NCBI GenBank assembly: GCA_016841625.1
Contig: JAENYU010000016.1
Span: 1 to 39,088, forward strand
Direction: 5' to 3'
Source of the DNA: Methanobacteriota archaeon
Lineage (GTDB): Archaea > Halobacteriota > Methanosarcinia > Methanosarcinales > Methanosarcinaceae
Length of the DNA stretch: 39,088 bases
Shown here: one piece after another, positions 1 through 39,088 of the stretch
Layout: each line of letters begins with the position of its first letter
Position numbering within the stretch: position 1 is the first letter of the stretch
Program-made: the position numbers and the translations under genes
Notes under the pieces: generated by a model
What the model was told of the DNA's origin: nothing
The model's database searches: none
What the model saw: only the letters and a program-made list of their open reading frames with translations

Positions 1-523
1 TCGAAGAATCCAGATAGATGCCAAGGTCGTTGTCCGATGCGGTGTTATTTTCAAGTTTATTATAGTTGCTCTGATAAGACAGCACGATGCCGCGGGAGTT
101 GTTCGATGCTGTGTTATTTTTAATAAGGCAATATTCAACTCCTTCAAGATAGATTCCGGCACGCGCGGTGCCAATGGCTCCCGTTATGTTAAACCCGCTA
201 ATTTTCACTCCGTCTGCCGTAACATTAAAAACGTGGTCTGAGCTACTGGCTGCCTGAACTATAGTGTCGAAGGGGTTTCCTGAGTTGGATCTTATTGTTA
301 TGTTAGCTTTATCCACGTCCACATTTTCCGTGTACGTGCTTGAATTGACGACGATTTCATCTCCGGGACTTGCGCTATCCAGGGCTGCCTGGATAGTCGT
401 GAAATCTCCCGTTCCGTCGTCATCCACATAAATCGTTGAAGCGGCTACACTGCCTACGATTGTCAGGTTGATCGCAAGCATAAATGCAAAAAAGAGTATA
501 ATGATTCTTTCTATCTTCCACAT
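1..523 (-). CDS. NosD-like right-handed beta-helix surface protein (N-terminal part, runs off the window)
   Basis: The reverse strand is open from an ATG at 523 to the window edge, giving about 174 residues. Residues 1-28 form a signal peptide: a short basic start, a long Ile/Leu/Phe core and an Ala-Ala-Ser end. Next comes STIYVDDDGTGDFTTIQAAL, the usual opening of secreted beta-helix (NosD/PbH1) proteins in Methanosarcina. Further on there are Asn-rich coil repeats (KNNTASNNSRGI, then ENNTASDNDLGI) spaced as parallel beta-helix rungs. The protein is probably exported and surface-exposed, and may be glycosylated at its many N-x-S/T sites. The C-terminal part, which often carries PKD or anchoring domains in this family, is outside the window. 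The ligand is unknown. No strong Shine-Dalgarno site is visible before the ATG. Confidence 0.8.
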   Translation of the reverse strand, partial: MWKIERIIILFFAFMLAINLTIVGSVAASTIYVDDDGTGDFTTIQAALDSASPGDEIVVNSSTYTENVDVDKANITIRSNSGNPFDTIVQAASSSDHVFNVTADGVKISGFNITGAIGTARAGIYLEGVEYCLIKNNTASNNSRGIVLSYQSNYNKLENNTASDNDLGIYLDSS

Positions 524-951
524 ACCGAACACTACAATAAAAGTTATTATTTGTATCAGGCAATTTGTATCTACTGTCTGGATTATGGTTAGCTGCGAAG
601 TTATTTTCGATTTTGAACTTCATCTGACCGTGTTATCGAGAAATTGAGTACGTAAAGGTAATTTATGGATTGCTATCGTGCCTTTTCTTTTCAAGGGGTA
701 CGGTTATGTACAATCCACTAAGGAATAATACATTATCAAGAAATTCAATATATAATGAAAAAATTAAATTGTACTTAAGACTTACGTTTTTATTTAATTG
801 AGTATAAAAAAATAATTAGAGACACCAATCTAAAAATTATAGGTAACTTAAAATGTTAATACATACTGCATTTCCGGTCTGCCTTCTTTGTTAATAGCTG
901 AGATCACGGCTTTATTTATCATGTGAGACATTACAAATATTACCGAGTTGC
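524..951. other. AT-rich intergenic region between divergent genes
   Basis: About 430 bp without a credible gene. It holds two similar short segments near 634 and 735 (TTATCGAGAAATTGAGTA and TTATCAAGAAATTCAATA). It should contain the promoter of the leftward surface-protein gene, but I cannot place it with confidence. Confidence 0.4.
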
Positions 952-960
952 CATATATAC
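952..960 (+). promoter_or_regulatory. TATA box of xthA
   Basis: CATATATAC lies about 42 bp before the xthA ATG. An archaeal start site about 26 bp downstream would leave a leader of roughly 16 nt that carries the GAGG at 986-989. Confidence 0.5.
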
Positions 961-997
961 CGAGATACAAAAAATTGAGAAACTTGAGGACACAAAA

Positions 998-1780
998 ATG
1001 CCAGGCCACTACAACATCATCTCCTGGAACGTAAACGGGCTTCGGGCTGCCATGAAAAAAGGCTTCCTTGAGCTCTTGCTGGAGCAGAAATTTGACATCA
1101 TAGGCATCCAGGAAACCAAAGCCTCCCCGGACAAGCTCCCGAGGGAAGCCAAGAACATCCCCGGCTACCACAACTACTTCGTCTCTGCCGAGCGGAAGGG
1201 CTACAGCGGGGTCGGCCTCTTTTCCAGGGAAAAGCCCCTGAACATCGAGACCGGCATGGGGGTCGAGGAGTTTGACAGGGAAGGTCGCTTCATCAGGGTC
1301 GACTACGAAGACTTCACCCTCATGAACATCTACTTCCCAAACGGCAAAGCCTCTCAGGAACGCCTGGACTACAAAATGGCGTTTTACGACGCCTTTCTCA
1401 ACTACGCAAACGCCCTGACAGCCGAAGGCAAAAAACTCGTCATCTGCGGAGACGTCAACACCGCCCACAAAGAAATCGACCTGGCAAGGCCGAAAGGGAA
1501 CGAAACCACCTCCGGCTTCCTCCCCGAAGAACGGGCCTGGATGGACAAATTCTTCGCTGCCGGCTACATCGACACCTTCCGGATGTTCAACCAGGAAGGC
1601 GAAAACTACAGCTGGTGGTCAATGCGCACCCGTGCAAGGGAAAGGAATGTGGGCTGGCGTCTCGATTACTTCTTCGTGAGTGAGAACATGAAGGAGAATG
1701 TAAAGTCGGCATCGATACTTTCGGAAATTATGGGTTCAGACCACTGTCCTGTGGGACTTGAACTTGAGTTCCCTGTTTGA
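998..1780 (+). CDS. xthA: Exodeoxyribonuclease III (AP endonuclease)
   Basis: 260-residue ExoIII/APE1-family enzyme for base-excision repair; it cuts at abasic sites and has 3'-5' exonuclease activity. The Mg2+-dependent active-site motifs are all present: WNVNGLRA near the N-terminus, IQETKA (metal-binding Glu), [18 protein letters not shown] (Asp/Asn pair), GWRLDYFF and the C-terminal SDHCP with the catalytic His. The start at 998 is preferred over in-frame codons further upstream because GAGG at 986-989 sits 8 nt before it and the family begins just ahead of the WNVNG motif. The gene stands alone, with its own TATA box. Confidence 0.95.
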
Positions 1781-1837
1781 CTTTGGAGAACGATAAAGGA
1801 ATTCAAGTTTCATAGCGGCTCCCTGGCAGGATGTGAA

Positions 1838-2371
1838 TTATTGTGCCAAAGCTGGTTGAAGCTGCGTGGCCAGGTTGCTTGCCCAGGCGTGGATCGCCGT
1901 CCAATCTCGGATGTCGCTTGCTGGCATCTTGCGCAAGGGGCTTGCCGGCAGAATGGCAAGTAAGTTGTCAGGGAAGCGTAGCTTCGCCGGGTCGAACTTG
2001 CCGCCAAATATTTCAATAGCTATAGGTGTAAGCCATGGGAACTTCGCAAGCTCTTTATCGAGCTGTTCGCGCGCTTCCTTCCACTCCTCTTCTTCGTCAT
2101 GAAACGGACCAAGCGCAAAAATAGCCACTGGTAGCCCTGTGAGGGCTTCACAGTGCTTCGACAGAAAACCGCGGGCGTCCTTATGCAAGTGGAGCATGTA
2201 GAGCGGCGCGCCCAGCACGACCGCGGTGTATTCTTCAAGAGCCTTTACTTCTCGCATGGGCTCAAGATCTACCACAAGGCCACTTTCGCGCAAAGTCGCC
2301 GCGATTGCCTCGGCCACTTCCTGCGTTGAACCATACTTAGAAGCATAAGCCACAAGAACTTTGATTTGCAT
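1838..2371 (-). CDS. Flavodoxin-domain protein (HemG-like flavodoxin_5 family)
   Basis: 177 residues with a flavodoxin fold. The N-terminal VLVAYASKYGSTQEVAEAIA carries the FMN-phosphate loop (SKYGST), followed by VVLGAPLYMLHLHKDARGFL and VAIFALGPF, as in the flavodoxin/HemG-like group. It probably binds FMN and acts as a small cytosolic electron carrier or oxidoreductase; protoporphyrinogen oxidase activity cannot be claimed from sequence. A strong purine-rich Shine-Dalgarno (GGGGGG) precedes the ATG. Codon use is rich in GCG/CGC, unlike the flanking genes (the adjacent lysE-like gene is AT-rich), which hints at separate acquisition. Confidence 0.8.
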   Translation of the reverse strand: MQIKVLVAYASKYGSTQEVAEAIAATLRESGLVVDLEPMREVKALEEYTAVVLGAPLYMLHLHKDARGFLSKHCEALTGLPVAIFALGPFHDEEEEWKEAREQLDKELAKFPWLTPIAIEIFGGKFDPAKLRFPDNLLAILPASPLRKMPASDIRDWTAIHAWASNLATQLQPALAQ

Positions 2372-2476
2372 CCGGATTAATCCCCCCTATTAATTGTTAT
2401 CTTCGCTCCTGTTACTTGTTATCTTCGGAAACAGTTCCCAGTCGGTGTTGTTACCATGCTGAAAAAAAGAAAAAAA

Positions 2477-3109
2477 TCAAAGTACACCTAATGAATCCAG
2501 GCCCAATTTAATAAAAGTTAATCCGAATACAATCTGCGCAATTCCCAGAATGCGAATGATAGAAAAATAATATTTACTATTGATAAAAGATTTTGATTTC
2601 TCTACAATTAACGCAACAATTACCTTTGATCCTACAAGAAAGATATAGAAACCGGATACAAATAGAATTGTAGCCCAGATATGGATACTTAAACTCTTGA
2701 AAATAATTGGCCCGCCAATGGAGATCCAGAACACATATGGATGTGGATTTCCGAAGTTGACAATAACTCCTTTTTTAAGGGCGGCTTTCTTTTCTGCCTC
2801 TAATTCAATGTTACCTTTTTTGATTTTCAGCGATTCCATTCCCGAATATATCAGGTATGCCGCACCAAAAAATGCAATAATCCCGATAACGGAATTGTAG
2901 TTTGTCAAATGTGACAGAATGAATAATACGGATAAAATTATTGGCAGGTCAGTAATCAAAGGAGATATTGCGACCTTTATCCCTTCCCATTTGCCGTGAT
3001 GTAGAGTTTCAGAGATAGTTATAGCTAGCAGAGGACCTGGAGACATTCCTGCAGCAAGGCCAAGAAAAGACCCTAAGCTTAAAAACTCAATAACATCTAA
3101 CATGCTCAA
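2477..3109 (-). CDS. LysE/RhtB-family amino-acid exporter
   Basis: 210-residue integral membrane protein with about six hydrophobic segments. The N-terminal FLGLAAGMSPGPLLAITIS matches the LysE/RhtB signature, and a central NFGNPHPYVFWISIGGP carries the conserved N-P-K/H motif region. The family exports amino acids or related small molecules; the substrate is unknown. Two starts compete. TTG at 3109 has GAGG 7 nt upstream, so I prefer it; ATG at 3103 would give a protein two residues shorter. The gene is more AT-rich than its neighbours, which is compatible with horizontal transfer. Confidence 0.85.
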   Translation of the reverse strand: MSMLDVIEFLSLGSFLGLAAGMSPGPLLAITISETLHHGKWEGIKVAISPLITDLPIILSVLFILSHLTNYNSVIGIIAFFGAAYLIYSGMESLKIKKGNIELEAEKKAALKKGVIVNFGNPHPYVFWISIGGPIIFKSLSIHIWATILFVSGFYIFLVGSKVIVALIVEKSKSFINSKYYFSIIRILGIAQIVFGLTFIKLGLDSLGVL

Positions 3110-3346
3110 GTATATGCCTCAGTCTTATATTTCAGATACCTCAGAAACTCAGATCCCTCAGTTTTTTGTGCATTGTCGATTCAATGAACCTGCCGTCAAA
3201 TCTGCTGAGTAGGTCGCCAATTCCAGATCCGATAAATCAGGCACACATGGTCAAATTGTACTAAATTGTACATTGTCGTATGACTTATTACAAAAGTAGT
3301 ATATAACCATACGCTATTTCCTTATTTCAAAAGAAACGCTAAATGT
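3110..3346. other. Intergenic region with a possible gene remnant
   Basis: On the minus strand, 3144-3236 encodes 30 residues between two stops, ending RFIESTMHKKLRDLSF. It looks like the C-terminal end of a lost gene, but I do not recognise it. A short direct repeat, AAATTGTAC twice, lies near 3255-3273. Confidence 0.25.
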
Positions 3347-4099
3347 TTACGCCTCAATCTTCGAAAATAACACGGCTCCTACCGTGCAGATAAAAGCCGA
3401 CAGCGCAAGTATCACTGCCAGGTCGTTGTACACTCCAAAGGCGCTGACCCCGGTAAGCGCTCCTCTCAGGCCGTCCACACCGTAGGTGAGGGGGTCAATC
3501 CTGCTGATGAAGTAGATTGCAGGGGGCAGGTTTTCGAGGGGGAAGAGGGCTCCGGAGAGGAAGAAGATGGGCATGATCAGGAAGTTCATGATCATCTGGA
3601 AGCCGTGCATATCCTTCATTTTCGAGGCTATGGTCAGGCCCATGCCCGTGAAGAAGAGGGCGATGAGGAACATGAAGAGCAGGCCAAGCCCGAGGCTTTC
3701 TAAACTCTCAGCCCTGAACCCCAGCAGGTAGGTCAGGCCGAAGACTACAAGGCCCTGGATCATGGCGATGGTTGCCCCGCCCAGGGTCTTTCCGATCATG
3801 ATTTCCGTTCTGGTGATAGGGGCTACCAGGGTCTCTTTCAGGAAGCCGAACTGCCGGTCCCAGATGACCTCAAGCCCGGAAAAGACGGCTGTAAAGAGGA
3901 TTGACATGGAAACGATTCCGGGAGCCAGGAAGTCCATGTAGTTTGCCCCGCCGCTGGCCCGGGCGTACATGGGGCCAAAACCGAAGCCGAATGCGACCAT
4001 GAAGAGGAGAGGCTGCCCCAGGGAGCCGACAAGCCGCGCTTTGGAGCGCCAGTAGCGTTTAAGCTGCCGCAGCCACAGGATGTAGATTACTTCGATCAA
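3347..4099 (-). CDS. ABC-2 type exporter permease (DrrB-like)
   Basis: 250 residues with six predicted membrane spans, of the ABC-2 permease family. Landmarks are a cytoplasmic LWLRQLKRYWRSKARL entry, LAPGIVSMSILFTAVFSGLEVIWDRQFGFLKE, and the late PIFFLSGALFPLENLPP segment, typical of DrrB/NodJ-type drug or lipid exporters. It pairs with the ATPase just upstream: its TTG start overlaps the ATPase stop (TTGA at 4096-4099), so translation is probably coupled, and GGCGGAG precedes the TTG. The substrate is unknown; the family includes daunorubicin and polysaccharide exporters. Confidence 0.9.
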   Translation of the reverse strand: MIEVIYILWLRQLKRYWRSKARLVGSLGQPLLFMVAFGFGFGPMYARASGGANYMDFLAPGIVSMSILFTAVFSGLEVIWDRQFGFLKETLVAPITRTEIMIGKTLGGATIAMIQGLVVFGLTYLLGFRAESLESLGLGLLFMFLIALFFTGMGLTIASKMKDMHGFQMIMNFLIMPIFFLSGALFPLENLPPAIYFISRIDPLTYGVDGLRGALTGVSAFGVYNDLAVILALSAFICTVGAVLFSKIEA

Positions 4100-4899
4100 T
4101 GTCTCCGCCTCCTATACATGCCCCCCATAAGCCGCATTTTATTCGAAGCTTCGCCGTTCTCGTCCCTTATATCCCGACCGGTCAGGTTCAGGAAAGCTTC
4201 TTCCAGGGTTTCGGTCTCATTCTTTTCCTTTATCTCTTCAAGGGTACCGGTTTCTATGATTTTCCCGTGGTCTATGATTGCGATTTTGTTCGCGATTGCT
4301 TCGGCTTCTTCCATGTAGTGCGTTGTCAGGAAAATTGTCATGCCTCTTTCTTCGTTAAGAGTTTTGATGTGGCTCCAGATGGCCTTTCTAGTCTGGGGGT
4401 CCAGGCCGACCGTGGGCTCGTCCAGGAAGAGGATTTTCGGGTAGTGGACAAGCGCCCGCGCAATCTCAAGCCTGCGCTTCATCCCGCCCGAGTAGGTTTT
4501 CACGAAATCTTTGCGCCGATCCCAGAGCCCGACGATTTCAAGGGCTGTCCGGATTCGTTCGTCCCTTTCTTTTTTGGGGACCTTGTAGATCACCGCATGG
4601 TAGACCATATTCTCGTAAGCTGTAAGCTCGTCGTCCAGGCTCTGGTCCTGGAAAACGATCCCGAATGATGCCCGGGCTTCGTCCTGTTCTTTTAGCACGT
4701 TGAAACCGTTGATCTGGATCTCGCCGTTTGTGGGCTTCAGGACGGTTGTGAGCATTTTGATGGTGGTGGACTTCCCTGCGCCGTTTGGGCCGAGGAACGC
4801 AAAGATCGAGCCGGCTTCGACGTCGAAGCTGATGCTGTTCACGGCGGTGAAGTCGTCGAATTTTTTCGTCAGGGACTGGACTGAGAGGATGTTTTGCAT
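4096..4899 (-). CDS. ABC transporter ATP-binding protein (DrrA-like)
   Basis: 267 residues with a complete nucleotide-binding domain: Walker A GPNGAGKST (about 37-45), Q-loop FQDQ (about 83-86), signature YSGGMKRR (about 136-143), Walker B ILFLDEP (about 156-162) and the switch His in TTHYMEEAEAIA. The C-terminal TLEEAFLNLTGRDIRDE is the short extension typical of the DrrA subfamily. It energises export through the overlapping permease gene. The last residues (MYRRRRH) are strongly basic. Confidence 0.95.
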   Translation of the reverse strand: MQNILSVQSLTKKFDDFTAVNSISFDVEAGSIFAFLGPNGAGKSTTIKMLTTVLKPTNGEIQINGFNVLKEQDEARASFGIVFQDQSLDDELTAYENMVYHAVIYKVPKKERDERIRTALEIVGLWDRRKDFVKTYSGGMKRRLEIARALVHYPKILFLDEPTVGLDPQTRKAIWSHIKTLNEERGMTIFLTTHYMEEAEAIANKIAIIDHGKIIETGTLEEIKEKNETETLEEAFLNLTGRDIRDENGEASNKMRLMGGMYRRRRH

Positions 4900-5052
4900 G
4901 GCTTGGACCTTAAATCATTTTATTATCAAAAAATAAAGCTATCCTGAATTTTTTTCCTGAACCAGTTGAATTCCTTCCTGATAAAAAAGATATCGGTGTT
5001 TTCATTGATTAGGGGTTGGATTGCCGGGAATGACTGAGTTCTGGTAATTGCA

Positions 5053-5175
5053 TTTACAGCTTGTTTATATACACATTGATATTACGATTATAGCTCATTT
5101 ATGTACGTATTGATATTGCGATTGCAGCTTGCTTATATGCACAGTAATATTGCAATTACAGTTTGCTCATTAAGT
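5053..5175. repeat. 34-bp tandem repeat, about 3.6 copies
   Basis: Degenerate units start at 5053, 5087, 5121 and 5155. The shared core is ATTACAGCTTGTTTATAT followed by ACACATTGATATTACG. It lies in the 499-bp gap between the ABC exporter and htpX. Confidence 0.8.
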
Positions 5176-5203
5176 GGCTGGCAAAGTGATTTCAGAGTAC
5201 AAC

Positions 5204-5293
5204 TCTGGAATGAGCGGTGGTATGGACATAACCCACTGCTAACATACCCTGTTGCTTGCAGCGGGGTGCACCAGTGCAACTTTTATTTGATAG
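5204..5293. other. Possible paired hairpins upstream of htpX
   Basis: Two adjacent foldable segments: AGCGGTGG/CCCACTGCT (one mismatch) near 5213-5240, and GTTGC/GCAAC enclosing the palindrome GGTGCACC near 5250-5280. The role is unknown; they could belong to a leader RNA or be chance. Nothing else is visible in the gap apart from the 34-bp repeats. Confidence 0.25.
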
Positions 5294-5398
5294 GTATGAA
5301 ATGGGAAATAGGATGAGGAATAAAATATAAACAAAAATATGACGAGAAATTACATCAGCAAAATTGCAGATGCACAATAAATAACCGGGGGAAAATCC

Positions 5399-6277
5399 AT
5401 GAAACGAAAATGGGAACAGGATTGGGGTCTACAGGGCAGGATGCTTTTAACAATGTTTCTTCTGGCGGCAGTTTATCTTTTTTTCCTGGTGTTTCTCTCA
5501 TACAGCGGGGCACCGCCTACGTTCATGCTGCTTTTCATCGGGGGTTTCATGGCAATCCAGTACTTTTACTCGGACAGGATGGTACTCTGGACAACAGGGG
5601 CTCATATCGTTTCCGAAAGTGAGGCTCCTCGCCTGCACGAAACGATCACGAGGCTCTGTGCTATTGCCGATATCCCAAAGCCAAGAGTTGCCATTGTGGA
5701 TACTCCGGTCCCGAACGCCTTTGCCACCGGCAGGAGCCCCAGTAATGCCGTGGTTGCGGTCACCACCGGGATCCTGGACAAATTGACCCCTGCCGAACTC
5801 GAGGCTGTGCTTGCTCACGAACTGAGCCATGTCAAGAACCGGGACGTGATGGTTATGACAATTGCCAGTTTTATTTCTACCATAGCGTTCTATTTTGTCC
5901 GCTACAGCCTTTACTTCGGAAGTGGGGGGCAGAGACGGGGAGGCGGGAGTATTTTGCTGGTCTGGTTCGTTTCGGTTTTCGTCTGGTTTGTCAGTTTCCT
6001 GTTGATCCGTGCCCTTTCCCGCTACCGGGAGTTTTCTGCAGACCGGGGCTCGGCAGTTATCACGGGGCAGCCTTCGAACCTGGCTTCCGCCCTGATGAAG
6101 ATCAGCGGGGTGATGCAGAAAGTTCCCACGGAAGACCTCCGGAAGGTCGAGGGAATGAATGCCTTTTTCATTATCCCGGCCCTTTCCGGCTCTTCGTTCA
6201 TGAACCTCTTTTCCACCCATCCCCCTGTGGAAAAGCGGCTTGCAGCCCTTGAGAAGATTCAGAAGGATTTGGCCTGA
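5399..6277 (+). CDS. htpX: HtpX-type membrane zinc metalloprotease (M48)
   Basis: 292 residues. Two N-terminal membrane segments (about 14-36 and 40-56) precede a cytosolic M48 protease domain with the zinc site HELSH (about 140-144) and the third ligand in YREFSADRGSA (Glu about 211); another hydrophobic hairpin lies at about 152-205. HtpX proteases degrade damaged or misassembled membrane proteins. The ATG is preceded by a GGGGG run. Next downstream is pspAB, the gene that also accompanies htpX in actinobacteria and other archaea, so this copy probably serves the phage-shock/envelope-stress response. Confidence 0.93.
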   Translation: MKRKWEQDWGLQGRMLLTMFLLAAVYLFFLVFLSYSGAPPTFMLLFIGGFMAIQYFYSDRMVLWTTGAHIVSESEAPRLHETITRLCAIADIPKPRVAIVDTPVPNAFATGRSPSNAVVAVTTGILDKLTPAELEAVLAHELSHVKNRDVMVMTIASFISTIAFYFVRYSLYFGSGGQRRGGGSILLVWFVSVFVWFVSFLLIRALSRYREFSADRGSAVITGQPSNLASALMKISGVMQKVPTEDLRKVEGMNAFFIIPALSGSSFMNLFSTHPPVEKRLAALEKIQKDLA

Positions 6278-6300
6278 ATAAGCGAAAAGAATGGTGAAAT

Positions 6301-6405
6301 GAAGATGTGGGATATGTGAAATATGTGGGAGAGGGAGATGAAGAAGATGGGGAATATGGGGACGAGGAGGAATATGGGGAAAATGGAGAAGAAGATGGAG
6401 TTGAA
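6301..6405 (+). repeat. Purine-rich, G-run low-complexity tract
   Basis: About 105 nt between htpX and pspAB made almost only of G and A with scattered T. Motifs such as GAAGATGGGGAATATGGGG recur, giving three GGGG runs plus GAGGAGG. The tract could form a G-quadruplex in DNA or RNA. Its translation in any frame is repetitive and not convincing. Confidence 0.5.
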
Positions 6406-6410
6406 CTAAA

Positions 6411-7037
6411 ATGGGCCTCAGGAATTTCATGGATGCCGTTCTTGGAAGGAGCAGCCTTCCGAAATCACGGCCTGATAAGCTTTTTGCGATCTCCACGGCA
6501 AGCATAACCCTGGAAACCAATATGGGTCTGGAGCCGTCCGGAAAGGCGGGGATCTGCTTCAAGCCCATTGAAGCTTCCGCCTACACCAGCGCCCGGAAAG
6601 AGATTGAGGAGCTTCTGGAATACGGTGCAAAAGAAACCGGGACCGAATTCCGGCTTGAAAAAGACGAATACAATTTTCTCTGGGCAATTTTCAAAGACCC
6701 TGACTTCGAAGACCTGGTCGCAAACATCCACCTGGTAAGCCAGACCCTTGAGGAACACGGTTTCGGGAAGCAGCTTCTTTGTGCAATCTACCGTTTTGAG
6801 GCTGAAGCTGAGGGTGAAGGTAAGCTCGAAGGTCTGGAAGTCGGAGGGCATACCGGCAAAAAAGTGGTTTACTGGATCTACAATTTCAAGCAGGGTAGCT
6901 ATTATCCTTTTGTGCCGCTTGCGGGAAAGAAAAGGGATACCCCAATGGAATTCAGGCTAAGGACAGGGATGGAGCGGGAACTCCCCATTGAAAAAGATGT
7001 GGAAAAATGGTATCCTCTGTGGGGAATTCCCTTTTGA
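6411..7037 (+). CDS. pspAB: PspA-associated protein PspAB
   Basis: 208 residues matching the PspAB family: MGLRNFMDAVLGRS at the start, a central TASITLETNMGLEPSGKAG with CFKP, an LEEHGFGKQLLCAIYRF segment, YNFKQGSYYPFVPLAGKKRD, and the ending DVEKWYPLWGIPF. PspAB is a cytosolic partner of the PspA (phage-shock protein) system with no established biochemical activity, usually coded next to htpX. Here it follows htpX by 133 bp on the same strand, and the PspA/PspAA pair lies 0.8 kb away facing it. Family membership is from recognition of conserved blocks. Confidence 0.88.
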   Translation: MGLRNFMDAVLGRSSLPKSRPDKLFAISTASITLETNMGLEPSGKAGICFKPIEASAYTSARKEIEELLEYGAKETGTEFRLEKDEYNFLWAIFKDPDFEDLVANIHLVSQTLEEHGFGKQLLCAIYRFEAEAEGEGKLEGLEVGGHTGKKVVYWIYNFKQGSYYPFVPLAGKKRDTPMEFRLRTGMERELPIEKDVEKWYPLWGIPF

Positions 7038-7052
7038 CCTTTCAAATCCGAT

Positions 7053-7094
7053 CTATCTCTCCTGATCCATCTCTCCTGATCCATCTCTCCTGAT
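7053..7094. repeat. 14-bp tandem repeat, 3 copies
   Basis: CCATCTCTCCTGAT three times (first copy with one change), beginning 16 bp after the pspAB stop. Confidence 0.9.
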
Positions 7095-7219
7095 TATCCT
7101 GCAATTATTATACTTTTTTAATTTTTTAATTCACACCCCGATTTTCGGCCCCTCGGGATGAAATTTTAATAGTAATAATGCATATTTTATATTATAGTGC
7201 TAAGGGGAGTTGATATACA

Positions 7220-7657
7220 ATGGGGAATCTTTTCAAAAAAATCCTGATTGCAACTGATGGTTCGGAAAACGCCAGAAGAGCTGTATCTCATGGAATAGAT
7301 ATTGCGAAGGTAAGCGGTGCTGAAGTGTACGCTGTGTACGTCGTTTCCGATGAGCATGCAAAAGTTTCTGGGAAGGTCATGGGCTGGGCCGAACCTTTTG
7401 AGGAATATTTGACTGATCGAGGGCAACTTGCGACTGCATATGTTGAAAAAGCCGGAACAAGAGCTGAAGTCAAGGTGGAGCCGGTATTGCTGAAAGGCAG
7501 CCCGGCTGAAGAAATCCTTGACTATGCAGATAAAAATGGTATTGACCTGATAGTAATGGGCACACAGGGCTTGACAGGAATCAAAAGGTTCCTGATTGGC
7601 AGTGTGGCAGAGAACGTGATCAGACACTCAAAAGTCCCTGTAATTGTTGTGCGGTGA
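7220..7657 (+). CDS. Universal stress protein, UspA family
   Basis: 145 residues, a single Usp domain of normal length. It opens KKILIATDGSENARRAVSHGIDIA (Asp of the ATP-binding class) and ends with the nucleotide-binding loop VMGTQGLTGIKRFLIGSVAENV (the G-x2-G-x9-G-S/T pattern), then SKVPVIVVR. It probably binds ATP and acts in general stress survival. AGGGGAG at about 7203-7209 serves as Shine-Dalgarno. It lies between the two halves of the Psp system, so it may share stress control with them, but it has its own AT-rich promoter region. Confidence 0.95.
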   Translation: MGNLFKKILIATDGSENARRAVSHGIDIAKVSGAEVYAVYVVSDEHAKVSGKVMGWAEPFEEYLTDRGQLATAYVEKAGTRAEVKVEPVLLKGSPAEEILDYADKNGIDLIVMGTQGLTGIKRFLIGSVAENVIRHSKVPVIVVR

Positions 7658-7689
7658 ATGGGGGCTCCTGAAGCCTGATAATTTTCCAT

Positions 7690-7790
7690 TCTTCTTCTTT
7701 TCTATTTCTCTTCTATTTCTCTTCTATTTCTCTTCTTTTTAATTTTTCTTCTCCATTATTCTTCTTTTCTTTATTGCAATATTTTCCTGC
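7690..7790 (+). terminator. Pyrimidine-rich terminator region with an 11-bp repeat
   Basis: About 100 nt of almost pure T/C after uspA with several T5 runs, the usual archaeal termination signal. Inside it CTATTTCTCTT is repeated three times (7702-7734). Confidence 0.55.
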
Positions 7791-7872
7791 AAGGATCGCA
7801 GCTTTACTTTAGCAGTTGCTTCCGTGGCTTTTATTAAGACATCCAGAAAGCCGCCGCAGAAGCGGCAGTCGT

Positions 7873-8151
7873 TCAATCTTCGAAAATCCCGGTTCCCGTA
7901 AACACTTCTCTTGCTTCTTCAAGGCTGAGGTCTTCCGGGGGCACGATGATGTCCGATTCCAGAATTTCTTCGGCTGCTAGTTCGGTTCCTTTTGTCCTGA
8001 CCATGGCTACCAGCTTTGCAAGTTCGCTTCTGAACTCCCCGGCTTTCCCTTCGGCAACAAAGTCCACGATGCGGTTGTCCATCTCGTTAAGTTCGTCGTA
8101 GAGGGCTGCATGTACCCTGAACTGTCCTTCGCCCATAATCCTGATAATCAT
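7873..8151 (-). CDS. pspAA: PspA-associated domain protein PspAA
   Basis: 92 residues matching the stand-alone PspAA family: MIIRIMGEGQFRV at the start, a helical middle (LYDELNEMDNRIVDFVAEG), the ILESDIIVPPEDLSLEEARE motif and a short acidic tail. PspAA is known as a small partner coded beside PspA in archaea and actinobacteria. Its ATG overlaps the pspA stop codon (ATGA, 8148-8151), so the two are translationally coupled. It is the second gene of the pspA operon. Confidence 0.88.
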   Translation of the reverse strand: MIIRIMGEGQFRVHAALYDELNEMDNRIVDFVAEGKAGEFRSELAKLVAMVRTKGTELAAEEILESDIIVPPEDLSLEEAREVFTGTGIFED

Positions 8152-8894
8152 TTCTCTGCCCCCTTACCTGCTTCCTTGCTTTCGGGTTTTCCAGGTTCTT
8201 TGCCGGCTTCGGCTTTGAGCCTGGCGAGTTCGGACTCAATACTTGTCTGGGAGCTGATTTTTGCAAGTTCCCGCTCGATATCGTCCTGAGGGCCTGTAAG
8301 GTCTTCCAGGGCTCCGACTTCCATGAGCTCGTCGATAGCCTCGGCCCGGGCTTTCATTTCTTCGGTCTTGTTTTCGGCCCGCTCGATTGCAAGCCCCACG
8401 TCCGCCATCTCTTCGCTAATCCCGGTTACGGACTCGTTGATCCGGACCTGGGCTTCGGCTGCGGAGTACCCGGCTTTTATGGACTCTTTCCGGGTCCTGA
8501 AGATCTCGACCTTGGTGGAGAGGCGCTTTTCGGAGGCAATGAGCTTTTCTTGCTGCTTCTCAAGCTCGGTGATTTCCGTGTCAAGGCCCTCTACCTGCTG
8601 CATGAGGGCGGCTTTCCGTTCAAGGGCCATCCTTGCCAGGTCTTCCCTGTCAGCCGCTACAGCGTCTTTTGCCTGGGAGTCAAGTTTGTCCACGCTCTTC
8701 ATCAGTTTTGCCCGCTGGAGCTGGAGGCGCTTTTTTGAGGTGGTCACCTCGGCAACTCCCCTTTTTACGTCTTGAAGCATTTCTAGCTGTTTCTCATAGG
8801 AATAGTCCAGTGTTTCCCTGGGATCTTCCATTCTGTTGAGCAGTTTGTTCATCTTTGACTTGAAGACCGTTTCCATTCGGTTGATTAACCCCAT
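8148..8894 (-). CDS. pspA: PspA/IM30-family (phage-shock protein A / ESCRT-III-like) membrane-stress protein
   Basis: 248 residues, nearly all helical and heptad-rich, as in the PspA/IM30/Vipp1 (ESCRT-III-like) superfamily. It starts MGLINRMETVFKSKMNKLLNRMEDP, the amphipathic membrane-binding helix, followed by long coiled coils (residues about 25-180) and a helix near MEVGALEDL; the tail is rich in Lys, Glu and Gly. Such proteins assemble on the inner face of the membrane and stabilise it during stress. A GGGGGG Shine-Dalgarno precedes the ATG. It is followed by overlapping pspAA and is divergent from the MsvR-like regulator. Confidence 0.93.
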   Translation of the reverse strand: MGLINRMETVFKSKMNKLLNRMEDPRETLDYSYEKQLEMLQDVKRGVAEVTTSKKRLQLQRAKLMKSVDKLDSQAKDAVAADREDLARMALERKAALMQQVEGLDTEITELEKQQEKLIASEKRLSTKVEIFRTRKESIKAGYSAAEAQVRINESVTGISEEMADVGLAIERAENKTEEMKARAEAIDELMEVGALEDLTGPQDDIERELAKISSQTSIESELARLKAEAGKEPGKPESKEAGKGAEK

Positions 8895-9013
8895 GTTTTC
8901 CCCCCGATTTTTTCCTGCTACCTGTTAATTGGAGAGGCTGGTATTTTTATTTTTTTGCCGGGGGATTTATCCGATCCGGGGACGGAGATTTCTTCGTAAG
9001 GGAAAATGAGACT

Positions 9014-9039
9014 TTAATATTTATAACTTAATATTTATA
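9014..9039. repeat. Direct repeat TTAATATTTATA x2 in the pspA-msvR promoter region
   Basis: Two exact 12-bp copies at 9014-9025 and 9028-9039. They may be alternative TATA elements or part of a regulatory site; they lie 16 bp outside the TTCG/CGAA palindrome. Confidence 0.6.
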
Positions 9040-9054
9040 TATATTAGTCAATTA

Positions 9055-9070
9055 TTCGCAAGCATGCGAA
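9055..9070. promoter_or_regulatory. Palindromic operator TTCG-N8-CGAA, candidate MsvR box
   Basis: TTCGC, six bases, GCGAA: a perfect 5-bp inverted repeat. It sits directly before the TATA box of the downstream V4R regulator. MsvR proteins are reported to bind boxes of this TTCG...CGAA form in their own promoters. Binding here is inferred. Confidence 0.6.
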
Positions 9071-9072
9071 CA

Positions 9073-9082
9073 TTTTATATAT
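9073..9082 (+). promoter_or_regulatory. TATA box of the MsvR-like gene
   Basis: TTTTATATAT centred about 32 bp before the ATG at 9110, predicting a leader of only about 5 nt. That fits the absence of a Shine-Dalgarno site. Confidence 0.5.
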
Positions 9083-9109
9083 CCCAAAAACAACTTATAT
9101 AAAGATATC

Positions 9110-9856
9110 ATGGAAAGGCCTGAGAATAAAACTGAATTTTTTTACACGGAGTCCGGGCTTGTTACGGTGGACAGTCCGGTAAAACTGCAAATTCTCAATC
9201 TCCTCAGGGAAGATTCGAGGTCTTTTGATGAAATCGTAAAATACACGGCAAAGGCAAAGTCCACAATTTCCGTTCACCTCAACAATCTCAAGGCCAGCGA
9301 ACTCCTGGCAGAGATGGCCGACCCTGCCGACCACCGCCGGAAGATCTATTCCCTTAGCTCCCATTACATGGGCTGCTCCCAGAAACCTGTCCATGAACAC
9401 TATAACAGTTTGCTGGGAAAGGTTGCCGAAAACGGGAAAAATGATCGTTTTTCCTTTATGGAATCCGTCTACCATGCTTTACGCTTCGGGTTCGAAGCCT
9501 ACGGTATTGACAATGTCCCGATTGTAAAAAAGATCGGATGCGACATCGGTTTCCACCTTTCATCCGCTTTTGAGTCCGGAACCCCTGAAGAGCTTCTTGA
9601 AGAAGTCGGAAACTTCCTGGAATCCGGGGGAAACGGAAGGCTTTCCATGCTCAAAACCGAACCTCTTTCTCTCCTCATTGAAGACCCCTTCAAGGCCGAG
9701 TCGATGCCCGTTATCGGGAAGCCTTTCTGTGCCCTGAGTGAAGGCATTATAGAGGGGATTCTCTGCGGAAAGCTGGGCAGGGAATTCCGGGTTCAGGAAA
9801 AAGAATGCTACGGGACCGGACACGGCCACTGCATGTTCGAGATTCTGGTGGCCTGA
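9110..9856 (+). CDS. MsvR-family redox-sensing transcriptional regulator (ArsR-type HTH + V4R)
   Basis: 248 residues. Residues about 15-85 form a winged helix-turn-helix (SPVKLQILNLLREDSRSFDEI, then AKAKSTISVHLNNLKASELL), and residues about 105-248 a V4R domain ending GTGHGHCMFEILV. Cysteines lie at 89, 144, 207, 219, 233 and 241; the V4R cysteines are the expected redox switch in MsvR proteins. The architecture is that of MsvR, a methanogen regulator that controls itself and oxidative-stress genes. It is divergent from pspA, and the palindrome at 9055-9070 suggests autoregulation and possibly control of pspA. It could be an MsvR paralogue rather than the characterised orthologue. Confidence 0.8.
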   Translation: MERPENKTEFFYTESGLVTVDSPVKLQILNLLREDSRSFDEIVKYTAKAKSTISVHLNNLKASELLAEMADPADHRRKIYSLSSHYMGCSQKPVHEHYNSLLGKVAENGKNDRFSFMESVYHALRFGFEAYGIDNVPIVKKIGCDIGFHLSSAFESGTPEELLEEVGNFLESGGNGRLSMLKTEPLSLLIEDPFKAESMPVIGKPFCALSEGIIEGILCGKLGREFRVQEKECYGTGHGHCMFEILVA

Positions 9857-9894
9857 TTGCGGGGCATGACAACGGTTCCCTTATGCAGCACCTT

Positions 9895-9950
9895 GATTAC
9901 AGTATCCTGATTACAGTATCCTGATTGCAGAATCCTGATTACAGTACTGA
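9895..9950. repeat. 14-bp tandem repeat, 4 copies
   Basis: GATTACAGTATCCT at 9895 and 9909 exactly, then two diverged copies at 9923 and 9937. It begins 38 bp after the msvR-like stop. Confidence 0.85.
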
Positions 9951-10113
9951 AGTACGGCCCTGTTTTTCAGTCAAAATTATTTCCTGAAAATTTTGTTATA
10001 ACATCCCCTCATTTTTTAATACAAGTTATATATAAACCGTCTAATTTTTCACCACTGCCTTTCCGTCTTTTGGAAAAATAAGTGGTAATGTTTCGGGGCT
10101 GTTCGGATACCGA

Positions 10114-10809
10114 TCAATCGCTGCTTCCTATCACGACTCCAATTTCCGATTTCAGGTGAGGGCCTATTGCAGCCACGATACCCGGTCCATCCGTCTTTTC
10201 CCGGCATACGATTGCGTGTTCCAGGAGCCCCAGGCGTTCGACCTCGTAAATGTCCCTGCCATGCCCGGTCTTTTTGATTGCGCTTTTTATCTCCGAACGG
10301 GTGGCAGCATTTATGATAACCCTGTCCGTGCCTACCTTTTTCCACTCCCACCAGAGGTCAAGCTGCTTCTGGCTGAATCTACCCTTCGGACGGCCTCCTT
10401 TGCTTTCAATGATTTCGATTTCTGCCGGAAGGTTCCGGATCAGCCCGAACCTTGCAGCAAGCTGTTTTGCTTTCCCGCTGCCCAGAGCTTTGAGTTCCCC
10501 GGCTTCGACCCGCACAGGGATGCCGATGTTGACCACAAGGACATCTTCCTCGACAGCATGGATGAAACCCCTGTATACTTTTCCGGGTTCGGCTTTGTGG
10601 GCAGGGGTTCCGTATTTAGAAACCAGGAAGTTTTCGGAAACCTCTTCATCTTCCCCCTCCAGGCTTATCTCCGCCCACTGCTCGGGGGTAACTGAAATTT
10701 CAAAATCCACATCAAGTTCTTTCAACTCGTTTTCAACAAGGGCTTTAAGGGAATTAATTGCCCTTTCCCGGTTCCCGTATATGGGTTGCAATATGACTAC
10801 TTTTTTCAT
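10114..10809 (-). CDS. DUF2110 family archaeal protein
   Basis: 231 residues resembling the archaeal DUF2110 family: MKKVVILQPIYGNRERAINSL at the start, an acidic middle, then KVYRGFIHAVEEDVLVVNIGIPV (small beta domain) and GRFSQKQLDLWWEWKKVGTDRVIINAATRSEIKSA. The function is not known to me. The Lys/Arg-rich parts and beta barrel-like segment could suit nucleic-acid binding, but that is a guess. AGGAAG lies just before the ATG. It is a single-gene unit with a 16-17-bp repeat array beyond its 5' side. Confidence 0.65.
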   Translation of the reverse strand: MKKVVILQPIYGNRERAINSLKALVENELKELDVDFEISVTPEQWAEISLEGEDEEVSENFLVSKYGTPAHKAEPGKVYRGFIHAVEEDVLVVNIGIPVRVEAGELKALGSGKAKQLAARFGLIRNLPAEIEIIESKGGRPKGRFSQKQLDLWWEWKKVGTDRVIINAATRSEIKSAIKKTGHGRDIYEVERLGLLEHAIVCREKTDGPGIVAAIGPHLKSEIGVVIGSSD

Positions 10810-10877
10810 GTTCTTCCTGCCGTATCAACTTTGAATTTTAAGTTCCTCTGAGTCAAATGAAAATGGTTCCCGATATT

Positions 10878-11129
10878 AAGGAGAGTATGAATGCTAAAGC
10901 TGGATATAAACGTATAAGGCGGGTACCAAAAGTGTAAGGTATATCAATGTTAAAGCTGGGTGTCAGTTGTGAAGCTGAGTTTCAACTCCCAGGGCTGTTC
11001 TTAATTTATGATGTGGATATCAACGTTTAAGGTACTCAACGTTTAAGGTACTCAACGTTTAAGGTACTCAACGTTTAAGGTATCAATGTTTAAGGTACTC
11101 AATGTTAAAGGTATCAACGTTTAAGGTAA
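10878..11129. repeat. 16-bp tandem repeat array, homogeneous at one end and decayed at the other
   Basis: CAACGTTTAAGGTACT occurs exactly at 11021, 11037 and 11053, with 15-16-bp variants at 11069, 11084, 11100 and 11115. Before 11021, diverged copies can be followed back to about 10878 (for example CAATGTTAAAGCTGGGT). The last copy supplies the final codons and TGA stop of the minus-strand gene at 11114. Confidence 0.85.
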
Positions 11130-11770
11130 GATTCAAGGAGGCTGGAACTTTCTTCCAGGGATTCCGTGACCATTTCATCAATGGGGCTTTCAGCCGTTTC
11201 AATCATGTTCCTGAGTTTTTTGATGTCCCGGCTGTAGGGGCCCAGCTTTCGGGAAATCATATCCCTGCTGTCTCCCTGTTCCAGAGCTTCCCGATGGATG
11301 TTCTCAATCTTTTCCCGGAGATTCCTGATTTTTCCAAAGATTTCCTTATTTACCGGGTTCAGCTCTTTTATTTTTTCGTTTTCGTTTTCTCCTTTTTCTT
11401 CTTCCGCTTTTCCAGCCTCAGATCCAGCTCTTGCTCCTTTAACACTTCCCCTGGCTGCCTCTTCTCCGGAAGCTTCAGCTTCTTCTCCCCTGGGGGCTGA
11501 CTCCCGGATGATATTCCGGAACTCATTGAGGGCGGTTTCGACTTCTCCTCCGTATTCCGTAAGTTCGACAAATTTGATCCGCCCCTCGAATGTGAATCTG
11601 ATAAGTCCGCACTGTTCCATTTTGGTGAGGATCCTCGTGGTATGGGCAAAAGTGGAATCTATCTCTTTTGAAATCACGGAGGCGTAGGTTTTTTCCATCG
11701 AGCCTATAAAAAGCAGTGCAAGAGTGGGTTTTTCCTGCAAAAACAATTTTTCTGCATCATCGTCGGACAT
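11114..11770 (-). CDS. Winged-helix (MarR-like) transcriptional regulator with charged helical tail
   Basis: 218 residues. The first 85 form a winged helix with KTYASVISKEIDSTFAHTTRILTKMEQCGLIRF (recognition helix) and FEGRIKFVELTEYG (wing). A Glu/Ala/Gly-rich linker (about 90-130) follows, then a helical, probably coiled-coil region (KIRNLREKIENIHREALEQG) to the end. It is probably a DNA-binding regulator; ligand and targets are unknown. The last residues YLKR and the stop codon are encoded by a copy of the downstream 16-bp repeat, so its C-terminus may differ between strains. Confidence 0.75.
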   Translation of the reverse strand: MSDDDAEKLFLQEKPTLALLFIGSMEKTYASVISKEIDSTFAHTTRILTKMEQCGLIRFTFEGRIKFVELTEYGGEVETALNEFRNIIRESAPRGEEAEASGEEAARGSVKGARAGSEAGKAEEEKGENENEKIKELNPVNKEIFGKIRNLREKIENIHREALEQGDSRDMISRKLGPYSRDIKKLRNMIETAESPIDEMVTESLEESSSLLESYLKR

Positions 11771-12057
11771 AATATCACATTGGAGTGCTTTATGGAGGGT
11801 TGCCTGTGGATTTTACAGATCCAGATATATTACATCATTCAATAAATTTTGTATAATTTTTAACAGTTTCTATCTTAAAACTTCTTCTTGATTTTATCGT
11901 TCTCTTTTTGTCTCTGAGCTTCAGCTTTCTTGAGATTTTGGAACTTTTCTGATCCTTTGGGGATCTGAGATTTTTGAGCTCTCCTGAGATTTTTGAGATT
12001 TTTGAACTTGTTTGAGGGTTTTAGGCTTTTGGGTTGCTTTGAGTTTTTAGAGGCTTT
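11771..12057. other. Intergenic region with GAGATTTTTGA-type repeats
   Basis: T-rich on the plus strand. From about 11930 to 12050 it contains loosely repeated TGAGATTTTTGA units. No gene is visible. Confidence 0.4.
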
Positions 12058-13218
12058 TCACAGGGAACGGATTATTTCCTTAATTTCCTTTATCGGTGCG
12101 TCAGTCTTGAATGAAGTTCCGGTGAAATGGGTGCGTGAGGCTTCAAACCCGTTTGCTCTCAGGGCTTCGACAAAGCCTTCTATGCCTGTAGCCGAAACTC
12201 CCATTTCTTTGCAGATTACGTGCTGGTCGTAGAACATAGGGATGTCGAGTTCATCCCTGCAAAAGCTGATTATTTTCATTGCTTTTTCCTTTGTCCTGAG
12301 AGGGCGCTTTTCCATTTCGGCAAGCACCTCATTGCAAAATGCAGCTTCCCTCAGGGGACCGAGCCAGAGCGGACCTGCAATTTTCGTGCCAGCCCCGCAG
12401 ACAGGACATTCCCGGTCTATGTGTACGGCCAGCCCCTCCACAGGCTCCCTGAAACCACATTTCAGGCAGTGGACGAGGAAGCCCATGGATTTAAGGGTCC
12501 TGTCCGCCTGTTTTGCTCCCTGGCGTACTTCGAGGTAGCTGCGGACATAGTGCCGGGTCACATGGGAGAGCAGGGGAAGCATTGCTTTTTCATGTTTCGC
12601 AAGTTCCCTGGCGCAGGCCCCGAGCAGGACCCGCAACCCCATCTCACTGTGGAATTCCGTGTTAAGGGGCACGGACGCATACTTCCTGATCCCCGAATTC
12701 AGATGGGCTCCGCAAAGGGGGGCGGTATCTGTTGCCGTAACCGAAAGCAGGTTATAGACCGATGAGGAAGCTGCGTCCAGGAAGGGGGCGGGCGTCCCGA
12801 AGGGGTCGATGTCCACGATGTGGAATCTCTGCTCGTGGAGCAGTACGTTTGCATTCTTCCGGCATCCTTCCGCTTTTTCCTCCAGCCCGTTGAGTTTGAT
12901 GTTCTGTTGAATTAGCTCGAATGCCTCCTGGCTCCAGTCGTTCAGGGTGGCGTGGATCCCTACTTCTCCCGCAACCCGGAGCCCCCGGATTCCCGATGCG
13001 GAAAAGGCATCAACGTAACGGACCTCTTCCCTTTGCATATCCCTCTTCCCGAGCAGTCTTTCCACGAAAGCTGCAGTTGCTGCAACATTGATGTCGCGGT
13101 TGAGTTCCATCTCCGGGTTATAAAATACCGGTGCCGCAGAGGGAGGGAAGGCCGCATCCTGAGGCGGGACCGGGACTAAAACCTCTGTCGTGCCTTCCAT
13201 TATGGTTTTAAGGGTCAT
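12058..13218 (-). CDS. trm1: tRNA (guanine26-N2)-dimethyltransferase Trm1
   Basis: About 386 residues of the Trm1 family, which dimethylates G26 of tRNA using SAM. Seen: [20 protein letters not shown] near the N-terminus, a SAM-binding domain with [16 protein letters not shown], the catalytic-site motif [16 protein letters not shown], and a zinc-binding pair CLKCGF...CPVCG in the C-terminal domain. The start is uncertain: ATG 13218 is used here; TTG 13224 or ATG 13200 are possible, and none has a clear Shine-Dalgarno. Two more tRNA-modification genes (trmY, pus10) lie 4-6 kb away. Confidence 0.93.
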
Positions 13219-13332
13219 CTGCAATGCTATTCTTTGATATCGTATTTTACAGTAATGGTCATTTTATCCATAGCTGCCCGAACAAACCGGAATTACGGCA
13301 TACGGATTGATTTTTACGGCTCTTTTTGGACA

Positions 13333-13465
13333 GGGAACCTGAAAGGTTCCCGTCTATGGAATCCGAAGGATTCCCGTTGAGGAAACCTGAATTATTTCCG
13401 TCGAAGGAGCCTGAAAGTTTGTCAGTTTGATATCCTGAAAGTTTCTCGTTGGAGGTTCTGAAAGG
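13333..13465. repeat. Array of about 24-bp hairpin-forming repeats
   Basis: Five to six degenerate units. The first two are perfect hairpins with a GAA loop: GGGAACCT/AGGTTCCC (13333-13351) and GGAATCC/GGATTCC (13358-13374). Later units (from about 13381, 13406, 13430, 13451) keep the CCTGAAA core but have lost pairing. Confidence 0.75.
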
Positions 13466-13570
13466 AATAGTTATCAGTTTTAGAATCGGGATTAAGTTGT
13501 TTTGACCCCATTATCTGATTGAATCGCACCCCTTTCTGGCAGTTCCTTTCTTACTCCCTTTTAATATAAG

Positions 13571-13760
13571 CCTTTTATAAATAATAACATTTCCGTGAAT
13601 ATATTTTGAATGACATCGGGAAAATGCAAGATAGCCTGGTCCGGACAATGGAATCGGGCATCTTGGATTTGAAAATAGATTGAGAAGTAGTCAGGGGAAA
13701 TATAAAAAAGAATTTTTTGGAAGAGGGGTTTCCTCCTCCTATTTGAATTTCATTCAGGCG
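13571..13760 (+). ncRNA. Possible small RNA gene (weak)
   Basis: A TATA-like TTTTATAAATA lies near 13571. About 50 bp on is a stem, CAAGAT-A-GCC (13627-13636) with GGC-ATCTTG (13657-13665), and further on a T6 run (near 13716) and a GGAAGAGG/CCTCCTCC hairpin. No open frame is longer than about 20 codons. This is the most structured part of the 620-bp gap upstream of trm1; it may be nothing. Confidence 0.25.
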
Positions 13761-13848
13761 GCTGGAACATTTTTCCTGTGATTCCGGTGGAAAGGAATGT
13801 TTTTTCGGGATCGGGAAAATATTTCCGGGAACCGTTTCCTTTTCAGGC

Positions 13849-14403
13849 TTATTCTACAGTGATGGTAACGTCCATCCTGCCCTGCCCGAGGACGCTGAAG
13901 TTATAAGTGCCGGTTTCTTCGAAGGTATAGGGGAAGCTGCGCCTGTTTGCCAGGTTTGTATTCTCAAAAAGCCCTTCTTCGCTGACCAGGGTGAAGATTC
14001 TGTCCTGGAAGTTTATCCAGGCAACGGTATCTCCTTTCTTGATTTCAAGGCTTGCAGGAGTTGCTCTGTAGTTATCTATTCTTATGGTGTAAGTTTTTGC
14101 ACTGGTCTCAGGACTTATGATTACCGGTCCCTCGGAAGTCACTTCATCTTCTGGAATCATTTCCTCTTCAGAAGTTTCATTTTCTTCAGGTGTCACTTCA
14201 TCTTCTGGAATCATTTCCTCTTCAGAAGTTTCGTTTTCTTCTGGTGTCATTTCCTCTTCAGAAGTTTCGTTCTCTTCTGGAATCATTTCCTCTTCAGAAG
14301 TTTCGTTCTCTTCCGGTTCCACAGCGGGCTGTTCGTCTCCCACACACCCTGAAAGTAGCACGGCGCTCAATACGAGGAGCAAAACAATGATCTTTGCTTT
14401 CAT
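13849..14403 (-). CDS. Lipoprotein with acidic repeat linker and cupredoxin-like domain
   Basis: 184 residues from ATG 14403, which has GGGG about 8 nt upstream. A signal peptide ends in the lipobox LLSGC, so it is probably lipid-anchored outside the cell. Residues about 25-105 are a Glu-rich stalk built from a 12-residue repeat (IPEENETSEEEM). The last 80 residues form a cupredoxin-like beta domain: IRIDNYRATPASLEIKKGDT, VAWINF, SFPYTFEETGTYNFSV. The usual copper ligands appear lost: the first His position is Phe (DRIFTLVS), and the C-x2-H-P-x-M stretch reads SVLGQGRM. A non-copper structural or binding role is likely. Confidence 0.75.
   Translation of the reverse strand: MKAKIIVLLLVLSAVLLSGCVGDEQPAVEPEENETSEEEMIPEENETSEEEMTPEENETSEEEMIPEDEVTPEENETSEEEMIPEDEVTSEGPVIISPETSAKTYTIRIDNYRATPASLEIKKGDTVAWINFQDRIFTLVSEEGLFENTNLANRRSFPYTFEETGTYNFSVLGQGRMDVTITVE
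14139..14316. repeat. In-frame 36-bp coding repeat, about 4 copies
   Basis: Encodes the (I/T)PEENETSEEEM stalk of the lipoprotein. One copy is separated by an extra 18 bp (EDEVTP). All changes keep the reading frame. Confidence 0.9.
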
Positions 14404-14433
14404 CAATACATTCCCCAAGTCTCTTTTATATGG

Positions 14434-14466
14434 AAATTCCGGGAGTTTGACCTTTGTCCGGAATTT
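14434..14466. promoter_or_regulatory. Perfect 9-bp inverted repeat, candidate operator
   Basis: AAATTCCGG and CCGGAATTT separated by 15 bp, just upstream (minus strand) of a TATA-like ATATAAAAG (about 14422-14430) that precedes the lipoprotein gene. Confidence 0.45.
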
Positions 14467-14760
14467 TGGTCTTTTCTGTTTCTATTTTTTTTGAGTTTGC
14501 TTGAATGAATTTTCAGGTTTTAAGGTTGCTTTGATTATTCGTCTTTCAACCAACCTTTTCTTTTCTGGAGATTGGTGTATGATATAAAGTATGGTTACGG
14601 TTTGGTATAAGGTATGATATAAGGTATAATATAATTTATGCAAGTTCATTTCAAATGCTCTATTGCATATAAAGACGCTTCAAGCACATAATAGATATTT
14701 TTTGGTGTAATACCGGATTTTGCCTTCCGGAAGTAGATTTTTCAGCCCTTTTATTTCTTT
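14467..14760. other. Intergenic region with TATAAGGTATGA repeats
   Basis: AT-rich gap between the lipoprotein and the MgtC-like gene. Near 14576-14638 there are loose repeats of GGTATGATATAA. No gene is seen. Confidence 0.4.
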
Positions 14761-16056
14761 TCACATACCGCTCACATAGCTCCATAAGAACAGTGCGGCA
14801 ACTCCTGTGAGGGTTATCAGCCCGAAAACTCTCTTTGAAATGGAATACAGTTCGTTTGAGCCGGATATCTTGCTGAGCAGGATCTTGTTTATCGTGCTGA
14901 TAAGGCTTGCCAGCACGGCCGTGTTCGCTGCGGTCATATAGGAGATGTTTCCGCTTACGGCAAGCAGGGTGATGGACACGATGACTCCCGAACTGCTGAC
15001 AAAGGCCCCGAGAGCGGTGGCGTAGATCCCGGCAGTGCCTGCCACTTCATTGGCGGTGCTGCCTATGATAAGGATCAGGGTGAAAGCGGCTCCGAATTTG
15101 AAAGCGGGAACAAGGGAAAAAGGAGACTTGATCTCAAGGGTTTCCGTGCCGATGGGACAGAGGTTTTTGTTTTTCATGAGCACAAAGAGGGCCGAGAGGA
15201 GGATTACTGCGAGCTGGGGCGGTAACATTAAAAGGGTTGTCTTCCCGCTCGGGTCCACTATGAACGCTACTACCAGGTTTCGGATAAGCATCGAGGTATT
15301 GCAGAGCAGGATTCCGATTAATACGGGTTCCGCCATCCCGGTGGTTTTCTTAGAGATCCCGGCAAGGGCGCCTGTGGTGGCTTCACTGTTCACGAAGCCT
15401 CCAAGAAAGCCGGAATAACAGAGTCCGCGCTTTGCCCCGAATTTTCTCAGGAGCACGTAGCTCAGGAAACTTATCAGGGACACGAGGACAACGATAAGGA
15501 TTGCGGTTTTCAGGTCCACAAGCCCGAAAACCTTTTTCTCAGGCATCACGGGATAAAGGATGAAAGCCACGGCCAGGAACTGCATGGCATTCAGGAGTTC
15601 CTCTTTTGTCAGGTTTCCGGCAAACTCGTGAAGGGGTTTTTTCTGTATCAGGAGGAAGCTTACCACGACTGCGGAAACGATTGCAAAGAGGCCATACCCG
15701 TACCCCACAAGCACCCCCAGGATGAAAATGAAGAAAAGAGTGATGGGACTGGTCACGCCTATCCTCTGGTAGATGGTGATTTTGGTATAGGCGATTATGC
15801 AGCTGACTGCCGCAAAGAAAAGCGCAGCTACGTACAAGATTCCCGAACCTGTGGAAACCGTCAGGAGAGCTGTTAACATCCCCGTAATACAGGTTATGCT
15901 GTAAGTCCTTACCCCTGCAAAGATTTCGTGGGTCTGCCCGCGGTGTTCTCTTTCGGTTCCTACCAGTATCCCTATAAGGAAGGCTATGGCCAATTTCTCC
16001 AGGAAATCGAGGAAAACAGGGTCAAAACCGAATTCCTTTATTAAGTCCGTGATCAA
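14761..16056 (-). CDS. MgtC/SapB-DUF4010 family membrane protein
   Basis: 431 residues with about 12 membrane spans. The N-terminal third is an MgtC/SapB domain: FLIGILVGTEREHRGQTHE, the family signature, then GVRTYSITCITG. The rest is a DUF4010 domain with LCYSGFLGGFVNSEATTGAL and YMTAANTAVLASLIST. This fused form is common in archaea and bacteria, and its function is unproved; a role in ion homeostasis is often proposed by analogy with MgtC. The start is TTG 16056, the only in-frame start after a TGA; a GAGG lies very close to it. Confidence 0.88.
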   Translation of the reverse strand: MITDLIKEFGFDPVFLDFLEKLAIAFLIGILVGTEREHRGQTHEIFAGVRTYSITCITGMLTALLTVSTGSGILYVAALFFAAVSCIIAYTKITIYQRIGVTSPITLFFIFILGVLVGYGYGLFAIVSAVVVSFLLIQKKPLHEFAGNLTKEELLNAMQFLAVAFILYPVMPEKKVFGLVDLKTAILIVVLVSLISFLSYVLLRKFGAKRGLCYSGFLGGFVNSEATTGALAGISKKTTGMAEPVLIGILLCNTSMLIRNLVVAFIVDPSGKTTLLMLPPQLAVILLSALFVLMKNKNLCPIGTETLEIKSPFSLVPAFKFGAAFTLILIIGSTANEVAGTAGIYATALGAFVSSSGVIVSITLLAVSGNISYMTAANTAVLASLISTINKILLSKISGSNELYSISKRVFGLITLTGVAALFLWSYVSGM

Positions 16057-16224
16057 ACCTCAGAAAATTCAATATGTAAAGTTTGAGTTTAATTTATTTT
16101 AAGCATTCCCTTTACCGGAGATTTCCAGAAGGAACAAACAAGAGGGAAATAAGAAAAAGTATCCCTGGCCGCCGGGTAGAAATTCCGGCAAAACCGGGGC
16201 AAGGGATTCGGGATTGAAGCAGGT

Positions 16225-16884
16225 TCAAACTTCCACAAGCTCGACTTCTATGGGTTTGTCCTCTTCGGCTTCCTCAATACTTATCAGGGCGCAGGAGCCC
16301 TTACAGGCTTCCCCGGGGTTCACCACTGTGGTCTTTCCGACCTTTTCTATGCCTCTGGCTTCGTGGATATGCCCGCAGACTATAAGGTCTACCCTCTCCA
16401 GAAACTTCTGGATGGCGGTGCTGCCCACATGCCCGCAGGGGATTTCGTCACAGGCTCCCTGGGGAGGGGCGTGGGTCAGGAGCACTATTGGCCCGCAGTT
16501 GCCTTCATCTTCCGCCGAGCAGACCATTCCTTCAAGGGTGCTTTCGATTTCTTCTTCAGGAATCTCAAAGGGGGTGTTGAAGGGAGTGGGGTTCGAGCCT
16601 CCGAGCCCGATGAAACGGATTTTCCCGATCTGTTCGGCTTTTCCGTGGAGGTTGGTCGCCTTAGAGGCGTCCAGAGCTTCCAGAATGCTCTTCTGGTCGC
16701 AGTTCCCTGGAATTGCAAGCACGGGTTTGTCGAACAGCTCCATGAGTTCCTCGACCTTTTCATCGGGGCCGAAATTGGTCAGGTCCCCTACGATGACTGC
16801 AAGGTCGAAGTCTCCTGCCCGTTCCACGATTGCCTTTATCTTCGAATAGTCCCCGTGGGGGTCGGAAATTGCGAGTATCTTCAT
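16225..16884 (-). CDS. Calcineurin-like metallophosphoesterase (YfcE-like)
   Basis: 219 residues with all metallophosphoesterase blocks: ISDPHGD (the D-x-H motif), VGDLTNFG, IPGNCDQ (GNxD/H), LLTHAPPQG and CGHIHEARG, then VNPGEA. Two metal ions should bind. Single-domain archaeal enzymes of this type are phosphodiesterases or phosphatases; the substrate is unknown. A strong GGGATAAGG lies just before the ATG. The divergent region to trmY contains a 19-bp repeat array. Confidence 0.9.
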   Translation of the reverse strand: MKILAISDPHGDYSKIKAIVERAGDFDLAVIVGDLTNFGPDEKVEELMELFDKPVLAIPGNCDQKSILEALDASKATNLHGKAEQIGKIRFIGLGGSNPTPFNTPFEIPEEEIESTLEGMVCSAEDEGNCGPIVLLTHAPPQGACDEIPCGHVGSTAIQKFLERVDLIVCGHIHEARGIEKVGKTTVVNPGEACKGSCALISIEEAEEDKPIEVELVEV

Positions 16885-16935
16885 CCTTATCCCTTCCTTG
16901 CTCTTGATTTTTTAAGTATTATAACTGTTTTCTCT

Positions 16936-17030
16936 GTATGATTTCTTTTTTCCAGTATGATTTCTTTTTTCCGGTATGGTCTATTCTTTCCAGTATGATT
17001 TATTTTTTTCAGTATGATTTCATCTGGGTT
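16936..17030. repeat. 19-bp tandem repeat, 5 copies
   Basis: Copies of GTATGATTTCTTTTTTCCA start at 16936, 16955, 16974, 16993 and 17012, with an exact 19-bp period. It lies in the divergent promoter region between the phosphoesterase and trmY. Confidence 0.9.
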
Positions 17031-17053
17031 TTGCCAGTGAACATGCATACATC

Positions 17054-17060
17054 TTTTATA
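17054..17060 (+). promoter_or_regulatory. TATA box of trmY; leaderless start predicted
   Basis: TTTTATA centred 29 bp before the trmY ATG at 17086. With the usual archaeal spacing, transcription would begin within about 3 nt of the ATG. No Shine-Dalgarno is present. Confidence 0.55.
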
Positions 17061-17085
17061 TCCCTTCCGTAAATATAGTGCCTCC

Positions 17086-17721
17086 ATGCGCGATATTGTT
17101 ATTATAGGGCACAAGGCAATGACAAGCGGAGATTTCCCCTTAAACGACCTTCCGGGTTCGGCGGGCCGGATGGACATTCTCTGCCGCTGTGTGAGTTCTG
17201 CCCTCTTTCTCTCTTTCGGGATGCGAAGAGACGTAAACGTACACCTGCTCCTCCTCGGGGAACCCGACCCCGGAAAAATCGTGCGCTTTGACGGCATGAC
17301 CCTGAGGTACCTGAACCCGGACGAGCGCAGCAGCGGCTCCTTAATCCAGAAAGCTCTAAAAAAAGAGGTTTCCGAGCAGGAGATCCGGTCCATGCCAGGC
17401 GTCTGGGTCCGCAGGGGTGACCTGAAAACCCTGCTGGAACAGTTTAAGGAGCGCACCCTGCTCTATCTCCGGGAAGACGGGGCAGATATAAGGGAAGTTG
17501 CCCGGGAAATTAAGGACCCTGTCTTTATCCTCGGGGACCACACCGGGGTCACCGAAGAAGAGGAAGAGGAAATCCTTGGGGCAGGGGCTAAAATTATCTC
17601 TGTTGGTCCGATTTCCCTGCACTCCAACCACTGCATAACCCTTATCCACAACGAACTTGACAGGCTGGAAGCTGAAGCCGAGCCTGCTGTTGAAACTGAG
17701 GGAGGAGAGACCCAGGAGTGA
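17086..17721 (+). CDS. trmY: tRNA (pseudouridine54-N1)-methyltransferase TrmY
   Basis: 211 residues of the SPOUT-class TrmY family, which uses SAM to turn pseudouridine-54 of tRNA into m1-pseudouridine. Seen: IIGHKAMTSGDFPLNDLPGSAGRMDILCRC at the start (split here only by description), VHLLLLGEPDPGK, and the SPOUT knot region FILGDHTGVTEEEE, then ISVGPISLHSNHCITLIHNELDR. The acidic tail is variable. pus10, which makes the substrate pseudouridine, is the next gene on the same strand. Confidence 0.95.
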   Translation: MRDIVIIGHKAMTSGDFPLNDLPGSAGRMDILCRCVSSALFLSFGMRRDVNVHLLLLGEPDPGKIVRFDGMTLRYLNPDERSSGSLIQKALKKEVSEQEIRSMPGVWVRRGDLKTLLEQFKERTLLYLREDGADIREVAREIKDPVFILGDHTGVTEEEEEEILGAGAKIISVGPISLHSNHCITLIHNELDRLEAEAEPAVETEGGETQE

Positions 17722-17813
17722 GGTGGTTACGGTAAGGAGTACATGTTGCGGGAGTTCAAACACAAAAAGTTATATCACAGTTCCCTGTATCAGGATAGAC
17801 GCTTACCCGGATA

Positions 17814-17837
17814 TTTACCTTTACCTTTACCTTTACC
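17814..17837. repeat. 6-bp repeat TTTACC x4
   Basis: Four exact TTTACC copies directly before the 11-bp array, in the trmY-pus10 gap. Confidence 0.9.
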
Positions 17838-17856
17838 TTTAATTCTATCTATTCAC

Positions 17857-17955
17857 CAATCATCTGTCAATCATTTATCAATCATTTATCGTTCATCTGT
17901 CAATTATTTATCAATTATTTATCAATCATTTATCGTTCATCTGTCAATCATTTAC
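17857..17955. repeat. 11-bp tandem repeat, 9 copies, with a 44-bp higher-order pattern
   Basis: Units of CAATCATTTAT and variants run without a break. The variant CGTTCATCTGT occurs at 17890 and 17934, 44 bp apart, showing that blocks of four units were duplicated. Confidence 0.9.
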
Positions 17956-18010
17956 CATGTCGCTCATTTCCCCGGCTACCCCGAACAAGCTCTCAAGAAA
18001 GTGAAACAAA

Positions 18011-19306
18011 ATGGATGTACTGGAAATTTCAAAAAAGATACTTCAGGAAGGCCCTGTCTGCGACCACTGTATGGGCCGCCAGTTTGCAAAATTATCCACG
18101 GGCCTCAGCAATATGGAGCGGGGTCAGGCCGTTAAGCTGACCCTTGCCCTGGAAGGGGACCTCGTCTATAAAACTGAAAAAGACGACACCCTTCTCAGGG
18201 AACTTGCCCCCTGCAGTGCCTACGCAAGAAAAACGCTTGGAATCAAAGGCGAGGACGAGCAGTGTTGCGTCTGCCTTGACCTGTTCCGGAAACTGGACTT
18301 CTGGGCCGAAGAAGCGGTCAGGCAGCTCGAAGGCATTGATTATTCCACTTTCCTCGTGGGCACGAAGGTGAGTGGGCTTCTGAGTGAAAACGAAGAAATC
18401 CTCTGGGCCGAGACCGGGACCTCTTATGCCGAGCAGCTGAAGACCGAGGTCAACCGGGAGGTCGGGAAGCTGATCGCCGGGAAGGTAGGAAAAGACGTCG
18501 ATTTCGAAAACCCGGACATAGTGATTACCCTTGACCTTGCAAAGGAGACGCTGGAGCTTCAGGTCAGGTCAGTGTATATCTATGGCAGGTACAGGAAAAT
18601 GATCCGCGGCATCCCCCAGACCCGCTGGCCCTGCCGAAAATGCAGGGGGAAGGGCTGCGAGTGCTGCGATTTCACGGGCAAGCAGTACCCCGAATCCGTG
18701 GACGAACTGATCAAAGGCCCTGTGGTGGAAGCTTTCCTGGCTATGGATACGGCTTTCCACGGTTCGGGCAGGGAGGATATCGACGCCCTGATGCTCGGGA
18801 GTGGAAGGCCCTTCGTGGTGGAAGCAAAATCCCCGAAAAAACGCTCTGCGGACCTTGAGAAGCTGATGAAGGAGATCAACGAGCAGGCAGCAGGAAAAGT
18901 CGAGCTAAGGGACCTGAAATTCGTTCCAAAGGGCATGATAGAAATCCTGAAAAACTCGAAGGCGGATAAAGCTTATAAGCTTAAAGTTACATTTAAAGAG
19001 CCTGTTTCAGAGGAAAAGCTTAAATCCTGCCTTGAAACTCTAAGTGACGCAGAGATAGCCCAGCAAACCCCCACGCGGGTGGCGCACCGACGGGCCGACC
19101 TTATCCGCAAAAGGCGCGTTCATGAAATGGAGCTTAAAGAGTTTACCGATGGCGGCTATGCCTTTATCACGGTGCACTGCGAAGGCGGGCTCTACGTGAA
19201 AGAGCTGGTTTCAGGGGATGAGGGCAGGACAAAACCGAGCCTCAGCGGGCTTTTAGGAGTCCCTGCGCTGGTGGAAGAGCTTGACGTAATCAACGTCGAT
19301 ATCTGA
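18011..19306 (+). CDS. pus10: tRNA pseudouridine(54/55) synthase Pus10
   Basis: 431 residues. The N-terminal part has the zinc site CDHCMGRQFA (17-20) and CCVCLDLFRK (about 79), followed by a THUMP-like region. The C-terminal catalytic domain has GSGREDIDALMLGSGRPFV, holding the catalytic Asp, and a late QQTPTRVAHRRADLIRKR. Archaeal Pus10 makes pseudouridine 54 and 55 in the T-loop. Its TGA stop lies inside the first unit of a 17-bp repeat array. Upstream is trmY, downstream rpl21e and rpoF, an arrangement familiar in euryarchaea. Confidence 0.95.
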   Translation: MDVLEISKKILQEGPVCDHCMGRQFAKLSTGLSNMERGQAVKLTLALEGDLVYKTEKDDTLLRELAPCSAYARKTLGIKGEDEQCCVCLDLFRKLDFWAEEAVRQLEGIDYSTFLVGTKVSGLLSENEEILWAETGTSYAEQLKTEVNREVGKLIAGKVGKDVDFENPDIVITLDLAKETLELQVRSVYIYGRYRKMIRGIPQTRWPCRKCRGKGCECCDFTGKQYPESVDELIKGPVVEAFLAMDTAFHGSGREDIDALMLGSGRPFVVEAKSPKKRSADLEKLMKEINEQAAGKVELRDLKFVPKGMIEILKNSKADKAYKLKVTFKEPVSEEKLKSCLETLSDAEIAQQTPTRVAHRRADLIRKRRVHEMELKEFTDGGYAFITVHCEGGLYVKELVSGDEGRTKPSLSGLLGVPALVEELDVINVDI

Positions 19307-19440
19307 ATACGGTTTATACCCGAATCAGATCCAGATCTGAATCAGACCAAATATCCGAATCAAGTTTATATCCGAATCAGATCAAATGTTCGAATCAGAC
19401 TCATATGTCCGAATCAGACTCATATATCTGAGTCAGGCAA
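19303..19440. repeat. Degenerate 17-19-bp repeat array after pus10
   Basis: About eight units like CCGAATCAGATCAAATAT; further decayed units continue to about 19490. The first unit overlaps the pus10 TGA (19304-19306). Confidence 0.75.
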
Positions 19441-19504
19441 TGGCTGAATCGGGGTTACGTCTGGATCGGACCTGCATCCGATCAAATTATCTCGGTCTGG
19501 CAGG

Positions 19505-19520
19505 TTTATTTAAATAATAT
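19505..19520 (+). promoter_or_regulatory. TATA region of rpl21e
   Basis: TTTATTTAAATAATAT about 80 bp before rpl21e predicts a start near 19540 and a leader of about 50 nt that ends with GGAGG. Confidence 0.5.
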
Positions 19521-19565
19521 TCATCTTATTAGATAGAAGATCTTATTAAAGAGAATTTACATTAA

Positions 19566-19889
<324 letters not shown>

Positions 19890-19903
19890 ACACAGTGCAG
19901 ATG

Positions 19904-19923
19904 TTAGGTTTCATACAACCTAA
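19904..19923 (+). terminator. Hairpin after rpl21e
   Basis: Perfect stem TTAGGTT/AACCTAA with a 6-nt loop, 15 nt after the rpl21e stop. It may stabilise the 3' end of the mRNA or attenuate read-through into rpoF. Confidence 0.5.
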
Positions 19924-20196
19924 CCCACTTTTATCCCCACTCGTTTACCTGTAGCATTTTTGCGTAACGTTTAAGCTCCCTACTTCGCAGTTTAAAAAAT
20001 AGTAGCACAATCTTTAAGCTGTTTTTTCAGGTAGAAACTTTCAGGTAGGAAGCGGATGTGTGCAAAAAAAGGTTTGCAAAGAGGGGATTTGCCAGAGCTG
20101 CTTTTGAAAATATCAGGTTTCAGATTATCCAGAGGCATCTACAGCAGGTCCGGAGACATTGGATGTCCGGAAACTTTAGTTCCAGAGACATCTATA

Positions 20197-20206
20197 ATTA
20201 TATATC
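20197..20206 (+). promoter_or_regulatory. Possible internal promoter for rpoF
   Basis: AATTATATAT in the 503-bp gap between rpl21e and rpoF. A start near 20230 would give rpoF a leader of about 160 nt. Two overlapping frames of 70-74 codons around 20056-20280 lack support as genes. Confidence 0.35.
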
Positions 20207-20392
20207 GTTTGTCAAACATACAACTGAGTTATCTCCGGATGGTCGAATTAGTCGACAGGTTGAAGCTTAAGAAAAGTTAACAGGTGGAAATTAATAGTAG
20301 CCGATTAAGGGAAGGACAGAAGATAAATCGAAATCGATTGTCCTGAAGAGCGGTAACTACCTGAAATTCTAGCCCAATAAGAGTGTATTCCA

Positions 20393-20746
20393 ATGATAGT
20401 TAAGGAAGTCCTGAATGAAGAGTTATTGACGCTGGCTGAAGTCAAGGAAATACTGTCCGATATTGCGGAAGAGCGCAGAGAGAGAGATCTGGAATTGGCA
20501 TACGAGTTTCGAAAAGCCCTTCACCACGCGGAGTTGTTTGCAAAAGCCAGTCCTGGAAAATCCAGGGAACTGGTCAACAAGCTGCTTGAACTCGAAAAAA
20601 TGAAGCCTGTTATCGCGATCCGGATTGCAGATCTCATACCCCAGTCCAGGGATGAACTCAGGGCTGTTTACGCTAAAGAAAAGTACACCCTCAGCAGTGA
20701 GGAACTTGACCAGATACTCGAGTTAGTAGCCGAGGCAATTGACTGA
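20393..20746 (+). CDS. rpoF: DNA-directed RNA polymerase subunit F (Rpo4)
   Basis: 117 residues of the archaeal Rpo4/Rpb4 family: IVKEVLNEELLTLAEVKEIL at the start, RKALHHAELFAKASPGKSRE in the middle, and an HRDC-like C-terminal part with PVIAIRIADLIPQSRDELRA and LDQILELVAEAID. It forms the stalk of RNA polymerase with Rpo7 (not in this window). A short conserved cluster with rpl21e on one side and DUF655/ksgA on the other is typical for euryarchaea. Confidence 0.95.
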   Translation: MIVKEVLNEELLTLAEVKEILSDIAEERRERDLELAYEFRKALHHAELFAKASPGKSRELVNKLLELEKMKPVIAIRIADLIPQSRDELRAVYAKEKYTLSSEELDQILELVAEAID

Positions 20747-20835
20747 ATTAGGGGCAGTGGAATAGGAAAAATAGAATAAATAGAAAAGCTATATAGCAGT
20801 TTTTATCTTGTTATTCGTTAGGGTAGTCTTGAAAA

Positions 20836-21158
20836 GCTGGGAACATATATTTAAGTATCTGGGAACATCTTGACCTGAGGAATTGTTCTGGAGGTTAAGG
20901 AATCCCCCTGACCGGAGGATATCCGCATAGCTCGGGTAAGCTCTTAATACCGGGGAATCTGGCATCGCCGGGGGATTGCATAGGTTGCCTGAAGGCTGGA
21001 GAATTCTCCATCCGGAAGACGACCATTAAAAGCTGGGAATATCCCTTATGCAGTAAGGGAATATTTAGTACGGGGAATGTCCCTTAAAGGGAATATTCTA
21101 TTCATGCTTATGGTAATTGGGAATATCCTGAGCCCATAGATAGCCGGGAGTGTCCCGG
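20836..21158. repeat. Array of small palindromes/hairpins between rpoF and DUF655
   Basis: About ten quasi-palindromic units with a GGGAATATCCC-like core spaced roughly 25-40 bp. Clear examples are GGATATCC (20917), TGGAGAATTCTCCA (20997-21010), a stem AATATCCCTTA with TAAGGGAATATT (21038-21065), and CCGGGA-GTG-TCCCGG (21144-21158). The gap is 450 bp and holds no gene. Confidence 0.65.
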
Positions 21159-21204
21159 TTGCAAATTATGTTCAGGGGTTAATTTATAGATAGGATGGGT
21201 GCTG

Positions 21205-21966
21205 ATGAGAGAAGAAAATTCACAATCGGGTAGACCGCAAACGGGTAGACCGCAAACGGGCAGAAGTACTACTGATAAATCTTCTTCTGATAGACGTTCG
21301 GCAGGTAGGCCTCACTCTGAAAGAGGCCCACGCCCATCAGGCTCTCGCTCATCAGGCACTCACCATTCCGGGAAAGGCGGGGAGAATTCCGGTGAAAGGG
21401 AAGAATACGTATGGGTGCTTGATTACCTCCCTTACGGGAAAGCAGTGGATGCAAGGTCCATGTCCCAGAAAAAGCCCCTGGTCCAGGCAGTTGGCGACAA
21501 GAAGTTCACCCTGATGGAGCTTGTACCCAAGAACGGCGTGATTCCGGAAATCCAGTCAAGGGTTTACGTCGGGTCCGGGGACAGGGATGCTATAGACCAT
21601 GTGAAGCAGCGCGTCGGCCATTCCGACCTGACCCACGGCGCAAACCTCGAACTCCCTTACATCCTTGAAGCCTGCGTCCGGCATCAGGAAGAGAGATTCG
21701 TAAAGTTCTTCAATGAAGCTCATTCCATCACCACCCGCCTGCACATGCTCGAACTCCTTCCGGGGATCGGGAAAAAGCTCATGTGGTCCATTATCGATGA
21801 GCGTAAGAAAGGGGACTTTAAGAGCTTCCAGAACCTCCACGAAAGGATTCCGAGTCTTCACGACCCTGCCAAGGTAATAGCCCACAGGATCGAAGAAGAA
21901 CTCAAAGACGACTTTATCAAGTACAGGCTCTTTACCACGCCTCCGCATCGGCAGAGGCCGGCCTGA
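21205..21966 (+). CDS. DUF655 family nucleic-acid-binding protein
   Basis: 253 residues from ATG 21205 (GTG 21199 is in frame; AGGATG at 21192-21197 fits either). Residues 1-65 are disordered and basic (GRPQT repeats, Ser/Arg/His-rich). The DUF655 domain follows: EYVWVLDYLPYGKAVDARS, an S1/OB-like part with SRVYVGSGDRDAIDHV, and a helix-hairpin-helix motif MLELLPGIGKKLMWSIIDER. The family is archaeal, of unknown function, and usually coded between rpoF and ksgA as here; a role in RNA or ribosome handling is inferred from that context. Confidence 0.85.
   Translation: MREENSQSGRPQTGRPQTGRSTTDKSSSDRRSAGRPHSERGPRPSGSRSSGTHHSGKGGENSGEREEYVWVLDYLPYGKAVDARSMSQKKPLVQAVGDKKFTLMELVPKNGVIPEIQSRVYVGSGDRDAIDHVKQRVGHSDLTHGANLELPYILEACVRHQEERFVKFFNEAHSITTRLHMLELLPGIGKKLMWSIIDERKKGDFKSFQNLHERIPSLHDPAKVIAHRIEEELKDDFIKYRLFTTPPHRQRPA
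21227..21256. repeat. In-frame 15-bp coding repeat in DUF655
   Basis: CGGGTAGACCGCAAA twice, plus a diverged third copy, encoding GRPQT repeats in the disordered N-terminus. Confidence 0.85.
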
Positions 21967-22071
21967 AGGGAATTTTTTGAAGAAGCCCTTCACTTTCATT
22001 CCTTTTTTAGATCCATTTCGTTCAGCCTATCCGTTATCTAATTCAGTCTATCCATTCAGGAGTTTTCAGCT

Positions 22072-22893
22072 TTGGTTCATTCTATTCTAAGGAAATACCG
22101 CATAAAAGGCGGCGTTCTCGACCAGCACTTCCTGATCGATGCCGGTTATCTCGACCGGATCGTTGCAGCCGCCGACCTGAGCTCCGAGGACACGGTACTC
22201 GAGATCGGGGCCGGCATCGGGAACCTCACCGAAAGGCTTGCGAGGAAGGCGAAAAAAGTTCTCGCAATCGAACTTGACCCTGCCCTTGTAGCAGTCCTCC
22301 ACGACCGCTTCGATGCCGTGGAAAACATCGAGATCATTCCCGGCGATGCCCTGAAGCTTGACTTTCCCGATTTTGACAAAGCCGTCTCTAACCTCCCCTA
22401 CTCCATCTCCTCGGAAATCACTTTCAAGCTCCTGCGCCATGAGTTCAAAATGGGCATCCTCATGTACCAGTACGAGTTTGCAAAGCGTATGGTCTCTCCC
22501 CCGAACTGTAAGGACTACTCCCGCCTCACAGTCAACACCTCCTACTTTGCCGATGCCTCCATCCTCATGAAGGTCCCAAAAAGCGCCTTCCAGCCCGTCC
22601 CTGAAGTCGATTCCGCCGTGATCAAACTGGTCCCCCGCCCGGCTCCCTTCGAAGTCCGGGACGAGCCCTTTTTCCTTGAGTTTGTGCTAGCCGTCTTCAG
22701 CCAGCGGAGAAAGAAACTGCGAAACGCCATACTGAACACAAACCACCTCCTCAAGATCCCTGAGGTCAAGGAAATCGTAAACCAGCTCCCCGAAGAGTTC
22801 ATGGGCAAACGGGCTGAGAACCTGACCCCCGGGGAACTCGCGGAAGTAGCGAACAGGATAGTCGAGCTGAAATCCGACCTGACATCTGACTGA
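22072..22893 (+). CDS. rsmA: 16S rRNA adenine dimethyltransferase KsgA/Dim1
   Basis: 273 residues. It has QHFLID at the start, the SAM loop LEIGAGIGNLTERL, acidic IELDP, GDALKL, and the catalytic NLPYSISSEI. The C-terminal domain has FQPVPEVDSAVI and FSQRRKKLRNAI. It dimethylates two adjacent adenines in helix 45 of 16S rRNA during small-subunit maturation. The start is TTG 22072, supported by AGGAG at 22058-22062 (9 nt spacing); there is no ATG close by in frame. Confidence 0.96.
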   Translation: MVHSILRKYRIKGGVLDQHFLIDAGYLDRIVAAADLSSEDTVLEIGAGIGNLTERLARKAKKVLAIELDPALVAVLHDRFDAVENIEIIPGDALKLDFPDFDKAVSNLPYSISSEITFKLLRHEFKMGILMYQYEFAKRMVSPPNCKDYSRLTVNTSYFADASILMKVPKSAFQPVPEVDSAVIKLVPRPAPFEVRDEPFFLEFVLAVFSQRRKKLRNAILNTNHLLKIPEVKEIVNQLPEEFMGKRAENLTPGELAEVANRIVELKSDLTSD

Positions 22894-22969
22894 AATCTAA
22901 CTGAAATCGACTGAAATCCGACCTGGCATCTGACCGCAATTCGGATCCGAACCCTGAACCTGAGAATGC

Positions 22970-23578
22970 ATGGTGGAAATCGAATACAAAAATGCCCGGG
23001 TAAAGCTCGGTGACCCCGATCTTGTCTACGAACCCGCCGAAGACTCCTTTTTACTTGCCGATGCCGCCCTGGAGGATACAGAGTCTGGCATGCGCATCCT
23101 GGAAGTCGGAACAGGAAGCGGTTTTGTGTCTGCCGTGCTCCGGGCAAACTTCGAAAACGTCAGGATAATTGCGACAGAGATCAACCCCCATGCCGCCCGC
23201 TGTGCTAAGAAAAACGGGGTTGAGGTCCTCCGTACCGACCTTTTCAGGGGGATTAAACCCCGGAGCCCGGAAGCCCGCTTTGACCTGATCCTTTTCAACC
23301 CCCCGTATCTCCCAACTTCGGAGGAGGAAAAAGTGCCCGTCTGGCTTAATTACGCTTTCGACGGTGGGGCAAGCGGAAGGGAAACTCTGGAGCGTTTTTT
23401 TGCCGAGGTGAGGGCTTACCTCAGGCCGGGGGGGAGAATTCTGGTGCTGATTTCCTCGATCACGGGAGTTGAGGCTGTGCAGGAAAAGATGGAAGGGCTC
23501 GGGTTTGATGTGGATATTGCAGGGAGGACGAAGGTTTCTTTTGAGGAACTGGTAGTTGTAAGGGGAAAACTTTCGTGA
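22970..23578 (+). CDS. HemK2/Mtq2-type methyltransferase
   Basis: 202 residues, a single class I methyltransferase domain: YEPAEDSFLLADAAL at the start, SAM loop ILEVGTGSGFVSAVL, IATEINP, and the glutamine/lysine-type motif NPPYLP; AFDGGASGRETLERF follows. Length and the YEPAEDSF start fit the HemK2/N6AMT1/Mtq2 group, which methylates the GGQ glutamine of release factor aRF1. It is 76 bp after ksgA on the same strand. The last part of the cluster is therefore devoted to translation. Confidence 0.88.
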   Translation: MVEIEYKNARVKLGDPDLVYEPAEDSFLLADAALEDTESGMRILEVGTGSGFVSAVLRANFENVRIIATEINPHAARCAKKNGVEVLRTDLFRGIKPRSPEARFDLILFNPPYLPTSEEEKVPVWLNYAFDGGASGRETLERFFAEVRAYLRPGGRILVLISSITGVEAVQEKMEGLGFDVDIAGRTKVSFEELVVVRGKLS

Positions 23579-23610
23579 AATTTCGAATAAATGTAATTTG
23601 AGCTTTCTTT

Positions 23611-23705
23611 TTTGCTGCTTCAGTAAATTTCTTCTTTGCTGCTTCAGTAAGTTTCTTCTTTACTGCTTCAGTAAGTTTCTTCTTTACTGCTTCAGTAAGT
23701 CAATG
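23611..23705. repeat. 24-bp tandem repeat, 4 copies
   Basis: Copies start at 23611, 23635, 23659 and 23683, unit TTTACTGCTTCAGTAAGTTTCTTC. It lies between two convergent genes; the fourth copy encodes the last codons (LLKQ) and TAA stop of the minus-strand gene. Confidence 0.92.
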
Positions 23706-24775
23706 TACCTTTTTTTAAGAGGCTCACAGAACCCAGCAATTCCCCTGTACACTCCCCGGGCTTGATGTGGCCGGGCTTTTTCGTCCCTTTTGCCTTCAGG
23801 CTGCTTCCCAGAACTTTTATTAAGAACGGAATTTATTTTATCAGTTAAAAGTGCAATCTGAAGCGCTCCTCCAAGTACTTTTAACTGCTTTTCAAGGCCT
23901 TCATTATCCTCTTCAAGCCCCTCCAGATCTGTTTCCAGCTCCTGCAGAGCCTCGAAAATGGCATCTTTTTCCCACTTTGCATCGTTGTATTCCATAATGA
24001 AGTCCCTGAACTTTTCATCTATGCTTTCCAGGCAGACCCGGTATTCCCTGATGGTCCGGAGCAGGTCTTCAGGTAAACCTTCCACATCCTCTATTTTTTC
24101 GGCTCTTGTGATGTATTCTTCGAACGGGCTTTCTTCCGGGTGTGAGAGTTTGATATCGGGATTGAGCATTTCCCGGATTTCCGTGCTTACGGTTCCGGAC
24201 CGGATCATTTGTTCTTTCCGGATGATGATTTTTGCTTTTTCCCGGATTTCGGCGCGGGCTTCTTCGAACTCGGTTGAGAATTCGGCTTTCAATTGTTTCA
24301 GGAAAGTGTTTTTCGCTTCGAGTTCCGAGAGTTCTTGCTCTCTATTTTCCTGAAGTTCAAGGATATCCCCCTCATTTTCTTCCCATTGAGCCTCCAGCTC
24401 ATCGACCTTTATCGAACTCAGAGTGAGCACTACCATGTACAGAAGCCCGCATGAAAAGAAAAGGATATACGCAATCGAGATGGTGGAAAAGGTCCAGACC
24501 CAGTGAAAATAGCTTTGTGAGGGAAAAAGCTTTGCCAGTATGTGGAGCTGGCTTACGGGCTTTCCCCCATTCATTATGTAAAGAATGTACGTATTATAGG
24601 CTATGTCGAAAAAAGTGGTAACAGATAATGCCGTAAAATGAACGAGTACTTTCCTGATACCTTCCCCGTTTTTATCCAGGCGCTTGAGCGAGGGGATCGT
24701 AAAAGCAACCAGTACCACATACATCGTCCCAACTATAGCAAGGAAGACAGCGGGGAGTAGATGGGTACTATCCAT
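23684..24775 (-). CDS. Membrane protein with long cytoplasmic coiled coil
   Basis: About 363 residues from ATG 24775 (TTG 24784 also possible). Three to four membrane segments occupy residues 1-120 (AVFLAIVGTMYVVLVAFTI; FSTISIAYILFFSCGLLYMV). The remainder is a highly charged helix-rich region with heptads (IKVDELEAQWEENEGDILEL; LQELETDLEGLEEDNEGLEK). I do not recognise the family. It could be a membrane-anchored scaffold or sensor without a known catalytic domain. A TATA-like AAATATATTTAG lies close upstream, suggesting a very short leader. Its C-terminal four residues come from the 24-bp repeat array. Confidence 0.7.
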   Translation of the reverse strand: MDSTHLLPAVFLAIVGTMYVVLVAFTIPSLKRLDKNGEGIRKVLVHFTALSVTTFFDIAYNTYILYIMNGGKPVSQLHILAKLFPSQSYFHWVWTFSTISIAYILFFSCGLLYMVVLTLSSIKVDELEAQWEENEGDILELQENREQELSELEAKNTFLKQLKAEFSTEFEEARAEIREKAKIIIRKEQMIRSGTVSTEIREMLNPDIKLSHPEESPFEEYITRAEKIEDVEGLPEDLLRTIREYRVCLESIDEKFRDFIMEYNDAKWEKDAIFEALQELETDLEGLEEDNEGLEKQLKVLGGALQIALLTDKINSVLNKSSGKQPEGKRDEKARPHQARGVYRGIAGFCEPLKKRYIDLLKQ

Positions 24776-24829
24776 GCTTAGCAATTAGGTTCTAAATATA
24801 TTTATTTTTATGGGGTGTTGGATTAGAAA

Positions 24830-24865
24830 ATTGATTGTGTGGGGAATATTGATTGTGTGGGAAAT
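24830..24865. repeat. 18-bp direct repeat, 2 copies
   Basis: ATTGATTGTGTGGGGAAT and a copy with one change, upstream of the membrane coiled-coil gene. Confidence 0.85.
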
Positions 24866-24905
24866 ATTAAGAGAAACTCATCGACTTTGTCCCCCTGCTT
24901 TCCTT

Positions 24906-25109
24906 TCAACCTTCCCCATATTCGGCTTCCCTGACCCCTTCCCTATACCGAAAAATCGATACATACAAAAGTGTAAAAAAGCCTGCGCTCATCATCAAAT
25001 TGACGGAAAAAACCGCATCTGACCCCATATCCGGACCTTTGCCCGGGAATCCCATTATGAAGAGCAAGAGAGCTAGAAGGATTGGCGTGAAAAGCAGGAT
25101 TTTTCCCAT
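24906..25109 (-). CDS. Small two-span membrane protein (hypothetical)
   Basis: 67 residues from ATG 25109; a TTG at 25145 in the same frame would add 12. Two hydrophobic segments (ILLFTPILLALLLFIMGF and VNLMMSAGFFTLLYVSIF) are joined by a short Gly/Asp loop, with a charged tail. No family is recognised, and neither start has a clear Shine-Dalgarno. The hydrophobic pattern argues for a real gene. Confidence 0.45.
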   Translation of the reverse strand: MGKILLFTPILLALLLFIMGFPGKGPDMGSDAVFSVNLMMSAGFFTLLYVSIFRYREGVREAEYGEG

Positions 25110-25282
25110 TGTTTCAAGAGCATGCAGGTAATCTTCAGACCCCAAGGATTAAGATACGCTCTTATCTCTCTTCAATTTTTTCGTTTTGCCGGCCCCCGCC
25201 TGAGAAAAATAATATCGCAGTTATCTCTCCGCAGGTTTTTGGGGAGCATATGTCTCCGGGCAACTCAAGAGCTGCTTGCTTT

Positions 25283-26587
25283 TTAATTTACTGTCTGGTT
25301 GATTATATTCTCGTCCAGGTCCGGGAATTCGCTGTTCAGGATTTCTCTGATCCTTTTGATATAGGCTTTTTCTATCATGAAGGGGTCTTTGATCGAATCT
25401 GCGAGTTCCAGGGGCCTGTCTTTAAGGGCTCCAAGAGTACCTTTTTCGGCTCTGTGGGCATAGACAAGAGCTCCCCCTTCGAAGAGGGTAATGATGAACT
25501 TCTGGATTGCTTTTCTGGAGATTTTTCGGGTTGAGCCCATTCTGGAATAGAGGAGGTCTGTTACGCTCTGCATGGAGTGTTCGGCGTCTCCCCCGTAATG
25601 CTTGTAAATGTTTCTGCACAGGACCGATCTCCGGCTGTTTGCTCTCTGGTACTTAAGGGTCTTCAAATACTTTTTGACTTTCTGGGTTGCGTCTACGCTG
25701 GAGGTTTTGATGTCTCCCGAATCGACCAGGTGGACCTCGTATACACTTTTTTCGTTGCGTGTTATCTTCTCTACAAGGTCGCCTTCGAGGGATTCAACGT
25801 ATTTTTTAAAAGAGGAGAAGCCGAATTTTTTCTCCGAAAAAGAAGGGTTAATCCGCTTCAAGTTTTCTTTCAGGATCGACATCAGGACCGGCTCTTCATC
25901 GGAACGGTTTTTGATATAGCGGATCATTACTTCCCTGCCGTATGAATCTATCAGCTTATCTCCGGTACCGATTGACTCTTTTCCCTTCTCTCCTTCCCCT
26001 TCTTCATCTTCATCTTCATCTTCATCTTCTTCATCTTCTTCATTCCCTTCGCCCCGTTCCTGAAAACCGTTTGCTCCTGTTTCGCTTTCCACTTCGGGTT
26101 CGCCGATTAGTTCGTTCAGGGACTTGAATTCCGTGCAGTTGCTTTTGACCAGGCTTCCCACGGAGTGCTCAAAGCCAACCACAATCACGCTCTTGCCCCT
26201 GGCCCTTATCTTTTGCAGGAGAGGGATAAAATCCGTATCTCCTGACCCTATCACAATCATGTCAATGGCCGGAAACAGTTCCATGTTCTCCATCACATCC
26301 ACCGCCAGGCGGACATCCACGCCGTTTTTTCCCTGGAACGAGGTCATGGGGAGGTGGACCAGCTCAAACCCGTTGTTAAGCAGGGCTCTTTCATACTGGC
26401 TGAAATGGTAAGGCTGCCAGTTGGCATAGGCTTTTTTAATAGAGATGTTGCCCCTGCTTGCTGCAAAGTCCACTATCGGCTCCAGCGAAAGGGGCTTTTC
26501 CTTGGAAATGTACACTTCCTCGGAAGAAATCACAAGGTTTTCAAAATCAAGATAAATGGCTATGTTGTTATCTTTGTTCTCAGTCAA
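25283..26587 (-). CDS. NYN-domain putative RNase with LOTUS/OST-HTH domain
   Basis: 434 residues from TTG 26587, chosen because GAGGGGAG lies 7 nt upstream; a TTG at 26626 is also in frame. Residues about 5-150 are a NYN (PIN-like) domain: NIAIYLDFENLVI, KNGVDVRLAVDVME and IVIGSGDTDFIPLL supply the metal-binding acids. An acidic linker follows (runs of Asp/Glu). Residues about 200-290 match a LOTUS/OST-HTH fold (REVMIRYIKNRSDEEPVLMS, FGFSSFKKYVESL), a known RNA-binding module. The C-terminal helical part is unassigned. This architecture suggests an RNA-cleaving enzyme, like MARF1 in animals; activity is inferred. Confidence 0.85.
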   Translation of the reverse strand: MTENKDNNIAIYLDFENLVISSEEVYISKEKPLSLEPIVDFAASRGNISIKKAYANWQPYHFSQYERALLNNGFELVHLPMTSFQGKNGVDVRLAVDVMENMELFPAIDMIVIGSGDTDFIPLLQKIRARGKSVIVVGFEHSVGSLVKSNCTEFKSLNELIGEPEVESETGANGFQERGEGNEEDEEDEDEDEDEEGEGEKGKESIGTGDKLIDSYGREVMIRYIKNRSDEEPVLMSILKENLKRINPSFSEKKFGFSSFKKYVESLEGDLVEKITRNEKSVYEVHLVDSGDIKTSSVDATQKVKKYLKTLKYQRANSRRSVLCRNIYKHYGGDAEHSMQSVTDLLYSRMGSTRKISRKAIQKFIITLFEGGALVYAHRAEKGTLGALKDRPLELADSIKDPFMIEKAYIKRIREILNSEFPDLDENIINQTVN

Positions 26588-26705
26588 ATCAAAACTCCCC
26601 TCAAGGCGAATCTCACTAAGGCTCAATTCGGTGGAAAGCCTAAAGGACCAGAAGAACCCCTGCCTCCCTTAATCACCGTTCTTCTTTCAAACAGATTCAT
26701 ATATA

Positions 26706-26762
26706 AAATTATTCCAGAAGATCCAAATTATTCCAGAAGATTAAAATTATTCCAGAAGAATC
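26706..26762. repeat. 19-bp tandem repeat, 3 copies
   Basis: AAATTATTCCAGAAGATCC and two close variants, in the divergent region between the NYN-LOTUS gene and nudC. Confidence 0.92.
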
Positions 26763-26943
26763 TTCAAAATGAATGTTAACATGCCCCATCGAAAGAAGAA
26801 AAATTCAATAGCTATTCCAGAAACAAGTTTCCTGCCCCATTGCAGAAACAAAAATTCCGTGATCTTTCACAAAAGCAAAAATAAAATAATGGTGTAAATA
26901 AAAACACTCCTAAAACCATAATATAGAATAAAGCCCAAAAAGT

Positions 26944-27813
26944 ATGAACACCATGAACCCCACAAACCGGGAAAACCCCGCACACCTGAAATTCATAGTA
27001 GGCATCGAACCCCCCTCCGACCGGACAGAGCCTGCGCTCTGGTTCGTCTTCCGGGGCCGGGAAATTCTCCTCAAAGTGAAGAAGAACCCGGCTGCTATCC
27101 CGAAGTTGCGGGACTTCGGAGAGCTCGGGCTTTCGGCGGTCAGGGAACAGTACCTGGGGACGCTTGAAGGGGCACACTGCTACTCCATGGAGCTTGAAGA
27201 AGGTGCAGAAGCCCCTGAGGGAATGGAGTTCCTGGACCTCCGGCGGGCGCATGCGGAGATGGGGGAAGGGTGTTTTGCGCTTGCCAACGAGGCAGTCCAG
27301 ATCATGGAATGGGACCGGACCAACCAGTTCTGCAGCCGCTGTGGGACAGGGACCCTTCCGATGCCCGGGGAGCGAGGAAAGAAATGCCCTAACTGTGGGG
27401 AGCTTTTCTACCCCAGGATCTCGCCTGCGGTGATCGTGCTCATCAAAAAAGGAAGGGAAATTCTGCTTGCAAGGTCTCCGAATTTTCCCCCCGGCCTCTA
27501 CGGCCTGGTCGCAGGCTTCGTTGAACCCGGGGAATCAGCCGAGGCTGCCGTTGTCCGGGAAGTAAGAGAGGAAGTCGGGGTTGAGGTCAGAAACATCAGC
27601 TATTTCGGGACCCAGGCCTGGCCGTTTCCGAATTCCCTCATGATCGGGTTCACCGCGGAATATGAATCCGGGAAAATCCGGCCCGATGGCGTGGAGATTG
27701 AGGAGGCGGGCTGGTTCTCAGCTGAAGAGCTTCCGGTTCTTCCGGGGAAAATAAGTATATCGAGGAAACTGATTGATCATTTCCTGAAAGAAATGAGGCC
27801 AGAAGAGGAATGA
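26944..27813 (+). CDS. nudC: NADH pyrophosphatase NudC-type Nudix hydrolase
   Basis: 289 residues. The N-terminal domain is variable. A zinc ribbon FCSRCGTGT...KCPNCG lies at about 129-150, and the Nudix box runs from GFVEPGESAE to REVREEVGV with all the Glu/Arg/Gly positions. The NudC-specific motif appears as TQAWPFPNSLM, downstream of the box. NudC enzymes hydrolyse NAD(H) and remove NAD caps from RNA. A second ATG at 26953 could be the true start. TATA-like ATAATATAG lies near 26918. Confidence 0.93.
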   Translation: MNTMNPTNRENPAHLKFIVGIEPPSDRTEPALWFVFRGREILLKVKKNPAAIPKLRDFGELGLSAVREQYLGTLEGAHCYSMELEEGAEAPEGMEFLDLRRAHAEMGEGCFALANEAVQIMEWDRTNQFCSRCGTGTLPMPGERGKKCPNCGELFYPRISPAVIVLIKKGREILLARSPNFPPGLYGLVAGFVEPGESAEAAVVREVREEVGVEVRNISYFGTQAWPFPNSLMIGFTAEYESGKIRPDGVEIEEAGWFSAEELPVLPGKISISRKLIDHFLKEMRPEEE

Positions 27814-27909
27814 GGAGAAGCTTTTAGGGAGGGGTAGTTCTCTAGCGATCTTTGGACCTTTAGTTATGGACCTTTAGTTATATTAGAGGGAAACGCTTAT
27901 GGTAATTAT

Positions 27910-30252
27910 ATGTCAAGGCGGTCAAAGGACACTGCACTTCGTTTGGTGGGAAAAGCAGCTACTGAAGTAGATAAAGATCGATTTGAGAAGGCTTTTGAAA
28001 ATCTGGAAAAAGCCGAAAAAATCGCAGAGAAAATCAAAGACCCTGAAATTTTATATCACATTCTGGTTTTGAAAGGTTTTGCAAAATATAAAATGGGGGA
28101 AGTGGAAGAGGCCCTGGTATTCTTCAGGGAAGGGCTGAAAATCTCCAGTGAACTTTTTTCAGGGGAACCGGAAAATGAGGAATACCAGAGCTTTATAGAC
28201 GGTTCAATCGGGGGGATTGCAGAGACCCTTTCTGAACTGGAAGACCTCGAAGAAGCAGAAGATTATGTTAATACGATAAAAGGGATGCTGGAAAAAGCGG
28301 TCCGGACATTTGAGGAATTGCTGAATACGCAACCGGAAAATCCTGAGTATCTGGAAAAGTTTCTGGAAATAATTGATCATTTAAAGCTTTGTTTTGAAAT
28401 GGGGGAATTAACCGAAGACTTAATCCCACTTTTAGAGAAAAAAATTGGTTTAGTAGAGAGACTGCTTGGTAGCGAAAGTGAAATCGATGCTTCCGAACTT
28501 CTCGGCGACCTTGATAATTCTGTAATGACTATTGGAAGGGCCTGTTTGGATGAGGGATATTTCAAAGAGATAATACCTTGCTATGAGCAGGCAATAGGTT
28601 TATACGAAAAAGTCCTCGAAGAAGACCCTGAGAATTCCGATGCTTTAGAATACCTGTGCTACACCTGGGGTTATCTTGGCAATTTACAGATAGCTATGGA
28701 AGATGAAGAAAAAGCTTTGGAGTACCATAAAAAATCAGTGGACATGCTGGAAAACGCCCTCAAAGCTGATTCGGAAAATTATCAATTATCTATGGTTCTT
28801 GCAAGCGCGTACAGACGTTTAGGGAACGTGTATTCCGGAATCGAAGAGATTCCTGAAACTGAAGAAAAAGCAAGAACTAACTATGAAAGGTCAAGGGAAC
28901 TTTTCCTTGAACTGCTGGATAAATATCCTGAATTCTGGGAGTTTAATGAAAAATTTGCTATCTTTTTCGATGGACTTGCCGAAGATTTTTCTGAACTTGG
29001 ATACATTGAAGCTTCGGAAGCCTGCTATAAGGATGAGATTCAGGTTTATGTAAAACTGAAGGAAAATGAAGGAGATCTTGAAAGCTCTACATACGAACTG
29101 CTGATTTCCAATGTCTACCGAAAACTTGGAGACCTTTTTGGATCTGAATGCGAAAATGAGCTGGCAAAAGCCTACTATGAAAAGGAAATCGAGGTATACG
29201 AAAGGCTCTATGCTAGCAGTGACGATAAACTTGGTCTGGAAGCTTATAAGGCCGATACATGGAACCAGATCGGAAATATGTATCTCACATCCGAACCCGA
29301 AACTGCACTGCAGTACCACGAAAAAGCCCTTGAGGTATTTGAAAAAGCTTTCGCAGAGGACCCTGAAAACGAATATTTCTGTGACAGACTGCTCGAAACC
29401 CTTAGAGGCCTGGCCCTGGCATTCAAAATCCGGGAGGAATACGCAAAAGCAATTCGGCCGTATGAAAGGGCTCTTGAAGTCCAGAAGAAGCTCCTTGAAC
29501 TGCTGCCCCCGGAAGAGGGGCGTGATGTGGGTACGGAAGTTACTTACTTCGACCTTGCGGTAATGCATTTTGAACTGGGAAACCGGGAAAAGGCAGTGGA
29601 ATACCACAAGCTTGCTCTTGAAAGATACGAACAAATAATAGCCGAGAATCCCAAAGACATTGAATTCGTATTCATTACAGCAAGCAAGGTACATCTCCTC
29701 GGGTTTTCCCTCCTTAAGAATATGGAAGACTCAGGAGTTGCAAAGGAATATTGTACTCTTGCCCGCAAGACCCTTGAAGAATTATTGGAGATTTCCCCGA
29801 AAAACCCGGCATTTTTGGAAATGCTTGTCAGTTTTGCCGAACAGAGCGGAGAGATGTACAAAGAGGCAGATGAGCTGGAAGACGCTGCCCTGGAATTCGA
29901 ATATGCGCGCAAACATCTCGAAGTTCTGTATGAAAGCTGCCCTGAAAACAATTCCTACGGCATACGACTTTTTTTAACACTGAATAATCTCGGGATCGCT
30001 TATTCGGATACGGATGAGCGGGAAAAAGGAAAGGAGTACTTTGAAAAGGCCATTGCCTTCAATGAGCAACTTTTGGAATCCGAATCTGAAAACCTCGAAT
30101 ACCTGAAAAGAGCTTTTGTGCTCTTCACTAACTATTCGAAAGCTCTCAAAGAAATCGGAGACTCCAAAACTGCAGAAGAATATCGGAAAAGAACAAAAGA
30201 AATCAAAGCAAAGCTGGTAAAAGAAGATGTTGAATGGGTATCCATGCTTTGA
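27910..30252 (+). CDS. Large TPR-repeat protein
   Basis: 780 residues made almost wholly of tetratricopeptide-like helix pairs. Examples are ILYHILVLKGFAKYKMGEVE, LCYTWGYLGNLQIAMEDEEK and SAYRRLGNVYSGIEE. Units recur every 60-70 residues with a spacer LLE...NPE(N/F). No signal peptide or membrane segment, so it is cytosolic, and probably a scaffold for protein binding. Partners are unknown. It is strongly acidic. The gene ends 75 bp before the DUF362 gene on the same strand. Confidence 0.88.
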   Translation: MSRRSKDTALRLVGKAATEVDKDRFEKAFENLEKAEKIAEKIKDPEILYHILVLKGFAKYKMGEVEEALVFFREGLKISSELFSGEPENEEYQSFIDGSIGGIAETLSELEDLEEAEDYVNTIKGMLEKAVRTFEELLNTQPENPEYLEKFLEIIDHLKLCFEMGELTEDLIPLLEKKIGLVERLLGSESEIDASELLGDLDNSVMTIGRACLDEGYFKEIIPCYEQAIGLYEKVLEEDPENSDALEYLCYTWGYLGNLQIAMEDEEKALEYHKKSVDMLENALKADSENYQLSMVLASAYRRLGNVYSGIEEIPETEEKARTNYERSRELFLELLDKYPEFWEFNEKFAIFFDGLAEDFSELGYIEASEACYKDEIQVYVKLKENEGDLESSTYELLISNVYRKLGDLFGSECENELAKAYYEKEIEVYERLYASSDDKLGLEAYKADTWNQIGNMYLTSEPETALQYHEKALEVFEKAFAEDPENEYFCDRLLETLRGLALAFKIREEYAKAIRPYERALEVQKKLLELLPPEEGRDVGTEVTYFDLAVMHFELGNREKAVEYHKLALERYEQIIAENPKDIEFVFITASKVHLLGFSLLKNMEDSGVAKEYCTLARKTLEELLEISPKNPAFLEMLVSFAEQSGEMYKEADELEDAALEFEYARKHLEVLYESCPENNSYGIRLFLTLNNLGIAYSDTDEREKGKEYFEKAIAFNEQLLESESENLEYLKRAFVLFTNYSKALKEIGDSKTAEEYRKRTKEIKAKLVKEDVEWVSML

Positions 30253-30315
30253 GGCCCATTTTCAAAAGCAGGAAGTTAAAACGTAAAATATGCGATCAGA
30301 GAACACTTTTCATCA

Positions 30316-30321
30316 GGAGGG
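30316..30321 (+). promoter_or_regulatory. Shine-Dalgarno site that fixes the ACG start
   Basis: GGAGGG ending 6 nt before ACG at 30328. It is the only strong Shine-Dalgarno near the 5' end of the DUF362 frame, and there is no ATG, GTG or TTG at the expected distance. Confidence 0.6.
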
Positions 30322-30327
30322 ATTCAT

Positions 30328-31437
30328 ACGGCAAGCAAAGTCTATTTCGCAGGCCTGAGGGCACAAAACCCCGGGGATAACACGATCAGTAAGATTCAGC
30401 GGCTTTTCGACGAGGCAGGTTTTGTCGAACTTTTAGGGGTAGACGACCTGACGGCAATCAAAGTACATTTCGGGGAATACGGAAACGACGGGTACATCAA
30501 CCCGGTCTTCGTCCGGCAGGTTGTGGACAAAATAAAAGCAGCAGGTGCAAAACCTTTTGTCACGGACACAAATACCCTCTATTCAGGGAGCCGGCACAAT
30601 GCCGTGGACCACCTGACAACGGCAATCGAGCACGGGTTTGATTACTCCGTGGTCCGGGCTCCGCTTATCATTTCCGATGGGCTAAAGAGCCAGGACATAG
30701 CGGAGGTCAAGATCCGGCAAAAGCACTTCAAGTCCGTGAAAATCGGGTCCGATATCGTGGCAGCCGATTCCATGGTCGTGATGTCGCATTTCAAGGGGCA
30801 TATCGTGGCAGGCTTCGGAGGGGCAATCAAGAACCTGGCTATGGGCTGTGCCCCTGCTGCCGGGAAAAAGGACCAGCACTACCCGACAAGCCCCCACGTG
30901 GTTGAAGCAAAGTGCATAGCCTGCGGGAAATGCGTGGAAATCTGTCCCGTAGGTGCCGCTTCAATCGAGGGAGATTCATCAAAGATTGATCCTGCCATCT
31001 GCATAAGCTGCGGGCAGTGCATGGAAGTCTGCCCTGAAGACGCCATCGACATCGACTGGGAAAATAACATCCCCGAATTCCTGGAGTGCCTGACAGAATA
31101 CGCCTACGGGGCGGTAAAAGACAAGCAGGGCAGGGTCGGGTACATCAACTTCCTGCTCAAAATAACCCCTGACTGCGACTGTGTGCCCTGGAGTGACGCC
31201 CCTATCGTGCCTGATATCGGAATCCTCGCTTCGATGGACCCGGTTGCCCTGGACCAGGCAAGCTACGACCTCGTGAACAAGCAGAAGGGACTGATTGGCT
31301 CTTCCCTGCAGTGCAACCATGAAGCCGGAGCTGACAAGTTCAGAGGGGTCTGGGAAAAAGTCGACGGGACCCACCAGCTTGAGTACGGGGAAAAGATCGG
31401 GCTTGGCAGCCGGGATTACGAATTGGTTGAAATTTGA
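30328..31437 (+). CDS. DUF362 protein with two [4Fe-4S] ferredoxin motifs (ACG start?)
   Basis: About 369 residues if read from ACG 30328 (ACG-GCA-AGC-AAA-GTC-TAT). The DUF362 fold begins at once (SKVYFAGLRAQNPGDN) and continues through IKVHFGEYGNDGYINPVFVR, so an internal GTG at 30523 would cut off about 65 conserved residues. A 2[4Fe-4S] domain follows: CIACGKCVEICPVGAASIEG and CISCGQCMEVCPEDAIDI. It probably carries electrons or supports metal-centre assembly; the family has no firm function. The odd start could be a sequencing error of ATG or true non-standard initiation. AmrS lies 229 bp downstream. Confidence 0.85.
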   Translation, partial: TASKVYFAGLRAQNPGDNTISKIQRLFDEAGFVELLGVDDLTAIKVHFGEYGNDGYINPVFVRQVVDKIKAAGAKPFVTDTNTLYSGSRHNAVDHLTTAIEHGFDYSVVRAPLIISDGLKSQDIAEVKIRQKHFKSVKIGSDIVAADSMVVMSHFKGHIVAGFGGAIKNLAMGCAPAAGKKDQHYPTSPHVVEAKCIACGKCVEICPVGAASIEGDSSKIDPAICISCGQCMEVCPEDAIDIDWENNIPEFLECLTEYAYGAVKDKQGRVGYINFLLKITPDCDCVPWSDAPIVPDIGILASMDPVALDQASYDLVNKQKGLIGSSLQCNHEAGADKFRGVWEKVDGTHQLEYGEKIGLGSRDYELVEI

Positions 31438-31521
31438 GAAATTGCGATTATATGGTTTTTAGGGTGAAGGCTGGAATATCTTCCTTCATCATAATTTTTT
31501 AACAATTATTATTTTGTAGGA

Positions 31522-31615
31522 TTTTCAGGATTTTTGTGGTTTTTAAATGCTTTTTCAGGATTTGTGAGACTTGTGAACGTTTTTTCAGGATTTTTGTGAT
31601 TTGTGAACATTTCCG
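31522..31615. repeat. About 29-bp repeat, 3 copies, T-rich
   Basis: Units open TTTTCAGGATTTTTGTG and end near GTGAAC(A/G); after the DUF362 gene, before amrS1. T-runs may also terminate transcription. Confidence 0.7.
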
Positions 31616-31665
31616 GAAATTAGCTATTAATCCATGAAGAAACAATCATCCAATAGGAATTATCC

Positions 31666-32691
31666 ATGATTCACGAGGCAATGTTTTACGAAAAGCTCAG
31701 GGACAATGAGGTACGCTGCTCCCTTTGTTCCCACCGCTGCAAAATAACCGCCGGAAAGCGGGGTATCTGCGGGGTCCGGGAAAACTGTGAAGGCAGCCTT
31801 TTTTCCCTTGTTTACGGCTCTGTTGCGAGTGAGGGCATAGCCCATATCGAACAAAAGCCTCTCTACCACTACTTCCCCGGCTCTTTAGCGTATTCTGTGG
31901 GGACCGTCGGCTGCAATTTCCGCTGCAGGCACTGCCAGAACTGGAGGCTTTCCCAAACCACCCTCGAAGAAGCTCATGTGGCAACCCTTAGTCCCTACCA
32001 GCTTGTCCAGCAGGCAAAGATGATGGGGTGCCAGTCGGTTTCCTGGACCTACAATGAACCCACTGTCTGGTACGAGTACAGCTATGAAGGGGCGAAGCTT
32101 GCAAAGGATGCGGGCCTTGGGACAAGCTACGTGACAAACGGGTACATAACGCCTGAAGCCCTCGAACACATCGCTCCTTACCTGGACGCTTTCAGCGTTG
32201 ACATCAAAGCTTTTACCGAAGAGTTCTACCGGGAGGTTTGCAGTGCAAAACTTGCTCCTGTACTCGAGACAACAAAACTTGCAAAAAAACTCGGGGTCCA
32301 CGTGGAAGTTGTTAACCTTATTATTCCCACCCGAAACGATTCTCCTGATGAGCTTCGGGAACTTTCCCGCTGGGTCTACGAAAACCTGGGAAAGGACACT
32401 CCTCTTCATTTTAACCGCTTCCACCCCCACTATAAAATGAAAGACCTGCCCCCCACATCCGTGAAAACCCTTGACCAGGCACGTGCGATTGCTCTTGAGG
32501 AAGGGATGCGTTTTGTCTACGTGGGAAATGTACCAGGGCATCCGCACGAGAATACTTTCTGTCCCGAATGCGGGACTTTGCTGATTGCAAGAGGATTTTT
32601 CGAGGTCCAGGAATATAATATAACGCCTGAAAAGACCTGCCCTAAATGTGGGGAGTTGATTCCGATTGTCGGAGAATATCCAGGGCACTGA
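31666..32691 (+). CDS. amrS: AmmeMemoRadiSam-system radical SAM enzyme (copy 1)
   Basis: 341 residues. N-terminal Cys-rich block CSLCSHRCKITAGKRGICGVREN, then the radical SAM cluster motif C-x3-C-x2-C (CNFRCRHCQNW), TYNEPTVWYEYSYE, and NLIIPTRNDSPDELRE late. The end has a zinc-ribbon-like pair CPECG...CPKCG. AmrS proteins are radical SAM enzymes linked with AMMECR1 and Memo homologues; the substrate is not known. AGGAAT precedes the ATG. A close paralogue lies at 35789-36826, and neither AMMECR1 nor Memo is in this window. Confidence 0.9.
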   Translation: MIHEAMFYEKLRDNEVRCSLCSHRCKITAGKRGICGVRENCEGSLFSLVYGSVASEGIAHIEQKPLYHYFPGSLAYSVGTVGCNFRCRHCQNWRLSQTTLEEAHVATLSPYQLVQQAKMMGCQSVSWTYNEPTVWYEYSYEGAKLAKDAGLGTSYVTNGYITPEALEHIAPYLDAFSVDIKAFTEEFYREVCSAKLAPVLETTKLAKKLGVHVEVVNLIIPTRNDSPDELRELSRWVYENLGKDTPLHFNRFHPHYKMKDLPPTSVKTLDQARAIALEEGMRFVYVGNVPGHPHENTFCPECGTLLIARGFFEVQEYNITPEKTCPKCGELIPIVGEYPGH

Positions 32692-32797
32692 AAAGCTTAA
32701 CTGGAGAAATTACAGGCTTGAGCCTACATGCTTGAGCCGGAATTTTCCTCTTCCATCAGGCGTTTAATTTTGCTATATATTTGCTATACATTTGCTT

Positions 32798-34786
32798 TCA
32801 ATTGCCTTCCCTTTTGAACTTGATTTTGAATTCAGTTCCGCTGTCCCTTTTGAGTTCGATGCAGCCTTCTATTTGTTCCACGAGAATTTTTACAAGCTGG
32901 AGCCCAAGAGAATCCGTATTTTTGAAATCGATTTTTTCAGGAAAGCCCTTCCCGTCATCGGCTACACTCAAAGTAAACTGCAGGTCCTTTTCACCTTCTA
33001 TTTCGTAATTCTCCGGTCCGAAAAGGCTTATCCGGATTTCTCCGGCTTTTCCTGCAGGGAAGGCGTGTTTCAGGGAATTCGAAACAAGCTCGTTTACAAT
33101 AATACCAAGAGGGACTGCAGTATCCATTCCCAGATAAAGCTGCTCAATGTCCAGTTTCAGGCTAACCCTCTCATTCCCGACGGTATACGAACTGAAAAGT
33201 TCTGAAGTCAGCTCCTGGAGATAAGCTGCAAAATCGAGGGTTTCCATATCCTTTCCCTGGTAAAGTTCTTCGTGAATCAAAGCCATGGAAGCTACGCGAT
33301 TCTGGCTTTCCCGAAATGCCTCAAGGGTTTCTTTATCGCTGAACTTTTCCGCCTGGAGGCTGAGTAGCGAGGAGATCACCTGCAGATTATTTTTAATCCT
33401 GTGATGGATCTCTTTTATGCGGGCTTCATCGGTTCTGGAAAGGGTTTTTTCGGCCATCTTACGTTGAGTGATATCATGAACAAAGCCCTGGAATTTCCCT
33501 GGAATTCCGGAATTTTTGGGAAGGAGCTGCATAATTTCCCTGACCCATCTTATTTCCCCGTCTTTTCTCCGTATCCTGTATTCCAGCTCAAGAGCGGAAT
33601 CGGGGTTAGACTCCGCATTTTTCAGGTTTTCAAGAAACAATGGCCGGTCTTCAGGTTCGACTATTTCGGCCCACTTCCCCTTCCCGGACATGAAGGCCTT
33701 TTTGCTGTAAGCTGTGATCTCTTCCACCGCCCCGTCCATGAATACCGGAGTACCTTTCTCGTCAAGCCGAAAGCCTATGAGTCCCTGGATGTTCCGCACG
33801 AATGAGCTGTATTGTTCTGTTTTTGCTTGCATTTCCACAACCGGAAGTTCACCGGCAGCTGTACATTTCTCTACTCCAAGCATCCTGTAAATTCGGCCCT
33901 GGTCGTCCTTAAGAAAAGTAGTTTCTCTCCTCAGGGCTTCTTCTCTGAATTTAAGTTCCCTGAAAAGAAGGTTGCAGGGCTCTTCAAAGCCTGTTTCCAC
34001 AATCGCCATATAAATCAGGTAAAAAGACAAAACGTTAAATGTGTGCCCTATAAAGTTGAAAACCTCTTCTGTGTATGTGTAGTTGGTAAGGGACAGTTCC
34101 GCGAAGATGGATACTGTTATGGCTGCCATAAGTATCCTGAAAACCTTTTTTTCGAATCTGTCCCTTTTTCGATACAGGAGGAACAGTGAAGCGATAAATA
34201 AGAAAGAGATAATATACTCGCTGAAGATTTTAAATTTAGTAAGCCCAAAACCTTCTACATAACAGGCGGGGAAGTTCCTGTAATGGAAAATTGAAAGCAG
34301 GAAAACTGCCGTAATTAAAGCATATACAAAGAACACTTCCCAGCCAAACTGGTCATTTCCGGTGGGTTTTGAGTCCATTTTCTCATTCTTTGCAACACCT
34401 GTCAAAAGCAGCGGAGCTACAAAAAAGGAGACACCTCCGAGGTATCTCATAGCTATCCAGAGTTGTGCCGGAAGGTTTGCACCAAAACCACTAAACACGT
34501 TTATTTCTTCATATGAAAACGAGCGTAAAAAACCAAGACATGCTATGAAAAAGAGTGCTGTCCCTATAAATGTAAGGTATCGGTTTTCCGAAACGACTTT
34601 TGATTTCCATACTATTATGAAAACCATGTAAGCTATAATGACATTGAACTGGTTTACCACGATTCGAAAGAGCAGGTAGTTCTCAAGACTGATCACATAA
34701 AGCACACCTGCTATGATCAGGAATAACCCCAGCTTGATAAAAGAAGGTCTAATGGTTATGTTATAATTTATCTGCTCACATCGCAT
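32798..34786 (-). CDS. Membrane sensor histidine kinase (MASE3-like, PAS, HisKA_2)
   Basis: 662 residues. Residues about 15-290 hold several membrane spans of a MASE3-like sensor (LWIAMRYLGGVSFFVAPLLL; YRNFPACYVEGFGLTKFKIFSE is the conserved loop, quoted in part). A PAS domain with PAC (EYRIRRKDGEIRWVRE) occupies about 325-440. The HisKA_2 phosphorylation helix EIHHRIKNNLQVISSLLSL has its His near 461-462. The ATPase domain has N-box NELVSNSLKHA (about 565-575) and DDGKGF (about 610). No response regulator is adjacent, so the partner is elsewhere. The signal is unknown. It is convergent with amrS copy 1. Confidence 0.92.
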   Translation of the reverse strand: MRCEQINYNITIRPSFIKLGLFLIIAGVLYVISLENYLLFRIVVNQFNVIIAYMVFIIVWKSKVVSENRYLTFIGTALFFIACLGFLRSFSYEEINVFSGFGANLPAQLWIAMRYLGGVSFFVAPLLLTGVAKNEKMDSKPTGNDQFGWEVFFVYALITAVFLLSIFHYRNFPACYVEGFGLTKFKIFSEYIISFLFIASLFLLYRKRDRFEKKVFRILMAAITVSIFAELSLTNYTYTEEVFNFIGHTFNVLSFYLIYMAIVETGFEEPCNLLFRELKFREEALRRETTFLKDDQGRIYRMLGVEKCTAAGELPVVEMQAKTEQYSSFVRNIQGLIGFRLDEKGTPVFMDGAVEEITAYSKKAFMSGKGKWAEIVEPEDRPLFLENLKNAESNPDSALELEYRIRRKDGEIRWVREIMQLLPKNSGIPGKFQGFVHDITQRKMAEKTLSRTDEARIKEIHHRIKNNLQVISSLLSLQAEKFSDKETLEAFRESQNRVASMALIHEELYQGKDMETLDFAAYLQELTSELFSSYTVGNERVSLKLDIEQLYLGMDTAVPLGIIVNELVSNSLKHAFPAGKAGEIRISLFGPENYEIEGEKDLQFTLSVADDGKGFPEKIDFKNTDSLGLQLVKILVEQIEGCIELKRDSGTEFKIKFKREGN

Positions 34787-34947
34787 CCTAATTTATATCT
34801 GTTATTAATTGTATAAGATATTGCCGACTTATATATATTTGCTAGCGATGAATATCCGGATAAGCACTCCAGCTTACACAAAACCATTGAGGTCTAATAG
34901 ATCTTTTCAGTGATCGAAACGTAACTACTGTTTATTTTCGATAGTAT

Positions 34948-35095
34948 CATGTTGCTCTTCAAATGGATGCATGCAACGTTGACATCAAACTTTTTAGCGA
35001 AGAATCCTGGTACTATGTCGCAAGTGCAAAGCTTGCTCTCTGTTTTTCAAATTTTCCTGCCTTGCGAAAAAGTTTTGGTTCAATGTGGAAATAAT
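34948..35095 (+). pseudogene. Remnant of a third AmrS radical-SAM gene
   Basis: 34948-35037 translates to HVALQMDACNVDIKLFSEES, then WYYVASAKLA, which aligns without gaps to residues 168-197 of copy 2 with 18 identities in 30. After a 2-nt insertion, 35066-35095 continues in another frame as LAKKFWFNVEI, against LAKKLGIHVEI. So a segment of about 48 codons survives from a copy that lacks the N-terminal radical SAM motif. It is closer to copy 2 (VASAKLA) than to copy 1. An 18-bp array follows directly. Confidence 0.8.
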
Positions 35096-35098
35096 GCC

Positions 35099-35152
35099 CC
35101 GGATCAATGCAAGAACCCGGATCAATGCAAGAACCCGGATCAATGCAAGAAT
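35099..35152. repeat. 18-bp tandem repeat, 3 copies
   Basis: CCGGATCAATGCAAGAAC three times (last with one change), directly after the amrS remnant. The first copy faces the PTRNDSP codons of intact copies (ACCCGGATCAAT against ACCCGAAACGAT), so the unit may have expanded from that segment. Confidence 0.9.
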
Positions 35153-35323
35153 GATGAATATGCAAGTACGTATAAAATTTGAAGCGTACTAAATTTGAAA
35201 AATCTTTATGCTCAATTTTAGTTGATTTAATCTCAAATCTATTTTTTAAAAAGGTACATATAGCACATATCCTGTTTTAATATATGGGTTAATGTTATCC
35301 AACTTTACTGGAGATGATGGTTC

Positions 35324-35509
35324 ATGAATGTCTGGGAATATGATATTAAAGCTGTTAGGTTCAGTGATCTATCAAATACGAAAGAAGACCTCAATAGTCT
35401 GGGGGTTGAAGGCTGGGAACTGATCAAGTTTGCTGACGAAATGGATGAAGACGGCATGGTAAACGCTGTTTTCAAAAGACCGGTCGATTACGTTGATTCG
35501 GCGTTCTGA
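35324..35509 (+). CDS. DUF4177-like small protein
   Basis: 61 residues: MNVWEYDIKAV at the start, then LNSLGVEGWELIKFADE and NAVFKRPV, the WEY...GxEGWEL...FKR pattern of small DUF4177 proteins. The function is unknown. A GGAG lies about 12 nt before the ATG. It stands alone between the amrS remnant and amrS copy 2. Confidence 0.75.
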   Translation: MNVWEYDIKAVRFSDLSNTKEDLNSLGVEGWELIKFADEMDEDGMVNAVFKRPVDYVDSAF

Positions 35510-35594
35510 ATTTTGTGGCAGATTCTATTATTTTTGGTCCAATTTAGACTCATTATTCCCCTTGATTAAATATTTCCCCTTGCTTCACTATTGA

Positions 35595-35630
35595 TTCCTG
35601 ATTCACTATTGATTCCTGATTTTTTTATTT
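35595..35630. repeat. 18-bp direct repeat, 2 copies
   Basis: CACTATTGATTCCTGATT twice near 35587-35621, after the small DUF4177-like gene. Confidence 0.7.
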
Positions 35631-35788
35631 TCCCTCCACCCACTTTTATAAGCATATCCTTATTAACTTCCTTCCTTCGTTATTTTCATCATCTATAAAG
35701 GCGTAAGCTTCATAGGGGATTTAATAATCGTTCACTGCAACGGCCATACTATGAGTCATTTATGTAAAAATTAATAAAGTGTGTGCGC

Positions 35789-36826
35789 ATGATCCGTGAA
35801 GCCATGTTCTACGAGAAACTCGATGCCGATAAGGTCCAGTGCAAACTCTGCGCCCATGGGTGCAAAATAGCTCCCGGAAAAAGGGGGTTTTGCAGAGTTC
35901 GGGAAAACCGGGGTGGAGACCTGTATACCCTGATCTACGGCTCTGTCTCCAGCGAAGCTGTGGACCCGATTGAAAAGAAGCCGCTGTACCATTTTTACCC
36001 GGGTTCGTTTGCGTATTCCGTCGGGACCGTCGGGTGCAACTTCCGCTGCAAGCACTGCCAGAACTGGACGATTTCCCAGACCTGTGTGGAAGATTCCTTT
36101 ACCAGGGATATTCTCCCCGAAGACCTGGTGGGAAGGGCGCTTATGTCGGGGGCGAAGTCCATCGCCTGGACTTATAACGAGCCTACGATCTGGCATGAGT
36201 ACAGCTATGAAAGTGCGAAACTTGCAAAGGAAGCGGGCCTGGGAACGGTTTACGTTACAAACGGGTACATGACCCCAGACGCTCTCAAACATATAGCTCC
36301 CTACCTTGATGCCGCCAACATTGACATCAAGGCGTTTACCGAGGAATTCTACCACGATGTCGCAAGCGCAAAACTGGCTCCAGTGCTCGAGTCTTCAGCC
36401 CTTGCAAAGAAGCTCGGGATCCATGTGGAAATCACTAACCTGGTCATCCCCACCCGAAACGATTCCCCTGACGAGCTCCGGGAACTTTCCAGCTGGGTCT
36501 ACAAGAACCTTGGTCCCGACACTCCCCTCCATTTCACCCGCTTCCAGCCCCAGTACCAGATGCAGGACCTCTCTCCTACCCCCGTAGAGACCCTCGAGAC
36601 GGCCTACGAAATAGCAATTGAAGAGGGGATGAATTACGTCTATGTCGGAAACGTTTTCGGGCACGAGCATGATAACACCTTCTGTCCCAACTGCGGAAAA
36701 ATGCTGATTCAACGCGGGCTCTTCGAAATCGAAAAATATGAGGTCACCAATGAAAAGACCTGCCCGAAGTGCGGGGAAAAGATCCCGATTGTGGTAGAAT
36801 ATGCGGGTTCAAGATACGAACCCTGA
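35789..36826 (+). CDS. amrS: AmmeMemoRadiSam-system radical SAM enzyme (copy 2)
   Basis: 345 residues from ATG 35789; a GTG at 35783 is in frame, but the paralogue also begins M-I-x-EAMFYEKL. Motifs: CKLCAHGCKIAPGKRGFCRV, the radical SAM cluster CNFRCKHCQNW (Cys 83, 87, 90), TYNEPTIWHEYSYE, NLVIPTRNDSPDELRE, and the end pair CPNCG...CPKCG. The two intact copies share long identical runs. Function as for copy 1, with an unknown substrate; the two may differ in partner or substrate. Confidence 0.9.
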   Translation: MIREAMFYEKLDADKVQCKLCAHGCKIAPGKRGFCRVRENRGGDLYTLIYGSVSSEAVDPIEKKPLYHFYPGSFAYSVGTVGCNFRCKHCQNWTISQTCVEDSFTRDILPEDLVGRALMSGAKSIAWTYNEPTIWHEYSYESAKLAKEAGLGTVYVTNGYMTPDALKHIAPYLDAANIDIKAFTEEFYHDVASAKLAPVLESSALAKKLGIHVEITNLVIPTRNDSPDELRELSSWVYKNLGPDTPLHFTRFQPQYQMQDLSPTPVETLETAYEIAIEEGMNYVYVGNVFGHEHDNTFCPNCGKMLIQRGLFEIEKYEVTNEKTCPKCGEKIPIVVEYAGSRYEP

Positions 36827-36972
36827 AAGGGTAGGGGGTTGAAGGCATGAACTCTGAGTGTGTGGTTTGAAAGTTCGGACTCCTGGTTCTTGCTTTGAAA
36901 AAAGAGATAAAAACTCCGGAATTTCAAAAAGAAACCCGGCTTCTTTTACTTTTCTGCTTACAGCTTCTTTAT

Positions 36973-37299
36973 TCAGGGTTCTGCAACTTCTTTAGGCTTT
37001 TCGGCGGCTTTCTGGATATCTTCCAGGAGTTCGTCGTCGGTCTTGCCCTTGATGTCGATACCCAGCTTTTCGGCAGTCTCCTGGACTTTGGTCTTTGCAG
37101 CCGGGATCTCAGCCGTGGGCTCCTTTATGGATTTTTCAAATTCCTTCAGGGACTTTTCGGATTCTTTCTGGGCTTTCTTGAATTCTCCCATCGAACTTCC
37201 CATAGACCTGGCAAGTTCCGGAAGTTTGCTTGCTCCGAAAAGGAGCACAATTACTGCGAATATAAGTATAAGTTCTGTGGGACCTATCCCGCCAATCAT
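36973..37299 (-). CDS. tatA: Twin-arginine translocase subunit TatA
   Basis: 108 residues. One membrane helix (PTELILIFAVIVLLFGASKLPELA) with the conserved F-G-x-x-K-L-P hinge, then an amphipathic helix MGSSMGEFKKAQKES and a charged tail. TatA forms the pore for folded twin-arginine proteins. GAGG at 7 nt supports the ATG. The gene lies 0.8 kb from tatC on the same strand. Confidence 0.93.
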   Translation of the reverse strand: MIGGIGPTELILIFAVIVLLFGASKLPELARSMGSSMGEFKKAQKESEKSLKEFEKSIKEPTAEIPAAKTKVQETAEKLGIDIKGKTDDELLEDIQKAAEKPKEVAEP

Positions 37300-37649
37300 G
37301 GTTATACCTCAGATTTTTACGTTTTGCGGCTTATTTGAACATATCAACGATCAGTGCAGGTTTTTTGTAGCACAAGACTGGCTTAAGAAGCTGCCATAAA
37401 TAATTTGGAATAAGTTGATTTAAGTTTAAGCAAGAATGAGGATTTTGTACTAATATATAAATCTTTTATTTTATAATTATTTTCATGCTGTTTTTTATAA
37501 AAAACGGCACAACATAAACGGAGGATTTGCCTTTGAAGTATCCCATAAGCAAGCATCCGGCCGGACACGAAGTTTTGAACTCGCTTTAAAGGGTTTTAAC
37601 CCGATTAATAGGATTTTGACTCCCTTTATAGGGTTTACTCGATGAGGTT
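37300..37649. other. Intergenic region with palindrome and orphan start signal
   Basis: Between the two tatA-like genes. It contains a TATA box ATATATAAA (about 37453), the 16-bp perfect palindrome GTTTTTTATAAAAAAC (37490-37505), GGAGG (37520-37524) and a TTG-started frame of 18 codons (37533-37589, MKYPISKHPAGHEVLNSL), all on the plus strand, antisense to tat. GGGTTTTAACCC-type repeats follow. Confidence 0.4.
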
Positions 37650-38018
37650 TTAGTTCTTTACACCTTCTCTGTGGGTTTCGTCAGTCTCCGGCTCTTCCAG
37701 TTCAGGAAGGGAAGACCTTGATTTCAGTACGTTTCCCAGGCCTGGGTTTGCCTTTGTTTCCTTATTTTTGCTGTCCTTACTTCTACTTTCCGTTCCTTTC
37801 TTTTCCGCTTCCTCACCGCTTTTTTCGGGATCAGCTTCCTGTCCGGTTTTCCGGGTGTAGGGGTCAAACTCGGTAAGCCCGAGTTCAGCCGCACGCTGGG
37901 CTTTTTTAAATTCCCCTACGGCACTTCCGAGAGACCTTGCAAGTTCAGGGAGTTTCCGGGGCCCGAAGAGGAAGAGGGCAGCAATGAGGATTGCTATCAG
38001 TTCAGTGGACCCTATCAT
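37650..38018 (-). CDS. TatA/TatB-family translocase subunit, second copy
   Basis: 122 residues: MIGSTELIAILIAALFLFGP, RKLPELARSLGSAVGEFKKAQ, then a long Lys/Glu/Ser-rich tail. It is of the TatA/B type (phe-gly-pro-arg-lys hinge); which role it plays cannot be told by sequence. GGAGGG lies about 14 nt before ATG. It is 60 bp after the tatC stop on the same strand, so probably co-transcribed with it. Confidence 0.9.
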   Translation of the reverse strand: MIGSTELIAILIAALFLFGPRKLPELARSLGSAVGEFKKAQRAAELGLTEFDPYTRKTGQEADPEKSGEEAEKKGTESRSKDSKNKETKANPGLGNVLKSRSSLPELEEPETDETHREGVKN

Positions 38019-38078
38019 TGTCGGATATTATCACCCTCCAAATATAAAAATTCTTGCAAAGGGAACGAATCCCGGCTT

Positions 38079-38870
38079 TCAAAAGACCCGGACAAGGAGC
38101 AGGCTGAATTCGAAAAGGATTACCAGCAGCAGGGCGACCAGGAACTGTGCAATGAAGGTCGGGTCAGGGGAGAGGAAGAGGGAAAGGGCCAGAATTGCAC
38201 TGTAGATTAAGACCCTCTGTTTTTTGAGGGTTTCGTACTTTACAAGCCCCATTTTCACGGCAAAGATAACCAGCAGGGGCGCCTGGAACACAATGCCAAA
38301 ACCTGCAAGGATCGTGGTCACGGCCGAGAGGGTGCTGTGGACCGAGAGCTGCGCGGAAGCCAGGTCTCCCGAATAGAAGATCAGGTATTTGAACATCACC
38401 GGCAGGACCAGGAAGTAACCCACGGCTGCCCCCAGGATAAAGAGCAGGAAGGAAGCGGGCACGATTTTGAGGAAGAAGCGCTTCTCATGGGGATAGAGCC
38501 CTTTGCCTGCAAACCTGTAGAGCTGGTAAAAAATCTGTGGGATGGAGACCGCAAGGGCAAAGACCAGACAGAGCCTGAACCTGGCAAAAACCCATTCCAG
38601 GGGGGAGTACACCGCCATGTCAATTTCGGGGCTTATGAATTCTCTCCAGATGAGCAGCATTCCCTGCTCAGAAAACGGGTATGCAAGCATCATTGCCAGG
38701 AAAAGCCAGACAAGGACGACCCCCAGCCGGTTCCTGAGCTCATACAGGTGTGCCATGACGGGTTCTTCGATGTCCCCGGGGACCCCTGACGCAGCTGCGG
38801 ATCCGCGGTTGTCTCTGGGGCTGTGGGCTTCTCCGGCAGGGGTCTGCTTTCCGGTGTTATGAGAATTCAT
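38079..38870 (-). CDS. tatC: Twin-arginine translocase subunit TatC
   Basis: 263 residues with six membrane spans. Landmarks: MAHLYELRNRLGVVLVWLFL at the head, PLEWVFARFRLCLVFALAVS, FYQLYRFAGKGLYPHEKRFF (the conserved loop with Glu), and a final LSPDPTFIAQFLVALLLVIL. TatC is the twin-arginine signal receptor. The first 35 residues before MAHLYEL are polar and unlike most TatC proteins, so an internal start at about 38756 is possible. A TATA-like AATATATTTAT about 33 bp upstream implies a very short leader. Confidence 0.92.
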   Translation of the reverse strand: MNSHNTGKQTPAGEAHSPRDNRGSAAASGVPGDIEEPVMAHLYELRNRLGVVLVWLFLAMMLAYPFSEQGMLLIWREFISPEIDMAVYSPLEWVFARFRLCLVFALAVSIPQIFYQLYRFAGKGLYPHEKRFFLKIVPASFLLFILGAAVGYFLVLPVMFKYLIFYSGDLASAQLSVHSTLSAVTTILAGFGIVFQAPLLVIFAVKMGLVKYETLKKQRVLIYSAILALSLFLSPDPTFIAQFLVALLLVILFEFSLLLVRVF

Positions 38871-39006
38871 GATTACTGTCTTTACACTGCACTTGAATAA
38901 ATATATTAATATCGGAACAGAATATTACATTCACTCCCGAAGCTACTTCACGGATATTCCTGCGGTCCCTTATAGGATATTATAAGGATATGGGTACGGA
39001 ATAAAA

Positions 39007-39088
39007 GAAAGTGAATAAGAAGAAAGTGAATAAGAAGAAAGTGAATAAGAAGAAAGTGAATAAGAAGAAAGTGAATAAGAAGAAAGTG
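39007..39088. repeat. 15-bp tandem repeat, 5.5 exact copies, runs off the window
   Basis: GAAAGTGAATAAGAA repeated without change from 39007 to the end. The perfect copies suggest recent expansion or a still active array. Confidence 0.95.

Follow-up and report, generated by a model that had tools for sequence, protein, structure and literature searches.

The locus spanning positions 5399 to 9856 of the window (the whole 39,088-nt stretch of Methanosarcinaceae DNA analyzed here) is probably the junction of two independently inherited gene blocks, in which msvR would regulate itself while the psp genes would be transcribed from separate promoters. This reading draws on gene identities, synteny, the position and conservation of an MsvR box and the conservation of the regulator's cysteines, all of which are observed, and, for DNA binding and autorepression, on analogy with Methanosarcina acetivorans.

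All six open reading frames were intact where the original prediction had placed them, and each was confirmed by a Pfam or NCBIfam profile match (Table 1), which bears out their assignment to HtpX, PspAB, UspA, PspAA, PspA and MsvR. The htpX product carries the HELSH zinc motif and pspAB adjoins htpX, with PF22742 and NF002669 both over their cut-offs, so that the two form a PspAB/M48 membrane peptidase pair. Likewise, pspAA is paired with pspA, its start overlapping the pspA end by 4 bp, and PF04012 spans residues 3-232 of the 248 of PspA, that is a full-length PspA_IM30 domain; the protein is single-copy in the window's genome (1 match). The product of msvR combines an ArsR-type HTH with a C-terminal V4R domain and scores above the cut-off of the MsvR equivalog. 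Regarding the layout, htpX-pspAB-uspA run rightward and pspAA-pspA leftward, and msvR is divergent from pspA, as had been predicted, across 215 bp. The proposal of two facing units around uspA was right about the facing orientation but not about the centre, uspA being the third rightward gene and not the middle of a symmetric unit.

Table 1. Features of the psp-msvR locus (positions in the window).
Feature	Position	Strand	Description
htpX	5399..6277	+	M48 membrane zinc metalloprotease; PF01435 2.6e-40; NCBIfam HtpX NF002669 471.8 bits (cut-off 341)
pspAB	6411..7037	+	PspA-associated protein B; PF22742 263 bits, 2.6e-78
uspA	7220..7657	+	uspA-type universal stress protein; PF00582 139 bits, 1.7e-40
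pspAA	7873..8151	-	PspA-associated protein A; PF22743 112 bits, 1.5e-32
pspA	8148..8894	-	PspA/IM30, ESCRT-III superfamily; PF04012 85.3 bits (cut-off 33.9), 6e-24
pspA-proximal conserved block	8895..8970	-	TATA-like A/T-rich AAAAATAAAAATA about 57 nt before pspA start
A/T element	9025..9045	.	ATTTATAACTTnATATTTATATAT, left of MsvR box; conserved in 4/4 genomes of the window's genus
MsvR box	9055..9070	.	TTCGCAAGCATGCGAA; perfect inverted repeat TTCGCA-N4-TGCGAA; fits published TTCGN7-9CGAA (PMC3729527)
msvR TATA box	9072..9082	+	attttatatat, directly after MsvR box
msvR	9110..9856	+	ArsR-type HTH and V4R redox regulator; NF053755 MsvR equivalog 275.1 bits (cut-off 220); PF01022, PF02830
DUF2110 protein	10114..10809	-	COG4044 counterpart; PF24872/PF09883/PF24873; conserved right-hand neighbour of msvR

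By comparing synteny across 112 Methanosarcinaceae genomes, we found that the two halves of the locus have separate histories. First, the psp quartet htpX-pspAB> <pspAA-pspA was intact in 24 of 24 loci of genera g6, g10 and g11, with htpX and pspAB adjacent in every one, and msvR was absent beside it in all 24, over regions of up to 19 kb. The same quartet, with no msvR alongside, was present in three Methanomicrobiales loci (Methanolinea and another Methanomicrobiales genome). Since the 24 sister loci have the quartet without msvR, the lack of a PspF-type regulator, which had been highlighted as a feature of the locus, is in itself unremarkable. Second, the block msvR-DUF2110-unknown-trm1 was conserved family-wide, the order msvR-DUF2110-unknown being kept with or without Psp genes. 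Third, the window's genus (4/4), Methanosarcina (24 loci) and one further genus have the two blocks head to head, giving 29 linked genomes. The expected conservation of the neighbourhood among relatives thus applies to the pspA-msvR pair and not to the full six-gene island, which was complete only in the window's genus. As for uspA, it adjoins pspAA in that genus and in most Methanosarcina loci; other genera have the quartet without it.

The distribution of the proteins agrees with this separation. PspA and PspAB occurred together in 68 genomes and alone in 1 and 3, respectively, while 40 genomes had neither (Fisher p about 1e-25 without phylogenetic correction), and the Psp genes were gained or lost together independently of the near-universal MsvR. 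MsvR exceeded its cut-off in 94 of the 112 genomes against 69 for PspA, so that regulator and PspA do not co-occur as they would in a PspF-like arrangement. The psp quartet would be an old arrangement and the msvR linkage a joining of separate blocks. A stricter form of this explanation would take the adjacency as a pure accident, devoid of functional meaning. We consider this quite conceivable, if somewhat against the balance of the data: the blocks lie apart in other genera and the linkage was lost in two Methanosarcina genomes, but nearly all Methanosarcina, the window's genus and one further genus have kept it, for longer than neutral gene order might last by an unquantified expectation. 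Of the 26 testable Methanosarcina genomes, 24 retain the head-to-head pair; this could also reflect shared regulation, which would count against the two-block explanation.

To which gene the MsvR box belongs can be judged from its spacing. At 9055-9070, a box of the TTCGN7-9CGAA type stands before the TATA box of msvR itself, an order common to the msvR promoters examined. Across the 29 linked genomes, the distance from the box to the msvR start was 38-40 nt (sd 0.26), whereas that to pspA varied from 160 to 596 nt (sd 94). A TTCG-N8-CGAA box followed by a TATA box was present at 26 of 26 further msvR promoters without linked pspA, and none of the upstream regions of unlinked pspA genes (0/29, 400 nt each) contained an MsvR box. 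In two genomes where pspA has been relocated (G076 and G104), the box stays with msvR, and pspA retains GTAAGCTAATTATATTA, an element also located ahead of other pspA genes in Methanosarcina. Because the box is fixed relative to msvR, present without pspA and missing from unlinked pspA, it is the predicted operator of msvR itself. Its meaning comes from position and conservation and not from the rarity of the pattern, which in its bare form occurs in the window no less often than chance predicts (2 found versus 2.75 expected). Unlike in a PspF-like arrangement, the operator had no conserved position relative to the pspA promoter.

These results bear on the original prediction of one island under redox control, with htpX, pspAB, uspA, pspAA and pspA as a single MsvR regulon. 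The genes do cluster physically in one genus (4/4, save for the htpX of one member, which is cut by the contig). However, the box is locked to msvR, none was found before htpX or uspA when the window was scanned, and the Methanosarcina htpX-pspAB pair sits elsewhere in the genome. Furthermore, pspAB and uspA are separated by 1.4-1.6 kb in the other three members of the window's genus; in one of these (L062), the gap reads as a leftward frame that looks lipoprotein-like. We therefore regard a single regulon as highly improbable. We rejected a shared regulon deduced from the box alone, since the box keeps its place at msvR and the frequency of the bare pattern is that of chance. Nor do the data support a redox-controlled Psp response as a general rule.

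Redox control of the psp genes is nevertheless possible in the window's genus. There, the pspA-pspAA operon would share the single operator of msvR, reduced MsvR repressing both sides and its oxidation releasing the membrane-repair genes and the regulator together, which would give an anaerobic archaeon a Psp response triggered by redox change. We find this unlikely, although several observations run against the two-block explanation and in its favor. The box lies between the divergent genes in a compact intergenic region whose length is 215 bp in 4/4 genomes of the genus, the conserved A/T element (9025-9045) is only a few bases away on the pspA side, and in M. thermautotrophicus a shared region is published as the site from which MsvR controls the operon divergent from it (PMC3729527). 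Were this element the TATA box of pspA, MsvR could repress pspA as well. However, a similar A/T-rich stretch accompanies the box in Methanosarcina, even where hundreds of bases separate it from pspA or pspA has left. The element may be a flank of the operator that is flexible, or else an alternative promoter. A different TATA-like block (8895..8970), which hardly varies within the genus (4/4 genomes), is the candidate pspA promoter, and in sister genera pspA comes without the box. A putative second MsvR half-site, CTTCGTAAG, near pspA (8990s) was not shared by the other three members of the genus. We also discarded a pspA promoter element at -153, CTAATATATATAA, which had seemed to resemble the Methanosarcina element; it is not conserved in the window's genus and is simply the A/T stretch next to the MsvR box read on the opposite strand. 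Regulation of the psp genes via looping or another site is possible. To our knowledge, PspA regulation in archaea is essentially unstudied.

Under the two-block explanation that we favor, the left block would be a membrane-maintenance module in which PspA, a scaffold of the ESCRT-III type that binds membranes, is paired with PspAA, and the membrane protease HtpX with PspAB. In this view uspA is a lineage-specific extra, and the right block would be msvR with its family-wide followers. Reduced MsvR would bind the 9055-9070 box and block its own promoter, and oxidation of the V4R cysteines would release it. Transcription of pspA-pspAA and of htpX-pspAB most likely begins at promoters of their own, MsvR not being a dedicated regulator of the psp genes. 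These separate promoters, as well as the protein functions in the window's organism, are what we infer from the comparisons above.

We know of no MsvR targets in Methanosarcina beyond its own promoter. Genome-wide, the strict MsvR pattern gave 4 sites versus 6 for a control pattern, so that a regulon defined in this way was rejected for lack of enrichment. With a TATA box required as well, 2 sites remained in the genome, those of msvR and of a small RNA away from the psp genes. This second MsvR-type candidate operator (TTCGTATAAATGCGAAAGGTATTTATA, at C1:12130 of the window's genome, G000) was conserved in 26/26 cases and precedes an unannotated RNA of about 95 nt. Rfam returned no match for the window or seven small-RNA loci, and when five genomes were searched for targets with the complement of the RNA loop (a 20-mer, allowing at most 3 mismatches), the RNA itself was the sole hit. 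The conserved small RNA is a candidate MsvR output and a new lead stronger than the psp linkage.

The window's MsvR closely resembles that of M. acetivorans (MA1458), with the same family, DUF2110/COG4044 neighbour and box-TATA-start layout (39 nt) (PMC3729527). All three tested V4R cysteines (C206, C232 and C240) are conserved, aligning with cysteines 207, 233 and 241, which were invariant in the 11 homologues compared; in L062 a stop codon falls directly before the second one. M. acetivorans MsvR shows redox-dependent binding and autorepression, and in EMSA it bound its own promoter only when reduced (PMC3729527). In contrast to the window, where msvR is next to pspA, the published map places a "hypothetical protein", MA1459, at this position (PMC3729527). 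In the genome matching M. acetivorans (G074/L066), a frame ends exactly 128 bp before msvR, which is the published gap. This frame is encoded by repeats (SFLPVY) not seen in other intergenic regions, and the real neighbour is also pspA, 651 bp away. MA1459 is probably a spurious ORF, on account of which msvR was taken in the published map to regulate nothing but itself there, the true Methanosarcina neighbour being pspA.

The window also recalls the Methanothermobacter locus, in which msvR is divergent from the stress operon fpaA; there, the boxes of the shared region overlap elements of both promoters, whereas the window's box is anchored only on msvR (PMC3729527). On the Psp side, the four Psp-related proteins are those of Ravi et al. 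2024 (PMC11237479), who named the PspA-PspAA dyad (example AAM04874.1) and described a system of membrane metallopeptidase and PspAB; neither MsvR nor UspA is mentioned in their main text as a neighbour of pspA. We found no MsvR-Psp link in the literature searched. The convergent arrangement and the msvR linkage are described here for Methanosarcinaceae, the parts being already known (PMC11237479, PMC3729527). Finally, the locus is laid out like gammaproteobacterial pspF and pspABC, where pspA and the gene of a transcription regulator are likewise divergent. The regulators differ: PspF, which PspA controls, is an AAA+ activator that binds sigma-54 enhancers, whereas the window's MsvR is a redox repressor of the ArsR-type/V4R kind and is not known to contact PspA. 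If the operator were shared in the window's genus, a PspF-like divergent layout would have been reached from an unrelated regulator.

The six genes that the original prediction joined into one redox-controlled envelope-stress island are all intact at the positions it gave and score above curated family thresholds (Pfam/NCBIfam), which bears out the identities claimed for them. Alignment with the M. acetivorans MsvR indicates that the V4R cysteines tested there are conserved in the window protein (3/3), and none of the neighbours tested proved to be a PspF-type activator.

Features of the psp-msvR region and of a second operator site (window positions unless a contig is named)
Feature	Position	Family or remark	Score
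HtpX		NF002669	472 bits
PspAB		PF22742	263 bits
UspA-type protein		PF00582	
PspAA		PF22743	
PspA		PF04012; sole copy in genome	
Conserved stretch adjoining the box	9025-9045	pspA side of the box	
Box	9055-9070	perfect inverted repeat TTCGCA-N4-TGCGAA	
MsvR		NF053755	275 bits (cut-off 220)
DUF2110 protein, unnamed 218-aa protein, Trm1-like protein	10114-13224	after msvR; 218-aa protein without Pfam match; third gene presumed Trm1-like from reading its sequence	
Second operator and non-coding stretch	C1:12130-12281	same genome, outside the window (loci L179, L233); perfect MsvR-type operator and TATA box, then the conserved non-coding stretch	

We searched 112 Methanosarcinaceae genomes for MsvR, PspA and PspAB and mapped the window proteins onto the 60 loci retrieved. 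In three sister genera (g6, g10 and g11), htpX-pspAB faces pspAA-pspA in 24/24 loci, with neither uspA nor msvR within that stretch in any of them. Because the identical quartet is also found in three Methanomicrobiales loci, it probably predates the family. In 24 loci of Methanosarcina (g13), pspAA-pspA and msvR are arranged head to head, uspA usually adjoins pspAA, and htpX-pspAB sits elsewhere in the genome, away from this junction; pspA is away from msvR in genomes G076 and G104, and linkage was not judged in G098, where the contig ends. The junction is also present in the single genome of genus g4. The original prediction made recurrence of the neighbourhood in related genomes one of its checks; the survey recovered a junction conserved in a limited clade, with all parts together only in the window's genus (the contig of genome G008 stops before htpX). 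The order msvR-DUF2110-unknown gene is preserved family-wide, also in genera without Psp, and the Trm1-like gene shares in this conserved order. In the MsvR tree, g1, g4 and g13 fall together to one side of a branch with full support, a split consistent with the joining of the psp and msvR blocks in a single event. PspA and PspAB occur together in 68 genomes, one alone in 4 and neither in 40 (the Fisher value for this table takes no account of kinship and is descriptive); MsvR is near-universal among the Methanosarcinaceae genomes surveyed, and these phyletic profiles set PspA/PspAB apart from MsvR.

Some loci carry peculiarities of their own. Two Methanosarcina genomes contain an additional pspAA-pspA pair that is unlinked and lacks an MsvR box (L095 in G077 and L096 in G094). 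In L062, from the single-contig genome G006 of the window's genus, a leftward lipoprotein-like frame fills the pspAB-uspA gap; this gap is similar in size in L063 and L064, from the two remaining members of the genus, and the window has none. The msvR of L062 has an in-frame TAA at codon 232, just 5' of the conserved second V4R cysteine; the regulator may be truncated here, or the stop may be a sequencing error. Outside the archaea, an Actinomycetes bacterium MAG contig (L177, JAHEIS010000070.1) encodes a PspA 63% identical to archaeal PspA with pspAA, pspAB and htpX nearby, through either horizontal transfer or contig misassignment.

The box between pspA and msvR fits the published MsvR motif TTCGN7-9CGAA (PMC3729527). 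As a bare pattern, the motif is no commoner in the window than chance would give; its meaning comes from cross-genome comparison. Across 29 linked genomes, the distance from the box to the msvR start stays within 38-40 nt (sd 0.26), and that to the pspA start ranges over 160-596 nt (sd 94); in one of them (L083), CGAG replaces CGAA. Beyond these, 26/26 msvR promoters taken from genera with pspA unlinked or absent carry an exact TTCG-N8-CGAA box with TATA after it, and a g11 msvR promoter (L098) has a box with one mismatch. No box was found in the 400 nt upstream of unlinked pspA genes (0/29). In G076 and G104, the box remains with msvR, and pspA retains an element found 5' of other Methanosarcina pspA genes. 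Taken together, the fixed msvR distance, the msvR promoters without pspA, the boxless unlinked pspA genes and these two genomes identify the box, by sequence comparison, as msvR's own, ancestral operator. MaMsvR binds its own promoter only when reduced, and its C206A variant binds without reduction (PMC3729527).

Judged from this layout, control of pspA by MsvR looks unlikely in Methanosarcina. In the window's genus alone, redox control of Psp by MsvR may be viewed as a testable possibility: the pspA-msvR intergenic region is 215 bp in 4/4 genomes, and their alignment reveals conservation on the pspA side in two stretches, the first adjoining the box and the second directly 5' of pspA. The former resembles an A/T-rich stretch that flanks the box in Methanosarcina, also at loci lacking pspA, and, given that A/T-rich flanks are published as required for MsvR binding, this argues that it would be part of the operator. 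The observation itself holds, and the interpretation put on it is supported in part: the parts of the proposed island are known and its junction is real, and redox control narrows to a possibility for one genus, not a finding.

Requiring both box and TATA box left two sites in the window's genome, msvR and C1:12130. The latter was found again in 7/8 further genomes searched, between what we take, from reading translations, to be hflX and a PHP-domain gene. A conserved non-coding stretch, about 95 nt long and with ends that pair (GCGAACGGGC/GCCCGTTCGC), follows this operator after ~25 nt. A model of the stretch gave one strong match per genome in 32 genomes (4/4 in the window's genus, the other 28 in Methanosarcina) and five weak matches in g10. 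Of 30 loci examined, the pattern located the core in 26 and missed it in four; all 26 have a TTCG-N8-CGAA box upstream at a constant distance, among them the eighth genome, G006, which the stricter pattern had missed. Covariation is slight (one pair, plus GAG/CTC in L230), and Rfam gave no match. These features suggest a small RNA, so far unannotated, that is controlled from an MsvR-type operator; we infer both its transcription and the binding of MsvR from sequence.

PspA-PspAA and metallopeptidase-PspAB were already known (Ravi 2024, PMC11237479), in a paper whose main text mentions neither MsvR nor UspA, and a survey called the Psp networks of archaea largely unknown (PMC9239133). For M. 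acetivorans, the published gap between msvR and the neighbouring hypothetical gene MA1459 is 128 bp (Isom et al.). In G074 (5,751,492 bases; locus L066), which we identified ourselves as matching that genome, a frame of tandem repeats in the pspA-msvR interval stops exactly 128 bp short of msvR; it was not found in the other intergenic regions compared. MA1459 corresponds to this repeat-encoded frame and is probably not a gene. Because the actual msvR neighbour in G074 is pspA, the published reasoning rests on a probably spurious gene; despite MA1459, our comparison points to the same conclusion as Isom et al.

Follow-up and report, generated by a model that had tools for sequence, protein, structure and literature searches.

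The short interval between the sensor-kinase gene and the small-protein (Sp36 family) gene of this Methanosarcinaceae locus contains a stretch of 148 bases that sequence comparison confirms as a decayed extra copy of amrS. The most probable account of it, to which we assign a likelihood of roughly 80%, is that it is an ordinary, non-functional relic: an amrS gene would have been duplicated, the copy beside the kinase deleted down to a stub, and the stub left to drift. Throughout, 'the window' denotes the whole stretch of DNA that was analysed, 39,088 nt in length.

Gene neighbourhood of the relic

The window carries, in order, g304, AmrS copy 1, the divergent kinase, the relic, the Sp36 family gene, AmrS copy 2, two TatA genes and TatC (Table 1). 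The start of copy 2 is taken as the ATG, the ORF tool listing a GTG at 35783 upstream of it, and proteins of the Memo and AMMECR1 families are encoded elsewhere in the same genome. The small protein sP36 is described as an inhibitor of the ammonium transporter AmtB1 in M. mazei (PMC10714827). Two tandem arrays lie apart from the relic, one of a 30-bp unit (x 2.9) at 31522-31608, before copy 1, and one of a 15-bp unit (x 6.1) at 38999-39088, which reaches the end of the window.

Table 1. Features of the window around the amrS relic
Feature	Coordinates	Strand	Basis
g304, DUF362 with 4Fe-4S domains	at 30523
AmrS copy 1, intact	31666..32691	+	TIGR04337, 356.6 bits (cut-off 220)
MASE3-PAS-HisKA_2 sensor histidine kinase, divergent from relic	32798..34786	-	Pfam
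Kinase-relic spacer	34787..34947		kinase-proximal part homologous to the G103 kinase-copy 2 spacer (blastn)
amrS relic, codons about 168-215, frame disruption near 35035-35040	34948..35095	+	tblastn/blastn, shuffles, orthologous relics in G003 and G002
18-bp tandem array, 3 copies	35098..35151		TRF; alignment (one copy in G003, G002)
Sp36 family small-protein gene, directly downstream of relic	35324..35509	+	NF053529, E 4.2e-23
AmrS copy 2, intact	35789..36826	+	TIGR04337, 387.1 bits

Two further observations concern the DNA on either side of sp36. The block upstream of it (35205-35323) is strongly conserved, with 41-47 nt around CAAATCTATTTTTTAAAAAGGTACATATAG matching at 80-91% in several other genera, and it precedes sp36 at each of the five loci inspected (G023, G004, G033, G017 and G010); it is probably a promoter or leader. 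On the far side, in 35510-35788, copy 2 of the window is without most of an upstream element that is common to copy 2 of G003, KYL-1, STD2_179, G023 and G103, just 22-49 nt around the start matching that element. Because most of the shared element is missing, the copy 2 promoter may have been replaced when copy 2 came to adjoin sp36.

Homology to AmrS and loss of the reading frame

Both intact AmrS copies were compared with the 531-nt interval 34800-35330. The sequence-only reading had staked its claim on a significant tblastn match of AmrS here, and such a match is present: copy 2 scores 40.4 bits (E 8e-10), with 22 of 44 columns identical across residues 170-212 (347-aa numbering) and one gap, and copy 1 scores 34.7 bits (E 9e-8). 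At the nucleotide level the relic is identical to copy 2 at 91 of 127 positions (72%; blastn, E 3e-13), and when the whole genome is searched with copy 2 the relic ranks third (E 1.7e-4), after copy 2 itself and copy 1. Translated in the AmrS frame, 34948-35037 gives HVALQMDACNVDIKLFSEESWYYVASAKLA, in which 18 of 30 residues are identical to residues 168-197 of copy 2 (counted from the ATG at 35789), exactly the number given in the earlier reading. Its observation that further codons match after a 2-nt shift also holds, the relic reading SCLAKKFWFNVEI past a net shift of that size and agreeing with copy 2 at 8 of 13 residues, until AmrS homology stops near 35093-35095. That the likeness arose by chance, an idea for which the small number of participating codons (about 48) might be cited, has a negligible probability and is refuted by the E values within the interval, by 2,000 dinucleotide shuffles of it, none of which approached the relic score (maximum 24.3 bits with copy 2, 26.9 with copy 1), and by the presence of the same relic in two other species.

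The sole NCBIfam match of the relic peptides is TIGR04337, at positions 168-192 (30-aa query) and 169-204 (43-aa query), with scores of 16.2 and 15.5 bits, far below the cut-off of 220. Whereas copies 1 and 2 are full members of this AmrS family, the relic, although its only match falls in the same model, is a fragment with a broken frame and without the radical SAM motif. This motif, CxxxCxxC, appears in the intact copies as CNFRCRHC (copy 1) and CNFRCKHC (copy 2), and its absence from the relic, correctly noted from the sequence alone, reflects the fact that the surviving codons all lie downstream of it. The accompanying statement that the frame with an ATG is a false one stands in part: a 77-aa ORF at 34949-35182 that also covers the relic is indeed out of the AmrS frame, and has no match in NCBIfam, but the AmrS frame has an ATG of its own at 34963, which opens an ORF of 43 aa.

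Between the window and G003, a second genome of the genus, substitutions within 34948-35034 are distributed 9/4/4 over AmrS codon positions 1/2/3, unlike those of the intact copy 2 (14/8/80), so that the relic is not a gene for an AmrS-like protein. Homology to a functional paralog above chance, a frame disabled by stops and indels, and this lack of AmrS coding constraint together mark it as a pseudogene.

Conservation of the relic within the genus

The comparison within the genus covered the genome of the window and three others (G001, G002 and G003). The interval from kinase through relic to sp36 is present in G003 and G002, where it is about 69-70% identical to the window; the relic has the same place between kinase and sp36, its ends coincide in all three genomes, and its AmrS frame in G003 and G002 is interrupted by stops and indels. 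As the same relic, with the same ends and place, recurs in two of the three other genomes, the death of the gene predates their split. A longer or intact amrS at this spot, which had been suggested as something to look for in related strains, was found in none of the three: two carry the same relic, and in G001 copy 1 runs directly into the sp36 upstream block, with neither kinase nor relic.

The alignments also bear on how the gene was lost. No more than codons 168 to 215 or so survive, so that large deletions did most of the damage. The proposal that copies at this locus are lost by frameshift and repeat growth is not borne out. The unit of the 18-bp array, which is not AmrS sequence, is single in G003 and G002 and triplicated in the window only, so that the repeat grew after the death of the gene, in the window lineage alone.

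In the gene tree the branches of copy 1 and copy 2 both take the form (window,(G003,(G001,G002))), which, with the block lacking in G001, means that either G001 lost it or G002 regained it. G002 and G003 are 98.1% identical in the kinase, 97.6% in the spacer with the relic and 100% in sp36, against 91% in g304 and 87% in copy 1 to the left. This difference, 98-100% for the block and 87-91% for its neighbours (L064, L072; G003/G002), points to recombination of the segment from kinase to sp36, which on these identities has likely passed between lineages; it is possible that G002 regained the kinase-relic-sp36 block.

Gene order beyond the genus

The most informative relative is G103, in which an ortholog of the kinase (L194 6552-8672, minus strand) and an intact copy 2 (8912-9937, plus strand) are arranged divergently, 240 bp apart. 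The spacer aligns to that of G103 by blastn with 65% identity over 181 positions for the window and 75% over 136 for G003, both alignments taking in the first 60 nt of the kinase coding sequence. The G103 pair resembles the window in its orthologous kinase, in the homologous kinase-proximal part of the spacer and in having amrS on the same side and strand; it differs in that an intact copy 2 stands beside the kinase, where the window has the relic, and its copy 2 beyond sp36.

Other relatives retain parts of this arrangement. In G111 a kinase scrap (residues 45-130; L223 16702-16962) lies just before AmrS copy 2, and in G023, G109 and G120 the kinase is found between sp36 and copy 2, at about 2, 16 and 12 kb from copy 2, respectively. 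A contig end of Methanosarcina sp. KYL-1 (L078 111-630) holds a 5' piece of the kinase, the kinase-amrS spacer and the first eight amrS codons, the kinase gene being broken into residues 1-66 on L078 and 61-662 on another contig. The KYL-1 spacer and amrS start are 79% identical to G103 over 326 nt, and homology ends after the eight codons; some 9 kb from this stub KYL-1 has an intact copy 2 with a similar upstream region of its own. Since the stub region matches the start of that copy 2 at 82 of 123 positions, the two are not a recent duplication. Taken together, these relatives indicate a usual order of g304, (copy 1), sp36, kinase, copy 2 and tat, compared with which kinase and relic are on the opposite flank of sp36 in the genus of the window.

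Surplus amrS copies have been lost elsewhere as well. In a search for further amrS scraps in 20 stretches between neighbouring genes of 12 genomes (E <= 0.01), the only one recovered was a decayed AmrS copy 1 between g304 and sp36 of G109 (L195 11691-12358), whose codons 1-223 lie in two frames and include a stop. This relic and the eight-codon start in KYL-1 are like the window relic in being what is left of surplus copies, but they involve other copies or parts and have other breakpoints.

Origin of the relic

Because the relic is placed and oriented as is the intact amrS of G103, and copy 2 of the window lies with the tat genes, duplication followed by loss on the kinase side is the simplest reading. 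The ancestor would have had a divergent pair of kinase (minus strand) and amrS (plus strand), as G103 has at present, and duplication of amrS would have left one copy beside the kinase and another, today's copy 2, beside the tat genes. In an order of events that we infer, the kinase-side copy would then have lost its first 167 or so codons with part of the preceding spacer by deletion, and about 130 codons from its end, deletions that brought the stub up against the sequence preceding sp36, before frame-disrupting indels and substitutions accumulated in what was left. A possible route to the gene order of the window is an unequal exchange in which copies 1 and 2 acted as direct repeats, after which the first sp36 and the second kinase would have been lost. 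A search for the traces of a lost sp36 or kinase that this predicts gave none that convince, its two short kinase matches being the kinase's own end and one in STD2_179 (E 0.01), which leaves unequal exchange as a step that we infer.

As to the parent, the relics join all copy 2 genes in the gene tree with support of 91/83, but a position beside copy 1 is not rejected (p-AU 0.166), so that membership with copy 2 is favoured, not proven. The 12 diagnostic sites in the relic do not decide between the two, dividing into five of copy 2, four of copy 1 and three of neither.

The observations behind duplication and kinase-side loss are the homology itself, a position and ends common to three species, the adjacency of kinase and amrS in G103 and the lack of a conserved AmrS frame, to which may be added the G111 kinase scrap beside copy 2 and the KYL-1 fragment of kinase, spacer and amrS start. 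Counted against it are the shortness of the relic, with copy 1 not rejected as its relative, the missing second sp36 or kinase scrap, a 70-nt core conserved beyond what simple decay predicts, and the state of G001, which is without kinase and relic though its two AmrS copies fall with their G002 counterparts. With these caveats, the earlier claim that the locus or its ancestor once held three amrS copies, the third now decayed, is upheld; its alternative suggestion, that a copy moved, may also hold.

The reading that competes most closely, although we judge it unlikely, is that there was never a complete third copy, and that a stray piece of copy 1 or 2 recombined in, together with the kinase, between copy 1 and sp36. 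Such an event would fit the occurrence of kinase and relic together in three of the four genomes of the genus and the absence of both from the fourth, as well as the near identity of the G002 and G003 blocks, which seem to have been moved by recombination. It fits less well with G103, where this flank of the kinase is followed immediately by a complete amrS, and with a relic that lies on that very side and in the same orientation, as expected of a deletion product.

Possible function of the conserved core

The core of the relic (34967-35037) is identical at 61 of 70 sites between the window and G003, above its flanks and at a level reached by 14 of 5,000 shuffles; with the test widened to 90 nt the count is 118 of 5,000, and narrowed to 50 nt it is 1,328 of 5,000. 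This raises the idea that the relic has been taken into use, the core serving, between kinase and sp36, either as an element at the DNA or RNA level or as a short ORF out of frame. The +1 frame lends it some colour, as third-position changes make up 5 of 10 between the window and G003 and 3 of 3 between G003 and G002 (8 of 13 together, in one of three frames inspected), but in that frame two changed codons between the window and G003 are synonymous and five non-synonymous, and the ends of the ORF differ among the window, G003 and G002. Moreover, differences between G003 and G002 are no fewer in the core (3 of 70 sites) than in the flanks (7 of 176 and 2 of 131), so that no recent constraint is visible; scanning the whole window for RNA families gave nothing, and neither strand shows an unusual fold (z -0.38 to -0.02). 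Co-option of the core is thus very improbable, and there is equally slim reason to think that a kept core or short out-of-frame ORF tunes the divergent expression of the sensor kinase and the nitrogen-linked sP36; on these comparisons, a function of the relic is not supported.

Significance

By itself the find is of slight significance, being the ordinary remnant of a gene that was duplicated and then lost, and none of the papers listed in literature searches on AmrS, radical SAM proteins and Methanosarcina pseudogenes deals with it. For annotators it carries a warning that the 77-aa ORF overlies a pseudogene. The pairing of kinase and amrS in G103 is a clue to possible co-regulation partners of AmrS copy 2, and the relic documents the gain and loss of copies in the small AmrS paralog family of the Methanosarcinaceae, found here in the vicinity of sp36, the tat genes and a divergent sensor kinase.
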